Source of the DNA: Halomonas sp. ML-15
GTDB lineage: Bacteria; Pseudomonadota; Gammaproteobacteria; Pseudomonadales; Halomonadaceae
Assembly (NCBI RefSeq): GCF_014779595.1
Contig: NZ_JACXZT010000001.1
Span: 124,001 to 188,000 of the forward strand
Direction: 5' to 3'
DNA length: 64,000 bases
The translations under genes and the position numbers were made by a program. Below, piece by piece: positions 1 through 64,000 of this stretch. Numbering within the stretch: the first letter of the stretch is position 1; each line of letters starts with the position of its first letter. The notes under the pieces were generated by a model that worked only from the letters and a program-made list of their open reading frames with translations, was not told where the DNA came from and searched no databases.

Positions 1-1707
1 AGCGGCGAGCAGGGCAGTGCGGCCCTGGCGATTCGCGAGCTGCCGATGTCGCTGCTCGAGGAGTTCATGCCCGAGGGCTGGTCGGTGGAGGGCGAGACCC
101 AGGCCGATCTGCTCGCCGAGTGGGCGGGTGGCGGCGCGCGCTGGTCGCTGGATCTCGGGCTGGGGAGCGACGTGGCGATAAGCGGTCTGGATGCCTATGG
201 CCAACCCTGGGACCTACCGGTATCGCGGCTACGGCTCGATGTCGACGCTACCCAGGCCCGCGCCGAGGCCGAGCTCAGCCTGTCGCTGGCCGATGCCGGC
301 GACCTGCGACTGATCGTCGATATCGACGACCCGGTCAATCAGGGGCCCATGAGTGGTCGCCTGGTGCTCGACAATATTCGCCTCTCCCCTTATCAAGCGC
401 TGGTTGCCGATATGCAGACCCTCGAGGGGGCGGTAAGCGGCGACGTTGCCATTGCCGGTAGTCTGGCTTCGCCAAGCCTCGAGGGCGATATCCGTCTGAG
501 CGGTCTGGAAGCGCGCGGTGGCGATGTGCCAGTGGAGGTGCGCGACGGCAACCTGGAGATTCTGTTGGCCGGCGATCGCGCCGATATCCGCGGTTTGATC
601 GAGGCCGAGCAGGGCCAGCTGGCCATCGACGGCAATGCCCGTTGGCCGAGTGCCGACGCCTGGCAGGCCTCGATCAGCCTCGACGGGCGCAGCGACCCGC
701 TACTCGCCGAGTTGCCCGATATCGGCCGTCTGCGCCTTGCCCCCCATTTGACCATCAACGTCGACCCTGAGCGTCTCGAGGTGCGTGGCCTGGTCGAAGT
801 GCCCTGGGCGCGCCTGGAAATCGGCCAGATGCCCGCCTCGGCGGTTACCCCTAGCAGCGACGAGATCATTATCAGTGAGCGTGATGAGCGACGCGCGGAG
901 CGTGAAGCGGCGCGTGCCGCAGAGCGCGCCGAGGAGGGGGCTGATGAGGCCACCTCACAGGCGTTGGCGGATGCCGGTATTCAGCTCGATGTGCAGGTTG
1001 ATCTCTCTCTGGGACCCGACATGCTACTCGAGGCTTACGGGCTGGAGAGCGGACTGCGCGGCAATCTACAGGTGCGTCAGCAGACCGGACCGGTGCAGCT
1101 GTTCGGTGAGGTCAATCTGGTCGACGGTCGTTTCCGTGCCTTTGGTCAGGACCTGCTGATTCGACGCGGCCAGCTGCTGTTCAGCGGCCCCGCAGACCAG
1201 CCGCTGCTCGACTTCGAGGCGATCCGCAACCCCAATGTCACCGAAGATGATGTGATTGCCGGGTTGCGCGTGACCGGCGCCGCTGAGGCCCCCGATCTGC
1301 AGGTGTTCTCGGAGCCGTCGATGGACGAGGGGCGAGCCCTGTCCTATCTGTTACGCGGTCGCGCACCGGGTGATGGCGATGCCGATGGCGCGCTCGCCTC
1401 GGCGCTGATTGGCCTCTCGCTATCCCAGACCGGCGGTGCGGTGGGGCAGATCGGCCAGGCGTTCGGTGTCGACGATCTGGCCCTCGAGACCGCCGGCACC
1501 GGTGACGAGAGCCAGGTGCTGGTCAGCGGGCAACTGACCGATGATCTGCGGATCAGCTACGGCGTCGGCATATTCTCGCCGATCGCCGAACTGACGCTGC
1601 GCTATACGCTGTGGCGTAATCTCTACCTGCAGGCTGTCTCAGGTACAGCACAGGCCGTTGATCTGGTCTATAGCTTCAGCCTGGGGCGGGCCGAGGAGGC
1701 CCGTTAA
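1..1707 (+). CDS. tamB: TamB, translocation and assembly module inner-membrane protein (5'-truncated by window edge)
   Basis: The reading frame is open from base 1, so this is the C-terminal 568 residues of a longer gene that starts before the window. The visible part has the long beta-rich repetitive character of the AsmA/TamB family and ends in the conserved TamB C-terminal domain: a translocated-product-like block ([19 protein letters not shown], about 370-390), then [11 protein letters not shown] and an aromatic C-terminus resembling an outer-membrane strand. TamB spans the periplasm and works with the Omp85 protein TamA in outer-membrane protein assembly or lipid transport; tamA would be expected just upstream, outside the window. 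An acidic/basic charged insert (about residues 290-310) looks lineage specific. Family assignment is firm; the full length cannot be judged. Confidence 0.9.
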
Positions 1708-1736
1708 GGGGCACATTGACGAGCGAGGAGAAGCAC

Positions 1737-2372
1737 ATGCCGATGGCTGACAAGACATCCCTGGTCGAGCCCGAGCGCGCGCTGCCGGGTCGCGATACAC
1801 CGCTGCGTGTGAGTGGCCGGCATCTGGTCAATGGTGCCAATATGCTGCCACCGTTTCCGGCAGGCCTCGAGGAGGTGGTGCTGGGGCTTGGCTGTTTCTG
1901 GGGTGCCGAGCGGTTGTTCTGGGAACTGCCCGGCGTCTACGTTACCGCGGTGGGCTACGCTGGCGGCTATACGCCCAATCCCACCTATGAGGAGACCTGC
2001 ACTGGCCTGACCGGCCACACCGAGGTGGTGCGGGTGGTCTTCGATCCTGCACAGCTGCCGTTTGCCGCCCTGCTGCAGGTGTTCTGGGAAGCCCATGATC
2101 CGACCCAGGGCATGCGCCAGGGCAACGACCGTGGCAGCCAGTACCGTTCGGCGATCTACACCACCAACGACCCTCAGCTGACCACAGCCACCCACAGCCG
2201 TGAGGATTACCAGCGTGCCCTCGAAGCCGCCGGCCGCGGTCCGATCACCACCGAGATCGCGCCACTCGAAGTTTTCTATCTGGCCGAGGAGTACCATCAG
2301 CAGTACCTGGCCAAGAATCCCAACGGCTACTGTGGACTGAAGGGGACCGGCGTCAGCTGTCCGATCGGCTAG
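1737..2372 (+). CDS. msrA: Peptide methionine-S-oxide reductase MsrA
   Basis: Reduces methionine S-sulfoxide in free or protein-bound form and so repairs oxidised proteins in the cytoplasm. The catalytic motif [11 protein letters not shown] places the nucleophilic Cys at residue 53, followed by [15 protein letters not shown]. The C-terminal [14 protein letters not shown] supplies two resolving cysteines. The length of 211 aa is normal for E. coli-type MsrA. I chose the ATG at 1737 because GAGGAG at 1725-1730 is a good ribosome binding site for it; an in-frame TTG at 1716 would add seven residues. It lies 29 bp after tamB on the same strand and its end overlaps the convergent hydrolase by 20 bp. 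Confidence 0.96.
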
Positions 2373-3393
2373 CTGAAGGGATCGATTGTCCGCTGGCGGC
2401 GCTGCCAAGCGCCGCCCAGTCATTGAGCTGTTCTCCGACGCGTCGTGCCAGCCACGAGCGTAGGCCGCCGCGGCGGTACTCGAGAAATCCGACATGGCCG
2501 CCGTGGCGAGCGATCTCGACGCGCACGGAATCCGACGGCGTCGGCAGACGATCGAACAGGTCGCCAGGCATGAATGGATCATCGGCGGCATGCAGGATCA
2601 ACGTTGGCAGCTCGATATCGCCGAGCAGCCGGCCCGCGCCAGCGCGGCGGTAATAGTCGCTGGCAGAACTGAAGCCGTGCAGCGGGGCGGTGACTTCATT
2701 GTCGTAGGCCCAGAAACTGTCGAGCTCCTTGAGCTGGTGCGGTGACAGGGCTATTGGCATCGGCCCCTGAGCCATCTTGGCCATCACCTTGCGTTTCAGC
2801 GAGCGCAGCAGATGACGCTGGTAAACGCGGGCGAACCCGGTATTGAGCGCATCGGCGCTGGCGGCCAGGTCGAGGGGGGCGCAGATGGCGATGGCGCCGG
2901 CCAGATCGAGTCCGTCGCCGCCCTGTTCAGCGACCAGCTTGACCAGCATGTTAGCCCCCAGCGACACTCCAGCGGCGACCTTGATGGCGTGGGGGTAGCG
3001 CTGGGCCAGCTGACCAATCACCCAGTAGGCATCGGCAGTATCACCGCTGTGATAGGCGCGTGGCAGACGATTGGGCGCCTGACCGCAGCCGCGAAAGTGC
3101 ATCATTACCGTCCGCCAACCGGCCTGCTGCGCAGCCCACAGCAGTTCCCGCGCGTAGGGCGAGTCGAATGATCCCTCCAGGCCATGGAAGAGAATGAACA
3201 GCGGTGCATCGTCGCGACTCGGCGCCTGACGCAGCCAGGTCAGTTCGACGAAATCACCGTCCGGCAGATTCAGAATCTCGGTGTCGCGCGCCAGCCGCCG
3301 CTTCGGCAGCAGCCGCGGCAGCAGGGTCTGGGCGTGACGATTGGTCAAGCCTCGCGGGGGACGAAACGCGGCGGGAACGATGGTGCGTGACAT
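2353..3393 (-). CDS. YheT-family alpha/beta hydrolase
   Basis: Predicted cytoplasmic alpha/beta-fold hydrolase of 346 aa. It shows the family landmarks [13 protein letters not shown] near the N-terminus, the oxyanion region LFHGLEGS, the nucleophile elbow GVSLGAN (GxSxG), the acid-loop motif HAADDPFMP and a C-terminal [10 protein letters not shown] carrying the catalytic His. These match the YheT/esterase group, whose physiological substrate is unknown. The ATG at 3393 is preferred over an in-frame ATG 50 codons upstream, because translation of the upstream part has no family similarity. The 3' end overlaps msrA tail to tail. Confidence 0.9.
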
Positions 3394-3455
3394 GCCAGAC
3401 TCATTGGATGGACGTACTTCAAGCTTATCGTGCCTGGCGTACCGCGCAACCTGTA

Positions 3456-4784
3456 TTAGACCTCGTGCTGTGCGATAGCGGTGAGGTCGCGTTGGCCTTG
3501 CTGGGTGATGACAATGTTGTCTTCGATGCGAATACCACCGCAAGGCGTGAGTTCCTCCACCAGTCGCCAGTCGATCTGTGCTGCCAGTGGCCCGTGACGC
3601 ATCGGCTCGAGCAGCATCGGGATCATATAGCAGCCGGGCTCGATGGTGATGACCATATTCGGCACCAGCTTGCGTGTCAGGCGCAGTGCAGTGTCGGCCG
3701 CGGGAGGCGGCAGTGCTTGGCCGTCATCATCGAGCCGGCCACCCACGTCGTGAACCTGGATGCCCAGCGAGTGGCCAAGTCCATGCGGACAGAAGGCACG
3801 CGTGATGCCCTGAGCCACTGCCGTCTCGGCGGAGCAGCGTACCACGCCGTGCTCGACGAGCACCTCGGCAAGCTCGTGGTGCATGCGCTGATGCAACGCG
3901 ACAAACTCGACGCCGGGCGCACAGGCGGCGACAAGGCGGCGCTGCAGCGACTGCATGGACGCAAGCAGTGAAGGGAAGATATCCGGGGCGTCACGCCCCG
4001 CCCAGGTGCGGGAGATATCGGCACAGTAACCTCCCTTGCGATGACCGGCGTCGACCAGCAGGCTGTGACGCTCATGGGGGGTATGCACGTCATAGTGCTG
4101 GTAGTGCAGCACCCCGGCGTGGCGGTTGATACCGACGATGCTGTCATAGGGCAGCGCCGATTCACGTTGACGGCTGGCGGCCAGGTAGGCGAGGTGAATA
4201 TCCAGCTCCCCGCCACCGGCCTCGAAGACCTGATGCGCAGCGGAATGGCCGGCCAGCGCCTGGCGGTTGGCGTCGGTCAGGCAGGTCAGCTCGTGGGCAG
4301 ACTTGCGCAGGCGGCCGAGATCCAGCGCCGTCAAAAGGGCGGGGGGGTTGAGGACGGCGCTCATGTCAGCGGCCTGTGCGGCGTCGAGATCACCGATCAC
4401 CGCCCGTCGCGTTGCCGAACAGGCGGGAGGTGTCTGCTCATTGCTCAGCCGGATATCGAAGGCGTCGCACCAGGCGGCGTCCGGGCGCTGCGTGGGCAGG
4501 TGCCAGAAATCATCGGGAGCGTGGATCTGCAGCAGCGGTGGCTGGCCGGGGCGAATCAGCAGCCAGCTATGGCTTAGGGCGGGCATCGGCACCCAGTGCA
4601 CGAAGTGGCCATAGGCGCGAAAGGCACCCATCTGATCATCGCCGTAGTGAGGCCTGGGGCTGCCGCTGTAGATCCATAGCGCATCGATGCCGGCCGCCTC
4701 GAGATGCCAGGCATAGGCCTGCTGCAGCGCCGCCAGGTGCGCCTGGTGCTGGTTAAGAGCGGAACGATTCACGTCGCTGCTCAC
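3456..4784 (-). CDS. pepQ: Xaa-Pro dipeptidase (prolidase) PepQ
   Basis: Metallopeptidase of the pita-bread fold that cleaves dipeptides with a C-terminal proline. The metal-binding set is visible in order: VDAGHRKGGYCADISRTW (two Asp), HGLGHSLGIQVHD (His), TIEPGCYMIP (Glu) and GGIRIEDNIVIT (Glu). The N-terminal creatinase-like domain starts with HxxHLxxLQ and contains YSGSPRPHYGDD. At 442 aa it equals E. coli PepQ in size. Its start overlaps the stop of can by four bases (4781-4784), so the two are translationally coupled; the downstream hydrolase begins 62 bp further along the same strand. Confidence 0.95.
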   Translation of the reverse strand: MSSDVNRSALNQHQAHLAALQQAYAWHLEAAGIDALWIYSGSPRPHYGDDQMGAFRAYGHFVHWVPMPALSHSWLLIRPGQPPLLQIHAPDDFWHLPTQRPDAAWCDAFDIRLSNEQTPPACSATRRAVIGDLDAAQAADMSAVLNPPALLTALDLGRLRKSAHELTCLTDANRQALAGHSAAHQVFEAGGGELDIHLAYLAASRQRESALPYDSIVGINRHAGVLHYQHYDVHTPHERHSLLVDAGHRKGGYCADISRTWAGRDAPDIFPSLLASMQSLQRRLVAACAPGVEFVALHQRMHHELAEVLVEHGVVRCSAETAVAQGITRAFCPHGLGHSLGIQVHDVGGRLDDDGQALPPPAADTALRLTRKLVPNMVITIEPGCYMIPMLLEPMRHGPLAAQIDWRLVEELTPCGGIRIEDNIVITQQGQRDLTAIAQHEV

Positions 4785-5431
4785 GGGTCGATGGGATCGA
4801 GGCGATCCACCCGATACAGCTGCGGGACCTGATCGAGCCCCTCGACGGTGCAGTCGAGATCATTGACCCGGCCGTCGCCCAAGCCATAGACCCAGCCATG
4901 CACGGCGAGGGGTTGGCCGCGCTGCCAGGCGCGCTGGATGATCTTGTTGCGCGCCAGATTGTCGACCTGGGCCTTGACGTTGAGCTCGCACATGCGATCG
5001 ACCTGCTCATCGAGGCTGAGATCCTCGAGGCTCTGACGGTGGCGGCTGTAGAGGTCACGCACCGAGTGCAGCCAGAAGTCGACGATACCGTTATCGCCGC
5101 CCTGGACAGCCGCCCGCACCCCGCCACAGCCGTAGTGGCCAACCACCATGATGTGCTTGACCTTGAGCACGTCGACCGCGTACTGCACCACAGAGAGTGC
5201 ATTCATGTCATTGTTGTGCAGCAGGTTGGCGATATTGCGGTGGACGAAGACTTCACCGGGAGGCAGAGCGATGATCTGGTTGGCCGGCACGCGGCTATCC
5301 GAACAGCCGATCCACAGATAGTCGGGGTTTTGCTGCTGGGAGAGACGCGCGAAGAAGTCGGGATCCTGCTCACGCATTCGCTCGGCCCACTCGCGATTGC
5401 GCTCGAGCAGCGCTTGCATGCGTTCTTTCAT
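4781..5431 (-). CDS. can: Beta-class carbonic anhydrase
   Basis: Interconverts CO2 and bicarbonate in the cytoplasm, feeding carboxylation reactions. Zinc ligands typical of beta-class enzymes are present: Cys43 and Asp45 in IGCSDSRVPA, His99 and Cys102 in VVGHYGCGGV. The length, 216 aa, is close to E. coli Can (220). It heads a can-pepQ operon with a four-base overlap. A candidate sigma-70 promoter lies just upstream at 5469-5497. The gene is divergent from gor. Confidence 0.96.
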   Translation of the reverse strand: MKERMQALLERNREWAERMREQDPDFFARLSQQQNPDYLWIGCSDSRVPANQIIALPPGEVFVHRNIANLLHNNDMNALSVVQYAVDVLKVKHIMVVGHYGCGGVRAAVQGGDNGIVDFWLHSVRDLYSRHRQSLEDLSLDEQVDRMCELNVKAQVDNLARNKIIQRAWQRGQPLAVHGWVYGLGDGRVNDLDCTVEGLDQVPQLYRVDRLDPIDP

Positions 5432-5468
5432 GGCGGCAATACCTGTTGCGGTGGCATGGATGGCGCTT

Positions 5469-5497
5469 CTTTTACCCTGTGTCTAGCAGTCGGTCAA
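5469..5497 (-). promoter_or_regulatory. Candidate sigma-70 promoter for can-pepQ
   Basis: Reading the minus strand, TTGACC (5497-5492) is followed after 17 bases by TAAAAG (5474-5469). It points at can, whose start codon is at 5431. This is pattern matching only, with one -35 mismatch and two -10 mismatches. Confidence 0.45.
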
Positions 5498-5581
5498 CGT
5501 CGTGGCCACTCCCGAGGCCGCCCGATGACTGGTATCATCCACGCATCGTATCAATGCTTTAGCGTCTTTCAGGAGATATCA

Positions 5582-6943
5582 GTGTCCCAGTACGACTACG
5601 ATCTTTTCGTCATCGGTGCCGGCTCCGGTGGCGTACGTGCCGCACGTACCGCGGCGGCCACGGGCGCCCGGGTAGCGGTAGCCGAAGACCGCTATCTTGG
5701 CGGCACCTGCGTCAACGTCGGCTGTGTGCCCAAGAAACTCTACTCTTATGCCGCACATTTTCATGATGCCTTCGACGACAGTGCGGGTTTCGGCTGGACG
5801 CTGCCTGAGGCACCGCGCTTCGACTGGGCCACCTTGCGGGATAACAAGATTACTGAAATCAAGCGCCTCAATGGCATCTACGGGCGACTGCTTGAAGGGG
5901 CCGATGTGACCCTGATCAACGCTCGTGCCAAGGTGCTGGATGGCCACCACGTCGACGTCGACGGCAAGACCGTCAGCGCCGAGAAGATTCTGGTCGCTGT
6001 GGGTGGCTGGCCCTGGGTGCCTGACTTCCCGGGCAACGAGCATGTCCTCGACTCCAATCGCGTCTTCGATCTCGACACCTTCCCCGAGCGTTTTCTGGTC
6101 CTCGGTGGCGGCTATATTGCGGTGGAGTTCGCCAGCATCTTCAATGGCCTGGGCAGCGAGGCCCACCTTATTTACCGTGGCGACTTGTTCCTGCGCGGCT
6201 TCGACCGCGAAGTGCGCGAATTCACTCGCGACGAAATGGCCAAGAAGGGCGTCAAGCTGCATTTCGAGACCAATATCCAACGCATCGACCCGGCCGGCGA
6301 CGCCTATCGCGTCACCTTGACCAACGGAGAGGTCCTCGAGGTCGATGCGATACTCGCCGCCACCGGGCGCAAGCCGCACCTGCAAGGCCTCGGCCTCGAC
6401 CAGTTGGACATCGCGCTCAATGACGATGGGACGCTCAAGGTCAACGAGCGTTACGAGACCTCGGTACCGTCGATCCTGGCACTCGGCGACGTCACCGGCG
6501 GACCCGAACTGACGCCGGTGGCACTGGCCGAAGCCATGCATATGGTTCAGCACCACTTCAGCGATGCACCGCCACGTCCACTGAACTATCAGAATATCGC
6601 CACCGCCGTGTTTTGCCATCCCAATATCGGCACCGTTGGGCTGTCGGAGGAGGACGCCCGCGAGCAGTACGGTGCGGTACGCGTCTACTGCGCTGATTTT
6701 CGGCCCATGAAGCACACCCTGTCGGGCAGCGATGAGCGATGCCTGATGAAGCTGATCGTCGATGACGAAAGCGACAAGGTCGTCGGCGCCCACATGGTGG
6801 GCGAGGAGGCCGGCGAGGTCATCCAGGGCATCGCCATCGCCGTGCGAGCCGGCCTCAGCAAACAGGATTTCGATGCCACGGTGGGCATTCACCCCACCGG
6901 CGCCGAGGAGTTCGTCACCATGCGCAGCGTAACCCGCCGCTAG
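5582..6943 (+). CDS. gor: Glutathione-disulfide reductase
   Basis: FAD-dependent, NADPH-linked reduction of oxidised glutathione, maintaining the cytosolic thiol pool. FAD-binding VIGAGSGGVRAAR sits near the N-terminus. The redox-active pair is Cys43/Cys48 in GGTCVNVGCVPKK, the NAD(P) motif is LVLGGGYIAVEFAS, and the C-terminal catalytic HPTGAEEFVTMR is intact. The start is a GTG at 5582 with AGGAGA at 5571-5576. The frame is open far upstream, but that part is antisense to can and is not coding. The product has 453 aa, the usual length. A strong terminator follows. Confidence 0.96.
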   Translation: MSQYDYDLFVIGAGSGGVRAARTAAATGARVAVAEDRYLGGTCVNVGCVPKKLYSYAAHFHDAFDDSAGFGWTLPEAPRFDWATLRDNKITEIKRLNGIYGRLLEGADVTLINARAKVLDGHHVDVDGKTVSAEKILVAVGGWPWVPDFPGNEHVLDSNRVFDLDTFPERFLVLGGGYIAVEFASIFNGLGSEAHLIYRGDLFLRGFDREVREFTRDEMAKKGVKLHFETNIQRIDPAGDAYRVTLTNGEVLEVDAILAATGRKPHLQGLGLDQLDIALNDDGTLKVNERYETSVPSILALGDVTGGPELTPVALAEAMHMVQHHFSDAPPRPLNYQNIATAVFCHPNIGTVGLSEEDAREQYGAVRVYCADFRPMKHTLSGSDERCLMKLIVDDESDKVVGAHMVGEEAGEVIQGIAIAVRAGLSKQDFDATVGIHPTGAEEFVTMRSVTRR

Positions 6944-6960
6944 CCATCGACCTGCCATCA

Positions 6961-6985
6961 AGAGGCCGCCTGCGGGCGGCCTCTT
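6961..6985 (+). terminator. Intrinsic terminator after gor
   Basis: A 10-bp perfect stem AGAGGCCGCC/GGCGGCCTCT with a short loop, ending in CTCTT. It separates gor from the ectoine promoter region. Confidence 0.75.
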
Positions 6986-7097
6986 GCATTGAGTCGTGGC
7001 CATCCACTTGCGCAGATTTGCGCTAGACTGGATACGCAGCATCGTTACGTGGTCTCGCACTGCAACCGTCAACGCGCAGGGCGCTTGTCAGTGTGAA

Positions 7098-7103
7098 TAT
7101 AAT
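7098..7103 (+). promoter_or_regulatory. Possible distal ectA promoter (-10 element)
   Basis: A perfect TATAAT lies about 100 bp upstream of the ectA start, with no recognisable -35 at the right spacing. Multiple ectA promoters, including a sigma-38 type, are known for Halomonas elongata and Chromohalobacter. A -10-only element fits a stress-sigma or activated promoter, but that is inference. Confidence 0.35.
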
Positions 7104-7142
7104 TCAGGGTTATGGATTCTGCGCTGCACGATAAAGGCCTTT

Positions 7143-7171
7143 TTGATTTATCCATAAGCGCTTGTTATCAT
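7143..7171 (+). promoter_or_regulatory. Candidate sigma-70 promoter of ectABC
   Basis: TTGATT (7143-7148), a spacer of exactly 17 bases, then TATCAT (7166-7171). The predicted start of transcription, near 7178, lies roughly 27 bases before the ectA start codon. Each hexamer has one or two mismatches to consensus. In related halophiles the proximal ectA promoter is osmoregulated. Confidence 0.6.
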
Positions 7172-7204
7172 GCGGGGCAAATTCGCCAATTGCGAAGTAT
7201 AACG

Positions 7205-7780
7205 ATGAACGTATCCGCACAGCCGTTTACGACTTCCGCCGATCTGGCCCGTCCCAGCGTCGCCGACGCCGTGGTCGGTAAATCGGCCCCGTTGTTTATC
7301 CGTAAGCCCAATCCAGATGATGGATGGGGCATCTATGAACTGGTCAAGGCCTGTCCTCCGCTGGATGTCAACTCTGCCTATGCCTATTTGCTGCTCGCGA
7401 CCCAGTTTCGCGACAGCTGCGCCGTGGCAACCAACGAAGAGGGCGAAATCGTCGGATTCGTCTCCGGCTATGTAAAGAGCAATGCCCCGGACACCTATTT
7501 CCTGTGGCAGGTCGCGGTGGGTGAAAAGGCCCGTGGGACCGGCCTGGCACGGCGCCTGGTCGAGGCCGTGATGACGCGCCCCGAGCTTGCTGAGGTTCAC
7601 CACCTCGAGACCACTATCACGCCGGACAATGACGCCTCATGGGGGCTTTTCAAACGCCTCGCCGATCGTTGGCAGGCGCCGCTCAACAGTCGCGAGTATT
7701 TCTCGACTGACCAGCTCGGCGGCGAGCACGATCCGGAGAATCTGGTGCGTATCGGACCTTTCCAGCACGACCGCATCTAA
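7205..7780 (+). CDS. ectA: L-2,4-diaminobutyrate acetyltransferase EctA
   Basis: Acetylates L-2,4-diaminobutyrate at the gamma amino group using acetyl-CoA, the second step of ectoine synthesis. The GNAT fold is visible: LWQVAVGEKARGTGLARRLVE contains the acetyl-CoA loop (R-G-T-G-L), and the C-terminal LETTITPDNDASWGLFKRLA is characteristic of EctA. I start at the ATG at 7205 (191 aa, matching H. elongata EctA within a residue or so) and not at the in-frame ATG at 7112, which lies ahead of the best promoter. First gene of ectABC. Confidence 0.97.
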   Translation: MNVSAQPFTTSADLARPSVADAVVGKSAPLFIRKPNPDDGWGIYELVKACPPLDVNSAYAYLLLATQFRDSCAVATNEEGEIVGFVSGYVKSNAPDTYFLWQVAVGEKARGTGLARRLVEAVMTRPELAEVHHLETTITPDNDASWGLFKRLADRWQAPLNSREYFSTDQLGGEHDPENLVRIGPFQHDRI

Positions 7781-7843
7781 TCCCCAATGTGACCCGAGCG
7801 GCTGCCTGCGCGGTGGCCGTACGGTTTCCCTTTGCCTGCGTGA

Positions 7844-9148
<1,305 letters not shown>

Positions 9149-9180
9149 TACGGCATACTGACAAGGTAGATTTGGCAGTT

Positions 9181-9200
9181 CGGCCCGCCTCAGCGGGCCG
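9181..9200 (+). other. Intercistronic hairpin between ectB and ectC
   Basis: A perfect 8-bp GC-only stem CGGCCCGC/GCGGGCCG with a CTCA loop and no U-tract. It could protect or attenuate the ectAB message relative to ectC. No function is shown by the sequence alone. Confidence 0.5.
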
Positions 9201-9264
9201 ATGTCACGTTACGCGCCTGCTGTTACGGCACCCGCGATTTTACAGGATCCAGGAGAACACGCTC

Positions 9265-9657
9265 ATGATCGTTCGCAATCTCGAGGAAGCTCGCCAATCG
9301 GACCGCCTGGTCAAGTCCGAGAACGGTAACTGGGACAGCACACGCCTGCTGCTGGCCAATGACAATGGGGGGTTCTCGTTCCATATCACTCGTATCTACG
9401 AAGGCACCGAGACCCACATTCATTACAAGCACCACTATGAAGCGGTCTTCTGCATGGAAGGCGAAGGCGAAGTGGAAACATTGGCCGACGGCAAGATCTG
9501 GCCGATCAAGCCGGGCGATATCTATATCCTCGATCAGCACGATGAGCATCTGCTGCGTGCCAGCAAGACCATGCACCTGGCCTGTGTGTTCACGCCGCCG
9601 ATCACCGGCACCGAAGTGCATCGCGAGGATGGCTCCTACGCGCCAGCCGACGACTGA
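9265..9657 (+). CDS. ectC: L-ectoine synthase EctC
   Basis: Cupin-fold hydro-lyase that cyclises N-gamma-acetyl-diaminobutyrate to ectoine. Family signatures are [10 protein letters not shown] at the start, [21 protein letters not shown] in the cupin barrel with its iron-binding residues, and [11 protein letters not shown]. The ATG at 9265 has CAGGAG about eight bases upstream and gives 130 aa, as in other EctC proteins; the in-frame extension to 9172 runs through the intergenic hairpin and is not coding. No ectD hydroxylase or ectR regulator is seen in this window. Confidence 0.97.
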
Positions 9658-9679
9658 ACAGGTCGCTTTGCATATATCG

Positions 9680-9713
9680 AACGCCCCGACTAGCAGTCGC
9701 TTATCGGGGCGTT
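9680..9713 (+). terminator. Terminator after ectC
   Basis: A 10-bp perfect stem AACGCCCCGA/TCGGGGCGTT with a 14-base loop, followed by GGTGTTT. It lies between ectC and the convergent DUF3833 gene and could serve both. Confidence 0.65.
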
Positions 9714-9740
9714 GGTGTTTGGTGGGATAGCGTGGGCCGG

Positions 9741-10292
9741 TCAGTCAGCGACGCGCTCGAAAACGATGGTGATTTCACCAAGCGTCATGCCGAACTTGCG
9801 CATCGCCGTGCGGTTGATCAAGCGCTCGTCGGGCTGCAGATACATCCAATCGTCCATCTGGAAGGTGATCTCACGACCGCCGACCTCGATGTCCAGTGGG
9901 TAGCGCATGTTAAAGGCATGGCCGCGCTGCTCGGCATCCACCGAGCCCTCGACGTCGTTGGCGCTGCCGCGCCAGCGGTTGTCGTCGACTCGCTCGAAGG
10001 TCCAGATGCGCCGATCGGTTTCGCCGTCATCGAACACGAAGTGCTCGTCGAGCACCAGCGTCTGGCCATCGTAGCTGCCGTCGATATCCACCGTGAAGCG
10101 CCGCTGCACCTCGCCGCGGAAGTCCTGGACCATGCCCCAGGCGCGGGTTTCACCGGCAAAGTAGTCGGCGATATCGAGTCGCGGCTGGCTATCGGCATAG
10201 TCTTCGATGTCGACACCGGCACAACCGACGAGCAGCAGTGTCAGCCACAGCAGGTACCCAGGGCGTTGCCAGGCCGCTATTTTTTTATACAT
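9741..10292 (-). CDS. DUF3833 family lipoprotein
   Basis: Small envelope protein of unknown function. Residues 1-24 form a signal peptide ending in a lipobox (LLLVGC, Cys near residue 23), so it should be a lipoprotein. The mature part has the DUF3833 pattern: YFAGETRAWGMVQDFRG, FTVDIDG, LDEHFVFDDGETDRRIWTF and a C-terminal NRTAMRKFGMTLGEITIVFE. The ATG at 10292 with AAGGA upstream is chosen over an in-frame ATG 24 codons earlier. It is convergent with ectC; the upstream region (10293-10498) is shared with the divergent amidoligase-type operon. Confidence 0.88.
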   Translation of the reverse strand: MYKKIAAWQRPGYLLWLTLLLVGCAGVDIEDYADSQPRLDIADYFAGETRAWGMVQDFRGEVQRRFTVDIDGSYDGQTLVLDEHFVFDDGETDRRIWTFERVDDNRWRGSANDVEGSVDAEQRGHAFNMRYPLDIEVGGREITFQMDDWMYLQPDERLINRTAMRKFGMTLGEITIVFERVAD

Positions 10293-10377
10293 TTCCTTAT
10301 CCCTTGTATTAGGCTTGTGGCGATATGACCGATTCCGGGTCGCGGGGTTCGCCACAAAGGTCACATTCAGGGCTTCG

Positions 10378-10393
10378 CATAATATATATTATG
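10378..10393. promoter_or_regulatory. 16-bp perfect palindrome in the DUF3833/protease divergent region
   Basis: CATAATATATATTATG is a perfect 16-bp AT-rich inverted repeat in an otherwise GC-rich genome, between two divergent envelope genes. It could be an operator or a melting region; no protein can be assigned. Confidence 0.4.
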
Positions 10394-10498
10394 TTAAATT
10401 GCGTGTGGGCATGTGAGAGCTATGGGCAAACTCATTGGACAGGCCTCCGCCGCACTCCTTATCATCGTCCGACCAGTTACAAGGATTCTCTCTAACCC

Positions 10499-11371
10499 AT
10501 GTCGATTGTGATGCGGACTCGACGCACTCTTTCAGTCACCGCGCTAGTCATCCCGGTACTACTTGGCGGTTGCGCCCTCCTGCAGGGAGAGCCCGAGCCG
10601 CCGCCAGAGCCACCGCTTACCCATGCCCAGTTCGAATCCCGGGTCTCGCAGCTGGAGCAGCAGCTCGGCGCACGCTGCGATATCCAGCAGCAGCTACTGA
10701 CTCAGCACGGCGATGATACCCGCCGCTTGACTGCCGATGTTCGAGAAGTGGGCAGCCTGATTCGTCATCTGCAGGGCGAGATCGAACTCCTGTCCGATGA
10801 CCCGGTGGTGATTCCGGCGCAGTGTGACGAGGATGCCGACAGTCCGCTGCAGAACAAGGAGGTGTTAGGCCGCAGCGAGTGGATCGGCTTGCCGGACGTG
10901 GGCACCTACCTCAAGGCGCGGGTCGATTCAGGCGCCAATACCTCATCACTGTCAGCCACCGACATTACCCGCTTCGAGCGTGATGGCGACACCTGGGTGC
11001 GTTTCCGGCTGGCACTCGACGATGATGCCGTGGTCGTCGACCAGGTTCGCGACGAGTGGATCGAGGCCCCGGTAGTAAGACGTGTGCGCATTCTACAAGC
11101 GGCTGGTGAGGAGTCGCGGCCGGTGGTGAGCTTGCTGATGACGCTGGGGCCGATTCGCGAACAGGTCGAGTTCACGCTTAACGACCGTAGCCATCTTAAC
11201 TACCCTGTACTGTTGGGGCGGCGCTTCATGATGGATATCGCCATGATCGATGTCGCCGAAACCTACCTTCATCCGCGGCCCGAGTTCCCGGGCGGCCGGC
11301 CGTCAGACGAGGCCAGCGAAGATGAAGCCACGGACGATGATGAAAACGAAGCCAACGGCAGTGAGTCCTGA
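10499..11371 (+). CDS. Retropepsin-like aspartic protease lipoprotein (PF05618, RimK-linked 'zinc protease' family)
   Basis: Predicted outer-envelope lipoprotein of 290 aa. The signal peptide ends in LLGGC (Cys25). A proline-rich and coiled-coil linker (about 30-100) precedes a retropepsin-type domain with the catalytic motif VDSGANTSSL (Asp143) and the conserved FTLNDRSHLNYPVLLGRRFM. The last 30 residues are highly acidic. Database names call this family ATP-dependent zinc protease, but the visible motif is that of an aspartyl protease. It starts a three-gene operon with a membrane transglutaminase-like protein and an ATP-grasp ligase, a combination known from comparative genomics of amidoligases. 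The substrate is unknown. Confidence 0.88.
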   Translation: MSIVMRTRRTLSVTALVIPVLLGGCALLQGEPEPPPEPPLTHAQFESRVSQLEQQLGARCDIQQQLLTQHGDDTRRLTADVREVGSLIRHLQGEIELLSDDPVVIPAQCDEDADSPLQNKEVLGRSEWIGLPDVGTYLKARVDSGANTSSLSATDITRFERDGDTWVRFRLALDDDAVVVDQVRDEWIEAPVVRRVRILQAAGEESRPVVSLLMTLGPIREQVEFTLNDRSHLNYPVLLGRRFMMDIAMIDVAETYLHPRPEFPGGRPSDEASEDEATDDDENEANGSES

Positions 11372-11425
11372 TCCGCTGTCGTCGCTGATTGGGCCCTGAG
11401 CCTCTTCGTTTTACAAGGAATTACC

Positions 11426-12928
11426 ATGTCACGCCTGCCCTTCTATCTCATTGTCGGCGCTTTGATGATTGCCGGTATTGCCCTTAGTGTGCATCGCCAC
11501 GTGCAGTTCGAGGTGCCGTGGACACCCGGTGAGCAGCGTCAGGTCTGGGAAATCGAGACCCAGGTCAACTTCACCGCCGAGGGTGGACCGGCAATGGTCG
11601 ACATGGCCCTGCCCTCGCATCAACAGGGCTACCGGGTGTTGACCGAGAACACGGCCTCCCCGGGGTATGGCCTGTCGTTCCTCGAGGATGAGCGCGGCCG
11701 ACGCGCTCAGTGGTCGGTCCGCGAGGCTGCCGGCAGTCAGCTGCTCTACTACTCCGTTCAGCTGCTGGTGGCTCCGGATGCCCGCCCTCCTCAGTCACAG
11801 CGCCCCGAGCTTCAGGAGGTCGTCTGGGAGCGTCCCTATGACACCGCCGCCAGTCAGGTCATCGAACGCGCCTGGCAGCGCTCCGCGACCCCCTTTACTT
11901 TCGCTCGCGAGTTGATCCGCGACTTCAACGACGACCGTCAGGGTGAGAACGCCCGCTTGCTGCTTAATCAGTTCGATCGCGCGCCCCTGTTGGTACGGTT
12001 GTTGAACGAGGCAGGCGTTCACGCTCGCGTGGTCAGCGGACTGATGCTCGAGGATGGACGACGGCGGCAGAGTCTTTCCAGTTGGGTGCAGGTGTTCGAT
12101 GAGGATCGCTGGTCGCTGTTCAACCCCATGACCGGTGAGCAGGGCCGCCCGGACAACTTGCTGCTGTGGGAAGACAGCGATCAGGCGGTGCTCGAAGTCC
12201 AGGGTGGCAGCAACTCGCGGATCAGCTTCTCGATGATTCAGCACAATCAGCCTGCCGCCGCCGCGGTGCGCAACCAGCTGGCCAACGACACCCTGATCAA
12301 CTTCTCGATCCACAGCCTGCCGCTCGAAGAGCAAGCCCTGTTTCAGACCATCCTGCTGATCCCCATCGGCGCGCTGGTGGTGGTACTGTTGCGAGTATTC
12401 ATTGGCATCAAGACCTCAGGTACCTTCATGCCGGTACTGATCGCCCTGGCGTTCATACAGACCACGCTGATGACCGGCCTGATCGGCTTTCTGCTGATTG
12501 TGGCGGTGGGGCTAGTGATCCGCAGCTATTTATCGTATCTCAATCTACTGCTGGTGGCGCGAGTGTCGGCGGTGATCATCACGGTCATCGCCATCATCTC
12601 GATCTTCTCGGTACTCTCTTATCGCTTCGGCCTCAACGCCGGGCTGACGATCACCTTCTTCCCGATGATCATCCTGTCATGGACCATCGAGCGGATGTCG
12701 ATCCTGTGGGAGGAGGAAGGCCCCAAGGAGGTGCTGATTCAGGGCGGCGGTAGCCTGTTGACTGCGGTGCTGGCCTACTTGGCCATGAACAATCCCTGGG
12801 TGCGCCATATCACCTTCAACTTCCTGGGCGTGCAGATGATCCTGATGTCGCTGATCCTGCTGCTGGGCAACTATACCGGCTATCGACTGCTGGAATTGCG
12901 GCGTTTCAAGCCGGTCACGGAGGATTGA
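11426..12928 (+). CDS. Inactive transglutaminase-like domain fused to a 7-TM membrane domain
   Basis: This 500-aa inner-membrane protein has one N-terminal anchor (about 5-22), a periplasmic region to about 300 containing a transglutaminase-like fold, and a multi-helix C-terminal membrane domain (7TM_transglut type) to about 490. The transglutaminase core has lost its triad: the Cys position reads LLLNQFDRAPL, the usual HAWVEV is SSWVQVF (Ser219), and the usual DPT is NPMTG (Asn233). It is therefore probably a peptide-binding rather than catalytic domain. It sits between the protease-like lipoprotein and the ATP-grasp gene, ending four bases before the latter. Function inferred only from context. 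Confidence 0.88.
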   Translation: MSRLPFYLIVGALMIAGIALSVHRHVQFEVPWTPGEQRQVWEIETQVNFTAEGGPAMVDMALPSHQQGYRVLTENTASPGYGLSFLEDERGRRAQWSVREAAGSQLLYYSVQLLVAPDARPPQSQRPELQEVVWERPYDTAASQVIERAWQRSATPFTFARELIRDFNDDRQGENARLLLNQFDRAPLLVRLLNEAGVHARVVSGLMLEDGRRRQSLSSWVQVFDEDRWSLFNPMTGEQGRPDNLLLWEDSDQAVLEVQGGSNSRISFSMIQHNQPAAAAVRNQLANDTLINFSIHSLPLEEQALFQTILLIPIGALVVVLLRVFIGIKTSGTFMPVLIALAFIQTTLMTGLIGFLLIVAVGLVIRSYLSYLNLLLVARVSAVIITVIAIISIFSVLSYRFGLNAGLTITFFPMIILSWTIERMSILWEEEGPKEVLIQGGGSLLTAVLAYLAMNNPWVRHITFNFLGVQMILMSLILLLGNYTGYRLLELRRFKPVTED

Positions 12929-12932
12929 GCGA

Positions 12933-13913
12933 ATGTGGACCACCCCGGGACGACTCAAGGCCAAGGGCATCGTCGGTATGAATCGGCGCAATATTCGCTA
13001 TATCGGGCGCTATAACGATCGTCGCCTCTATCCGCTGGTGGATGACAAGCTCAAGACCAAGCTGCTGGCCACGGAGTACGGTATCACCACGCCGGCGCTT
13101 ATCGGCACCATCAAGAGCCAATTCGAGGTCAAGGGGGTGGCGACCATGGTCGCCCCCTACCCTGGCTTCGTGATCAAGCCGGCCAAGGGCAGCGGCGGCA
13201 AGGGCATTCTGGTCATCGAGCATGTCGAGGGCGACAGCTATATCAAGCCCAGCGGCGTGCGTCTGGGGCGTGAAGATCTTGAGCGGCATGTCTCCAACAT
13301 TCTTTCAGGGCTCTACTCGCTGGGCGGTTCACCGGATGTGGCCGTCGTCGAGGCGCTGATCAACTTCGATGAATCGCTGTCGGCATACACCTACGAGGGC
13401 GTGCCGGATATTCGCGTCATCATCTTCCAGGGCTACCCGGTGATGGCCATGATGCGACTGTCCACGGCCGCCTCCGACGGCAAGGCCAACCTCCACCAGG
13501 GGGCCGTTGGTGTGGGGATCGATATTGCCACCGGCGGTGCGGTGCGCGGCGTGCAGTTCGATCGCACCCGCGCCGATCATCCAGACACCGGGCATGAACT
13601 CGCTAGCCTGAAGATCCCTGATTGGCAGACCCTGCTCACCCTCGCCGCCGGGTGCTACGAGATGACCCGGCTCGGTTACCTTGGCACCGATATGGTGCTC
13701 GACCGTGACCATGGCCCCATGCTGCTGGAGCTCAATGCCCGCCCTGGGCTAGCCATTCAGATGGCCAACGGTGAAGGACTTCGTCCGCGACTCGATCTCA
13801 TCGAGCGTCAGCCGCCGGATGTGGGCGTCGAGGAGCGAGTGCTGTTTGCCCAGCGGCATTTTGCGCGTCAAAGCGAGCTGCAGGTAGCCGAGCAAATCCC
13901 CTGCCCTGCCTGA
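12933..13913 (+). CDS. Alpha-L-glutamate ligase-like ATP-grasp protein
   Basis: ATP-grasp ligase of the RimK-related PF14397 group, 326 aa, cytoplasmic. Motifs seen: FVIKPAKGSGGKGILVIE (nucleotide-binding loop), PDIRVIIFQGYPVMAMMRLST, NLHQGAVGVGIDIATG and the metal-binding LLELNARPGL. Such enzymes join an amino acid to a carboxylate through an acyl phosphate; the actual substrates here are unknown. Tight spacing with the upstream membrane gene shows co-translation. The last 25 residues are not family-typical. Family assignment is strong, chemistry only by analogy. Confidence 0.9.
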   Translation: MWTTPGRLKAKGIVGMNRRNIRYIGRYNDRRLYPLVDDKLKTKLLATEYGITTPALIGTIKSQFEVKGVATMVAPYPGFVIKPAKGSGGKGILVIEHVEGDSYIKPSGVRLGREDLERHVSNILSGLYSLGGSPDVAVVEALINFDESLSAYTYEGVPDIRVIIFQGYPVMAMMRLSTAASDGKANLHQGAVGVGIDIATGGAVRGVQFDRTRADHPDTGHELASLKIPDWQTLLTLAAGCYEMTRLGYLGTDMVLDRDHGPMLLELNARPGLAIQMANGEGLRPRLDLIERQPPDVGVEERVLFAQRHFARQSELQVAEQIPCPA

Positions 13914-13972
13914 GTGGCTGCCGGCGGCCTTGCCGCGTAGAATAAAGCGTTCATTGAATAATCAGGCCTATC

Positions 13973-14410
13973 ATGTCCGACGCCAGTTCACTGATTCTCC
14001 AGGCGGAACAGCAGTGCCAGCACCGCGGCGTGCGTTTTACGCCGATTCGACGTCGCGTGCTCGAAATGATCGCCAGTGCCGATGGCGGTCTGAAAGCCTA
14101 CGACCTGCTCGACGAGTTAGCCGTTGAGCACGCCTCGGCGCGCCCGCCGACCATCTATCGGGCGCTCGATTTTCTTATCGAGCAGGGGTTGGTCCATCGC
14201 ATCGAGTCGCTCAACTCCTATGTCGCCTGTCCTTGTCCGGAACACGCCCACGGCTTTCAGCTACTGATCTGCCGTGTCTGCGGACGCGTCGAGGAGCTGC
14301 ATCTCGACGACGTCAATGCGCAGCTGGCCAGTCGCGCCAGGAGTCTGGGCTTTCGCGTCGAACGTCAGACCATCGAGTTACTGGGTACCTGTGAGGGGTG
14401 TGCCACATGA
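13973..14410 (+). CDS. zur: Fur-family zinc uptake regulator Zur
   Basis: Predicted zinc-responsive repressor of 145 aa. N-terminal winged helix with FTPIRRRVLEMIASADGGLKAYDLLDEL and the recognition segment RPPTIYRALDFLIEQGLVHRIES. The following NSYVACPCPEHAHGFQLLICRVCGRVEEL and the C-terminal CEGC supply the structural and regulatory zinc ligands, a pattern closer to Zur than to Fur or PerR. It overlaps hisI by four bases (ATGA), so zur and hisI are one transcription unit. Zinc-uptake genes (znuABC) are not present in the window. Confidence 0.88.
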   Translation: MSDASSLILQAEQQCQHRGVRFTPIRRRVLEMIASADGGLKAYDLLDELAVEHASARPPTIYRALDFLIEQGLVHRIESLNSYVACPCPEHAHGFQLLICRVCGRVEELHLDDVNAQLASRARSLGFRVERQTIELLGTCEGCAT

Positions 14411-14847
14411 GCGAGCTATTCAAGCAACTCGAGCGCGCCGAGGTTGGCGATGATATCAACCTCGAGATGCTGCTCGCTGCGATCAAGTGGAACCACGACG
14501 GTCTGATACCCGCCATCGCTCAGCAGCATGACAGCGGTGACGTGCTGATGATGGCCTGGATGAACGAAACGGCGCTGCGTGAGTCACTCGCCACGCATCG
14601 GGTCTGCTACTGGTCGCGCTCGCGTGGCAAGCTGTGGCGCAAGGGCGAATCGTCCGGCCAGCAGCAGCAGCTGGTGAGTGCGGCACTGGATTGCGACGGC
14701 GATACCCTGCTGCTGCAGGTGGATCAGACCGGCCCGGCCTGTCATACCGGTCGACGCGGCTGTTTCTACGTTGCCGTCGATGCCGAGCGTGCGCGGATCA
14801 CCAGTGCGCCTCTGATCGAACCTGACAGCCTCTACGCCCAGCGTTGA
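14407..14847 (+). CDS. hisI: Phosphoribosyl-AMP cyclohydrolase
   Basis: Opens the purine ring of phosphoribosyl-AMP, the third step of histidine synthesis. It has no HisE domain. All three zinc-ligand cysteines are present (Cys96, Cys112, Cys119 in the C-x15-C-x6-C arrangement), and [16 protein letters not shown] is the family signature. The 146-aa protein has an N-terminal extension of about 25 residues. The ATG overlapping the zur stop is preferred over the in-frame ATG at 14398. Being translationally coupled to zur and away from other his genes, it may be a zinc-linked paralogue, although its metal ligands look normal. Confidence 0.92.
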
Positions 14848-14849
14848 CC

Positions 14850-15206
14850 ATGGGCGGTTTGAGCCTGCCAAGACGTCTCATCAAAAGCCTCATGGCGGCT
14901 CTTGGCTGGGTACTCGGGGGCGTGCTGCTGGTCTTGATCAAGCTCTACCAGTGGCTGATCAGCCCCCTCCTCGGCCAGCGCTGCCGCTTCTGGCCGAGCT
15001 GTTCGCACTACACCCACGAAGCGGTCAAGGTACACGGCCCGGCCAAGGGCGGTTGGCTGGGGCTCAAGCGTATCGTCAAATGCCATCCGGGCCACCCTGG
15101 AGGGATCGACCCGGTTCCTGGTGGGCCCAGCGAGAGGCTCTGCCAGGACGACCCCGAGTGCCCTGAATTCGTTGCTCCCGAGCGAGAGACGCCAAGGCAA
15201 CCGTAG
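14850..15206 (+). CDS. yidD: Membrane protein insertion efficiency factor YidD
   Basis: Small amphipathic, membrane-associated protein that assists YidC/Sec-dependent insertion. The family pattern is complete: [26 protein letters not shown], then [29 protein letters not shown]. The N-terminal 30 residues form an amphipathic or membrane helix. yidD usually sits in the rpmH-rnpA-yidD-yidC cluster, so its position behind zur-hisI is atypical. I use the ATG at 14850 (118 aa), two bases after the hisI stop; a TTG at 14844 is also in frame. Confidence 0.93.
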
Positions 15207-15279
15207 TAGCGGACTACCACCTGCCTCGCGGGTGGGCGTGCCAGACTGGTGCTGCATCCATCATGACGAGGATCACGCC

Positions 15280-15864
15280 ATGTCTGCCAAGACGATACTG
15301 ATGCTATGCGGCGATTTCGCCGAAGATTACGAAACCATGGTGCCCTTCCAGGCCCTCAAGGCCGTAGGTCATCGCGTCGATGCGGTATGCCCGGACAAAC
15401 AGGCTGGCGACAGCATCGCCACCGCGATTCATGACTTCGAGGGCGACCAGACCTATACCGAGAAGCCTGGCCACCGATTCTCACTCAACGCCAGTTTCGC
15501 CGAGATCGATCCGGCGCACTACGATGCGCTGGTGATTCCCGGGGGGCGAGCGCCGGAGTATCTGCGGCTCGATGACCGGGTGCTCGAGATCGTTCGCCAC
15601 TTCTTCGCTACCAACAAGCCGGTCGCCGCCGTCTGTCATGGCGCGCAGCTACTGGCCGCGGCAAGGGTGCTCGAGGGACGTCGCTGCTCGGCGTACCCTG
15701 CCTGCCGACCGGAGGTAGAGCTCGCCGGTGGTCGCTATGCCGATATTGCCGTGGATGACGCCATTACCGAGGGCAACCTGGTCAGCGCCCCGGCCTGGCC
15801 GGCACACCCGGCCTGGATCGGCCAGTTTCTGACCCTGCTTGGGACTCGCATCACTCACGAATGA
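15280..15864 (+). CDS. DJ-1/PfpI family protein
   Basis: A 194-aa single-domain protein of the DJ-1/ThiJ/PfpI superfamily. The nucleophilic Cys119 is in the elbow [15 protein letters not shown], and an acidic partner lies in GDFAEDYE near residue 15. Members act as glyoxalases, deglycases, chaperones or peptidases, and the sequence does not choose between them. The ATG at 15280 is preceded by a GAGGA-like site; the in-frame upstream extension overlaps the end of yidD and lacks family similarity. A strong hairpin follows the gene. Confidence 0.9.
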
Positions 15865-15873
15865 GCGCCGTTC

Positions 15874-15904
15874 GGCGCCGTCGACTCGTCGAGGCGACGG
15901 CGCC
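15874..15904 (+). terminator. Hairpin after the DJ-1 gene
   Basis: Stem GGCGCCGTCG/CGACGGCGCC of 10 bp with an 11-base loop. There is no U-tract on the plus strand, so it is a weak intrinsic terminator or an mRNA 3'-end stabiliser. Confidence 0.5.
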
Positions 15905-15962
15905 AAGCTATGCTACGAAGATGGATAGCATTCGTTCACACTGAGTGGCGAGGAGAACAACG

Positions 15963-16328
15963 ATGTGCAGGCTCTTCGTGGGCGCCGATCCCGGCCTGTG
16001 GGAAGCACAAACCCGCTCCATGCGTCTTGATGGCATGTGTACCAGCGTACGCCTTGAAAGCTTCTTCTGGGGCGTGCTGGAAGAGATCGGCAGGCGCGAT
16101 GGACTGACGCTCGGTCAACTGCTGACGCGCCTGGCGAGAGAGTCCAGCGAAGCGGGCCACGACCTCGATAATTTCGCCTCTTTCCTGCGTGTCTGCTGCG
16201 CCCGCTATCAGGCACTGCAGCTCAGCGGAGAGATCCCGGCGGACGCGGCAACACCTATTGCCGCGCTGGATGCCGCGGCGATTCTGGCCCGGGAGGGGCG
16301 CCGTCACGCGCACCCGCTGACAGCCTAG
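15963..16328 (+). CDS. Ribbon-helix-helix domain protein
   Basis: A 121-aa protein with an RHH-type segment: MRLDGMCTSVRLESFFWGVLEEIGRRDGLTLGQLLTRL is the expected strand-helix-helix of the RHH_4 family (PF13467), followed by a Cys-rich helix FLRVCCARYQAL. RHH_4 proteins are small chromosomal proteins, presumed DNA binding but with no assigned regulon. GAGGAG at 15951-15956 fixes the ATG at 15963 rather than 15945. It stands alone between a DJ-1 gene and the opposing sufE. Confidence 0.8.
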   Translation: MCRLFVGADPGLWEAQTRSMRLDGMCTSVRLESFFWGVLEEIGRRDGLTLGQLLTRLARESSEAGHDLDNFASFLRVCCARYQALQLSGEIPADAATPIAALDAAAILAREGRRHAHPLTA

Positions 16329-16353
16329 CCACAGCGCTATAGGTGATATGCGG

Positions 16354-16782
16354 TTATGCCGCCTCGCGCCGGGCGACCTCGTAGATTCGCGTCAGCATGG
16401 CGTGCAGCCCGTTGCTGCGGGTTGGCGACAAGTGCTTGTCGAGTCCCAGTGCCTCGAAAAAACTCGGCTCGGTAGCGACGATCTCCTGGGGCGAGCGATC
16501 GTTGTAGATCCGCATCAGCACTGCGATGAGTCCTGAGACGATGGCAGCGTCAGAGGTGGCGTTGAAGTGCAGGCGTTCGCTGTCTCGGGTGTGATGCATC
16601 CAGACATTGGACTGGCAGCCCTCGATCTTGTTGTCGGGGGTCTTCAGCTCATCAGGGAAGTCCGGCAGCTGCTTGCCCATATCGATGATGTACTGGTAGC
16701 GATCCATCCAGTTGTCGAACATCGCGAACTCATCGACGAGTTCCTGTTGCGCGGCCTGGGGCGTCGGTTCCTGCGCGGGCAT
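16354..16782 (-). CDS. sufE: Cysteine desulfuration protein SufE
   Basis: Accepts persulfide sulfur from a SufS-type cysteine desulfurase and passes it on for Fe-S cluster building. The acceptor is Cys56 in the invariant NKIEGCQSNVW motif, and SDAAIVSGLIAVLMRIYNDRSP is the other family block. 142 aa, full length. No sufS is in the window; sufE is separated by nine bases from the upstream recombinase gene on the same strand, which suggests shared transcription. Confidence 0.94.
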   Translation of the reverse strand: MPAQEPTPQAAQQELVDEFAMFDNWMDRYQYIIDMGKQLPDFPDELKTPDNKIEGCQSNVWMHHTRDSERLHFNATSDAAIVSGLIAVLMRIYNDRSPQEIVATEPSFFEALGLDKHLSPTRSNGLHAMLTRIYEVARREAA

Positions 16783-16791
16783 GGTATCTCC

Positions 16792-17973
16792 TCAATCTCG
16801 GTTGTCACCATTATACCGATCCTCGACCGCTGCTGTCCGCCCCTGCGGCAACGCGTGGCGCGCCGCCTGGCGATGCCACTCCTCGGCCTCGGCGTGCAGG
16901 TAGCGCGCCGTGGTGTCCAGTCGAGCATGACGGGCGGTGAGTGCCAGGTAGCGCAGCTCGACACCCTGCTGGGCCTGGTGCGTCAGTGCCGTATGGCGCA
17001 GCCAGTGCGGCGACGCCTTGCGCAGTCGCGGGGCCATGTCCCGCAGTCGTCGGGGCTGTCCGCCCTCCTCCTCCAGCGCGTCTGCGCCGGCAGCGAAGGC
17101 CTGCTTGATCAGCCGGTAGAGCTGATTGGCGCCCAGCGGTCGCTGCCCATCGAGCCCACGCAGCAGCGCACCCGGCTCTCCCGCCATGGGCATGGCCGCC
17201 AACCCGAGGGCCTGGCGCCACTCGGCGAGTAGTTCGCAAGCCGCCGGCGGCAAGGGAATCTCGGCCCGTTTGCCGCCCTTGCCGGTCACGCTCCACCACC
17301 AGCGATCCTCGAGGATCATGATGTCCGCCATCTTCGCATCGGCCAGTTCGCCGATACGGGCCGCGGTGAGATAGGCAAAGCCGAACAGCAGACGCCGACG
17401 CTGCCAGACGAAACGCTGTCGAGCAGATGCGCCCTCGTCCAGCGGTCGATTCAGCCAGCCCCACAGCCACTCCCATAGCGGCCGCTCCAGATAGCGCTCG
17501 ATGCGCCCCTGGCGGTTGTCGAGTCGCCGGCGCTTGTCGCGCATCAGGCGAAACGGGTTGTGGTCCACCCAGCCGGCCTCGCGCAGCCAGGCGAACAGCC
17601 CCTGCAGGATGACCAGGCTCTGTCGGCGGCTGGCCGCCGACAGCGGCCCGCGAAACGGACGCCACTCCGGGCTGCTGCGCGGTCGTGGCGCCCCCAGCCA
17701 GTGCGATGCCGGTTGCGGGTCGGCGAGGAACGCATCGAACTCGGCGAGATGGTCGCGGCGCAACTGGTCAAGTCTGAGGTTGCGCTCGCCCAGCCACAGC
17801 AGCAGTCGCTCGGCCTCCTTGCGGTAAGCACGCCAGGTCGCCGGGCTGTGGCGATACTCCTGCAGCCACTCGGCCACTGCCTCGACATCGTTGCTCGCAG
17901 CGATGCGTGACGCCGTCGCGTGTAGCGGCTCGAGGCTGTCTCCGGTGGCTGCGGACCAGGTCATATCATGCAT
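16792..17973 (-). CDS. Tyrosine-type site-specific recombinase
   Basis: Integrase-family recombinase of 393 aa with all catalytic residues: Arg206 (TAARIGEL), Lys232/235 (GKGGKRAE), His323 and Arg326 (SPHWLRHTALTH), His349 (ARHARLD) and the nucleophile Tyr358 (ARYLH). The N-terminal SAM-like core-binding domain covers roughly residues 30-150. There is no adjacent tRNA, excisionase or phage gene. It runs into sufE and is divergent from a KfrA-like gene across a 211-bp AT-rich region. It is not an obvious XerC or XerD, since it is about 90 residues longer. The target site is unknown. Confidence 0.9.
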   Translation of the reverse strand: MHDMTWSAATGDSLEPLHATASRIAASNDVEAVAEWLQEYRHSPATWRAYRKEAERLLLWLGERNLRLDQLRRDHLAEFDAFLADPQPASHWLGAPRPRSSPEWRPFRGPLSAASRRQSLVILQGLFAWLREAGWVDHNPFRLMRDKRRRLDNRQGRIERYLERPLWEWLWGWLNRPLDEGASARQRFVWQRRRLLFGFAYLTAARIGELADAKMADIMILEDRWWWSVTGKGGKRAEIPLPPAACELLAEWRQALGLAAMPMAGEPGALLRGLDGQRPLGANQLYRLIKQAFAAGADALEEEGGQPRRLRDMAPRLRKASPHWLRHTALTHQAQQGVELRYLALTARHARLDTTARYLHAEAEEWHRQAARHALPQGRTAAVEDRYNGDNRD

Positions 17974-18021
17974 CTTGCCCTCTCCCGCCGCGGTGTCGTT
18001 GTAGCGAGTATCTTACCTGCT

Positions 18022-18033
18022 TTGAATATTCAA
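18022..18033. promoter_or_regulatory. Palindrome in the recombinase/kfrA intergenic region
   Basis: TTGAATATTCAA is a perfect 12-bp palindrome. It is embedded in a wider pair of inverted arms TATCTT (18009-18014) and AAGATA (18032-18037). It could be an operator or a recombination site. Confidence 0.4.
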
Positions 18034-18079
18034 GATAAGCCGCGTAATCATGAATTAATATTCGATTCCGTAGTGTAAT

Positions 18080-18094
18080 TTACGTTATACGTAA
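18080..18094. promoter_or_regulatory. Inverted repeat upstream of the kfrA-like gene
   Basis: TTACGT-TAT-ACGTAA, six-base perfect arms around three bases, about 90 bp before the KfrA-like start codon. KfrA proteins of plasmids autorepress through inverted repeats in their own promoter, so this is a candidate operator by analogy. Confidence 0.4.
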
Positions 18095-18184
18095 TACATA
18101 AAACGCTTCCCTTTCACCTGCCATAGCGCTAGGCTGCGGCGTATCGACAGGCGGTTAGTGCGTGCAGGTGGACAGGAGAGCGGG

Positions 18185-19150
18185 ATGGCGAGAAGCGGCA
18201 TACAGTTCGAGGACGTCCAGCGGGCTGTGGACGCCCTGCTGCAGCGAGGCGAGACACCCAGCGTGCAAAAAGTGCGCGAGGTGCTCGGCACCGGTAGCTA
18301 TACCACCATCAGCGATCACCTCCGCGAGTGGCGGCAGCAGCGCGAACAGAATCGCGCCACCCCTCACCCCCAGGCGATCCCCGAGGCGCTGCAGTCACTG
18401 ATGGGAGAGCTATGGCACAAGGCAGAGGAAGCGGCGAGCGAGGGGCTCGCCCACTATCGCCAGGAAGCCGACCGCCAGGTTGAAGCGGCCCAGCAGGCCA
18501 GCGCCGAGAGTCAGCGGATGGCGGAGCATGCTGCCCAGCGTGAAGCGGCCCTCGCCGGCCATCTTCAGCAGATCCAGGCCAGCCTCGACGAGCGCAGCCA
18601 GAACCTGGCCAAGGCGGAGGCGGAACGCGACACCCTGCAGTCTCGCCTGAGCGGCGTAGAGCAACAGTGCGCACGGCTCGAGGCGCAGCTGCAGCAGCTG
18701 CAGAAACAGCGCGATCAGCAAGGTGAGGCGCAGCGCCAGGCCCTCGACGCCCAGGCCGAACGGCATCGCGAGACGTTACAGCAGGAGGAACAGCGTCACG
18801 AGACCGCTGAAGCAAGACTGATGAGCCTGCTTGACGCCTCGCGGCAGGAGCGCCAGAGCGCCGACAAGCAGCACGCCGAGCGCCTCGCCCAGCTAGAGGC
18901 ACGCCTCGAAGCACGTGACCAGCAGCTGCAGGAGCAGCGCGCAGCGCTGGCCGAACAGGAGCGGCGTCTGCGCGAAGCCAGCTGGCAACGACAGCAGGCC
19001 GAAGACGGCTTGAACGATGAACGCCAGCGCGGCGATGAGCTGACCAGTCGGCTGGCCTCTCGCGAACAGGCACTGGATGAGTGCCGCCAGCGTCTGGTTG
19101 AGCTGGAGGCGCGACTGGCCCAGGCGAGCCTGCCGCCCTTCACGTACTAA
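18185..19150 (+). CDS. KfrA-like DNA-binding coiled-coil protein
   Basis: A 321-aa protein with the KfrA N-terminal DNA-binding domain (PF11740): FEDVQRAVDALLQRGETPSVQKVREVLGTGSYTTISDHLREWRQ, residues 8-50. It is followed by an almost uninterrupted Gln/Glu/Ala/Arg-rich coiled coil from about 75 to 310. Plasmid KfrA is a repressor and nucleoid- or segregation-associated filament protein; a chromosomal role is unknown. AGGAGAG at 18174-18180 supports the ATG at 18185. The gene is divergent from the tyrosine recombinase and ends at a strong terminator. Confidence 0.87.
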   Translation: MARSGIQFEDVQRAVDALLQRGETPSVQKVREVLGTGSYTTISDHLREWRQQREQNRATPHPQAIPEALQSLMGELWHKAEEAASEGLAHYRQEADRQVEAAQQASAESQRMAEHAAQREAALAGHLQQIQASLDERSQNLAKAEAERDTLQSRLSGVEQQCARLEAQLQQLQKQRDQQGEAQRQALDAQAERHRETLQQEEQRHETAEARLMSLLDASRQERQSADKQHAERLAQLEARLEARDQQLQEQRAALAEQERRLREASWQRQQAEDGLNDERQRGDELTSRLASREQALDECRQRLVELEARLAQASLPPFTY

Positions 19151-19163
19151 GCTCCTCAACGCA

Positions 19164-19190
19164 ACAGAGCCGCTCGATGAGCGGCTCTGT
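19164..19190. terminator. Terminator between kfrA-like gene and nfuA
   Basis: An 11-bp perfect stem ACAGAGCCGCT/AGCGGCTCTGT with a five-base loop, between convergent genes. It is symmetrical enough to work in both directions. Confidence 0.7.
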
Positions 19191-19215
19191 CATGACACCC
19201 TGGCACACGGGAAGG

Positions 19216-19806
19216 CTAGCGGTAGTAAGCCTGGCTGGTGTCGGTATGGTCGGTCACGTCGCGAATGCCGGAGAGCTCGGGAATACGCTCGATAAGGGTC
19301 TTTTCGACGCCATCCTTGAGGGTCAGGTCGACCGCGGCGCACCCCTGGCAGCCGCCACCGAACGCCAACACCGCCACGTTCTCTTCGGTCAGCTGGATCA
19401 GTTTGATCTCACCGCCATGAGCCGCCAGGCCAGGGTTGATCTCGCTGTAAAGCACGTAGTTGACGCGATCCTCCAGCGGGCTGTCGGCGTTGACCTTGGG
19501 CATCTTGGCATTGGGCGCCTTGATGGTCAGCTGGCCGCCCATGCGATCGGCGTTGAAATCTACCACTGCCTCATCGAGAAACGGCAGGCTGTGCTTGTCG
19601 AGGTAGACGCGGATCTTGTCGAGCTCGTGCAGCTCATCGCTGGGCTCCTCCTCCCCCGGGCGGCAGTAGGCCAGGCAGGTTTCGGCATAGGGCGTGCCGG
19701 GCTGGGTGATGAAGATACGCACCGCGATGCCCTCGACGTTCTGCTTCTCGAGCAGTTCGGCAAGGTACTCCTGGGCGCTATCGGTGATCTCGATGTTCTG
19801 GCTCAT
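19216..19806 (-). CDS. nfuA: Fe-S biogenesis protein NfuA
   Basis: Carrier that receives 4Fe-4S clusters and delivers them to apo-proteins under stress. The N-terminal A-type-like domain (about 1-100) has lost the carrier cysteines, as expected. The C-terminal Nfu domain holds Cys153 and Cys156 in FGGGCQGC. The length, 196 aa, is close to E. coli NfuA (191). The ATG at 19806 gives the standard [12 protein letters not shown] start. It is divergent from metH. Confidence 0.95.
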
Positions 19807-19876
19807 GATGTCGTCAGTCCTGAAACCGATGTGCAGATGAATACCCTTATGGTAGGGAAAAGTCGGCGGCGACACA

Positions 19877-19905
19877 ATCCCGAGTGATTTACTCGGGATT
19901 TTCTC
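19877..19905 (+). other. Terminator-like hairpin between nfuA and metH
   Basis: A 9-bp perfect stem ATCCCGAGT/ACTCGGGAT with a GATTT loop followed by TTTCT on the plus strand. No plus-strand gene ends nearby: it lies 71 bases upstream of nfuA and 123 bases before metH. It may sit in the nfuA leader or act as an attenuator for a transcript running toward metH. Confidence 0.45.
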
Positions 19906-20027
19906 CCCCTGCCCCGGGCTAGACCCTTTCTGTTAACATATGCGCCGATATAACACTGCGTGGGCCGCGCCTCTTCGTGCCTGAACTCGCGCGCCGCAGA
20001 CCCTGACGCTGGAGAATCATCCCCATC

Positions 20028-23729
<3,702 letters not shown>

Positions 23730-23734
23730 TCGTC

Positions 23735-23757
23735 AAGGCCCGCCACTGGCGGGCCTT
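23735..23757 (+). terminator. Terminator after metH
   Basis: A 10-bp perfect stem AAGGCCCGCC/GGCGGGCCTT with a three-base loop, starting six bases after the metH stop. It has little U-tract beyond CTTGCC. Confidence 0.6.
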
Positions 23758-23781
23758 GCCATTCACCCTCTGGAACCCGGC

Positions 23782-25110
23782 ATGCTGCCCGATCCTAGCC
23801 GACGCCACACCATCCTCAAGCTGGCCCTGCCGATCATCGCCGGCATGCTCTCCCAGAGCCTGCTCAACCTGATCGATGCCGCCCTGGTCGGCCAGCTGGG
23901 TGAGGTGGCGTTGGCCGGCGTCGGCATCGGCGGCTATGCGATGTTCATGGTCACCGCCGTACTGTTCGGGCTGTCGTCCGGGGTGCAGGCCCAGACCGCA
24001 CGGCGTCACGGCGAGCAGGCCTGGTCGCAGCGCGCCATCGCATTGAACGCCGGGCTAGTGGTAGCGCTGGCGGTGGCCGTCCCGCTGACGCTGCTGTGCC
24101 TGTGGCAAGCGCCGCGGCTGCTGGCGCTGATCAATCAAGCCCCCGACGTGCACGACGTGGCGGTGACCTACTTCCGCTGGCGAGTGATCTCGCTGGTGTC
24201 GGTGGCGATGATCTTCTGCTTTCGCGGCTACTGGAACGGCATTCAGCAGACCGGGATCTATCTGCGCATCATTCTGATCATGCATCTGGTCAATGTGGTG
24301 GCCAGTATCGGGCTGATCTTCGGCTACGCCGGTCTGCCGGCCATGGGACCGGCAGGCGCCGGTGCCGGCACGACCCTCTCACTGCTGATTGGCGTATTGA
24401 TTTGGCTCGCTCTGAGTTGGCGTCACGCCAAGCCCAGTGGTTTTCTACTGCGCTGGCCGCAGCGCCTGACCTATACCACTACCCTGCGCCTGGCTATCCC
24501 CCACTCTTTTCAGCAGCTTTGGTTCGCAGCCGGCTATGCGGTACTGTTCTGGATCCTCGGCCAGTTGGACACCTCGAGTGTTGCCGTCGGCCATGTGTTG
24601 GTGAATCTCTCGCTGTTTCTGATCCTGCCTGGGGTGGGGCTCGGCATGGCGGCGATGAGCCTGGTCGGACAGGCCATGGGTCGTGACGCTCACCGCGATG
24701 CTCACCGCTGGGGCTGGGACGTGGTGAAGGTCGCCTGGGCCTGTCTGGCGCTGCTGGCCCTGCCCATGATATTGATGCCAGAACAGGTACTTGGCCTATT
24801 CCTGCACAGTGAGTCGCTGATCGGGATGGGGCGCCTGCCGCTTCAACTGACCGCGCTGATGATCGTGCTGGATGCCGCGGCACTCGTGCTTGGCCAGGCA
24901 CTGCTGGGAGCCGGGGCCAATCGCACTGTCATGACGCTCACACTGTCGATGCAGTGGCTTCTTTTTTTGCCGCTGGCGTGGCTGGTTGGCGTGGTGTTCG
25001 ATCACGGCTTGGTCGGTATCTGGTGGGTACAGTTGGGTTACCGGATGCTCAACTCGCTCTGTTTTGTCTTGCTCTGGCAGCGCCGCCACTGGCAACGGCT
25101 GGCGGTCTGA
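23782..25110 (+). CDS. MATE family efflux transporter
   Basis: Inner-membrane multidrug/toxin extrusion transporter of 442 aa with about twelve hydrophobic segments in two homologous halves. The family pattern at the start is LALPIIAGMLSQSLLNLIDAALVGQLGEVALAGVGIG, and the second half opens near TTTLRLAIPHSFQQLWFAAG. The substrate and coupling ion cannot be read from sequence. The ATG at 23782 lies just beyond the metH terminator hairpin; the ribosome binding site is weak. The next gene starts 30 bp later on the same strand. Confidence 0.9.
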   Translation: MLPDPSRRHTILKLALPIIAGMLSQSLLNLIDAALVGQLGEVALAGVGIGGYAMFMVTAVLFGLSSGVQAQTARRHGEQAWSQRAIALNAGLVVALAVAVPLTLLCLWQAPRLLALINQAPDVHDVAVTYFRWRVISLVSVAMIFCFRGYWNGIQQTGIYLRIILIMHLVNVVASIGLIFGYAGLPAMGPAGAGAGTTLSLLIGVLIWLALSWRHAKPSGFLLRWPQRLTYTTTLRLAIPHSFQQLWFAAGYAVLFWILGQLDTSSVAVGHVLVNLSLFLILPGVGLGMAAMSLVGQAMGRDAHRDAHRWGWDVVKVAWACLALLALPMILMPEQVLGLFLHSESLIGMGRLPLQLTALMIVLDAAALVLGQALLGAGANRTVMTLTLSMQWLLFLPLAWLVGVVFDHGLVGIWWVQLGYRMLNSLCFVLLWQRRHWQRLAV

Positions 25111-25140
25111 TCGAGAGATTGATCATAAGGAGAACGATAG

Positions 25141-26229
25141 ATGCGCATGCTGGCCACCTGCCTGCTGTGCCTGGTGTCCCCGGTGGCGTTTGCCACCTCA
25201 TTGAGCGTCTCCTTCATCAATCCCGGCTATCAAGGGGAGCGCTTCTGGGACATGGTCAGCAGTACCATGCAGTCTGCTGCAGACGATCTCGACATTGCGC
25301 TTGACATCCGCTACGCACAGCGCGACAGGCATCGCATGCAAGCATTGACGAGGGAAGTGCTCAGCGGGACGTCGCTGCCCGACTATCTGGTGCTGGTCAA
25401 CGAGGAGCAGGTGGCGGTCGAGATGCTCGAGCACGCCGAGGCACGCGGCGTCGATGTGCTGTTTCTTCTCAATGGTCCAAGCGCCGAGCAGCGTCTGCAT
25501 ACCGGTGCCCCCGGTGAGCGCTACCGTCACTGGGTCGGAGTCATCGAACCTGACAATTTCTCTGCTGGTGCCCGTATGGCGAGCGCCCTGCTTGCGTCAG
25601 CCCCTGCCGAGCCGCGCCCGCTGCCTACCATGGCACTGCTCGGCGACACCCTCACCCCGGCCTCGATCGGTCGCAATGGCGGCATGCTGGACGTGCTGCT
25701 GGATGACCCTCGAGTGCGGCTCGACCGACTGCTCACCGCCCACTGGAACAGCGAAGAGGCCTACTCGTTAACGGCTGGGTATCTGGACTGGCTGGCACGC
25801 CGAAACGAGCGACCGGCACTGATCTGGGCAGCCAACGATCCGATCGCCATCGGCGCCATCGAGGCCTTGCAGGACGCTGGCTTCACCCCCGGTGATGACG
25901 TACTGCTGGTAGGACTCAACTGGTCACCGGAAGGCATCCAGCGTGTGGCGCGCGGTGAGATGCTGCTCACCGACGGAGGCCACTTCCTGGCCGGCGCCTG
26001 GGCCATGGTCATGCTACGTGACCTGGCCGACGGCGCCAGCGACGTGGCAGATGCCAGTGTGCGCTTCCCGATGGAGGCCCTCGACGCTACCGATGTGGCG
26101 GCCTATGGTGATCACCTCGCTTCGCCGGACTGGTCGCTTATCGATTTCAACCGCTTCCGGCATAGCGAAACCGGCTATGATTTCTCGCCCCGCCGAGCAT
26201 TAGAGATGCTGGTGGAGACACAGCCATGA
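25141..26229 (+). CDS. Periplasmic binding protein, type 1 (sugar/LuxP-like)
   Basis: Secreted solute-binding protein of 362 aa. The first 18 residues are a signal peptide (MRMLATCLLCLVSPVAFAT). The body has the two-lobe type-1 layout: SVSFINPGYQGERFWDMVSSTMQSAADDL, VGVIEPDNFSAGARMASALL in the hinge, and PALIWAANDPIAIGAIEALQDAGFTPGDDVLLVGLNWSPEG, as in ribose-binding and LuxP proteins. No permease or ATPase is adjacent. Instead its stop overlaps the start of a GGDEF-EAL protein by four bases, which argues for a sensory role rather than transport. AAGGAG precedes the ATG. Confidence 0.88.
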   Translation: MRMLATCLLCLVSPVAFATSLSVSFINPGYQGERFWDMVSSTMQSAADDLDIALDIRYAQRDRHRMQALTREVLSGTSLPDYLVLVNEEQVAVEMLEHAEARGVDVLFLLNGPSAEQRLHTGAPGERYRHWVGVIEPDNFSAGARMASALLASAPAEPRPLPTMALLGDTLTPASIGRNGGMLDVLLDDPRVRLDRLLTAHWNSEEAYSLTAGYLDWLARRNERPALIWAANDPIAIGAIEALQDAGFTPGDDVLLVGLNWSPEGIQRVARGEMLLTDGGHFLAGAWAMVMLRDLADGASDVADASVRFPMEALDATDVAAYGDHLASPDWSLIDFNRFRHSETGYDFSPRRALEMLVETQP

Positions 26230-28196
26230 GCCGCCGCCTGAGCCTGAACCAGCTATTCATGCTACGCCTGGTACCTCTGGCACTATTGGTGGCACTGGCC
26301 GTCAGCCTGGTCAGTGCCTGGCACCTGCAGAAACGCTTCGAAGTCGAGCTCGAACGCAAGGAGACCGAGCTGCTGCGCATTGGTGCCAGCCTGCTGGCCG
26401 CCCCGCTGTGGAACTTCGACAATCAGGCGGTCAGCGAATTGGTCGACACACTATTGGCAGACGCCGATGTTGCCAGCGTCAGCGTCTATGACGATAGCGG
26501 CACACTGCTGCTCGCGCGCGACGCCGGCAATGAGCTCAACGGACTGCAGGAGCGCCGCGAAGCGATCATCTTCGAGAACGCGCTGCTACGTCGCCAGTTG
26601 GGGTATCTCGAGCTGACGTTCACACGCCAGCGGCTGAGTGAGCAGATTGGCTGGTCGGTATTCTTTACCCTGCTCGCCGTGACCCTCGTCGTGGTGGCGG
26701 TATTTGGCTGGACCATGCGTTTCAATCGGCTGCACGTCATCGCTCCGCTCAATGCCATCCTCGATACGCTGCGTGCGATGCGCGGAGGCCAAGCCTTCGT
26801 ACCGGTAGTGAGCCAAGCGCCGGGGGAAGTCGGTGATGCGCTACGCGCCTACAACAGCCTGGCAGTGCAGCTCGATCACGCCCATCAGGAGATTGCCGCC
26901 CAGTCCCGGCGAGATGCCCTCACCGGCTTGCTCAATCGGCACGGCTTCTATTCCCAGCTGGCCGACTGGCTGGAAACCTATCCGCAGCGGCCACTGGGCA
27001 TTCTGCTCATCGACATCAATCACTTCCGCTGGATCAATGAAAGCTTTGGACAGGATGCCGGCAGTCAGCTGCTGTGCGATATCGCTGCGCGTCTGGAGCA
27101 ACAGCTTGCCGCTCGACTCTGTCTGCCGCTGGCGCGGCTGGGCAGTGACGAATTCGTTGCGGCCTTTGCCGACACGGATACCCACGCGCTGGCCCGCCAG
27201 GCTCAGGCGCTGCAGCGTGCCATGCTGGAACCTTTCAGTATCTTTGATCAGCAGGTCTTCGTGTCCATGAATCTGGGGGGCGCGATGTTCCCTCAGCATG
27301 CCGCCACCGCCGAAGGGTTGCTCAAGGTGGTCGAGCTTGCCCTGCATCGCGGCAAGTCGAGTCCGGGAGAGTATCGGCTCTACCAACCCTCCACGACCCA
27401 CTTGCCGGCTCACGAGATGATCGCCCTGGAGCGAGACCTGCACCGTGCGCTCAATGAAGATGGCCTGCGACTGATGCTGCAGCCCATCGTGACGGCCAAT
27501 TCACAGCCAGGTGGCCGGGTAACGCTGGCCGGTGTAGAAGCGCTGGTGCGCATCGAGCATCCCGAGAACGACGTGCTTCCCCCGGACAGTTTTATCCCGG
27601 TGGCGGAAGCCTCAGGGCTGATCCTGCCGCTCGGTGCCTGGGTCATGGAGCAGGGGTTGGCGTGGCTAGCCGAGGCGACCCGCCAAGGCCTCGACAGTCA
27701 GACCCTGTCATTCAACGTCTCGGCACGCGAAGTCCATGCTGGCGGCCTGGTCGAGCGCCTTGCCGATGGCCTCGAACGGCACGGCTTGGCACCGCATCGT
27801 ATCATTCTCGAAGTCACCGAGAATTTGATGCTGGAGCGCGACGAGCTCGTGCTCGAAACTTTCTCTGCCCTGCGCGCCCTGGGCTGCCGGCTGGCCATCG
27901 ACGACTTCGGTACCGGTTTTTCATCGCTGAACTACCTCCAGCACCTGCCATTCGATATCGTCAAGATCGATCGCTGCTTTGTCAGCGAGATCCACACTGA
28001 TGCACGGCAGGCGGCGCTGGTAGCGGCGATGATCGAAATGGGCCATGCACTGGGCCTGAGTGTTACAGTAGAAGGTATCGAGTTGCGTGAGCATGCGCAG
28101 CGCTGCTTGGCCAGCGGCGCTGATCATCTGCAGGGGTACTACTTCTGCCGTCCGCTGCCAGCGGCGGAGGCACTGCGACGCCTTATGACTCTTTAA
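26226..28196 (+). CDS. Membrane GGDEF-EAL protein, probable c-di-GMP phosphodiesterase
   Basis: A 656-aa inner-membrane signalling protein: TM1 at about 11-31, a periplasmic domain (about 32-140), TM2 at about 141-163, a HAMP-like linker, GGDEF (about 222-385) and EAL (about 400-656). The cyclase signature reads GSDEF (306-310), a substitution of the second Gly, so synthesis may be weak or lost. The EAL domain keeps the catalytic set: VEALVRI (438-440), FNVSA, ILEVTENL, AIDDFGTGFSSL, VKIDRCF, VEGIE and LQGYYF. It is translationally coupled to the upstream periplasmic binding protein, which probably gates it. Net c-di-GMP degradation is inferred. Confidence 0.93.
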   Translation: MSRRLSLNQLFMLRLVPLALLVALAVSLVSAWHLQKRFEVELERKETELLRIGASLLAAPLWNFDNQAVSELVDTLLADADVASVSVYDDSGTLLLARDAGNELNGLQERREAIIFENALLRRQLGYLELTFTRQRLSEQIGWSVFFTLLAVTLVVVAVFGWTMRFNRLHVIAPLNAILDTLRAMRGGQAFVPVVSQAPGEVGDALRAYNSLAVQLDHAHQEIAAQSRRDALTGLLNRHGFYSQLADWLETYPQRPLGILLIDINHFRWINESFGQDAGSQLLCDIAARLEQQLAARLCLPLARLGSDEFVAAFADTDTHALARQAQALQRAMLEPFSIFDQQVFVSMNLGGAMFPQHAATAEGLLKVVELALHRGKSSPGEYRLYQPSTTHLPAHEMIALERDLHRALNEDGLRLMLQPIVTANSQPGGRVTLAGVEALVRIEHPENDVLPPDSFIPVAEASGLILPLGAWVMEQGLAWLAEATRQGLDSQTLSFNVSAREVHAGGLVERLADGLERHGLAPHRIILEVTENLMLERDELVLETFSALRALGCRLAIDDFGTGFSSLNYLQHLPFDIVKIDRCFVSEIHTDARQAALVAAMIEMGHALGLSVTVEGIELREHAQRCLASGADHLQGYYFCRPLPAAEALRRLMTL

Positions 28197-28213
28197 TTAA
28201 AATCTATGATCAT

Positions 28214-28232
28214 TTATTCTTTCAAAGAATAA
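28214..28232. promoter_or_regulatory. 19-bp perfect inverted repeat upstream of cysI
   Basis: TTATTCTTTCAAAGAATAA has nine-base perfect arms around a central C, 67 bp before the cysI start and 18 bp after the GGDEF-EAL stop. The TTATTC/ATAAC-like halves resemble CysB-type sites, and CysB is the usual activator of sulfite reductase genes. The link is an inference. Confidence 0.4.
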
Positions 28233-28298
28233 CGCAGGGGGAGTATCGTCCCCCACAGCGGTCACTACCATTCGCCCCGACTAGCAGGACAGCCCTGA

Positions 28299-29951
28299 AT
28301 GTATCGGTACGACACTTACGACCAGACGCTCGTCGACGAGCGCGTTGCCCAATTCCGTGACCAGATGGCTCGCCACCTGGCCGGGCGCCTGCCGGAAGAA
28401 GAGTTCCGCCCCCTGCGCTTGCAGAACGGTCTCTATATCCAGAAGCACGCGCCAATGCTGCGTATCGCCATCCCCTACGGCATGCTGTCGAGCACCCAGC
28501 TACGTGCATTGGGTGATATCACGCGGCGCTACGATCGCGGCTATGGCCACTTCACTACACGCCAGAATCTTCAGCTCAACTGGCCGGCGCTGGAAGACGT
28601 GCCCGAGATTCTCGCCGACCTGGCCAAGGTGCAGATGCATGCCATCCAGACCAGCGGCAATTGCATTCGCAACACCACCAGCGATCAGTTTGCCGGCATT
28701 GCGGCGGACGAAGTCGAGGATCCGCGGCCCTGGTGTGAGCTGATCCGTCAGTGGTCGACACTGCATCCCGAGTTCGCCTTCCTGCCCCGCAAGTTCAAGA
28801 TCGCTGTCAGCGGTGCGTCGGAAGATCGCGCGGCCATTCAGGTCCACGACATCGGCCTGCGCCTGTGGCACGACAGTGACGGCAGCTTGAAGGTCAAGGT
28901 ACTCGCCGGAGGTGGCCTGGGCCGCACCCCGATGATCGGCGATGTGGTGCGTGAGGACCTCCCCTGGCAGCACCTGCTGACCTACCTGGAAGCCTGCGTG
29001 CGGGTTTACAACCAGTTCGGGCGTCGTGACAACAAGTTCAAGGCGCGCATCAAGATTCTGGTCAAGGCGCTGGGTATCGAAGAGTTCCGACGCCGCGTCG
29101 ACGCCGAGTGGGCGCATCTCAAGGATGGCCCGCAGACCCTCAACCAGGACGCGGTGGACGCTGCTAGCGCCCACTTTGTCGAGCCCGAGCGGCGGCCGGT
29201 GAGCGAGCAAGCGATTGCCGCCTTCGAGGCGCTGCGCGCCGAGAACCGCGCCTTTGCACGCTTCGTCACCAACAACGTCACGTCCCACAAGGTGGCGGGC
29301 TACAAGGCCGTCACGCTGTCCCTGAAGCGTCGCGAGCACGCCCCCGGTGACGTTACCGCCGACCAGATGGATGCGGTGGCCGACCTGGCCGAGCGTTACA
29401 GCTTCGGTGAGCTGCGGGTCACCCATGAGCAGAACCTGGTGCTCTCGGACGTACCGGTCGACGAGCTTGAAGCCCTGTGGCGTGAGCTCGATGCGCTGGG
29501 CATGGCCAACCCCACCGTGGGGACGCTCAACGATATCATCTGCTGCCCCGGCGGCGACTACTGCGGGCTCGCCAACGCCGTCTCTATCCCCATCGCCCAG
29601 GCGCTCCAGGAGCGTTTCGAGGATCTCGATTTCCTCTACGACCTGGGACCCATCGATCTCAATATCTCCGGCTGCATGAACGCTTGCGGACATCACCACG
29701 TCGGACATATCGGGATTCTCGGGGTCGACAAGAAAGGCGAGGAGTATTACCAGATCTCGGTCGGCGGCAATGCCACCGACGATGCCTCACTGGGTAAGAT
29801 CCTCGGCCCCTCCTTCTACCGAGAAGATGTGCCCGAGGTCATCGACAAGGTGCTCAAGGTCTACGTTGAACAGCGTCACGATGACGAACGCTTCCTCGAC
29901 ACCTATCGACGCATCGGTCTCAAGCCGTTCAAGGAGCGCGTTTATGCCTGA
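28299..29951 (+). CDS. cysI: Siroheme sulfite (nitrite/sulfite) reductase hemoprotein
   Basis: Six-electron reduction of sulfite to sulfide in cysteine synthesis. The siroheme/4Fe-4S ligands are Cys416, Cys422, Cys459 and Cys463 in CPGGDYC and CMNAC. The substrate-binding RYDRGYGHFTTRQNLQLNW and QTSGNCIRNTTSDQFAG blocks are present. The 550-aa length matches the Pseudomonas-type CysI paired with DUF934 rather than the E. coli CysIJ flavoprotein complex, and no cysJ is nearby. The start codon has only a distant AGGACA. It overlaps the next gene by eight bases. Confidence 0.93.
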   Translation: MYRYDTYDQTLVDERVAQFRDQMARHLAGRLPEEEFRPLRLQNGLYIQKHAPMLRIAIPYGMLSSTQLRALGDITRRYDRGYGHFTTRQNLQLNWPALEDVPEILADLAKVQMHAIQTSGNCIRNTTSDQFAGIAADEVEDPRPWCELIRQWSTLHPEFAFLPRKFKIAVSGASEDRAAIQVHDIGLRLWHDSDGSLKVKVLAGGGLGRTPMIGDVVREDLPWQHLLTYLEACVRVYNQFGRRDNKFKARIKILVKALGIEEFRRRVDAEWAHLKDGPQTLNQDAVDAASAHFVEPERRPVSEQAIAAFEALRAENRAFARFVTNNVTSHKVAGYKAVTLSLKRREHAPGDVTADQMDAVADLAERYSFGELRVTHEQNLVLSDVPVDELEALWRELDALGMANPTVGTLNDIICCPGGDYCGLANAVSIPIAQALQERFEDLDFLYDLGPIDLNISGCMNACGHHHVGHIGILGVDKKGEEYYQISVGGNATDDASLGKILGPSFYREDVPEVIDKVLKVYVEQRHDDERFLDTYRRIGLKPFKERVYA

Positions 29952-30462
29952 TACGCAACTCGAGCATGCCCAGACGCTGATCAAGCTGGGCCAGCCGGAA
30001 CAGGATGAGTGGGCGCTTTCGCGTATCGAGGATGCGCTTCCCACCCGTCGCCCAGTGATCGTGCCGCTGAGCCTGTGGCAGGCCAATGCCGGCGATTCGC
30101 AGCTGGCGCCGTGGCTCGCCAGCGATACCCTTCTGGATGACGAACTGGCCGCGTTACTGGTCAAGGCGCCGCTTGTGGCGATCGACTTTCCCGCCTTTAC
30201 CGATGGCCGCGGCTATTCGCTGGCGAGACTGCTGCGGGAGCGCTACGGTTATCAGGGCGAAGTGCGGGCCATCGGCGATGTGCTGGTCGATCAACTCTAT
30301 TACATGAGTCGCTGCGGCTTCGATGCGCTGGCACTGCGTGACGATCAACACCTCGATGACGCCCTGCGCGCGCTCGGCGCCTTCAGCGTCAGCTATCAGC
30401 CAGGTGTCGACGTTCAGGAGGCGCTATTCGAGCGCCGCTTGCGTGAGGCCAACGGCGCCTGA
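29944..30462 (+). CDS. DUF934 protein, sulfite reductase partner
   Basis: A 172-aa protein of the DUF934 family, which recurs directly behind this type of cysI in pseudomonads and relatives. Visible pattern: VPLSLWQAN, VAIDFPAFTDGRGYSLARLLRERYGYQGEVRAIGDVLVDQLYYMSRCGFDALAL and FSVSYQPGV. The role is not established; it has been annotated as an oxidoreductase accessory. The overlapping start and conserved pairing make involvement in sulfite reduction likely. Confidence 0.88.
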   Translation: MPDTQLEHAQTLIKLGQPEQDEWALSRIEDALPTRRPVIVPLSLWQANAGDSQLAPWLASDTLLDDELAALLVKAPLVAIDFPAFTDGRGYSLARLLRERYGYQGEVRAIGDVLVDQLYYMSRCGFDALALRDDQHLDDALRALGAFSVSYQPGVDVQEALFERRLREANGA

Positions 30463-30491
30463 GCAGCGGCTACCCTGGGTCGCTATCGCAC

Positions 30492-30516
30492 GATGCCTGG
30501 CATAACGCCAGGCATC
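30492..30516. terminator. Bidirectional terminator between DUF934 gene and smrA
   Basis: A 10-bp perfect stem GATGCCTGGC/GCCAGGCATC with a five-base loop between two convergent genes. Confidence 0.7.
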
Positions 30517-30523
30517 CTTCGTT

Positions 30524-31108
30524 TCAGCCGCGGCGCTTCTGCTGACGCTCCCGATTATTGGCGCGCGCTCGCTCCGACTTGCGCAGCATCACGTAGGTGG
30601 CGCCCAGCCCTCCCTGGGAGGATGGCGCCGAGGCAAACGCCTGCACTTCGTCGAACTGCTGCAGCCACTTGACGACATAGGAGCGCAGCACGTTCGGCGG
30701 ACTATCGATCTCACGCCCGCGACCGTGAATGACCATCAGACTCCGCAGCTCAGCGTGATGGGCATCACGAATGAACTGAAACAGTTCGCGACGACACTCC
30801 TCCAGGGGGCGCTTGAGAAGATACAGTCGCGCTTCAGCGGCATAACCGCCCTGTCTAAGGCGATCGAGAACCCCCATCTGGATGCCGTCATGGCGATACT
30901 CGACGGGATCGTGAGCGCCGATGAGCTCAACGAAGTCATCAGACAGATAGTTGCCATCCGAGGTGGCGCTGGCCGCACTGGCGCGGCGGGCCAGCTGGGC
31001 GTCACTGGGGCCGCGGCGTGGTGATGCCACATCGGCTCTGTCACGGCCTCTGGCGAGAGGCCTGACATCACCCATGAGCTGCCTGAAACTGACGTCATCC
31101 TGTTGCAT
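30524..31108 (-). CDS. smrA: Smr-domain protein (SmrA/YdaL type)
   Basis: Stand-alone Smr-domain DNA/RNA endonuclease-like protein of 194 aa. An N-terminal basic region of about 70 residues precedes the Smr core: LLKRPLEECRRELFQFIRDA, then SLMVIHGRGRE with the signature HGRG, then YVVKWLQQFDEVQAFASAPSSQGGLGATYVMLR. The C-terminus is rich in Arg and Lys. It resembles E. coli SmrA (YdaL) along the whole length. The ATG at 31108 has AGGAGAGAG upstream. Biological role is poorly defined in the family. Confidence 0.9.
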   Translation of the reverse strand: MQQDDVSFRQLMGDVRPLARGRDRADVASPRRGPSDAQLARRASAASATSDGNYLSDDFVELIGAHDPVEYRHDGIQMGVLDRLRQGGYAAEARLYLLKRPLEECRRELFQFIRDAHHAELRSLMVIHGRGREIDSPPNVLRSYVVKWLQQFDEVQAFASAPSSQGGLGATYVMLRKSERARANNRERQQKRRG

Positions 31109-31219
31109 GGGCTCTCTCCTCTCGTCACTCTCGGATCGATAATAGCAAACTGCACTGGACGCTGACGTCACCCAGGTATTATCTCTATGCCACGCACATC
31201 CCGAAAGCCCTGGAGTCGC

Positions 31220-31633
31220 ATGCACAAACGCTATCCGATAATGGCTGCTCTGGCGCTGAGTCCGCTACTGCTTGTCGGCTACCTGTGGCTGACCATGCTA
31301 AGCCCCCTCACCTACGACAGGCCGGATCACTTGCCACCGGTGGCAGAGGGTGAGCACCGGGTTTTCGTCTATGGCACCTTGCGCTATCCACTTGTGCGCT
31401 GGTGGGTATATGGCCGCAGCGGCTCTCCGGAGCCGGCCCAGCTGGAAGGTTTCCAACGCGATGGACTGGATCTCGAGCCCTCTCGAGATGGTGTGGTAGA
31501 GGGTTTGCTACTGCGTGTCGACCACCATGAATTGACGCGACTAGATCGCTACGAGCGCTTGGGAGTGCGCTACGAACGAGTCGCAAAGCGGCTTGCTGAT
31601 GGACAGACTGCCTGGGTGTATCTGCGTTTATAA
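31220..31633 (+). CDS. Membrane-anchored gamma-glutamylcyclotransferase-like protein
   Basis: A 137-aa protein with one N-terminal transmembrane helix (about 8-27) followed by a cyclotransferase (AIG2/GGCT) fold. The active-site loop VFVYGTLRYPLVRWW is present, and HELTRLDRYERLGVRYER carries the catalytic Glu. Family enzymes release 5-oxoproline from gamma-glutamyl compounds. The membrane anchor is uncommon and would place the domain in the periplasm or at the membrane. A TGGAG site precedes the ATG at 31220. Divergent from smrA. Confidence 0.78.
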   Translation: MHKRYPIMAALALSPLLLVGYLWLTMLSPLTYDRPDHLPPVAEGEHRVFVYGTLRYPLVRWWVYGRSGSPEPAQLEGFQRDGLDLEPSRDGVVEGLLLRVDHHELTRLDRYERLGVRYERVAKRLADGQTAWVYLRL

Positions 31634-31706
31634 GAGTGGTTGGATGGTTTTGGTGAGGAATACAAAGATAACGGTATAAGCCTGGATTGAAGCATTACAT
31701 GGTCGG

Positions 31707-31736
31707 TTGTGGGTACCTCAGCGGACGCTCTACAAT
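31707..31736 (+). promoter_or_regulatory. Candidate sigma-70 promoter for arsC-wrbA-DUF2069
   Basis: TTGTGG (31707-31712), an 18-base spacer, then TACAAT (31731-31736), 31 bases before the arsC start codon. Pattern match only. Confidence 0.45.
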
Positions 31737-31767
31737 GGCTTCCATACTGCTTAGCCAAGGAGACGTG

Positions 31768-32121
31768 ATGGCCCCCATCACCTACTACCACAACCCTCGC
31801 TGCTCCAAATCCCGTGAGGGGCTTGCGCTGCTCGAGGCGCAGGGTGCTGAACTCAGTGTCCGTCGCTATCTCGACACCCCTCTCAGTCTCGCCGAACTGC
31901 AGGCGTTGGCCTCTCGTCTATCCACCCCCTTTGCCAGCCTGGTGCGTACCAATGAGGCCGCCTGGAAATCCCTCGGACTCGACATCAATGATCGTCACAA
32001 CGTGCTGGAGGCCATTGCCGCCGAGCCTCGCCTGCTGCAGCGTCCGATCGCCGATGATGGTCATCGCGCACTGATCGGGCGTCCTCCCGAGGCGATGCTG
32101 CCCCTGCTCGACAACGCCTAA
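31768..32121 (+). CDS. arsC: Arsenate reductase (glutaredoxin-type ArsC family)
   Basis: A 117-aa thioredoxin-fold protein with the family active site HNPRCSKSREGL (Cys12). IGRPPEAMLPLL near the C-terminus carries the Arg that binds the oxyanion. Proteins of this kind reduce arsenate with glutathione/glutaredoxin, but many chromosomal members have no arsenic role. No arsB or arsR is nearby. It is followed by wrbA and a DUF2069 gene, a grouping common in gammaproteobacteria. AAGGAGA precedes the ATG at 31768. Confidence 0.88.
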   Translation: MAPITYYHNPRCSKSREGLALLEAQGAELSVRRYLDTPLSLAELQALASRLSTPFASLVRTNEAAWKSLGLDINDRHNVLEAIAAEPRLLQRPIADDGHRALIGRPPEAMLPLLDNA

Positions 32122-32765
<644 letters not shown>

Positions 32766-32766
<1 letters not shown>

Positions 32767-33164
32767 TGAGACAAATGCTGGAGCGCTGGGAAGCACAGCA
32801 CGGCCTCGATGCCCTCACTGCACGGGCGCGTCGCGCCGTACTCACCAGCTACGTGGTGTTACTCCTGCTGCTGGTGTATAGCGGTATCGCGATTCATAGC
32901 ATCGAGGAAGGCGGCTGGATACCGATTCTCGTCCGCGGCCTGCCGCTGGTGCTGTTCCTGCCGTCAATCATAGGGCAACGCCCTCGTGGACACGCCTGGC
33001 TGGCCTTCGTCAGCCTGCTCTACTTCATGCAAGGGGTGATGGTTGCCACGCTCCCCGGCCAGGGGCTGTTCGGCATGCTCGAAGCGCTTACGGCCATGGC
33101 GCTGTTCGCTGCCAGCACTTGCTATGCACGCTTCCGCAGTCGCCAGATGCGACAGCAAGGCTGA
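32766..33164 (+). CDS. DUF2069 inner-membrane protein
   Basis: A 132-aa membrane protein with four hydrophobic helices (about 26-45, 52-69, 77-95 and 100-118). WIPILVRGLPLVLFLPSIIGQRPRGHAWLAFVSLLYFMQG is the DUF2069 signature. It is translationally coupled to wrbA. No function is known for the family; its regular neighbourhood with wrbA and arsC suggests a shared operon only. Confidence 0.85.
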
Positions 33165-33260
33165 AACATCGCACCATTTGCCCCATTCTACGGTCAATAT
33201 TCTCGGTTGAGCCCAGCGCCGAGAGCGGCGAAGATGGTCATACGCTTTCAGGAGATCGAC

Positions 33261-33902
33261 ATGACACGAGACATCGCCGACATCAGGCGTGACTACGAGG
33301 GTGGCCGCCTGGACGAGGCAAGCACCCCGGAGACGCCTTCCGCGCTGTTCGACGAATGGTTCCAGCTCGCGCTCGAATCCGAAGGAGACGATGGCAATGC
33401 CATGACCCTGGCCACCGCCGATACTCAGGGCCTGCCCCATGCGCGTATCGTGCTGCTCAAGGGGGTCGATGAGCGAGGCATGGTGTTCTACACCAACTAT
33501 CACAGCCACAAGGGTAGCGAGCTGGCCAATGTGCCCCACGCCGCGCTGGTGTTCTGGTGGCCATCGCTATCGAGACAGGTACGTGTCGAAGGTCGAGTCG
33601 AGCAGGTCAGCGCCGAAGAGTCAGACAGCTACTTCGCCAGCCGTCCCCGAGGCAGTCAACTGGGCGCCTGGATCGCTACCCAGAGCGTGGAGATCCCCGA
33701 TCGCCACTGGCTCGAGGAGCGGCAGGCGCGCTACGAACAGCTGTACGCCGAGCAGGAGATTGCCCGCCCTGCCCACTGGGGCGGTTATCGACTGGTTCCC
33801 GAAATGCTCGAGTTCTGGCAGGGGCAGCCGAGTCGCCTCCACGACCGGATTCGCTATGAGCAGCGTGATGGCAGCTGGCACAAGTATCGACTCGCCCCCT
33901 GA
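33261..33902 (+). CDS. pdxH: Pyridoxamine 5'-phosphate oxidase
   Basis: FMN-dependent oxidase that makes pyridoxal phosphate, the cofactor used for example by EctB. 213 aa with the full signature set: NAMTLATADTQGLPHARIVLLKG, GMVFYTNYHSHKGSELA (FMN binding), VRVEGRVEQVSAEESDSYFASRPRGSQLGAWIATQS, and the C-terminal EFWQGQPSRLHDRIRYE. CAGGAGA lies before the ATG at 33261. A terminator hairpin follows. Confidence 0.95.
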   Translation: MTRDIADIRRDYEGGRLDEASTPETPSALFDEWFQLALESEGDDGNAMTLATADTQGLPHARIVLLKGVDERGMVFYTNYHSHKGSELANVPHAALVFWWPSLSRQVRVEGRVEQVSAEESDSYFASRPRGSQLGAWIATQSVEIPDRHWLEERQARYEQLYAEQEIARPAHWGGYRLVPEMLEFWQGQPSRLHDRIRYEQRDGSWHKYRLAP

Positions 33903-33907
33903 GCCCG

Positions 33908-33932
33908 CGACGCCCCACTGACTGGGGCGTCG
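33908..33932. terminator. Terminator between pdxH and the pat-like gene
   Basis: A 9-bp perfect stem CGACGCCCC/GGGGCGTCG with a seven-base loop, between convergent genes and followed by TTCACTCC on the plus strand. Confidence 0.65.
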
Positions 33933-33933
33933 T

Positions 33934-36675
33934 TCACTCCATGGCACTATCGAGGCGCAGCTTCTGCCAGTCACTTTCGGGTTCGTTGAGCCTCAGAGTG
34001 GCGTGCATGACCTGCTCTTCCATGTCATAGCGCAGGCGAAAGCCAAGGTGCTTCATCAGCGCCCGCATGGGGTGGTTGTCGACCATCACCGTGCCGACCA
34101 TCTCAAGCGTCCCCACCCCGCGACAATAGCGGATCATCTTGTTCATCAGCAGGCTGCCGAGGCCGTGGCCATGCATGTCGTCGCGGATGATCACCGAGAA
34201 CTCGGTACGGATATTGTCCGGGTCGTTCCATACCCTCACCACACCGAGCATCTCCTTGCTGCCATCATCGCAGTGGTGCTCGGCGATAAAGGCCATCTGA
34301 CGGTCGTAGTTGATATGCGCCAGCATCGACAGGTCGCGCTTGGTGAGATCGGCCTTGTGATGGAAATAACGGAAGCGGATGCTCTCCTCGGAGAGCTGGG
34401 TGTGGAACGCGGTGATCAGCGGAGCATCCTCTGCACGGATCGGGCGCACCTCCACCGCCATGGAATCGTCCAGCGTCACCCATTCGCGGAGCTCCTCGGG
34501 GTACGGCATGATCGCGTGGCGCGCCGGGGCGCCCAGGTCCATGGCGAAATCCACGGCCACCACACCGTCGCGGTTAAGCAGTACCGGGTTGAGCTCCAGC
34601 CCCTTGAGCGCCGGCAGGTCGGAGGCCATCTGCGAGAGCTTGACCAGCAGCTGGCAGAGCCGCTCGATATCGCGCTGCGGGTCGCGCGAATGCTCGCGAA
34701 TCAGCTTGCTGGCATGGGTACGTGCGATCAGGTCATCGGCCAGCGTCATATTGATCGGCGGCAGCGCCACATGACGGTCAGCGAGCACGTTGACCTTGTA
34801 GCCACCGATACCGAACACGATCACCGGACCGAAGATCGGGTCTCGAGTGATGCCGGCACACAGCTGCATCGAGTGCTTGCCACGCTGCATCGGCTGCAGG
34901 CAGAACTCTCTGATGGTGGTGCCGGGAAACTTCTCGGCCACCTTATCGGTGAGCCGTGTCACGCCCTCGGCGACTTGCTCCGGCGTCACCAGATCCTGCA
35001 GCATGCCGGCGGAGAGTTTATGAGGGTGCCGACGATAGCGATACGGCACCAGGTTGTGGTCGTGAACCACCTTGAGCGCCATCGGCTCATCGAAGCTCGC
35101 CGCTGCCGCGCCCTCTGCATCATGCACGTAACGGCTCGGCGCAGAAGGAATCCCGTAGGCGGCCAGTACCTGGGCCGTTTCAGAGTGCGTCAGGGTCTCA
35201 CGCCCATCGTCTCTTGCTTGCTCGATCAGGGCGTGGCAACGCTGACGAATCTCCGCGGTAGTGGCAAACGGCAAACTCGGCGGCGTCTGCTGAAGCAGTG
35301 CTTGAACGCGCTGGTAGTCGACCATGTGCATGAAGGCCTTGACCGCCTTCTCCGGGGAAATATAAGTGGGAATGCCCGCCAGGTTGCTCTCATGGCGCGC
35401 CGACAGCGCCTCCTCCAGCCCCATCCAACTGGTCAGCAGATTGCGCTTGAAGCGCTTGCGGTTGGCGACGATCGCCTCGGCGGTAACCCTCGAAGGGGCA
35501 AAGCGGGTGGGGGCATGAACGACCAGCACCGCATCCACATCAGGGTCCGCCGCGACCACCTCCAGCGCATCGACCATCCGCTCCGGTGTGGCGTTACCGC
35601 CCAGGTCTACCGGATTGTGTCCCGGCAGGCTCATGTCGAAGGCGCCGTGGGTCAGGGCCCGGCGCGTTTCATCGCTGAAGCTGGCCAGGCGTCCGCCGGC
35701 ACTGATCAGCTTGTCGATGGCCAGCATCGCCGGCCCCAGGCCGTTGGAGACAATCGCCAGGCGATCGCCGCGCAGCGGCTTCATGCGCGACAGTGTCTCC
35801 AGTGCGTCAAACAGTTCATCGGAGTCGTCGACGCGCACCACCCCTGCTCTCGCCAGCGCGGCGTCGAAGATCACATCACGATTGGCGATGCCCGGCGTCG
35901 GCGCCAGGCCCGAGATGTCCGACTCCGGCGTGCGCCCGCTCTTGATCGCCAGCACCAGACGGTTACGCGACGCCTCGCGAAGGGCGGTCATGAAGTGCTG
36001 GGCGTCGTGAATGCGCTCTAGATGCAGCAGGATCGCCTGGGTCGGCGCGTGCTGATTGATGTAGTCGATCATGTCGGGCAGCATCACATCGACGCTGTCG
36101 CCCAGGGTCACCAGGTGCGAGAAGCCAATGCCGCGCCCCGCCGCCCAGTCGATCATGGCGTTGCCCAGCATGCCGGACTGCCCAAGATAGGCGACTCGCC
36201 CCGGCTTGACCGGCTGACTGGCGTAGGTGGCATTGAGCTTGCGACCGGGCACGATCAGCCCCAGGCACTCGGGACCCAGCACGCGAATCCCGCTGATCCT
36301 GGCGGCCTTGATCATGCGCTCGCGAATCGAGCCGCCGTCGCCGCCACGATCATCGAGATAGGCGCCGCCAGATAGCACCATCACCGCCTTGACACCGATC
36401 TCACCGAGTCGCTCGATCAGCTTGGGCACGCTCTCCACCGGCGAACAGATCACCGCCAGGTCGGGAGATGCCGGCAGATCGCCGACCCGTTTGACACAGG
36501 GCACGCCGTATACGCTGGCATAGCCCTTGGGATTGACCACCGACAGTTCACCGGGAAATCCCGCATCGAGCAGGTTGCGCACCACCAGCCCCCCCATCGA
36601 ATGGGGCTTTTCCGATGCACCGATGATTGCCAGGCTGCGCGGTTCGAAGAAGTGGCGCAGAAATCGTGTACCCAA
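33934..36675 (-). CDS. Pat/PatZ-type protein lysine acetyltransferase (NDP-forming acyl-CoA synthetase-like + GNAT)
   Basis: A 913-aa fusion. Residues 1-460 are the CoA-binding and ligase-CoA parts of an ADP-forming acyl-CoA synthetase (LAIIGASEKPHSMGG at the start). About 490-740 is an ATP-grasp domain ending in GLELNPVLLNRDGVVAVD, and about 755-905 is a GNAT acetyltransferase (FSVIIRDDMHGHGLGSLLMNKM). The SHTG block that carries the phospho-histidine in real synthetases reads APTPG here (258-262), so it is expected to be non-catalytic there, as in Salmonella/E. coli Pat. The likely job is acetylation of lysines, classically of acetyl-CoA synthetase. It is divergent from an HDAC-like deacetylase. 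Confidence 0.9.
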   Translation of the reverse strand: MGTRFLRHFFEPRSLAIIGASEKPHSMGGLVVRNLLDAGFPGELSVVNPKGYASVYGVPCVKRVGDLPASPDLAVICSPVESVPKLIERLGEIGVKAVMVLSGGAYLDDRGGDGGSIRERMIKAARISGIRVLGPECLGLIVPGRKLNATYASQPVKPGRVAYLGQSGMLGNAMIDWAAGRGIGFSHLVTLGDSVDVMLPDMIDYINQHAPTQAILLHLERIHDAQHFMTALREASRNRLVLAIKSGRTPESDISGLAPTPGIANRDVIFDAALARAGVVRVDDSDELFDALETLSRMKPLRGDRLAIVSNGLGPAMLAIDKLISAGGRLASFSDETRRALTHGAFDMSLPGHNPVDLGGNATPERMVDALEVVAADPDVDAVLVVHAPTRFAPSRVTAEAIVANRKRFKRNLLTSWMGLEEALSARHESNLAGIPTYISPEKAVKAFMHMVDYQRVQALLQQTPPSLPFATTAEIRQRCHALIEQARDDGRETLTHSETAQVLAAYGIPSAPSRYVHDAEGAAAASFDEPMALKVVHDHNLVPYRYRRHPHKLSAGMLQDLVTPEQVAEGVTRLTDKVAEKFPGTTIREFCLQPMQRGKHSMQLCAGITRDPIFGPVIVFGIGGYKVNVLADRHVALPPINMTLADDLIARTHASKLIREHSRDPQRDIERLCQLLVKLSQMASDLPALKGLELNPVLLNRDGVVAVDFAMDLGAPARHAIMPYPEELREWVTLDDSMAVEVRPIRAEDAPLITAFHTQLSEESIRFRYFHHKADLTKRDLSMLAHINYDRQMAFIAEHHCDDGSKEMLGVVRVWNDPDNIRTEFSVIIRDDMHGHGLGSLLMNKMIRYCRGVGTLEMVGTVMVDNHPMRALMKHLGFRLRYDMEEQVMHATLRLNEPESDWQKLRLDSAME

Positions 36676-36791
36676 AATTCTCTCTCCTATGAGGGACGCA
36701 GCCCCCCTTCCCCCCCTGTGTACGACTTATTGACACTGTCCTGCAAGGCCTCAAGCCGATTATGGTCGCAGCATCCCCTGCGGAGCCTGCA

Positions 36792-37730
36792 ATGATCACC
36801 GCCTATATCACTCACCCTCGCTGCATGGATCACCATATGGGACCGCAGCATCCCGAAAGCCCGCTGCGCCTGGAAGCCATCCGCGCGCGCCTGGCGCTGG
36901 CTGGCGTGCTTCAGCAGACCATGCAGTCGGAAGCCAAACCGGCCACCGACGAGCAGCTGCTGCGGGTGCATCCGGCGCGCCATCTGCATGCCCTCGACAA
37001 ATGCGTGCCGAATGAGGGCATGGTGACCATCGATGACGGTGACACCCTGATGAACCGCTATAGCCTCGATGCGGCGCGGGTGGCCGCCGGCGCCGTGGTG
37101 CGCGGCGTCGACCAGGTGTATCGCCAGCAGGCCGACAACGTGTTCTGCGCGGTGCGTCCACCGGGGCATCACGCCGAAGCCTGTGATGCCATGGGCTTCT
37201 GTTTTTATAACAATATTGCGGTGGGAGCCGCGCATGCCCGGGAAACATACGGCGCCCGACGTATCGCCATACTCGACTTTGATGTACACCAGTGCAACGG
37301 CACCATCGATATCTTCAAGGATGACCCGGAGGTGCTGATCTGTACCAGCTTTCAGTACCCCTTCTATCCCTGGCGCTATCTGCGCAGTGACAGCCACAAC
37401 GTCATCAATACCCCCCTCGAGGCGGGCTGCGACAGTGCCGCCTTCCGTAAGGCCATCGAGGATGACTGGTTGCCTGCCTTGCACCGCTTCAAACCTGACC
37501 TGGTGCTGCTCTCGTCGGGCTTCGACGCTCATCGAGACGACCCCATGGCCGAACTCAACCTGGAAGATGCGGACTACCACTGGGTCACCCGGCTGGCCAT
37601 GGAGATCGCCGCCCTCTACGCCGACAATCGCCTGGTATCGGTGCTCGAGGGGGGCTATGACCCCGACACCCTGGGGCGCTGCGCCGAGGCTCACGTCAAG
37701 GCTCTGCTCGGCCAACCCTGGACGCTGTGA
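36792..37730 (+). CDS. Histone deacetylase family (class II-like) hydrolase
   Basis: Zinc-dependent deacetylase or acetylpolyamine amidohydrolase of 312 aa. Visible parts: the His-His dyad RPPGHHAE, the zinc ligands Asp and His in DFDVHQCNGT and Asp in SGFDAHRDDPM, and the catalytic Tyr in EGGYDP. The normal HHGNGT is HQCNGT here, leaving the ligands intact but changing the residues next to them. The early THPRCMDHHMGPQHPESPLRLEAI matches bacterial HDAC-like proteins. It is divergent from the Pat-type acetyltransferase with 116 bp between, so it could reverse that enzyme's modification. Confidence 0.9.
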   Translation: MITAYITHPRCMDHHMGPQHPESPLRLEAIRARLALAGVLQQTMQSEAKPATDEQLLRVHPARHLHALDKCVPNEGMVTIDDGDTLMNRYSLDAARVAAGAVVRGVDQVYRQQADNVFCAVRPPGHHAEACDAMGFCFYNNIAVGAAHARETYGARRIAILDFDVHQCNGTIDIFKDDPEVLICTSFQYPFYPWRYLRSDSHNVINTPLEAGCDSAAFRKAIEDDWLPALHRFKPDLVLLSSGFDAHRDDPMAELNLEDADYHWVTRLAMEIAALYADNRLVSVLEGGYDPDTLGRCAEAHVKALLGQPWTL

Positions 37731-37798
37731 GCGGCGCTGCGGGGCAGGCCAGCGACGCCCCTGGCCAAACGGTCAAGACACGCCTGTGGTATGCTTCG

Positions 37799-37813
37799 GG
37801 AAATTAATTTTCC
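37799..37813. promoter_or_regulatory. Near-palindrome in front of the cupin regulator gene
   Basis: GGAAATTAATTTTCC, five-base perfect outer arms (GGAAA/TTTCC) with one internal mismatch, 17 bases before the start codon. The position suits an autoregulatory operator. Confidence 0.45.
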
Positions 37814-37829
37814 AATAGTGAACACCCCC

Positions 37830-38462
37830 ATGAGCGCCACCACCGATCAAGACGCCGCCCTGCGCATCGCCTCCGGTCGTAAACCGTTCGTTGAGCCGCT
37901 GCGCCTTGGCGAGCGGCTCAAGGAGATACGCCTTGCCAACCACTGGACGCTCGAGGACGTCAGTCAACGCACTGGGCTGGCCCGTTCGACGCTGTCGAAG
38001 ATCGAGAACGACCAGATCTCACCGACCTTCACCGCGGTGCAGAAGCTGATCGGCGGTCTCGGCATCGATCTGCCACAGCTGCTCAGCCCCCCCAAGCCCC
38101 AGAGCCGCACGCTGGGGCGTCGCGACTTGACCCGGGTCGGCGAAGGCCAGCGACACCCCACCCCCACCTATGAGCATGAGTTGCTGTCGTGGCAGTTGGC
38201 GCAGAAGCGCATGATCCCCTTCAAGACCATTGTGCGTGCGCGTGGCTTCGATGAGTTCAGCGAGTGGGTGCGGCATGATGGCGAAGAGTTTCTGATCGTG
38301 CTCGACGGCGATATTCATCTCTTTACCGAGTTCTACGAGCCGCTGCACCTGACCCGCGGCGATAGCATCTACTTCGATAGCGACATGGGCCATGCGCTGG
38401 TCTCGGTCAGCGACGAGGATGCGGTGGTGCTGTCGGTATGCACCCGCGCCGAGAGCAGCTGA
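37830..38462 (+). CDS. XRE-family regulator with C-terminal cupin domain
   Basis: A 210-aa regulator: a helix-turn-helix at about residues 27-80 (LGERLKEIRLANHWTLEDVSQRTGLARSTLSKIENDQISPT) and a cupin sensor domain from about 130 (EEFLIVLDGDIHLFTEFYEPLHLTRGDSIYFDSDMGHAL). Such proteins sense small metabolites such as polyamines or amino acids. The ATG at 37830 has no obvious Shine-Dalgarno sequence; an in-frame ATG at 37791 would overlap the near-palindrome. It follows the HDAC-like gene, whose relatives include acetylpolyamine hydrolases, so a polyamine-type ligand is conceivable. It converges on fdhD with six bases between. Confidence 0.87.
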   Translation: MSATTDQDAALRIASGRKPFVEPLRLGERLKEIRLANHWTLEDVSQRTGLARSTLSKIENDQISPTFTAVQKLIGGLGIDLPQLLSPPKPQSRTLGRRDLTRVGEGQRHPTPTYEHELLSWQLAQKRMIPFKTIVRARGFDEFSEWVRHDGEEFLIVLDGDIHLFTEFYEPLHLTRGDSIYFDSDMGHALVSVSDEDAVVLSVCTRAESS

Positions 38463-38468
38463 ACCGCG

Positions 38469-39317
38469 TCACGACGAGCGGCGCTGATCACCGGGACGAC
38501 GCGGCGGGATGTCGTCGAGCACCAGCCGCCCCGCCGCATTGATCGCCTGAAAGTGCCGCCCCTTGGCCCGCGCGATCAGCAATACGCCAAAGCGTTGCGC
38601 CAGTTCGACGCCCTTCTGGGTCACCCCCGAACGCGACACCAGCACGCTGATGCCCATCTGCGCGACCTTGAGCACCATCTCCGAGGTGAGTCGGCCGGTG
38701 GTATAGAAGATGTCGGCATCCGCGGCCTCTGTCTCCTCCAACCACTGTCGTCCGGCGAGCGTATCGACCGCATTGTGGCGCCCTACGTCCTCGACGAAAT
38801 CCACGACCCGATCCTGATGACAGAGCGCGCAGCCATGCACCGCTCCAGCGCTGCGGTAGGTCTCGTTGTAGGCACCAAGGTGGTGCAGCATGCGGCCCAG
38901 CGTCGACTGGGCCAGCGACGTCTCGGGCAGCGGCGCCAGGGCCGTGGCATCCAGCAAACGCCCGAATACCGTGCCCTGCCCGCAGCCGGTGGTGACCGTG
39001 CGCTGGCCCAGCCGCTCCTCGAGATCCTCCGGCAGCCGTCGGGTGACCACTGCTGCCGATTCGACCTCCCAGTCGACGTGTACGGCAATCAGGTCCTCCC
39101 GCGACCCCAGCAGCCCCTGATTGCGCAGATAGCCCACCACCAGCGCCTCCGGCTCGGCCCCCAGCGTCATCAGCGTGACGATCTCGCGTTTGTTGAGATA
39201 GACCGTCAGCGCCCGCTCGGCGGCGATCGCCTGACGGCGCGAATCGCCGAACTCGTCGACGACGTCGATCTCGAGAGTGGTGGGTAGCCGTGCCCGGCTC
39301 AGGCTGATGGCGGTCAT
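38469..39317 (-). CDS. fdhD: Formate dehydrogenase accessory sulfurtransferase FdhD
   Basis: Transfers sulfur from a cysteine desulfurase to the molybdenum cofactor of formate dehydrogenase, needed for activity. The sulfur-carrying CxxC is Cys163-Ala-Leu-Cys166 in VHGCALCHQD; DVGRHNAVDTLAG and YTTGRLTSEMVLKVAQMG are family signatures. 282 aa from the ATG at 39317, with GGAG upstream; the longer open frame to 39506 covers the divergent promoter region. Divergent from the DUF3305-to-fdhC operon. Confidence 0.94.
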   Translation of the reverse strand: MTAISLSRARLPTTLEIDVVDEFGDSRRQAIAAERALTVYLNKREIVTLMTLGAEPEALVVGYLRNQGLLGSREDLIAVHVDWEVESAAVVTRRLPEDLEERLGQRTVTTGCGQGTVFGRLLDATALAPLPETSLAQSTLGRMLHHLGAYNETYRSAGAVHGCALCHQDRVVDFVEDVGRHNAVDTLAGRQWLEETEAADADIFYTTGRLTSEMVLKVAQMGISVLVSRSGVTQKGVELAQRFGVLLIARAKGRHFQAINAAGRLVLDDIPPRRPGDQRRSS

Positions 39318-39417
39318 GTCGTGGGCTTCTCCAAGCGGGTCAATAGCTTGACCATGATGGCACTGCTGTCGCTTACTGTCTTCAGTCATCCGACCGACAG
39401 CGTTAAGCGGAGCCATC

Positions 39418-39846
39418 ATGTCGACTTCCAGTCTACGCCAGCTGAGCCTGGCACTTGCCGGCGAGAACAAGACCGTCAAGGGATTCACCCGCATGCAGTG
39501 GCGCATCGCCGCCCTGTCGCCGGGTAATCTAGGGCCCCATGTGCTCGACCTGCAGCTCTACATGACCGAACGTGCCGCGTACCGCTTCAACCTCGGTTCC
39601 AGCGAACCGAGACTTTTCGTGCGCTGCGGATTTTCCGGAGAACATCCGCAACCCACCGCGATAACTGCCAGTCAGGACGTTGCGGCGGGCTGGATGGACG
39701 GTGAGCAGCAAGTGCTGGAAGCCGCCATGCCGATGGCCATTCAGGTATGGCTTGAAGCCTACCTGGCACGCCACGGTGAAGCACCGGCCGAGGGGCGCAA
39801 GAAGAAGCGCAAGGGTGCGGGCCGCGCCCGGGAGGATCAGACATGA
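39418..39846 (+). CDS. DUF3305 protein of the formate dehydrogenase locus
   Basis: A 142-aa cytoplasmic protein matching the DUF3305 family, found almost only in formate dehydrogenase clusters. Visible block: LQLYMTERAAYRFNLGSSEPRLFVRCGF, and a very basic C-terminus (GRKKKRKGAGRAR). Role unknown, presumably maturation or chaperoning of the enzyme. It overlaps the DUF3306 gene by four bases. Confidence 0.85.
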   Translation: MSTSSLRQLSLALAGENKTVKGFTRMQWRIAALSPGNLGPHVLDLQLYMTERAAYRFNLGSSEPRLFVRCGFSGEHPQPTAITASQDVAAGWMDGEQQVLEAAMPMAIQVWLEAYLARHGEAPAEGRKKKRKGAGRAREDQT

Positions 39847-40448
39847 ACCGTTTCGAGCTCTGGTCGCGTCGCAAACGTGGACTGCCTGTCGAGCAACCGG
39901 AGAGCGAAGATGCCCCCCTGTCCGAGTCCCCGCGGCAGGCCGTTGAGACAAGCGAAGCCGCGGCGCACAGCGCACCCACCGCACACAGCAGTGCCCAGGA
40001 CGCTCCCGATGAAGCCACGGCAAGCCCCGTGGCCCCCCCTGCCGAAGGCAGCCTCGACGACAGCCTGCCCGACCCCGACACTCTGGGGCCCGGCAGTGAC
40101 TTCAAGGCCTACCTGGTGCCCGGCGTGAGTAGCGCACTCAAGAACCGGGCCCTGCGCCGCCTGTGGGCCACCGGAAACTACAATGTGCGCGATGGGCTGG
40201 ATGACTATGATCTGGACTACTCCCAGATGCGCAAGATGACCACCGAGACCAGTGAAACCGTGCGTCAATGGGGCAAGAAACTGCTCGACAAACTGGAGGA
40301 GCCCGATGAAGCGTCTGCGGACTCTCCCATCAGCAGCGCATCGGCGCACTCCGAGGAGGATACCCAAGGCGACGATGCAGCAGCGAATCCTGCCCCTTCT
40401 CGGCAACAAGACAGCAGCGTTGAACCGCCCCCCGAGGGGGAGCGTTGA
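39843..40448 (+). CDS. DUF3306 protein of the formate dehydrogenase locus
   Basis: A 201-aa soluble protein with a conserved start, MNRFELWSRRKRG, a long low-complexity acidic/Ala/Pro region (about 20-85), and the DUF3306 core FKAYLVPGVSSALKNRALRRLWATGNYNVRDGLDDYDLDY. The C-terminus is again disordered-looking. It always accompanies DUF3305 in formate dehydrogenase gene clusters; no biochemical function is established. Confidence 0.85.
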   Translation: MNRFELWSRRKRGLPVEQPESEDAPLSESPRQAVETSEAAAHSAPTAHSSAQDAPDEATASPVAPPAEGSLDDSLPDPDTLGPGSDFKAYLVPGVSSALKNRALRRLWATGNYNVRDGLDDYDLDYSQMRKMTTETSETVRQWGKKLLDKLEEPDEASADSPISSASAHSEEDTQGDDAAANPAPSRQQDSSVEPPPEGER

Positions 40449-40544
40449 AAGTGCTGCTGCTGAGTCAACTACGCATAGACTAATGAGGCATTGGCGACGC
40501 TGTACACAGGCGTCGACACTAGCGGTAATGCATTCATCTACTAT

Positions 40545-40550
40545 TATAAT
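40545..40550 (+). promoter_or_regulatory. Possible internal promoter of the fdh locus (-10 element)
   Basis: The 195-bp gap 40449-40643 is AT-rich and contains a perfect TATAAT here, without a matching -35. An imperfect hairpin (GACGC/GCGTC, about 40497-40514) lies upstream. It may be an activator-dependent promoter for the ferredoxin-to-fdhC genes. Confidence 0.35.
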
Positions 40551-40643
40551 GAGTGCGCTAATAAAAAAGGCGTAGCTTAATCAGCAATACCACGAAAGCG
40601 GTGCCATGACGCCGCTTCATGACCGACCTGACGATGAGAGACC

Positions 40644-42341
40644 ATGACACAACGCATCGCGCTGACTCAGCTCGACGCGCAGCACAATCGGCAGGCTCAG
40701 TCCGCCGCATTGGCTCGCGTCTCCTGGCCGACCAACCTGACACCGGCCAACGTCAGCTATCAGAGCCAAGGGCATCTGCTAGTCATTGGCCAGGCTGACG
40801 CCTGCCGCCATGCCTGTGATGCCCTGACGCCGCATCTCCATGATGACGGTTTGCGCAGCATTACCCTGATGGTCGATGCCGCCGGCAAATCGTCGACTTC
40901 CCTCACTGAACTGCCTGACGGCGTGATCTGCCAGCGGGCCGACCTCACCAAGCAGTCCCTCACTATCAGCGGTTACCTTGGGCGCTTCAGCGTAGTGCTG
41001 GAAAGCGCCGATGACTCGATCGATCTCGCCAAGGCGAGCCTGACGCGCCCCCACTTCGACCTGGTGCTCGACCTCGGCGACGCGCCTTGCTTGACGCTGG
41101 AGCTTCCGCCGCCAGGCTATCTGGCCGCGCGACCCGACACCCCCGCCTTTGCAGAGGCGCTGGCCGCCCTGCCCGAGATGGTCGGCGAGTTCGACAAACC
41201 CAAGTACTTCCATATCGATCACGACCTCTGTGCCCACGCCGGCCGCGGTCAACCGGGCTGCACTCGTTGCCTGGAGGCATGCCCCGCCGACGCCATCGTC
41301 AGCCAGCAGAAGCGCATCGAGGCGTGGATCGAGATTGACCCCTTCCGCTGTCACGGTGCCGGAAGCTGCACGGCCGCCTGCCCTACCGGCGCTATCCAGT
41401 ACCGGCTGCCGCAGCCTCAGGCGCAGCAGGATTACGTCGCTCGCCTGCTGGCGGCCTATCGAGAAGCCGACGGCCAGCTGCCGGTCGTTCGTTTCGCTGA
41501 CCGCGCGACGCTGGACGAGCAAGCAGCTCCTGCCGGGAACCTGCTAGACGTACCTCTCGAGGAAGTCGGCGCGGCGGGGCTCGACGACTGGCTGGCAGCA
41601 CTGGCCCAGGGCGCCTGCGAAGTACGCGTATTGCGTCCCGCCGTGCTGCCAGCCCGCATGGCCGCACAGATCGACGACCAGCTGCATCAGGCCCAGGCTA
41701 TCCTCGAGGCCCTGGGGCATGACCCACAGCGCATCCTGCTGCACGACGCCAGCGCCGAGCTGGCAAGCGAGCCGCTGCCCCATCTGCCCGCGCTGGCCGT
41801 CGCTCCATCGCCTACGGGGGGCAAGCGTGAGCGTCTTAACGCCACTCTCGACTGGCTGGCGCAACATGGCGAGCCAACAGGCGAACGCCATGCTCTGCCG
41901 GCCAATGCGCCCTTTGGCGGTCTGGTGGTAGACACTGCCGCTTGTACGCTGTGCATGAGCTGTGTCGCAGTCTGCCCCACTACGGCGCTGGCCGGAGGCG
42001 AGAGCCAGCCACAGCTCAGCTTTCGCGAAGCCGACTGCGTGCAGTGTGGCCTCTGCGACAGCGCCTGCCCGGAGAACGCTATCGCCCTGGCGCCGGGCTT
42101 CATGGCCAGTGAACAGCGCAGTGAGCGCGTGATCTGCAAGCAGGAGGCGCCATTCGAGTGCATCAGCTGCGGCAAGCCTTTCGCTACCGCCAGCACCATC
42201 GCCAGCATCAAGGCCAAGCTGGCGGACCACCCCTACTTTGCCGGCGATGCCATGGCGCGCCTCGAGATGTGCGAGGACTGCCGGGTCAAGGACGTATGGC
42301 ACGAACTGGCTCGCAACCCCAACGCTCAGCTGAAGGTGTGA
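40644..42341 (+). CDS. Multi-cluster 4Fe-4S ferredoxin-type protein of the fdh locus
   Basis: A 565-aa iron-sulfur protein. Two clusters of Cys motifs stand near residues 190-250 (CTRCLEACPADAI, CHGAGSCTAACPTGAI). Two more lie near 425-480 (CTLCMSCVAVCPTTAL, CVQCGLCDSACPENAI). The C-terminal region has further CxxC pairs (CISCGKP, CEDC). There is no signal peptide, so it is cytoplasmic. It is typical of Pseudomonas/Shewanella-type fdh clusters, where it is thought to help electron supply or maturation. It sits four bases ahead of the TorD-like gene. Confidence 0.88.
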   Translation: MTQRIALTQLDAQHNRQAQSAALARVSWPTNLTPANVSYQSQGHLLVIGQADACRHACDALTPHLHDDGLRSITLMVDAAGKSSTSLTELPDGVICQRADLTKQSLTISGYLGRFSVVLESADDSIDLAKASLTRPHFDLVLDLGDAPCLTLELPPPGYLAARPDTPAFAEALAALPEMVGEFDKPKYFHIDHDLCAHAGRGQPGCTRCLEACPADAIVSQQKRIEAWIEIDPFRCHGAGSCTAACPTGAIQYRLPQPQAQQDYVARLLAAYREADGQLPVVRFADRATLDEQAAPAGNLLDVPLEEVGAAGLDDWLAALAQGACEVRVLRPAVLPARMAAQIDDQLHQAQAILEALGHDPQRILLHDASAELASEPLPHLPALAVAPSPTGGKRERLNATLDWLAQHGEPTGERHALPANAPFGGLVVDTAACTLCMSCVAVCPTTALAGGESQPQLSFREADCVQCGLCDSACPENAIALAPGFMASEQRSERVICKQEAPFECISCGKPFATASTIASIKAKLADHPYFAGDAMARLEMCEDCRVKDVWHELARNPNAQLKV

Positions 42342-42345
42342 CGCC

Positions 42346-42972
42346 ATGACCCAGGCCATTGATACCCCCATCGCCCTGGACGACAGCGATGCCCTGCGTG
42401 CCGATATCTACCGCCTGTTGGGGCGCCTGCTGACCTCGCCGCCAGACCATGAGCTGCTGACGTTTCTCGCCGAACTCGAGGCAGATCCGGATGACAGCCC
42501 ATTGAGTCACGCCTGGCAGACGCTATCCCGCTGCGCCAGCGAAGCCGATGTCGAGACACTTAAGCGCGCCCACTTCCGTCATCTGATCGGTGTGATCCAG
42601 GGCGAGATCGTGCCCTACGCTTCCTGGTATCTGCACGGCCACCTGATGGATGAGCCGGTGGTCGCGGTGCGCCGCGACCTGCGCCAACTGGGACTGGAGC
42701 GCGACCCGGCGGTCAAGGAGCCCGAAGATCACCTGGCCGCGCTATGTGACGCCATGGCGTGGCTGATCGAAAAGGCCTCGGAGCGGCAGGCCACCTTCTT
42801 CAATCAGCATCTGGCCAGTTGGAGCCAGCGCTGCATGGGCGACCTGGCGGCAGTGGACACTCCGTTCTATGCCACTGTCGGGCAGCTTGGCCAGGTGTTT
42901 CTGAACATGGAGACAGAGCGACACGACGCCGCTCTCAGTGCGGTAAGGATCGTTGATCCAGCGCCCACCTGA
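42346..42972 (+). CDS. TorD-family molybdoenzyme chaperone
   Basis: An all-helical cytoplasmic chaperone of 208 aa that binds the Tat signal and apo-form of the molybdoenzyme until cofactor is inserted. Recognised by RADIYRLLGRLLTSPPDHELLTFLAEL at the start and EIVPYASWYLHGHLMDEPVVAVRRDLRQLGLE, which carries the usual P-Y-x-S-x-Y-like TorD motif. The expected client is FdhA (with FdhX), encoded just downstream. Confidence 0.9.
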   Translation: MTQAIDTPIALDDSDALRADIYRLLGRLLTSPPDHELLTFLAELEADPDDSPLSHAWQTLSRCASEADVETLKRAHFRHLIGVIQGEIVPYASWYLHGHLMDEPVVAVRRDLRQLGLERDPAVKEPEDHLAALCDAMAWLIEKASERQATFFNQHLASWSQRCMGDLAAVDTPFYATVGQLGQVFLNMETERHDAALSAVRIVDPAPT

Positions 42973-43039
42973 GGTATGGATACCAGCGGTAGACCCGCTA
43001 CGCTGTTTAATAATTAAGAATTCATGAGGAGAGACAAAC

Positions 43040-43240
43040 ATGCCTGACCAACACAACCCACAGCGGCGTCGTTTTCTGCGTGTGATGGGCATCGGCGGCG
43101 CCGCTGCCGGTACCGCTGCCGTAATAGGCAATGTCACGCTGGTCCAAGCCGACAATCCCGCAAGCAAGACCCAGGACGCGCCGCTGCGCTACCAGGAAAC
43201 CGACCATATCCGCGCCTTCTACGCCACGCTGCGTGACTGA
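43040..43240 (+). CDS. fdhX: Small twin-arginine protein of the fdh operon (FdhX-like)
   Basis: A 66-aa protein consisting of a Tat signal (RRRFLRVMGIGGAAAG, about 9-24) and about 30 further residues ending in YQETDHIRAFYATLRD. Small Tat proteins of this type precede fdhA in Shewanella-type formate dehydrogenase operons, and the name follows that usage. AGGAGAG before the ATG is strong. Whether it is a structural subunit or an export helper is not known. Confidence 0.8.
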   Translation: MPDQHNPQRRRFLRVMGIGGAAAGTAAVIGNVTLVQADNPASKTQDAPLRYQETDHIRAFYATLRD

Positions 43241-43275
43241 CGCCTTCGCGGTTAACGGCCAAGAGGAATGACTCG

Positions 43276-46128
43276 ATGCGCTTGACAAAAAAAGCCTCCA
43301 CTTCCGCCATCCCGGGGCTGGGCATCTCCCGCCGCCAGTTCCTGAAGCGTAGCGGTGCGACCACCGGTGGCCTCGCCGCCGCGGGGTTCATGGGCAACGG
43401 CATGCTGCGGCCGGCCGAGGCCAGCGGCAAGACACCGGTATCCGATGCACCGGTGGAAACCAAACGTACGATCTGTACGCACTGTTCAGTAGGCTGCGGC
43501 GTCTACGCCGAGGTTCAGGAAGGCATCTGGACCAAGCAGGAGCCCGCCTTCGACCACCCGATCAATCGCGGCGCGCACTGCGCCAAGGGTGCGTCGCTGC
43601 GCCAACACGGGCACTCCACCCGCCGCCTCAAATACCCCATGAAGCTGGTCAACGGCGAGTGGGAGCGCATGAGCTGGGACGACGCCATCGAGGAGATCGG
43701 CGACAAGCTGCTCGAGTTGCGCGAGGAGCACGGCCCGGACAGCGTCTACTGGCTGGGGTCGGCCAAGTTCAATAATGAACAGGCCTACTTCATGCGCAAG
43801 CTGGCCTCGATGTGGGGCACCAACAACACCGACCACCAGGCGCGAATCTGTCACTCCACCACTGTCGCCGGGGTAGCCAACACCTGGGGCTACGGTGCGA
43901 TGACCAACTCGCTCAACGACATGCAGAACAGTCGTTCGATCCTGTTCATCGGCTCCAACCCCTCCGAAGCGCATCCGGTGGCCATGCAGCACATCCTGAT
44001 GGCCAAGGAAAAGAACAACTGCGACATCATCGTCGCCGACCCGCGCTTCACTCGTACCGCGGCCAAGGCCAACAAGTACGTTCGCCTGCGCCCCGGCTCC
44101 GACGTGGCCTTCATCTGGGGGCTGCTGTGGCACATCTTCGAGAACGGCTGGGAAGATAGCGAGTATATCGCCCAGCGCGTCTACGGCATGGAGGACGTGC
44201 GCGCCGAAGTCGCCCAGTTCACCCCCGAGGTAGTCGAAGATGTCACCGGCGTGCCGGAAAGCGCCATGTACGACACCGCCAAACGCCTCTCCGACAGCCG
44301 TCCGGGCTGCGTCGTGTGGTGCATGGGCGGCACCCAGCACACCACCGGCAACAACAATACCCGCGCCTACTGCATCCTCGAGCTGGCGCTGGGCAATATC
44401 GGCAAGTCCGGTGGCGGCGCCAACATCCTGCGCGGCCACGATAACGTTCAGGGCGCTACCGACCTGGGCCTCGGCTCCGACTCGCTGCCCGGCTACTACG
44501 GCCTGGCCGAAGGCGCCTGGCAGCACTGGGCCAAGGTCTGGGACGTCGACTATGAGTGGCTCAAGGAGCGTTTCGACGACACCGAGTATGCCGACGGCAA
44601 GCCGATGTACACCAGCGGCATCACCGTCTCCCGCTGGGTCGACGGCGTGCTCGAGGAGGAGGACAACATCTCCCAGCGCACCGCGCTCAAGGCGATGTTC
44701 TACTGGGGCCATGCGGTCAACTCCCAGACCCGCGGGCCGGAAATGCAGCAGGCGATGCAGAAGCTCGAGATGATGGTCATCGTCGACCCTTACCCCACCG
44801 TTGCCGCTGTCATGCACGACCGCAGCGACGGCGTCTACCTGCTGCCCGCCGCCACTCAGTTCGAGACCACCGGCAGCGTGACCGCCACCAACCGCTCGCT
44901 GCAGTGGCGCGACAAGGTGATCGAGCCGCTGTTCGAGGCCAAGCCCGACCACGAGATCATGTACCGCTTCGCCCGCAAGCTCGGCTTCGGCGATGAGTTC
45001 GTCAAGCATATCGAGATGAACGGCGACGAGCCGCTGATCGAGGATATCCTGCGCGAGATCAACCGTGGCATGTGGACCGTCGGCTATACCGGCCAGAGTC
45101 CTGAGCGTCTCAAGGAGCATCAGCAGAACTGGCACACCTTCAGCTTCAGTAACCTGCGCGCCGAAGGCGGCCCTGCAGACGGCGACTACTACGGTCTGCC
45201 CTGGCCGTGCTGGGGCACCCCGGAGTTCCGCCACCCCGGCTCCCCCAACCTTTACGACACCAGCGTACCGGTCAAGGAAGGCGGCATGGGCTTCCGCGCC
45301 CGCTTCGGCATCGAGCGCAACGGCGTGAACATGCTGGCCGAGGGATCGGCGCCAGTAGAGTCGGACCTCACCGACGGCTATCCCGAGTTCACCGCTCAGA
45401 TGCTCAAGGATCTCGGCTGGTGGGACGACCTGACCGACGAGGAGAAAGAAGCCGCCGAGGGTGAGAACTGGAAGACCGACTTCTCCGGCGGTATCCAGCG
45501 CGTCGCCATCGAGCACGGCTGCGCGCCCTACGGCAATGCCAAGGCACGCGCCGTGGTCTGGACCTTCCCCGACGAGGTGCCAAAGCACCGCGAGCCGCTC
45601 TACACCACGCGCCGCGATCTGGTGGAACGCTTCCCGACCTGGGACGACTTCGACTCGATCATGCGACTGCCGACGCTCTACAAGACCATTCAGGATCGCG
45701 ACAACTCCAGCGACTACCCGATCATTCTGACCTCCGGTCGTCTGGTCGAATACGAGGGCGGTGGCGAAGAGACGCGCTCGATGTCGTGGCTCGCCGAGCT
45801 TCAGCAGGAGATGTTCGTCGAGATCAATCCGGCCAACGCCAACGATATCGGCATCAGCGACGGCGACGAGGTCTGGGTCGAAGGCGCCGAAGGCGGGCGC
45901 GTCAAGGTCAAGGCGATGGTCACCCGGCGGGTCGATCGCAATGTCGCCTTCATGCCGTTCCACTTCGGCGGCATGTTCCAGGGCGAGAGCCTGCGCGATC
46001 GCTATCCCGACGGCGCCGACCCCTATGTGATCGGTGAGGCGGCCAATACCGCCACCACTTACGGCTACGACCCGGTGACACTGATGCAGGAAACCAAGTG
46101 CACCATCTGCCGGATCGAACGCGCCTGA
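43276..46128 (+). CDS. fdhA: Formate dehydrogenase catalytic subunit alpha (Cys type)
   Basis: Molybdenum (or tungsten) bis-MGD enzyme oxidising formate to CO2, 950 aa, exported by Tat (SRRQFLKRSG at 18-27). The 4Fe-4S ligands are Cys67, Cys70, Cys74 and Cys102. The metal ligand is Cys192 followed by His193 in QARICHS; no in-frame TGA occurs, so this is a cysteine rather than selenocysteine enzyme. The C-terminal MGD-binding domain includes RRVDRNVAFMPFHFGGMF. Subunits B and C follow, with TorD and FdhX before it. The enzyme probably faces the periplasm and feeds electrons to quinone. Confidence 0.95.
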   Translation: MRLTKKASTSAIPGLGISRRQFLKRSGATTGGLAAAGFMGNGMLRPAEASGKTPVSDAPVETKRTICTHCSVGCGVYAEVQEGIWTKQEPAFDHPINRGAHCAKGASLRQHGHSTRRLKYPMKLVNGEWERMSWDDAIEEIGDKLLELREEHGPDSVYWLGSAKFNNEQAYFMRKLASMWGTNNTDHQARICHSTTVAGVANTWGYGAMTNSLNDMQNSRSILFIGSNPSEAHPVAMQHILMAKEKNNCDIIVADPRFTRTAAKANKYVRLRPGSDVAFIWGLLWHIFENGWEDSEYIAQRVYGMEDVRAEVAQFTPEVVEDVTGVPESAMYDTAKRLSDSRPGCVVWCMGGTQHTTGNNNTRAYCILELALGNIGKSGGGANILRGHDNVQGATDLGLGSDSLPGYYGLAEGAWQHWAKVWDVDYEWLKERFDDTEYADGKPMYTSGITVSRWVDGVLEEEDNISQRTALKAMFYWGHAVNSQTRGPEMQQAMQKLEMMVIVDPYPTVAAVMHDRSDGVYLLPAATQFETTGSVTATNRSLQWRDKVIEPLFEAKPDHEIMYRFARKLGFGDEFVKHIEMNGDEPLIEDILREINRGMWTVGYTGQSPERLKEHQQNWHTFSFSNLRAEGGPADGDYYGLPWPCWGTPEFRHPGSPNLYDTSVPVKEGGMGFRARFGIERNGVNMLAEGSAPVESDLTDGYPEFTAQMLKDLGWWDDLTDEEKEAAEGENWKTDFSGGIQRVAIEHGCAPYGNAKARAVVWTFPDEVPKHREPLYTTRRDLVERFPTWDDFDSIMRLPTLYKTIQDRDNSSDYPIILTSGRLVEYEGGGEETRSMSWLAELQQEMFVEINPANANDIGISDGDEVWVEGAEGGRVKVKAMVTRRVDRNVAFMPFHFGGMFQGESLRDRYPDGADPYVIGEAANTATTYGYDPVTLMQETKCTICRIERA

Positions 46129-46189
46129 CATCGCGACCCTGACCGCTTGACGGTGCGGCTGGCTAGCCGCGCCGGTATAGGAGAACAAC

Positions 46190-46825
46190 ATGGCCCAGAT
46201 GAAATTCATGTGTGACGCCGAACGCTGCATCGACTGCAACGGCTGCGTCACCGCCTGCAAGAACGCCAACGACGTGGAGTGGGGCATTCAGCGCCGCCGC
46301 GTGGTGACCCTCAACGACGGCGAGCCTACCGAGGTGTCGATCTCGGTGGCCTGCATGCACTGTGACGATGCGCCGTGCATGGCGGTCTGCCCTACCGACT
46401 GCTTCTACAAGACCGATGACGGTATCGTGCTGCACGACAAGGACCTGTGTATTGGCTGCGGTTACTGCCTCTACGCCTGCCCGTTTGGCGCCCCGCAGTT
46501 TCCCAAGCAGAACGCCTTCGGCGAGCGCGGCAAGATGGACAAGTGCACCTTCTGTGCCGGCGGCCCCGCCGACTCCAAGGAGGAAGAGTACGAAAAGTAC
46601 GGCGCCAACCGTATCGCGGAAGGCAAGCTGCCGCTGTGTGCCGAGATGTGCTCGACCAAGGCGCTGCTGGCCGGCGATGCGCAAACCGTTGCCGATATCT
46701 TCCGTCAGCGCGTGGTTCAGCGCGGTCACGAAGACGGTGCCTGGTCCGAGGTCAACCGCCAGGGACCCGACACGGCTGCGGCGCAGATGGACAACCTGGC
46801 CTACGACGCCACCCGCCAAGGGTAA
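46190..46825 (+). CDS. fdhB: Formate dehydrogenase iron-sulfur subunit beta
   Basis: A 211-aa electron-transfer subunit with four 4Fe-4S cluster motifs: CIDCNGCVTACK, CMHCDDAPCMAVCP, CIGCGYCLYACP, and a fourth site shared between CTFCAGG and LCAEMCSTKAL. There is no signal peptide, so it would be co-exported with FdhA or stay as the bridge to the membrane. GGAGAACAAC precedes the ATG. It passes electrons from FdhA to the cytochrome b subunit FdhC. Confidence 0.95.
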   Translation: MAQMKFMCDAERCIDCNGCVTACKNANDVEWGIQRRRVVTLNDGEPTEVSISVACMHCDDAPCMAVCPTDCFYKTDDGIVLHDKDLCIGCGYCLYACPFGAPQFPKQNAFGERGKMDKCTFCAGGPADSKEEEYEKYGANRIAEGKLPLCAEMCSTKALLAGDAQTVADIFRQRVVQRGHEDGAWSEVNRQGPDTAAAQMDNLAYDATRQG

Positions 46826-46836
46826 GGAGGCCGCCC

Positions 46837-47880
46837 ATGTCCCTGCTCAGACATGCCTGCATCGTGCTGCTGATGACCCTGCTGACGCTTGGCGTCGGCA
46901 GTCAGGCCGTGGCCCAGTCGGCCGACCCCAACCGGGAGATCTCTACCTCGGTAGGGACCGCTGATTCTGACATCTGGCGACAGGTCAGAAGCGGTGAGGT
47001 CGATGCCAATTACCGTGACACGCGCCATGACTCCAACTACAACCTGATCAACGCCGCCGGTCAGACCTGGCGGGAGATTCGTAACCACTGGGTCACCCCC
47101 TTCGGCCTGATCGCCATGGGCGGGATGATCGTCATGATCGCCCTGTTCTACGTGATCTTCGGCCGCAAGAACCTCGATGAACGGCCGACCGGACGCAAGC
47201 TGTTCCGCTGGTCGGCAGTCGAGCGCACGCTGCACTGGAGCGTGGCCTCGCTGTTCATCATCCTGGCGCTGTCGGGGCTCAATATCCTCTACGGCAAGTA
47301 TGTGTTCCGGTCGCTGTTCGGCGATGCCGTGTGGGGCGCGATGATCTCGGCTTCCAAGGTCTCGCACAACTACCTGGGACCGCTGTTCGGGATCCTGCTG
47401 CTGATCATCCTGGCCAAGTTCCTGAAGCACAATCTGCCGAAGAAACACGACCTGGCCTGGTTCAAGAAAGGCGGTGGGCTGATCGGCAAGGGGCATCCCG
47501 ATGCCGGCTTCGCCAACGCCGGCGAGAAGGTCTGGTACTGGCTGCTGGCCACTGCCGGTGTGGCGGTGATCATCAGCGGCCTGGTGCTCAACTTCCCCAA
47601 CTTCGACCAGTCCCGTGACACCATGATGTGGGCCAACGTTATCCATGCGGTGGCGGCCCTCGGCCTCACCGCAGTAGCGATGGGCCATATCTATATCGGC
47701 ACGGTGGGTACCGAAGGCTCTCTGGAGGGCATGAAGACCGGCTATGTCGATGAAGCCTGGGCCAAGGAGCACCACAACCTGTGGTACGACGAGGTCAAGG
47801 ATCAGGCGGTGGATGCCGAGACCCTCGATCAGTCGACCAGCGACGGCGGTGAAAAACCGGCGCCCAGTCAGCCTGGTTAA
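46837..47880 (+). CDS. fdhC: Formate dehydrogenase cytochrome b556 subunit gamma
   Basis: Membrane diheme cytochrome b that anchors the enzyme and reduces quinone. 347 aa: an N-terminal signal-like segment (1-27), a periplasmic stretch of about 60 residues, then four to five membrane helices (about 88-112, 135-153, 177-195, 235-255 and 270-290). Candidate heme His residues are in ERTLHWSVASLF, KVSHNYLGPLFG and NVIHAVAALG. It is longer than E. coli FdnI owing to the N-terminal extension, as in Shewanella-type FdhC. TAAGGAGG lies before the ATG. Confidence 0.93.
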   Translation: MSLLRHACIVLLMTLLTLGVGSQAVAQSADPNREISTSVGTADSDIWRQVRSGEVDANYRDTRHDSNYNLINAAGQTWREIRNHWVTPFGLIAMGGMIVMIALFYVIFGRKNLDERPTGRKLFRWSAVERTLHWSVASLFIILALSGLNILYGKYVFRSLFGDAVWGAMISASKVSHNYLGPLFGILLLIILAKFLKHNLPKKHDLAWFKKGGGLIGKGHPDAGFANAGEKVWYWLLATAGVAVIISGLVLNFPNFDQSRDTMMWANVIHAVAALGLTAVAMGHIYIGTVGTEGSLEGMKTGYVDEAWAKEHHNLWYDEVKDQAVDAETLDQSTSDGGEKPAPSQPG

Positions 47881-47912
47881 CACTCCGTCTGATTAGCCCT
47901 GGCCTACCTAGA

Positions 47913-48032
47913 GCGAGGGACGCCGGCGACAGGTCGCAGAGGAGGTTCTACGCCATGGATGGCGTAGGTAGCGCCCAGGGACGGGTTCACAGCGCCTCCT
48001 CGCAGACCTGTCGGCGGATCAGTCCCGAGCGG
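47913..48032. repeat. Dispersed nested inverted-repeat element, copy A
   Basis: A 120-bp element with complementary arms folding into one long interrupted hairpin: GCGAGGGAC (47913-47921) with GTCCCGAGC (48022-48030); GACAGGTC (47928-47935) with GACCTGTC (48005-48012); GAGGAGG (47939-47945) with CCTCCTC (47995-48001); and a perfect apical stem CTACGCCAT-GG-ATGGCGTAG (47948-47967). A second copy lies at 57117-57315, with compensatory base changes in three of these helices. It follows fdhC and precedes a terminator. It is intergenic, with no coding potential evident. Confidence 0.85.
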
Positions 48033-48069
48033 CGCTACTGTCTACAGTGGCGATGATGAGAGACCAGCG

Positions 48070-48097
48070 GACACCGCCTACGGGCGGTGTCTTTTGT
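48070..48097 (+). terminator. Intrinsic terminator downstream of fdhC and repeat A
   Basis: A 9-bp perfect stem GACACCGCC/GGCGGTGTC with a TACG tetraloop, followed by TTTTGTT. It probably ends the fdh operon transcript. Confidence 0.75.
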
Positions 48098-48157
48098 TAT
48101 GCTAAGCCCCAAACGTCCCTGCCGGCACCATACCGGCCCTGTCACAAGGAACACCCC

Positions 48158-48466
48158 ATGCAACATCTCGACGACGCCACCCGTACCGAACTCGAAGCCG
48201 CCGCCTTTCGGCGCCTGCTCAACCACCTCGACGAGCATAAGGAAGTGCAGAATATCGACCTGATGGTGCTCGCCGGCTTCTGCCGCAACTGCTTCTCCAA
48301 GTGGCTGGTCAACGCCGCCGACGAGCGCGATGTGCCACTCGACCTCGACGCCGCCCGCGAGTACGTCTACCGCATGCCCTACCAGGAGTGGAAGGAGAAG
48401 CACCAGACGCCGGCCAGCCCTGAACAACTCGCCGCCCTCGAGGCGCGCCACTCGGACAAGGGCTGA
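48158..48466 (+). CDS. DUF1244 family protein
   Basis: A 102-aa helical protein of the DUF1244 family: AAAFRRLLNHLDEHKEVQNIDLMVLAGFCRNCFSKW and YVYRMPYQEWKEKHQ are near-invariant in the family. No function is known. AAGGA precedes the ATG at 48158. It is three bases upstream of moaB, so probably co-transcribed with the molybdenum cofactor genes. Confidence 0.88.
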   Translation: MQHLDDATRTELEAAAFRRLLNHLDEHKEVQNIDLMVLAGFCRNCFSKWLVNAADERDVPLDLDAAREYVYRMPYQEWKEKHQTPASPEQLAALEARHSDKG

Positions 48467-48469
48467 GCC

Positions 48470-49000
48470 ATGAGTGACGAGCGTGGTGAACTGATACCCC
48501 TCAACGTCGCGGTGATGACCGTTTCCGATACCCGCACAGAAGAGACCGACCGCAGCGGCCAGGCGCTGGTGGAGCGACTCATAGAGGCCGGCCACCGCCT
48601 GGCCGACAAGCGCATCGTGATCGATGACGTCTACCGCATCCGCGCCCAGGTCGCCGCCTGGATCGCCGACCCTGCCGTGCAGGTGGTGTTGACCACCGGC
48701 GGTACCGGCTTCACCGGGCGCGACTCCACCCCCGAAGCGGTTCGTGTACTGCTCGACAAGCCCATCGAAGGCTTCGGCGAGCTGTTCCGCCAGCTCTCCT
48801 TCCAGGAGGTCGGCAGCTCGACCATTCAGAGCCGCTGTCTGGGTGGTCTGGCCAACGCTACCGTGGTGTTCTGCCTGCCCGGCTCCACCGGCGCCTGTCG
48901 TACGGCCTGGGATGGCATCCTTCTGGAGCAGCTGGATAGCCGCCACAAGCCGTGCAACTTCGCCAATCTGGTGATCCCGGAGCGTGGCACCCATGGCTGA
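48470..49000 (+). CDS. moaB: Molybdenum cofactor biosynthesis protein B
   Basis: MoaB/Mog-type protein of 176 aa acting late in molybdopterin metabolism (molybdopterin adenylylation in homologues). It shows [16 protein letters not shown] and the signature [19 protein letters not shown] with the conserved Asp of the adenylylation site. It overlaps moeA by eight bases. The pair lies between the two molybdoenzyme loci of the window. Confidence 0.93.
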
Positions 49001-50204
49001 GCAAGCCGACGCCCTGCAGTCCATACAGGCCGCGCTGGATGCCCTGCTCGACGGCGTAGCCAGGCTACCCGCAGAGACTCTTCCGCTCGACGCGGCCGGC
49101 GGACGGGTACTGGCCAGCGCCGTCAGCGCCCGCCTCGATGTGCCCCCCTTCGACAACAGCGCCATGGACGGCTATGCGCTGAATAGCCGAGACGCCGGTC
49201 AGTGGCTACCGGTCACCCAGCGCATCGCCGCGGGACAAGCGGCCAAGCCGCTCACGCCAGGCAGCTGCGCACGCATCTTCACCGGCGGCGAGATGCCGCC
49301 GGGGGCAGACAGCGTGGTGATGCAGGAGCGCGTTGAGCTGGACGGAGAACGGGCACTGATACCCGGGGATATCCCGGCCGGTGACAACTTGCGCCGTCGC
49401 GGCCGCGACGTCAGCGCCGGCGAGCTGCTGCTCGACGCCGGCCAGATCCTCAATGCCGCAGCGCTCGGCCACCTTGCCGGCCAGGGGTTCACCGAGGTGA
49501 GCGTGACGCGCCGGCCCAGGGTCGCCCTGCTCTCCACCGGTGACGAGATCATCGATCCCGGCCAGCCGCTGGCCCCGGGGCAGATCTATAACTCCAACCG
49601 GCCGATGCTGCGCCAGCTCCTCGAGCAGTTTGGTGCCGAGGTGGTGATGGCCACGCGCGTGGCCGACGACCTCGAGAGTACCCGACGTTGCTTGGTGGAG
49701 GCCGCTCAAGCCGATGTGGTGATAACCACCGGTGGCGTTAGCGTCGGCGAGGAGGATCACGTCAAGGCGGCGCTGACGCAGCTCGGCGAGCTCGACCTGT
49801 GGCGCCTTGCAATCCGTCCCGGCAAGCCGCTGGCACTGGGCCGCCTACCGCGAGCTGACGGCAGCGCGGCGCGCTTCGTCGGGCTGCCCGGTAACCCGGT
49901 GTCAGGATTTGTCGGCGCCTGGCTGTTCCTGCGCCCGCTGGTCGGTGCGCTGCTGGGCTGCCCAGCGCTTGCCGAGCTGCCTCGCCTGCATGCTCGAGCC
50001 GATTTCGCCGCCACCACCCAGGCCCGCCAGCACTATATGCGGGTGGCGCTGACCTTTTCCGCAGAAGGCATCACGGCCCAGGCCTTTCGTGATCAAAATT
50101 CCGGGGTGCTGTCCTCCTGCGTGCAGGCTAATGCGCTGGCGGTGATTCCGCCATACAGTGAGGTCCGCAGAGGGGATGCGATCGACTGCCTATGGCTGGG
50201 GTGA
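48993..50204 (+). CDS. moeA: Molybdopterin molybdenumtransferase MoeA
   Basis: Inserts molybdate into adenylylated molybdopterin. 403 aa with [62 protein letters not shown] and [17 protein letters not shown], covering the four-domain MoeA layout. The ATG at 48993 inside the end of moaB is preferred over 48984. The 3' end overlaps acpH tail to tail by 15 bp. Confidence 0.95.
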
Positions 50205-50768
50205 TCCATCGCTGGCCAGCACCTGATGCGCGGCGGGCCATAGCTGACGGAAATCTTGTTCCAGCGCCGGATAGTCGCCATGGAGCCAGGGCACCAGCTC
50301 GGCGAGCCGGTTGGGCCCTGACAGGCGTCGCCCAATGCCGGCCACTGCGCGGCAGGTAAAGTCAAAGTCGGCATAGCCACGCAGCCAGTCATTGGCCACC
50401 AGCGGCGGCACCATGGTCGCCAGGCGAGCCGGTGCCGAACGCGCCGAGAGCAGACGATAGCAGCGCTCCACCAGCTGCTGCTGCTCGGCCAGTGGTGCGG
50501 TGTCACGCGCCAGGAAGTGATCCCACACCAGATCCAGGGCAATGCCGGCATAGCGCCGCTGAGCGCGCGGCGCGCGGTGGCGAGCCGCCAGTACCTGTGG
50601 ATGGCGATCGACCCAGGCATCGACGCGGCGGTGATGGCGAATGCCTGCCGCCGTGGCAGCGGACCAGTCGGACAGGTCGCTGCCCTTGACGCCATCGGCG
50701 ATCAGATTGCCGTAAAGGAAGTCGTCGCTGCCATGGCGTGCCAGCCAGGCATGGGCAAGGAAGTTCAT
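50190..50768 (-). CDS. acpH: Acyl carrier protein phosphodiesterase (DUF479, AcpH type)
   Basis: A 192-aa protein of the AcpH/DUF479 family, which removes the phosphopantetheine arm from holo-ACP in E. coli. MNFLAHAWLARHG, YGNLIADGVKG and GIRHHRRVDAWVDRHP (HD-like metal site), then ALDLVWDHFLAR, are all present. It is the last gene of a minus-strand set with tusDCBE, separated from tusE by five bases. Confidence 0.87.
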   Translation of the reverse strand: MNFLAHAWLARHGSDDFLYGNLIADGVKGSDLSDWSAATAAGIRHHRRVDAWVDRHPQVLAARHRAPRAQRRYAGIALDLVWDHFLARDTAPLAEQQQLVERCYRLLSARSAPARLATMVPPLVANDWLRGYADFDFTCRAVAGIGRRLSGPNRLAELVPWLHGDYPALEQDFRQLWPAAHQVLASDGSPQP

Positions 50769-50773
50769 CGGCG

Positions 50774-51127
50774 CTATAGACAGTTGGCGGGCTTGGGTAG
50801 CCCGGCCAGTCGTGCGCCAACCTTGGCCGGGCTATCCGGAAACAGGCGCATCAGGTGCAGCGACTTGCCCTTCTCCGGCCCCAGCGCCTGCCCCACCGCC
50901 TTGACCAGCGGGCGCATCGCCGGTGAGGCCTCGTAACGGGCATAGAAATCTCGTAGCACCTCGATCACCTCCCAGTGTTCTTCGGTGAGCGTGCGCGCCT
51001 CTTCTGCCGCGAGCGCCTCGGCGACCTCTGGCGACCAGTCATCGAGATGGATCAGGAAACCTTCAGGGTCGAGAGGCACCTGGCGCTCTTGGAGCTCAAG
51101 ATAACGGTATATTTCAGCAGAGGCCAT
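50774..51127 (-). CDS. tusE: Sulfur relay protein TusE (DsrC family)
   Basis: Last carrier of the Tus relay, passing sulfur to MnmA for 2-thiouridine at the tRNA wobble position. 117 aa, with the acceptor Cys116 as penultimate residue (PKPANCL). DPEGFLIHLDDWSPEVAEALAAEE and LTEEHWEVIEVLRDFYARYEASPAMR are DsrC-family blocks. It overlaps tusB by one base. Confidence 0.93.
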   Translation of the reverse strand: MASAEIYRYLELQERQVPLDPEGFLIHLDDWSPEVAEALAAEEARTLTEEHWEVIEVLRDFYARYEASPAMRPLVKAVGQALGPEKGKSLHLMRLFPDSPAKVGARLAGLPKPANCL

Positions 51128-51417
51128 TAGAACCAGCTCACCGTCTTGTCCGCTTCCTCTGTCAGGGTGACGAAACCATCGGCATCGACAACCAGTACCG
51201 TGGCATCGCAGCGGCCAGCCAAGCCGCGCGCCTCGAGATCCTCGCGCAGCGCAAACACCCTGCCGGACACATCACCGAAGTGGCGCACCAGCGACGGGAG
51301 TGCCCCCTGCACGCCGTCTTCAATCAGCAGCAAGCGATCATCGGGTCCCATCGCCGCCAGTGCCTGACGATAGACACGGCTCTCGGTGGGCGAACGATTC
51401 AAGGTGTGCAGGATCAT
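51127..51417 (-). CDS. tusB: Sulfur relay protein TusB (DsrH)
   Basis: A 96-aa subunit of the TusBCD complex that takes persulfide sulfur from TusA. MILHTLNRSPTES at the start and DDRLLLIEDGVQGAL fit DsrH/TusB. Lies between tusC (16-bp gap) and tusE. Confidence 0.9.
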   Translation of the reverse strand: MILHTLNRSPTESRVYRQALAAMGPDDRLLLIEDGVQGALPSLVRHFGDVSGRVFALREDLEARGLAGRCDATVLVVDADGFVTLTEEADKTVSWF

Positions 51418-51433
51418 GACAGCCTCCCCGCCA

Positions 51434-51814
51434 TCAGAAATTCAGTACCAGCTCATGCTCCGCCAGCGTTGCCGCCAGTTGAGACGGCGCCAGGGGCGTC
51501 ACTGGCAGCAACAGGTCCGACGCCGCGAGCCCGCGCTCATCCAGCGCCTGCTGGTCGACCAGCAGTGTCTCGATATCATACATGGCGAGCATCTCCAGCG
51601 TCGGCTGAGTGCCCTTCTGCCCCAAGGGCCCTGCGCCTTGCCCCTCCACCAGCGCAGTGACGCCCTCCCCGTAGAACAGCAGCGTCACCTCACGGCCAAA
51701 GGCGGCGGCCACCAGAGCCGCATCCAGTCCCTCGCGCAGCCAACTGCTGCCGTGGGGCCCGTGCCGCAGTATCACCAGAACCTGGCTCGACGCCTTGGTA
51801 GTGTCGTCCTGCAT
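51434..51814 (-). CDS. tusC: Sulfur relay protein TusC (DsrF)
   Basis: A 126-aa subunit of TusBCD. VLVILRHGPHGSSWLREGLDAALVAAAFGREVTLLFYGEGV is the DsrE/F-like core. The start at 51814 has AGGA six bases upstream; a longer open frame to 51865 overlaps tusD and is less likely. Confidence 0.9.
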   Translation of the reverse strand: MQDDTTKASSQVLVILRHGPHGSSWLREGLDAALVAAAFGREVTLLFYGEGVTALVEGQGAGPLGQKGTQPTLEMLAMYDIETLLVDQQALDERGLAASDLLLPVTPLAPSQLAATLAEHELVLNF

Positions 51815-51821
51815 ATCATCC

Positions 51822-52214
51822 TCAGGGAGAAAAGGTGATGAGTCGATCATGGCTGAGACCGGCATCGATCAATTGGCCAAGCCCCGTGAGTTCGAACGGC
51901 GCCTCGAGACTGTGGCCCTGCTTACCGTGGCGAGCCGCTTCGCGCTCATCCAGCAGGCCACGTCGCAAGCCGGCGGCAATGCAGACCTTGAGCTGGGTGC
52001 CGTGATCATCGTGCAACGCGCGGAAACGATCGACCAAGTGCGGTTCATCCTGGGGCGGTGCAGCGAGACGTGCCGCGTTATACACCCCATCATGGTAGAA
52101 GAACACCGTCTCCAGGCGATGACCGCGGGCGACCACGGCCTCGGCAAAGCGCAGCGCCGAGTGCGCCGCCTGGTCGCTGTAGGGCCCACCCTGAACCAGC
52201 AAGGCGTAGCGCAT
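51822..52214 (-). CDS. tusD: Sulfur relay protein TusD (DsrE)
   Basis: A 130-aa sulfur-carrying subunit of TusBCD. The active Cys78 lies in LKVCIAAGLRRGL, the same position as in E. coli TusD. MRYALLVQGGPYSDQAAHSALRFAEAVVARGH is the N-terminal Rossmann-like segment. GAGGAG before the ATG at 52214 is strong. First gene of tusDCBE-acpH. Confidence 0.92.
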   Translation of the reverse strand: MRYALLVQGGPYSDQAAHSALRFAEAVVARGHRLETVFFYHDGVYNAARLAAPPQDEPHLVDRFRALHDDHGTQLKVCIAAGLRRGLLDEREAARHGKQGHSLEAPFELTGLGQLIDAGLSHDRLITFSP

Positions 52215-52267
52215 GCCACTTACTCCTCTCACCACTGCAATGTCTCAAAGACCTCGCCCTGAAACAC

Positions 52268-52296
52268 GCAGGCCCCACCGATTAGGCGGGGCCTGC
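52268..52296 (-). terminator. Terminator after the yccA-like gene
   Basis: A 9-bp perfect stem GCAGGCCCC/GGGGCCTGC with an inner CC/GG pair, followed on the minus strand by GTGTTT. It separates the YccA-type gene from tusD. Confidence 0.55.
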
Positions 52297-52316
52297 ACTC
52301 TCGAACACCCTTTGAA

Positions 52317-52985
52317 TCAGTCGCTATTCATGATCCCGAGGATCGACAGCAGGCTGACGAACAGGTTGTAGATCGACACGTACAGCGTGATGGTGGCGAG
52401 AATGTAGTTGGTCTCGCCGGCGCGGTGCACGATCTCACTGGTCTGGAACAGGATCGCCGCTGAAGCGAACAGCACGAACCCTGCTGAAACCGCCAGCGAC
52501 AGCGTCGGGATGTTGAAGACCAGTGCCGCCACCATGGCGAGGATCAGCACGATGGCACCCGCCAGCAGGAAGTTGCCGAGGAAGCTGAAATCCTTCTTGG
52601 TGATCAGCGCCACGGCAGACAGACCGATAAAGGTGGCACCGGTCATCGCCAGCGCGTTCATGATCAGCGCCGCGCCATTGGGCATCGCCAGATAGGCACT
52701 GAGAATCGGCCCCAGGGTGAAGCCCATGAAACCGGTGAAGGCGAAGGTCGCCAGCAGGCCAGTCGCCGAATTCGCGGTCTTGTGGACCAGGAACATCAGC
52801 CCGTAGGCACCGATGAAGAACACGAAGATGTTCATCCGCTCGACGCCCATGGCCATGGCGGCCCCGGCAGTCACAGCGGAGAACAGTAGGGTCATGGCCA
52901 GCAAGGCGTAGGTATTTCGCAACACCTTGTTGGTGCTGACAGCGCTCGCCTGGCGCTGTGTCACATGCGACTCTTGGTAAGCCAT
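52317..52985 (-). CDS. Bax inhibitor-1/YccA family membrane protein
   Basis: A 222-aa inner-membrane protein with seven hydrophobic helices and the BI-1 motif region TGFMGFTLGPILSAYLA. The acidic helix end SIYNLFVSLLSILGIMNSD is typical of the YccA group. E. coli YccA modulates FtsH proteolysis of SecY. yccA is next to tusE in E. coli too, so the neighbourhood is conserved although tusDCB is added here. The ATG at 52985 follows a 136-bp gap to hrpB. Confidence 0.92.
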   Translation of the reverse strand: MAYQESHVTQRQASAVSTNKVLRNTYALLAMTLLFSAVTAGAAMAMGVERMNIFVFFIGAYGLMFLVHKTANSATGLLATFAFTGFMGFTLGPILSAYLAMPNGAALIMNALAMTGATFIGLSAVALITKKDFSFLGNFLLAGAIVLILAMVAALVFNIPTLSLAVSAGFVLFASAAILFQTSEIVHRAGETNYILATITLYVSIYNLFVSLLSILGIMNSD

Positions 52986-53121
52986 CGATCAATGCTCCCT
53001 GAAATTGTAGATCTTGCGTGAACCAAGGATGCCGTCTCGCGCGTATCGGTGCAAGACTTTCGGTTAACGCTATGATCATCAATGCCTATATGGAGTTCCA
53101 CTGCAGTTGGACGAACGCGGC

Positions 53122-55566
53122 TCAGCGGCGTTTGGTCCGCCCCGTTGCCTCAGCGGTCAGAGGGTCTTCCGGCCATGGGTGCTTGGGATAGCGCCCACGC
53201 ATGTCCTTGCGTACCTCGACATAGCCGTTGGCCCAGAAACTGGCAAGATCCCGCGTCACCTGCAACGGGCGGCGCGCCGGGGAGAGCAGATGCACCAGCG
53301 GCGTCACCCGACCGTCTACCAGCCGTGGGGTCGACTGCCAGCCGAACAGTTCCTGCAACTTGGCGGCCAGCAGCGGGTCCTCGCCATCCAGACAGGGCCG
53401 GTAGTCGAGTCGTACCGTGTTACCGCTGGGAAGCGTCATACGCTCGGGGGCCAGCGTCTCCAGCCGCTCGCGCAGCGCCCAGTCAAGGGAATCCTGCAGG
53501 TAGCGTCCTAGCGGCAGCCGGGCAACCGCATCGAGCCGTGTGATGCCATCCAGATAGGGCCCCAGCCAGATCTCAAGGGTCTCGAGCAGCGTCGCTTGTG
53601 ACCAATCAGGCCAAGGGTCGCCGAATTCACGACGCACCAACGCCACCCGCCCCCGCAGTTGGTCGGTCGCTTCATCGAAGGTCAGGGTGTCGCTGCGCCG
53701 CAGAGCCGCCAGCAGCGCCTCCCGCACCGCGTCGGGAGGAAGCGACATCAGCGGTCGCGACGCGAGCGTCAGGGCCCCCATGGCACGCACCTCCTGGCCG
53801 ATCAGACGCCCTTCGCTCTCCGACCACTCGACCTTGGCTTGCCACTCCCTCAGCGAGGGAAAGCAAGCCTCGAGACGCGCCTGACTGATCGTGGCGGCGC
53901 GGTAGATCCTCGCAGCAGTGGCGTCACCATCCAGTTCGGCGGCCACCAGCAGCTCGGCGTGAGCCAGCGGGTGTCCATCGGACAGCGTCGCCTGTCCGCC
54001 CCCGGCCAGCCGAAAGCGCCCCACTGACAGCTGCTGGGCGATGCGCTCGGGAAATGCCAGCGCCAGCAGCTCGCCGATCTCCTCCAGCGAATCCACCGCC
54101 AGCGCTACCCCCGCGCTGCGACACAGCCGCCTGGCCTCGCGATGCCACTGGCGGTGCTCATCGGGGCGCGCAAGACGCTGCTCGAGGCTCCGCGCCAGGT
54201 CCACTTCTCGCTCGCCGTCACGGCTCTCCAGCAGCGCGATCAGCGCGCAGGCCAGGGCGCTGCAGTGCCGTTCGCCAGCGCACTCCAGCATCACGGCCAG
54301 ACGCGGATGGGTCGGCCAGCGGACACAGCGACGGCCAAGCGCGCTCAAATGGTGCTGACCATCGAGCACCCCCAGCCGCTGCAGCAGATCCCGCGCCGCG
54401 GCGAGGGCCGCCACCGGGGGCGGCGTTACCCAGCGCAGCGTATCGGCGTCGCTGACGCCCCAGCGCGCCAGCTCGAAGGCCAGCGGGGAGAGATCGGCCT
54501 GGCGGATCTCGGGTTCAGCGTGGGGGACCAGCGGCTGCTCCTCGGCCCATAGCCGATAGCAGAGACCGGGGCCTTGCCGCCCCGCGCGACCGCGGCGCTG
54601 GTCGGCGCTGGCGCGGTTGACGTGGCGGGTGGTCAGGCGCGTCATGCCGATACGCGGCTGAAACACCGGCACCCGCTCGCGGCCGGCATCGATGACCACC
54701 CGCACCCCATCCACGGTGACGCTCGACTCGGCGATGGCGGTCGCCAGCACCACCCGCCGACGCCCCTCGGGATCTGGCCGCAGCGCTCGGCGCTGCGCCT
54801 CCAGCGTCAGCCGGCCGTGGAGTTCGAACACCGCCAGCGAGGTTTCCCGCTCGGCAAGCACGCTGGCAAGCCGACGAATCTCCGCCACGCCGGGCAGGAT
54901 CACCAGCACGTCGCCCGCTGCGGCGGCGAGCGCTTCATGCACCACCGCGGCCTGCTGACGCGCCGTGTCGAGAGCGTGCTTCGAGGCGCGCAGAGGACGA
55001 TAGCGGGTGGTCACCGGATAGCTGCGCCCGGCGCACTCGATAAGAGGCGTTCCGCTGCCCAGCAGTCCCTGGAGGGCTGAGACGTCGAGGGTGGCCGACA
55101 TCACCAACAGCCGCAGGTCGTCGCGCAGGCCCTGCTGTACATCCAGCGTCAATGCCAGGCCGAGATCGGCGTCGAGGCTGCGTTCATGGAATTCATCGAA
55201 GAGGACACCGGCCACGCCCTCGAGCATCGGGTCGGCCTGGATCTGCCGGGTCAGCACCCCCTGAGTGACCACCTCGAGGCGCGTACGCGGCCCTACCTGG
55301 CTCTCGCCGCGCATGCGATAGCCGACCGTCTCCCCTACCGCTTCGCCGAGCTGCTCGGCCATGTGCTGGGCCGCTAGCCTGGCGGCCACTCGGCGCGGTT
55401 CGAGCAGCAGGAGTCTGCCCTGGCGGCACCAGTCGCTCTCGAGCAGTGCCAGGGGAACCCGGGTGGTCTTGCCGGCGCCGGGCTCGGCGACCAGCAGTGC
55501 CGTGTTCGACTCATCCAGGGCGCCGACGATATCCGGTAGCCGCGCCTCGATCGGTAGCGCGCCCAC
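53122..55566 (-). CDS. hrpB: ATP-dependent RNA helicase HrpB
   Basis: DExH-box helicase of 814 aa. Walker A is AEPGAGKTTRVPLAL, motif II DEFHERSLDADLG, motif III VMSATLD and motif VI QRRGRAGRQGPG, followed by the HrpB C-terminal domain (RLDYRPCLDGEDPLLAAKLQELFG). I place the start at the GTG at 55566, four bases after the gntR stop. The open frame reaches 55692 with an ATG, but that part is an out-of-frame reading of gntR. Its cellular role in bacteria is unclear; homologues contribute to RNA processing. Confidence 0.92.
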   Translation of the reverse strand: MGALPIEARLPDIVGALDESNTALLVAEPGAGKTTRVPLALLESDWCRQGRLLLLEPRRVAARLAAQHMAEQLGEAVGETVGYRMRGESQVGPRTRLEVVTQGVLTRQIQADPMLEGVAGVLFDEFHERSLDADLGLALTLDVQQGLRDDLRLLVMSATLDVSALQGLLGSGTPLIECAGRSYPVTTRYRPLRASKHALDTARQQAAVVHEALAAAAGDVLVILPGVAEIRRLASVLAERETSLAVFELHGRLTLEAQRRALRPDPEGRRRVVLATAIAESSVTVDGVRVVIDAGRERVPVFQPRIGMTRLTTRHVNRASADQRRGRAGRQGPGLCYRLWAEEQPLVPHAEPEIRQADLSPLAFELARWGVSDADTLRWVTPPPVAALAAARDLLQRLGVLDGQHHLSALGRRCVRWPTHPRLAVMLECAGERHCSALACALIALLESRDGEREVDLARSLEQRLARPDEHRQWHREARRLCRSAGVALAVDSLEEIGELLALAFPERIAQQLSVGRFRLAGGGQATLSDGHPLAHAELLVAAELDGDATAARIYRAATISQARLEACFPSLREWQAKVEWSESEGRLIGQEVRAMGALTLASRPLMSLPPDAVREALLAALRRSDTLTFDEATDQLRGRVALVRREFGDPWPDWSQATLLETLEIWLGPYLDGITRLDAVARLPLGRYLQDSLDWALRERLETLAPERMTLPSGNTVRLDYRPCLDGEDPLLAAKLQELFGWQSTPRLVDGRVTPLVHLLSPARRPLQVTRDLASFWANGYVEVRKDMRGRYPKHPWPEDPLTAEATGRTKRR

Positions 55567-55570
55567 AGGA

Positions 55571-56293
55571 TCAGGCGGGCTGGCCGAAGATCGCCGCCAG
55601 ATCGATCTGCGCCGCCTTCGGACGCAGATCGAGCAGCCCCTCGAGGCTATCGAGGTGGCGATGAATCGCGGCGCGGGCCGTTTCGCTGTCACCCGCCATC
55701 AGCGCATCGCGCAGGCGCGGGTGATCCCCTTCCAGGTAGCAGGAGGCGAGTCCAGCGTGTTTATAGAGGGCGATCACGATAGAGGTGCGCAGGATCAGGT
55801 CGGTGAGCATCGCCCCGAGGATGCGATTCGGCGAATGCTCGGCCAGGGTATGGTGCAGCGCCAGCGAGTGCTCGATGCGCAGCGGCTCGTCACCGCGCGC
55901 GTGGGCATCCGCCTCGGCTTCGCAGAGCTCGGCGAGTCGTGCGCTCCAGCCGGGAGCTCGATCGGCCGCCAGCAGCGCGACCACTTCTCCCTCGACCAGA
56001 CGCCGCGCAGCGAATATTTCACGAGTCTCCTCGACGCTGGGCGCACTGACTCTCGCCACCTGATTGGGCTGCTGGGTGATCACGTGATCGGAGGCGAGAC
56101 GCGTCAGCGCCTTGCGCACCACCGAGCGGCTGACGCCGAATATCTCGCCTAGCGCCACTTCCGGCAGGCGGGTGTTGGGGGGCAGACGCTGCATCAGCAC
56201 CGCCTGGCGGATGCGCTCGACGATATGCTGGTCACTGATGCGGACGCCCGATGCGACATCGGCGAGTACCTCGTCTTGCCAGCGGCTACTCAT
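55571..56293 (-). CDS. GntR-family regulator (FCD/FadR subgroup)
   Basis: A 240-aa regulator with an N-terminal winged helix (VERIRQAVLMQRLPPNTRLPEVALGEIFGVSRSVVRKALTRLASDHV, about 24-70) and an FCD ligand domain with the metal-site pattern LEGDHPRLRDALMAGDSETARAAIHRHLDSLEGLL. Two neighbouring regulators and the xdh/guaD operon suggest purine or nucleobase metabolism as its field. A perfect palindrome TTTGTATACAAA about 95 bp upstream of its start is a likely operator. hrpB follows after four bases. Confidence 0.88.
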   Translation of the reverse strand: MSSRWQDEVLADVASGVRISDQHIVERIRQAVLMQRLPPNTRLPEVALGEIFGVSRSVVRKALTRLASDHVITQQPNQVARVSAPSVEETREIFAARRLVEGEVVALLAADRAPGWSARLAELCEAEADAHARGDEPLRIEHSLALHHTLAEHSPNRILGAMLTDLILRTSIVIALYKHAGLASCYLEGDHPRLRDALMAGDSETARAAIHRHLDSLEGLLDLRPKAAQIDLAAIFGQPA

Positions 56294-56387
56294 GGGGGTT
56301 GTCCTCGACTAGTGGGCCATGCACTAGGCATTGTGAATATGTCGTCATGATATGATGCGACACGACTGCCCACCATTACATCATCAA

Positions 56388-56399
56388 TTTGTATACAAA
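56388..56399. promoter_or_regulatory. Palindrome upstream of the gntR gene
   Basis: TTTGTATACAAA is a perfect 12-bp palindrome, located just after the tetR stop and upstream of gntR. The TTGTATACAA core is of the kind bound by FCD-type GntR regulators, so autoregulation is a reasonable guess. Confidence 0.5.
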
Positions 56400-56400
56400 G

Positions 56401-57045
56401 TCAGCCTTGACTGCGCGCGGTAACCCCACAGCCTTTGAGAATCACCGTGCACAGGAATTCGGTGATCCGCTGGTAGTCCTCCTCGCTGAGCTGGGTACGA
56501 TCGGTAATACCCAGCACCTGGGCCTCGAAGTCGGCGTAGTGCTGGGTCGATGACCAGATCAGGAAGATCAGCCAGACAGGGTCCACAGGGTCCATCAGAC
56601 CGCGCTCGGCCCACTGTTCGAAGACCCGCGCCCGCGCCTCGACCCAGTCGCGCAGCTCGCCGCGCAGGTACTCCTGCAGGAAGGGGGCGCCGCCCAGCAC
56701 CTCCGCGGCGAACAGCCTCGAGCCGCGGGGATGATCCCGGGTCAGCTGCATCTTGCTGCGGATAAACGCCTCGAGCACTTCAGCGGGATCGTCATCGACG
56801 CTGATGTCGTCGAGCATCGCGTTCCAGCGCGCCATCATGCGTTCGAGCAGGGTCACGTAGAGTTTCTGCTTGCTGCCTACGTAATAGAGCACATTGGATT
56901 TGGGCAGCCCGGCGGCTTCGGCGATGGCCTGAACGCTGGCCCCACGATAGCCGTGCTGGGCGAATATCTGCTCGGCCGCCTCGAGGATGGCTTTCTCGTT
57001 GCGCAGACGGGTGGCAGTCGATTCGGCCACAGAGGTCGCGGTCAT
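56401..57045 (-). CDS. TetR-family regulator, RutR-like
   Basis: A 214-aa repressor. The N-terminal helix-turn-helix is ILEAAEQIFAQHGYRGASVQAIAEAAGLPKSNVLYYVGSKQKLYVTLL. The C-terminal part follows E. coli RutR closely in DHPRGSRLFAAEVLGGAPFL and PVDPVWLIFLIWSSTQHYADFEAQV. RutR responds to uracil/thymine and controls pyrimidine and purine breakdown. The window contains a RutR-type operator, 57402-57417, in front of xdhA. The gene is divergent from xdhABC-guaD. Confidence 0.85.
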   Translation of the reverse strand: MTATSVAESTATRLRNEKAILEAAEQIFAQHGYRGASVQAIAEAAGLPKSNVLYYVGSKQKLYVTLLERMMARWNAMLDDISVDDDPAEVLEAFIRSKMQLTRDHPRGSRLFAAEVLGGAPFLQEYLRGELRDWVEARARVFEQWAERGLMDPVDPVWLIFLIWSSTQHYADFEAQVLGITDRTQLSEEDYQRITEFLCTVILKGCGVTARSQG

Positions 57046-57116
57046 GGCTCAAGCTCTTGCAAATGGAGCCCACAAGCTTGCCGCAGGCGCTGCCGCCCTG
57101 CAATGCCGAGAACATA

Positions 57117-57315
57117 GCGAGGGACGCCGGGGACAGATCGGAGAGGGGGTTCTATGCCATGGGTGAGGAGCATGCTTCGAACGGGCTGGCCATGGATGGC
57201 CAGCACCGGTCCTGCAAGCGGAGCAGGATGCGAGAGCGCAGCAGGGCATAGGTAGCGCCCAGGGATGGTTTACAGCGCCCCCTCGTAGATCTGTCGACGG
57301 ATCAGTCCCGAGCGG
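57117..57315. repeat. Dispersed nested inverted-repeat element, copy B (with loop insertion)
   Basis: A 199-bp relative of the element at 47913-48032. Outer arms: GCGAGGGAC (57117-57125) with GTCCCGAGC (57305-57313); GACAGATC (57132-57139) with GATCTGTC (57288-57295); GAGGGGG (57143-57149) with CCCCCTC (57278-57284); CTATGCC (57152-57158) with GGCATAG (57245-57251). The apical loop holds roughly 80 extra bases with a perfect hairpin GCTGGCCAT-GG-ATGGCCAGC (57185-57204) and a second one TCCTGC/GCAGGA (57210-57228). It occupies much of the 448-bp gene-free stretch 57046-57493 between the RutR-like gene and xdhA. Confidence 0.85.
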
Positions 57316-57401
57316 TAGGAGCAGCTGCACTCGTCTGGCCGCGATATTTTCTATTACTGAACCTTGCGCTCCTGCCCGTAATGGGCCACGCTTATTTCAA
57401 G

Positions 57402-57417
57402 TTGACCATTTGGTCAG
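57402..57417. promoter_or_regulatory. RutR-type operator upstream of xdhA
   Basis: TTGACCATTTGGTCAG matches the E. coli RutR consensus TTGACCA-NN-TGGTCAA at every specified position but the last. It lies 77 bases before the xdhA start, on the side facing the divergent RutR-like gene. TTGACC could also serve as a -35 element, which would give repression by occlusion. Confidence 0.75.
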
Positions 57418-57443
57418 AACTCGGCAACATCTCCTTGCGTCAC

Positions 57444-57470
57444 CTTTCCAGGCCAGCGCGGCCTGGAAAG
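57444..57470 (+). promoter_or_regulatory. Leader hairpin of xdhA
   Basis: An 11-bp perfect stem CTTTCCAGGCC/GGCCTGGAAAG with a five-base loop, 23 bases before the xdhA start codon and without a U-tract. In the mRNA it would sit just ahead of the ribosome binding site and could influence translation or stability. Confidence 0.5.
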
Positions 57471-57493
57471 CACAACAACGAGCGGATCCTGCG

Positions 57494-58960
57494 ATGATCG
57501 ACTTCTATCTCAACGGCAAGCGTCAGCGGTGCGACGATGTTCCCGCCGACACCAGCATTCTCGAACTCCTGCGCACCCGCCTGGGCCAGACCGGCACCAA
57601 GGAAGGCTGCGCCTCGGGCGACTGCGGCGCCTGCACCGTCGCCATCGGTGAGCCCGGCGACGGCGACACCCTGCGCTATCACGCCGCCAACGGCTGCATT
57701 ACCCCCGCCCATCAACTCGACGGCTGCCATCTGGTCACCGTCGAGGGCCTGGCCCGCGGCGATGCCCTGCATCCCGCCCAGGCCGCCATGGTCGAGTGCC
57801 ACGGCAGCCAGTGCGGCTTCTGCACGCCGGGCATCGTGATGTCGCTGTTCACGCTGCACGAGGAGCAGCGTCAAGCCCCCGCACCGCTGAGCCAGCAGCG
57901 ACTCGAGGAGGTGCTGGGTGGCAACCTGTGCCGCTGTACTGGCTACCGGCCGATCCGCGACGCCGCCCTGAGCATGAACGACTATCCCGACACCCATCCG
58001 CTGTGGGCCGACGATCCCGACCTGGCCAACAACGTGGCGCAGCTGCGCTCAGCCAAGGCCAGCGCCAGCGCGGGTGGCCACTTCGCTGCTCCGCGTGATC
58101 TCGCCGCGCTGCGTAAGCTCAAGGCCGAGCGTCCCGAGGCCCGGTTGGTGGCCGGTGCTACCGACCTGTGGCTCGAGACCACCCAACAGCTCAAGGCGCT
58201 GGATGATCTGATCGACGTTCGCCAGGTGGCAGAGTTGAACACCATCGAGGAGACTCCCCAGGGATGGTGGGTCGGCGCTGCCGTCACCTATTCGCGCCTC
58301 GAACCGCTATTCGACCAGCACTTCCCCGCCTTCGCCCACCTGCTGCATCGCTTTGCCTCCAAGCAGATCCGCAACCGTGGGACCCTCGGTGGCAACGTCG
58401 CCAACGCCTCGCCGATCGGCGATTCGCCGCCGGTGCTGCTGGCCCTCGACGCCCGGGTGAGCCTCGACGGACCCGACGGCGAGCGCGAACTGCCGCTCGG
58501 CGATTTCTTCCTCGACTACAAGCAGACCGCGCTGGCGGCCAACGAATTTATCCGCGCGATCTTCCTGCCGCGGCCCAGCGAGGCGCAGAATCTCAAGGTC
58601 TGGAAGCTGTCCAAACGGCGTGAGGACGATATTTCGGCGGTGCTGGGCGCCTTTGTCTGGCGCCTCGACGGTGAGGTCATGCGCGACGTGCGCCTGGCCT
58701 TCGGCGGTATGGCGGCGATTCCCAAGCGCGCCGCCGCCGCCGAGGCCGCTCTCGAGGGCCAGGCCCCGGATGGCGCCGCTTTCGCCGCCGCGCGGGCCGC
58801 CCTGGCCCAGGATTTCCAGCCGATGAGTGACGTGCGCGGCAGCGCCGAGTATCGCCAAGTGGCGGCGAGCAACCTGCTCGAACGCCTGCGACTGATGATC
58901 GACGCCGCCCACCACGCCAACGCCCAACAGGAGGTGACCCTGCATGCGTACGCTCACTGA
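57494..58960 (+). CDS. xdhA: Xanthine dehydrogenase small subunit (2Fe-2S/FAD) XdhA
   Basis: Electron-transfer subunit of xanthine dehydrogenase, 488 aa. First 2Fe-2S site: Cys39, Cys44, Cys47, Cys68. Second site: Cys107, Cys110, Cys146, Cys148 (QCGFCTPG, CRCTGYRPI). The FAD domain from about 190 includes LVAGATDLWLE and NRGTLGGNVANASPIGDSPP. The ATG at 57494 is chosen because the longer frame, to 57410, would begin inside the RutR operator and run through the leader hairpin. It overlaps xdhB by 17 bases. Confidence 0.96.
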   Translation: MIDFYLNGKRQRCDDVPADTSILELLRTRLGQTGTKEGCASGDCGACTVAIGEPGDGDTLRYHAANGCITPAHQLDGCHLVTVEGLARGDALHPAQAAMVECHGSQCGFCTPGIVMSLFTLHEEQRQAPAPLSQQRLEEVLGGNLCRCTGYRPIRDAALSMNDYPDTHPLWADDPDLANNVAQLRSAKASASAGGHFAAPRDLAALRKLKAERPEARLVAGATDLWLETTQQLKALDDLIDVRQVAELNTIEETPQGWWVGAAVTYSRLEPLFDQHFPAFAHLLHRFASKQIRNRGTLGGNVANASPIGDSPPVLLALDARVSLDGPDGERELPLGDFFLDYKQTALAANEFIRAIFLPRPSEAQNLKVWKLSKRREDDISAVLGAFVWRLDGEVMRDVRLAFGGMAAIPKRAAAAEAALEGQAPDGAAFAAARAALAQDFQPMSDVRGSAEYRQVAASNLLERLRLMIDAAHHANAQQEVTLHAYAH

Positions 58961-61421
58961 ACTCTCACCCGCTTCAGCCAAGGCGCGCGCCGACCAACAG
59001 GGCCGCAACAAGGGCGATGGCCCGCTGGCCCGCGAGATCAGCGATATCGCTCGCCAGGGAGCGCCAGGAACGACCCGCCCCCACGAGAGTGCCATCAAGC
59101 ATGTCACCGGACGCGCCGCCTATATCGATGACCTCCAGGCCCCGGCCGATACCCTGCACGTGGCACTGGGCCTGTCGCCGGTGGCCCACGGCCGCCTGAC
59201 ACGCCTCGACCTGGAGAAGGTCAAGGCCGCCCCCGGCGTGGTCGATGTCATCACCATCGTCGACGTCCCCGGCCACACCGATATCGGCCCGGTATTTCCC
59301 GGTGATCCGATCTTCGCCGACGACGAGATCAGCTACGTTGGCCAGTGCCTGTTCGCGGTGGCCGCCGACAGTCATCAGGCCGCCCGCCGCGCCGTGACCC
59401 TGGCCGAGATCGAGATCGACGAGCAGCCGGCCAGCCTCGACCCGGTGGCGGCCGCCGAGCGTGAGGAGTTCGTGCGCCCCACTCACGTGCAGCAGAGCGG
59501 TGACTGGCAGGCGGCGCTGAATGGCGCTGCCCATGTCATCGAGAGCGAGCAGTTCGTCGGCGGCCAGGAGCACTTCTACCTCGAAGGCCAGGCCTGCCTG
59601 GTGCAGCCCACCGAAGATGAGGGAGTGATCGTGCACACCTCCAATCAGCATCCCAGCGAGACCCAGAAGCTGGTCGCAGAGGTGCTCGACATCCCCTTCC
59701 ATGCAGTCACCGTGGAGATGCGCCGCATGGGCGGAGGCTTCGGTGGCAAGGAGACCCAGGCTTCGCCGTGGGCCTGCGTCGCCGCCATCATTGCACGGCG
59801 CACCGGTCGCACCACCCGCGTGCGCCTGCCGCGCGCCGAGGACATGCGTGCCACCGGCAAGCGCCACCCCTTCCACAACCGCTACCGGCTGGGCTTCGAT
59901 GACCAGGGCGTGCTGCAGGGCGGCGATATTACCGTGATCGGCGACTGCGGCTACTCACCGGACCTCTCCGAGGCGATCGTCGACCGCGCCATGTTCCATG
60001 CCGACAACGCCTACTCGCTGGGCAGCGCGCGAGTCACCGGCCACCGCGCCAAGACCCATACCGCCTCGAATACGGCGTTCCGCGGCTTCGGTGGCCCCCA
60101 GGGCATGATGATCATCGAGGCGGCGATGGACGATATCGCCCGGCGTCTCGGTGAGGACCCACTGACCGTTCGCAAGCGCAACCTCTATCGCGCCGGCGAG
60201 GAGCACGGCATCAAGCGTGACGTGACCCACTATGGCCAGCCGGTGGAGCAGCTCGGTCTGCTCCACGATCTGGTCGCGCAGATCGAGCAGAGCAGCGACT
60301 ACTGGGCGCGCCGCGAGGCCATCACCGCTCACAACGCCGGCAACCCGATCATCAAGAAGGGCCTGGCGCTGACCCCGGTGAAGTTCGGCATCTCGTTCAC
60401 CGCCAAGCACCTCAACCAGGCCGGCGCCCTGCTCCACGTCTATACCGACGGCAGCGTGATGATCAACCACGGCGGCACCGAGATGGGCCAGGGCCTGCAC
60501 ACCAAGGTGTGCCAGGTGGTCGCCCGCGAGCTGGGCCTCGACCTGGAGCAGGTGCGCATCACCGCCACGCGCACCGACAAGGTGCCCAACACCTCGCCCA
60601 CCGCGGCCTCCAGCGGCGCCGATCTCAACGGCCAGGCCGCCCGCGACGCCTGCCTCACGCTCAAGGCGCGGCTGTTCGACTTCGCCGCCGAGCACTTCGG
60701 CACCGATCGCGGCGGCCTCGACCGCGAGGGTATGCGCCTGGAGGGCGGCGAGCTGATCGCCGGCAGCGGCGAGGCCGAGTGTCGGATTCCCTGGGGCGAA
60801 CTGGTGCAGGCCGCCTACCTGTCACGCATCTCGCTGTCGGAGAAGGGCTTCTACTCCACCCCGCTGATCCACTACGACCGCGAGACAGCCAAGGGCCGGC
60901 CGTTCTACTACTACGCCTTCGGCGCCGCGGTGGCCGAGGTCAGCGTCGACACCCTGAGCGGCGAGTACCAGGTGGATCGCGTCGATATCCTGCACGACGT
61001 CGGCGACTCACTGAACCCGGCCATCGACATCGGCCAGGTCGAGGGCGGCTTCATCCAGGGCATGGGCTGGCTGACCAGCGAGGAGCTCAAGTGGAACGAC
61101 GCCGGCCGTCTGGTCAGCGACGGCCCCGCTACTTACAAGATCCCCGCCTTCGGCGACCTGCCGCCGGTGTTCAACGTGGAATTGATGCAGGGCCATCCCA
61201 ACTCCCAGGCCAGCATCTACCGCTCCAAGGCAGTCGGTGAGCCGCCGTTCATGCTCGGTATCGCGGTGTGGTCGGCGCTGCGCGATGCGCTGTCGAGCCT
61301 CGCCGACTACCGCGACTGCCCGCGACTCGACACCCCGGCCACCCCGGAGCGGGTGTTGATGGCCGCCGAAGCACTGCGTCAAGGCGCCAAGGCGCAAGAG
61401 GCCGAGCATGGACCGGCCTGA
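58944..61421 (+). CDS. xdhB: Xanthine dehydrogenase molybdopterin-binding subunit XdhB
   Basis: Catalytic molybdenum subunit, 825 aa, that hydroxylates hypoxanthine and xanthine to urate. Landmarks: MGGGFGGKETQ, NTAFRGFGGPQGMMIIE with the substrate-binding Arg, HGGTEMGQGLHTKVCQ (cofactor Gln), and the catalytic Glu in KAVGEPPFMLG. It has about 40 extra N-terminal residues compared with the core, which starts at TGRAAYIDDL. Overlaps at both ends with xdhA and xdhC indicate a tightly coupled operon. Confidence 0.96.
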   Translation: MRTLTELSPASAKARADQQGRNKGDGPLAREISDIARQGAPGTTRPHESAIKHVTGRAAYIDDLQAPADTLHVALGLSPVAHGRLTRLDLEKVKAAPGVVDVITIVDVPGHTDIGPVFPGDPIFADDEISYVGQCLFAVAADSHQAARRAVTLAEIEIDEQPASLDPVAAAEREEFVRPTHVQQSGDWQAALNGAAHVIESEQFVGGQEHFYLEGQACLVQPTEDEGVIVHTSNQHPSETQKLVAEVLDIPFHAVTVEMRRMGGGFGGKETQASPWACVAAIIARRTGRTTRVRLPRAEDMRATGKRHPFHNRYRLGFDDQGVLQGGDITVIGDCGYSPDLSEAIVDRAMFHADNAYSLGSARVTGHRAKTHTASNTAFRGFGGPQGMMIIEAAMDDIARRLGEDPLTVRKRNLYRAGEEHGIKRDVTHYGQPVEQLGLLHDLVAQIEQSSDYWARREAITAHNAGNPIIKKGLALTPVKFGISFTAKHLNQAGALLHVYTDGSVMINHGGTEMGQGLHTKVCQVVARELGLDLEQVRITATRTDKVPNTSPTAASSGADLNGQAARDACLTLKARLFDFAAEHFGTDRGGLDREGMRLEGGELIAGSGEAECRIPWGELVQAAYLSRISLSEKGFYSTPLIHYDRETAKGRPFYYYAFGAAVAEVSVDTLSGEYQVDRVDILHDVGDSLNPAIDIGQVEGGFIQGMGWLTSEELKWNDAGRLVSDGPATYKIPAFGDLPPVFNVELMQGHPNSQASIYRSKAVGEPPFMLGIAVWSALRDALSSLADYRDCPRLDTPATPERVLMAAEALRQGAKAQEAEHGPA

Positions 61422-62286
61422 GGCATCGCTGCAGCAGCAAGGCAGCGCACTGCCCTGGCACGCCGCGCTGCATGCGCTGCAGCGCGAGGCGCAGCCCCAC
61501 GCCCTGGCCAGCGTGGTCGGAGCGGCGGGCTCCACGCCCCGCGAGCCCGGCGCCAAGATGGTGATAACCGACGACGCCGTGCACGACACCCTGGGCGGCG
61601 GCAGCTTCGAGTTCCAGGTCATCGCCTGCGCCCGCGAGGCGCTGGTCCGCGGCGAGCATGGCACCCGGCTCGAGGCCTTCCCCCTCGGCGGACGCAGCGG
61701 CCAGTGCTGCGGCGGCTACGTCCACGTGCTGATCGAGCTGTTTGCCGGCGCCGAGATGCAGGTGGCGGTCTTCGGTGCAGGTCATGTCGGCCAGGCGCTG
61801 GCGGGGCTGATCGCGCCGCTGCCATGGCGCGTCCACTGGTTCGACAGCCGTGACGATGTCTTTCCCGCGGAGCAGCGACCGCGGCTGGCCAAGCACCACG
61901 CACCGGATCCCGCCGCCGCGGTGGCGACGCTGCCGCCAGGCTGCCACGCGCTGGTGATGACCCACGACCACGGCGAGGACTGCGCGCTGGTGGATGCCCT
62001 GCTGGCCCGCGGCGACTGCGCCTCCATCGGCCTGATCGGCTCGCACAGCAAATGGGCCAGCTTCCAGCGCCGCCTGCGCGATGCGGGCTACGCGCAGGAT
62101 CGTCTCGATTCGGAGGTGCGCTGCCCGATCGGGGTGGCCGGCGCCAAGGGCAAGCTGCCCTATGAGATCGCACTCTCGGTGGTCACCGAGCTACTCACGC
62201 TCAAGCCCGCGCAGAGTCACGAGGACCGACGCGGCGCAGCACCCGAGACCCTGCGCGAGGCGTTTACGCCCCCAACAACCGAGTGA
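61408..62286 (+). CDS. xdhC: Xanthine dehydrogenase accessory protein XdhC
   Basis: Binds molybdenum cofactor, promotes its sulfuration and delivers it to XdhB. 292 aa: an N-terminal XdhC/CoxI domain (VVGAAGSTPREPGAKM, GGRSGQCCGGYVHVL) and a C-terminal Rossmann domain (VAVFGAGHVGQALAGLI, LIGSHSKWASFQRRL). It overlaps xdhB by 14 bases and precedes guaD by 38. Confidence 0.95.
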   Translation: MDRPEASLQQQGSALPWHAALHALQREAQPHALASVVGAAGSTPREPGAKMVITDDAVHDTLGGGSFEFQVIACAREALVRGEHGTRLEAFPLGGRSGQCCGGYVHVLIELFAGAEMQVAVFGAGHVGQALAGLIAPLPWRVHWFDSRDDVFPAEQRPRLAKHHAPDPAAAVATLPPGCHALVMTHDHGEDCALVDALLARGDCASIGLIGSHSKWASFQRRLRDAGYAQDRLDSEVRCPIGVAGAKGKLPYEIALSVVTELLTLKPAQSHEDRRGAAPETLREAFTPPTTE

Positions 62287-62324
62287 CGGCGGGGGCCGAG
62301 CCGCCCGCCCAGACGGAGAACGAC

Positions 62325-63665
62325 ATGACCAACGCTGGACCCTCAGCGGAACGCGTGCTGCGCGGCCCCGTGGTGAGCTTTCTCAACGACCCGGGTGAAG
62401 GCGACACGCCAGAGCCGGGTAGCCTGCTGCATCTGCAGGATGGCGCCATCTGGCTGGTCGATGGGCGCATCCAGGCGGTCGGCGACTATGCCGAGCTGGC
62501 CCCGCGTCTGCCCGTCGGCATCGAAGTAGTGGACTATGCCGGCAAGCTGATGATGCCGGGCTTTATCGACAGCCATGTGCACTATGTACAGCTCGATATC
62601 ATGGCCTCCTACGGCCGACAGCTGCTCGACTGGCTCAACGAGTACACCTTCCCGGAGGAGTGCCGCTTCGCCGAGCGTGCCCACGCCGAGAACGTTGCCG
62701 AGGCCTTTCTCGATGAGCAGTTGAGGGTCGGCACCACCACCGCCCAGGTGTTCTGCACCTCGCACCCAGTGTCGGTGGACACCTTCTTCGCCGCCGCCCA
62801 GCGCCGCGGACTGCGCATGCTGGCCGGCAAGGTGCTGATGGACCGCCATGCCCCCGAGGCGCTGACCGATAGCGTCGAGAGCGGCGTACGCGACAGCGAG
62901 CGGCTGATCGGCGACTGGCACGGCAAGGATCGTCTCGGCTACACCCTGACGCCGCGCTTCGCGCCTACCTCCAGTGCTGCCCAGCTTGATACAGTGGGCG
63001 GCATCCTGCGCAACGCGCCGGACCTGCACCTGCAGACCCACCTCTCCGAGAACAAGGGCGAGATCGACTGGGTCGCCGAACTGTTTCCGGACTGCCGCGA
63101 CTATCTAGGGGTCTACGAGCGCTATGGCCTGGTAGGCCCCCGCAGCACCTTTGCCCACGGCATTCACCTCGATCAGCCGATGCGCAACCGACTGGCCGCC
63201 GCCGGCGCCAATATCGCCTTCTGCCCGACCTCCAACCTGTTCCTGGGCAGCGGGCTGTTCGACCGCCTGGCGTGCCGCGACGCCGGCCTCAACACCACCC
63301 TGGCCAGCGATGTCGGCGGCGGTACCGACCTGTCAGGGCTTGCCACGCTAAAGGCGGCCTACCAGGTCGGCCAGCTGCTCGGCCAGCCGCTGACCGCCTG
63401 GCAGGGCTTCTATCGCCTGACGCTAGGTAACGCCCGGGCGCTGCACCTCGATACGCATATCGGCAGCCTGCGCGAGGGCAAGGAGGCCGACATCGTGGTC
63501 CTCGACCCCGCCGCCACCCCGCTGCTGGCCCGTCGCAGCGCCAGAACGCGGAATCTCGCCGAGCAGCTGTTTGCGCTGATGATGCTCGGCGACGACCGCA
63601 GCGTCTACGCCACCTGGGCCAACGGTGAATGTGTGCACCAGCGCGAAGCTGCCTCTACGCCCTGA
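62325..63665 (+). CDS. guaD: Guanine deaminase
   Basis: Amidohydrolase turning guanine into xanthine, the substrate of the XDH encoded just upstream. 446 aa. Zinc ligands are in PGFIDSHVHYVQLD, LQTHLSENKGEIDWV and FAHGIHLDQ, with the catalytic Asp in ASDVGGGTDLSG. The ATG at 62325 has ACGGAGA upstream and is preferred over 62283. Last gene of the xdhABC-guaD operon. Confidence 0.95.
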   Translation: MTNAGPSAERVLRGPVVSFLNDPGEGDTPEPGSLLHLQDGAIWLVDGRIQAVGDYAELAPRLPVGIEVVDYAGKLMMPGFIDSHVHYVQLDIMASYGRQLLDWLNEYTFPEECRFAERAHAENVAEAFLDEQLRVGTTTAQVFCTSHPVSVDTFFAAAQRRGLRMLAGKVLMDRHAPEALTDSVESGVRDSERLIGDWHGKDRLGYTLTPRFAPTSSAAQLDTVGGILRNAPDLHLQTHLSENKGEIDWVAELFPDCRDYLGVYERYGLVGPRSTFAHGIHLDQPMRNRLAAAGANIAFCPTSNLFLGSGLFDRLACRDAGLNTTLASDVGGGTDLSGLATLKAAYQVGQLLGQPLTAWQGFYRLTLGNARALHLDTHIGSLREGKEADIVVLDPAATPLLARRSARTRNLAEQLFALMMLGDDRSVYATWANGECVHQREAASTP

Positions 63666-63712
63666 TACCGCACACAGGACTCTGTGCCAGGTAGTAAGGC
63701 GTTGCGCTGATT

Positions 63713-63743
63713 GGGCGGCCATCCACGATGGTCGCCCCTTTTT
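63713..63743 (+). terminator. Terminator after guaD
   Basis: An 11-bp stem GGGCGGCCATC/GATGGTCGCCC (one G-U pair) with a CAC loop, followed by CTTTTT. Classical intrinsic terminator for the purine operon. Confidence 0.8.
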
Positions 63744-63762
63744 ATGCCCCGTTAGCGAGAGA

Positions 63763-64000
63763 TCACTGACGATACCGCCAGGCATCGACCAGTCGAAACA
63801 CGCACAGCGCCATCAACACTGCCAGCGCCACGCCGGGCCACAGATAATCGGCTCGCGTCAGCACCCAGAAGTGCATGACCCCCAGCCCCGCCGCCACATA
63901 CACCAGCCGGTGCAACCAGTGCCAGGCGCGGGCGCCCATCGCATGACGCACCGCGGCCGGTGAGGTCAACGCCAGCGGTATCAACAGCAGCAGCCCCGCC
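63763..64000 (-). CDS. msrQ: MsrQ, heme-binding membrane subunit of the MsrPQ system (partial, cut by window edge)
   Basis: The C-terminal 78 residues or so of a membrane protein whose start lies beyond the right edge; the frame is open to the last base. LLIPLALTSPAAVRHAMGARAWHWLHRLVYVAAGLGVMHFWVLTRADYLWP carries the heme-ligand His residues of MsrQ/YedZ. MsrQ passes electrons from the quinone pool to the periplasmic molybdoenzyme MsrP, which repairs oxidised methionine. msrP would be expected upstream, outside the window; if present it would be another molybdoenzyme at this locus. Confidence 0.85.
   Translation of the reverse strand, partial: AGLLLLIPLALTSPAAVRHAMGARAWHWLHRLVYVAAGLGVMHFWVLTRADYLWPGVALAVLMALCVFRLVDAWRYRQ

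What the first reader, a model, noticed from the sequence alone, without database searches (positions are those of the whole stretch)
47913..48032. Dispersed nested inverted-repeat element with compensatory changes (copy A versus copy B at 57117-57315)
Two intergenic sequences 9 kb apart share the same architecture. Arm differences are compensatory: GACAGGTC/GACCTGTC versus GACAGATC/GATCTGTC (G-C to A-T); GAGGAGG/CCTCCTC versus GAGGGGG/CCCCCTC (A-T to G-C); CTACGCC/GGCGTAG versus CTATGCC/GGCATAG (C-G to T-A). Three covarying pairs in two copies are strong evidence that the folded form, as RNA or as DNA cruciform, is what is kept. This could be a family-specific mobile or structural repeat with a role in transcript ends, DNA binding or mobilisation.
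Basis: seen in the sequence. Interest (0 to 1): 0.78.

Follow-up and report, generated by a model that had tools for sequence, protein, structure and literature searches.

The report
Mobile hairpin repeats with CsrA-type loops
The two look-alike hairpin sequences are copies of a small mobile DNA repeat, present about eighty times in this genome and related to repeats known from Yersinia, whose RNA would carry two docking loops of the kind bound by the bacterial regulator CsrA.

Summary
The genome has 82 covariance-model matches; each of the 5 genomes of the genus examined (own included) has at least 52; a broader model finds the element in 46 of 274 gammaproteobacterial genomes (own included). 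The fold is real: in 86 matches from four other species 98.9% of paired cells are standard pairs, 22 of 37 pairs show compensatory double changes, and no shuffle does as well.

The constant part is a head of two hairpins with CANGGANG loops on one strand: 74 of 82 own copies have at least two, no copy has two on the other strand. That is the CsrA/RsmA-type site, and the genome encodes one CsrA.

The element is mobile: present, absent or flipped at orthologous sites, in tandem gene pairs typically about 30 nt after a stop codon. It has the head of the Yersinia YPAL/RU-2 repeat and resembles Rfam TwoAYGGAY, predicted to bind CsrA. No linked REP transposase was found.

Shown: a mobile, structure-conserved, YPAL-type family. 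Inferred: its RNA docks CsrA. Against a simple role in neighbouring mRNAs: orientation bias is weak, and copies in either orientation are equally well kept.

The parts
47912..48032 (+). Copy A, short form (core of 121 nt): long interrupted stem closing a junction with two hairpins
47917..47921 (+). Outer stem, 5' arm GGGAC (pairs with 48022-48026); flanked outside by GA opposite GA
   Evidence: columns 7-11 with 114-118
47928..47935 (+). Middle stem, 5' arm GACAGGTC (pairs with 48005-48012)
47936..47938 (+). 5' side of a 3x3 internal loop GNA (3' side 48002-48004, GNA)
   Evidence: GNA in 78 (5') and 79 (3') of 85 distinct rows from other species
47939..47945 (+). Inner stem, 5' arm GAGGAGG (pairs with 47995-48001)
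47948..47967 (+). Hairpin 1 (CTACGCCATGGATGGCGTAG); loop CATGGATG at 47954-47961 fits CANGGANG
47971..47993 (+). Hairpin 2 with conserved 3' bulge; loop CAGGGACG at 47976-47983 fits CANGGANG
48070..48096 (+). Intrinsic terminator-like hairpin and T run after copy A, conserved in all 5 genomes of the genus examined, whether or not the element is there
46837..47880 (+). Upstream gene, cytochrome b561-type subunit (PF01292); copy A starts about 30 nt after its stop codon
57116..57315 (+). Copy B, long form (200 nt)
57159..57244 (+). Extra module inside hairpin 1 of copy B, shared by other long-form copies of the genus
57185..57204 (+). Apical hairpin of the long form, GCTGGCCATGGATGGCCAGC; CANGGANG at 57191-57198
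57260..57267 (+). Loop of hairpin 2 of copy B, CAGGGATG (CANGGANG)

Best explanation
The two sequences are copies of a non-autonomous mobile repeat of the YPAL (RU-2) kind. SHOWN: it is dispersed and mobile, sits mostly between genes and often just after stop codons, and is kept as a long stem closing a junction with two hairpins, each with a CANGGANG loop, on one strand. INFERRED: when that strand is transcribed, by read-through from a neighbour or from a promoter of its own, the two GGA motifs (22 nt apart, start to start, in copy A; 69 nt in the long copy B) dock one CsrA/RsmA dimer. Many such copies would act together as a spread-out sink for CsrA, and single copies could alter the fate of RNAs that carry them. 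The stem holds the two sites in place. How the element moves is not known.
For: 82 model matches in the genome, 80 of them scored as intergenic. Covariation: 19 of 37 pairs with double changes in 27 own copies and 22 of 37 in 86 copies of four other species, 0 of 500 shuffles for these counts. Strand asymmetry: G-U 86 against A-C 13 cells. At least two CANGGANG on the sense strand in 74 of 82 own copies, on the other strand in 0 of 82, and on the sense strand in 83 of 86 copies of other species. Sample chosen by hairpin 2 only: of 82 sites in the 80 listed loci, 66 lie inside a match of the own-genome model R1 on the same strand; of the 73 with enough flank, 55 have CANGGANG within 32 nt upstream (chance 155 of 16000 windows) and 53 a closing stem (0 of 1439 mispartnered). 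One CsrA match in this genome and a match in 58 of 58 genomes searched, own included; best solved relatives are CsrA/RsmA proteins, E 4.9e-30. No RsmY, RsmZ or CsrB over its cut-off in the 37 genomes of the own family searched. TwoAYGGAY was already predicted to bind CsrA (PMC4333381, passages). Presence, absence and flips at orthologous sites. Same head as YPAL. Several Ysr224 copies (a related repeat) are reported as expressed in Yersinia ruckeri (PMC12112432, passage).
Against: No expression or binding data for this organism were available. Sense bias is weak in the genus (44 to 27 distinct tandem sites, p 0.057) and not seen in a class-wide sample (12 to 24, p 0.065, crude gene calls). Copies whose upstream neighbour runs the other way keep two loops (62 of 65, three of them unclassified sites, against 90 of 97) and pairs as well as sense copies, which a role inside neighbouring mRNAs does not predict. 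The one annotated RNA of this kind, Ysr224, is modelled on the strand opposite to the GGA loops. CsrA was found in every genome searched, also in those without the element, so its presence does not discriminate. In 46 copies from other genomes the outer stem is a near-perfect palindrome of 18-49 bp that differs from copy to copy, which points to a DNA-level process that makes or repairs the arms. The RsmY/Z/CsrB searches scored only part of the candidates (for example 50 of 283, 46 of 154 and 21 of 75 in the own genome), and sub-threshold matches exist in the own family (RsmZ 39 bits in G008, cut-off 44; RsmY 34.7 bits in G007, cut-off 57), so such sRNAs may simply be divergent.
Confidence: 0.45

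Rival explanations
1. The fold and the loops are kept because they are needed for moving: a transposase or other enzyme recognises the folded single strand (DNA), and only well-folded copies spread. RNA and CsrA play no part.
For: Mobility is shown by presence/absence and flips; fold and loops are equally kept in both orientations; orientation bias is weak or not seen; two clear flank duplications, 37 bp in L227 and 25 bp in L247.
Against: The known ssDNA REP transposase family is not linked (not found in two element-rich genomes). The loops match an RNA-protein consensus and the protein is present. Differences between copies at orthologous sites favour G-U over A-C (14 to 4 in sense, 21 to 6 in antisense sites), although conversion between copies could mimic this.
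Confidence: 0.3
2. A generic 3' UTR hairpin: like ERIC or REP, the element protects or destabilises the upstream mRNA through its stem (RNase III, RNase E, exonuclease block); the loops are passengers.
For: Median distance from the stop codon is 29 nt in sense and 36 nt in antisense tandem sites; copy A sits between a stop codon and a terminator; YPAL is reported as transcribed together with upstream genes and perhaps affecting RNA stability (review PMC2229807, passages).
Against: A stem-only function does not explain near-invariant GGA loops while stems change, nor their conservation across the class.
Confidence: 0.2
3. No present function: selfish repeat; arm complementarity is kept by DNA-level repair of palindromes (template switching) and by conversion between copies.
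For: Near-perfect long variable stems in other taxa (1250 of 1292 stem pairs Watson-Crick in 46 copies; copies were kept only if the stem scored at least 12); flips and short/long replacement at orthologous sites suggest turnover.
Against: Arm repair would remove the conserved mismatched internal loop (GNA opposite GNA in 78 and 79 of 85 rows) and would not give G-U over A-C on one strand. In 46 pairs of copies at orthologous sites with the same orientation, the element is 92.7% identical, the rest of the intergenic DNA 85.1%, and the element is the more conserved in 43 of 46, though recent insertion or conversion could also do that.
Confidence: 0.15

Closest known systems
YPAL / RU-2, Yersinia palindromic sequence (about 168 bp)
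   Same: Same head: GGA hairpin, CTCGAGC-type linker, second GGA hairpin, TTTACGGCG, in the RU-2 sequence printed in PMC2759123 Table 1b (passages; compared by eye). The model built from own-genome copies alone finds the Yersinia similis copy (34.1 bits, E 6.2e-5) and a Pectobacterium copy (45 bits). Dispersed, intergenic, filled and empty sites between related species (review PMC2229807, passages).
   Different: The stem sequence is unrelated; conserved internal loops in the stem; a long form with an extra module; distribution across the class, beyond the Yersinia and Erwinia named in the review. The primary YPAL paper (De Gregorio 2006) was not read; it is known here only through the review.
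TwoAYGGAY RNA (Rfam RF01731, clan CL00106)
   Same: Two GGA hairpins on a poorly conserved external stem; CsrA binding predicted; tandem G-A pairs noted (PMC4333381, passages). A distant relative of our element, L051, passes its gathering score (43.5 against 43) at the same place.
   Different: Own-genome copies do not match it (0 matches at E<=0.01 with 39 of 174 candidates scored; none listed for copy A or 20 other own loci); hairpin 2 here has a 3' bulge and mostly loop AGGGAY, not AYGGAY. Described as an RNA, not as a mobile repeat, in the passages I saw.
Ysr224 (Rfam RF02770)
   Same: Its consensus reads, by eye, as the reverse complement of the same head (alignment; up to 47 bits on the opposite strand).
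   Different: The matches that overlap an assigned copy are on the antisense strand; all matches are below the gathering score of 70.
CsrB, RsmY, RsmZ sponge RNAs
   Same: Several GGA hairpins that bind CsrA/RsmA dimers.
   Different: Separate sRNA genes rather than dispersed repeats (recalled); none over cut-off in the own family.
REP/BIME elements with RAYT, ERIC
   Same: Palindromic intergenic repeats near gene ends (PMC3733652, abstract and passages).
   Different: No RAYT link; larger, branched, with conserved loops.

Membership tests
YPAL / RU-2 | Conserved head sequence and layout | tested here: met
   Read against the printed RU-2 sequence; model R1 finds the Yersinia similis and Pectobacterium copies
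YPAL / RU-2 | Many dispersed intergenic copies, empty sites in relatives | tested here: met
   82 matches, 80 scored intergenic; copy A site empty in G001 and G002, filled in G003 and G004
YPAL / RU-2 | Target-site duplications of variable length, targets at or next to dyad symmetry | tested here: inconclusive
   Two clear cases: 37 bp overlapping a terminator (L227) and 25 bp including a stop codon (L247). Over all 162 copies flank repeats are barely above control (score >=20: 6 of 162 against 29 of 1606)
YPAL / RU-2 | Length about 168 bp with internal inverted repeats | tested here: inconclusive
   Core 121 nt; some copies appear to have outer arms of about 25 nt more on each side, but ends were not fixed by clean empty sites
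TwoAYGGAY (RF01731) | Score over Rfam gathering threshold | tested here: not met
   No match in the own genome at E<=0.01 (39 of 174 candidates scored); met at the place of our element by the distant relative L051
TwoAYGGAY (RF01731) | Two AYGGAY loops | tested here: not met
   Hairpin 1 mostly AUGGAU; hairpin 2 mostly AGGGAY
CsrA-binding RNA | Hairpin loops with ANGGA-type core, in pairs | tested here: met
   CANGGANG at least twice in 74 of 82 own copies and 83 of 86 others; 0 of 82 own copies have two on the antisense strand
CsrA-binding RNA | Binding of CsrA/RsmA in vitro or in vivo | not testable with these tools
   needs EMSA or cross-linking
REP/RAYT system | RAYT (Y1_Tnp) in genomes that carry the repeat | tested here: not met
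   28 of 58 genomes have Y1_Tnp at E<=1e-5; none in G002 and G004, which have 62 (scoring cap) and 52 element matches
CsrB / RsmY / RsmZ | Rfam gathering score | tested here: not met
   RsmY and RsmZ over cut-off in 1 of 58 genomes each (G056, not of the own family), CsrB in 0 of 58; only part of the candidates was scored

The most novel reading that the evidence does not exclude
A class-wide family of mobile elements carries, as its conserved cargo, a structured RNA that docks one CsrA/RsmA dimer. By spreading, it turns the genome into a distributed CsrA sink and brings new genes under CsrA control; in genomes of this family, where no CsrB/RsmY/RsmZ passed its cut-off, it may be the main antagonist. 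YPAL, TwoAYGGAY and Ysr224 would be parts of this one family.
Probability: 0.25. Interest if true: 0.85.

Novelty: new variant of a known kind. Interest (0 to 1): 0.6.

Why it matters
It brings together a mobile repeat (YPAL), an Rfam RNA of unknown function (TwoAYGGAY) and a listed sRNA (Ysr224) by one conserved head, extends it across Gammaproteobacteria, and gives a concrete, cheap test (does CsrA bind it?) of an open question: why bacterial genomes keep dozens of structured intergenic repeats. If CsrA binds, repeats become part of a global regulatory circuit rather than junk or mRNA caps.

Tried and rejected
Rejected: (1) chance inverted repeats, by 82 matches and covariation controls. (2) A known Rfam family at gathering score: none in the window; Ysr224 and sX7 weak. 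(3) REP/RAYT. (4) An intrinsic terminator as the general role: terminator-like site in the 120 nt after the element in 2 of 58 sites. (5) A cis role read only in sense: orientation bias weak and conservation equal in both orientations. (6) Systematic target-site duplications: barely above control overall. (7) Plasmid or phage carriage: copy A matched 1 plasmid record, a 1.8-Mb Halomonas replicon whose stretch has no listed genes, and no phage record; two plasmid searches with heads from other taxa gave 1 partial match and none; an E. coli search with the Yersinia similis copy gave 5 of 5426 genomes.

Limits: the class sample used crude longest-ORF calls, and 20 of its 83 sites fell inside such ORFs and were left out of the orientation counts. 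The 80 copies of G001-G004 were picked from the top of the listings, 20 per genome. In one search, six of the 41 multi-copy clusters were left out by me (neighbouring double copies or relics); of the 35 used, 13 hold copies of both orientations by gene calls (recounted). Flank alignments of 12 such pairs show flipped flanks on at least one side in seven; in one of these (L013/L186) a remnant of an older copy lies beside the new one, which speaks for new insertion rather than inversion. The flank identities first printed included flipped pairs, whose flanks cannot align, so I recomputed them on same-orientation pairs and use only those. In one search, pairs below 80% identity and pairs of opposite orientation were dropped, and three sites without a clear upstream gene (L087, L099, L185) were counted as antisense. 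Alignments A2, A4 and A5 were fitted to the model and lean towards its structure; A1 was not. The lists of the genome search are capped (at most 62 scored per genome, 13), so copy counts are lower bounds.

Full report
Observation. Copy A (47912-48032) and copy B (57116-57315) are as described. The three compensatory differences are present, and each falls on a pair that changes on both sides in the larger own-genome set (columns 23/99, 33/89 and 42/55). Both copies fold better than all 200 shuffles. The finding is therefore confirmed, and it is a sample of a family.

Copy number. A BLAST-type search with copy A gave 43 matches in the own genome (40 of 91 candidates scored). A covariance model R1 of 27 own copies gave 82 matches at E<=0.1 (150 of 5112 candidates scored). 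A search with the copy B region gave 18 own-genome matches at E<=1e-40, itself included, of which the 17 others are long forms with about 85 extra nt inside hairpin 1 around GGCCATGGATGGCC. Some matches are relics of about 60-70 nt with little more than the outer stem (L111, L112, L113, L128, L130).

Anatomy. From outside in: a stem with GA opposite GA, an asymmetric loop, a mismatch, a 3x3 internal loop GNA/GNA (78 and 79 of 85 rows), an inner stem, then a junction with hairpin 1 and hairpin 2. Hairpin 1 has at least four stem versions that covary while its loop stays CANGGANG in nearly all copies. Hairpin 2 has a conserved bulge on its 3' side. At least two CANGGANG motifs are present in 74 of 82 own copies, in 0 of 82 on the other strand, and in 83 of 86 copies of four other species. 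In copy A the two motifs start 22 nt apart, in copy B 69 nt.

Is the fold selected? In alignment A1, which was not fitted to a structure, 19 of 37 pairs have double changes and 99.4% of cells pair; 0 of 500 shuffles reach either, sliding the partners destroys it, and one of the five measures (further pair types) is not above the shuffles (125 of 500). In the 86 matches of other species it is 22 of 37 pairs and 98.9%, with 0 of 500 shuffles on all five measures (fitted to the model). Among the 35 pairs that are not mainly G-U, G-U cells outnumber A-C cells 86 to 13; 14 pairs have any G-U and 8 any A-C. Since a transition gives G-U on one strand and A-C on the other, this favours the GGA strand as the one that folds. 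Cells are not independent events.

Distribution. Distant relatives in the order have an unrelated stem but the same head. A second model R2, built from own and distant copies, finds it in 46 of 274 genomes of the class, own included, often in several copies (13 scored per genome). In 46 copies of other genomes that pass a GGA-GGA pattern and a stem score of 12, the outer stem is long and nearly perfect (1292 pairs: 1250 Watson-Crick, 28 G-U, 3 A-C, 11 other; median 28 bp, range 18-49), and in G146, G242 and G295 it differs between copies of one genome. By recalled taxonomy of their titles, the 80 listed are gammaproteobacterial (Marinobacter, Microbulbifer, Stenotrophomonas, Shewanella, Yersinia similis, Pectobacterium, Methylomonas and others) except one labelled only Proteobacteria. 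Of the 82 sites in them, 66 lie inside an R1 match on the same strand. Of the 73 with enough flank, 55 have CANGGANG upstream (chance 155 of 16000 windows) and 53 have a closing stem (0 of 1439 mispartnered controls).

Mobility. At the copy A site, the element is present in own, G003 and G004 as three different versions, with hairpin 2 changed from a CCC/GGG to a TAC/GTA-type stem in the latter two, and absent in G001 and G002, while the terminator that follows is kept in all five. At the copy B site, G001 has a long form in the same orientation, G002 and G003 a long form in the opposite orientation, and G004 a short form in that opposite orientation. By gene of 35 orthologous clusters hold both orientations; of 12 such pairs aligned, seven show flipped flanks on at least one side. 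Two copies have clear flank duplications, 37 bp overlapping a terminator and 25 bp including a stop codon, but flank repeats are barely enriched overall. Y1_Tnp is found in 28 of 58 genomes and not in G002 or G004, so a REP transposase is not the general motor.

Position. Of 82 own copies, 80 are intergenic by my gene caller, tandem sites 40 sense to 22 antisense. Over 97 distinct sites in five genomes (162 copies): 44 to 27 (p 0.057), upstream gene co-directional 58 to 37 (p 0.04), median distance from the stop codon 29 nt (sense) and 36 nt (antisense) in tandem sites. In the class-wide sample there is no sense bias (12 to 24 tandem, upstream 29 to 34). Orthologous comparison: in 20 sense pairs of copies 25 double-compensated, 14 G-U, 4 A-C and 13 other one-sided changes; in 23 antisense pairs 27, 21, 6 and 12 others. 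Two loops are kept in 90 of 97 sense and 62 of 65 other copies. So whatever keeps the fold does not depend on the direction of the upstream neighbour. In 46 same-orientation orthologous pairs the element is 92.7% identical against 85.1% for the rest of the intergenic DNA and 88.4% for gene ends.

Protein partner. The genome has one CsrA match, with solved CsrA/RsmA proteins up to E 4.9e-30. That CANGGANG is the RsmE/CsrA loop consensus is recalled; the A(N)GGA core is stated in PMC4066749 (passage). CsrA is found in 58 of 58 genomes, also in those without the element. No RsmY, RsmZ or CsrB passes its cut-off in the 37 genomes of the own family. Only part of the candidates was scored, and weaker matches exist (RsmZ 39 bits in G008, RsmY 34.7 bits in G007; the RsmY search also rings below cut-off in 5 of 14 control genomes).

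Known relatives. The printed Yersinia RU-2/YPAL sequence has the same head, and R1 recovers the Yersinia similis copy. YPAL counts per Yersinia genome run from 2 to 144 in one table (PMC2847712, passage). L051 passes TwoAYGGAY. Ysr224 reads as the opposite strand of the head; it is reported as a multi-copy sRNA with expressed copies in Yersinia ruckeri (PMC12112432, passage), which shows transcription of such repeats but, if its strand is right, of the strand without the GGA loops. Gardner and Eldai predicted CsrA binding for TwoAYGGAY (passages). A P. putida Rsm pull-down recovered a long palindromic intergenic region and regions next to ISPpu8 (passages); whether these are this element is untested.

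Literature check. Searches listed no paper that I could see linking YPAL with CsrA or with TwoAYGGAY; in the two papers that hold CsrA together with Ysr224 or TwoAYGGAY and are not about this link, the passages I saw are unrelated mentions. For repeats in Halomonas only one narrow search was made. The library holds only open papers, listings were partial, and the primary YPAL paper was not read.

Verdict. Classification as a YPAL-type mobile, structure-conserved repeat is well supported (about 0.9 in my judgement). CsrA docking is the best reading of the loops but is inferred, and the lack of orientation dependence is the strongest point against a plain mRNA role; it leaves a trans-acting sink or a requirement in mobilisation.

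Noticed in passing
L298-L317 and L269-L294: In other Gammaproteobacteria the outer stem is an 18-49 bp near-perfect palindrome that differs between copies of the same genome while the head is constant; how arms stay complementary is unexplained.
   Followed up: partly
own genome against G001-G004, e.g. L007/L178, L018/L213, L197/L235: Orthologous intergenic sites hold the element in opposite orientations in different species; inversion or repeated insertion into the same slot.
   Followed up: partly
window 57159-57244; G004 against G002/G003 at the copy B site: Short and long forms replace each other at one site: an apical module of about 85 nt is gained or lost inside hairpin 1.
   Followed up: partly
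Rfam RF02770 (Ysr224) against L038, L298 and others: Ysr224 matches the antisense strand of the head wherever the copy was assigned; its strand or its status as an sRNA may deserve a second look.
   Followed up: no
L005 1501-1621 and 1704-2070: A copy lies about 80 nt before the RNase P RNA gene.
   Followed up: no
L007 1199-1434 (- strand): A cobalamin riboswitch lies about 65 nt from a copy.
   Followed up: no
G019 (13 places, e.g. L063, L066, L068): A genome of the same family carries 13 TwoAYGGAY matches at E<=0.01, all below the cut-off (33.6-42.4 bits against 43): a dispersed, repeat-like set of that Rfam family.
   Followed up: no
window 57046-57493: Copy B lies between divergent genes (TetR-type regulator and a molybdopterin dehydrogenase operon), not after a stop codon.
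   Followed up: no
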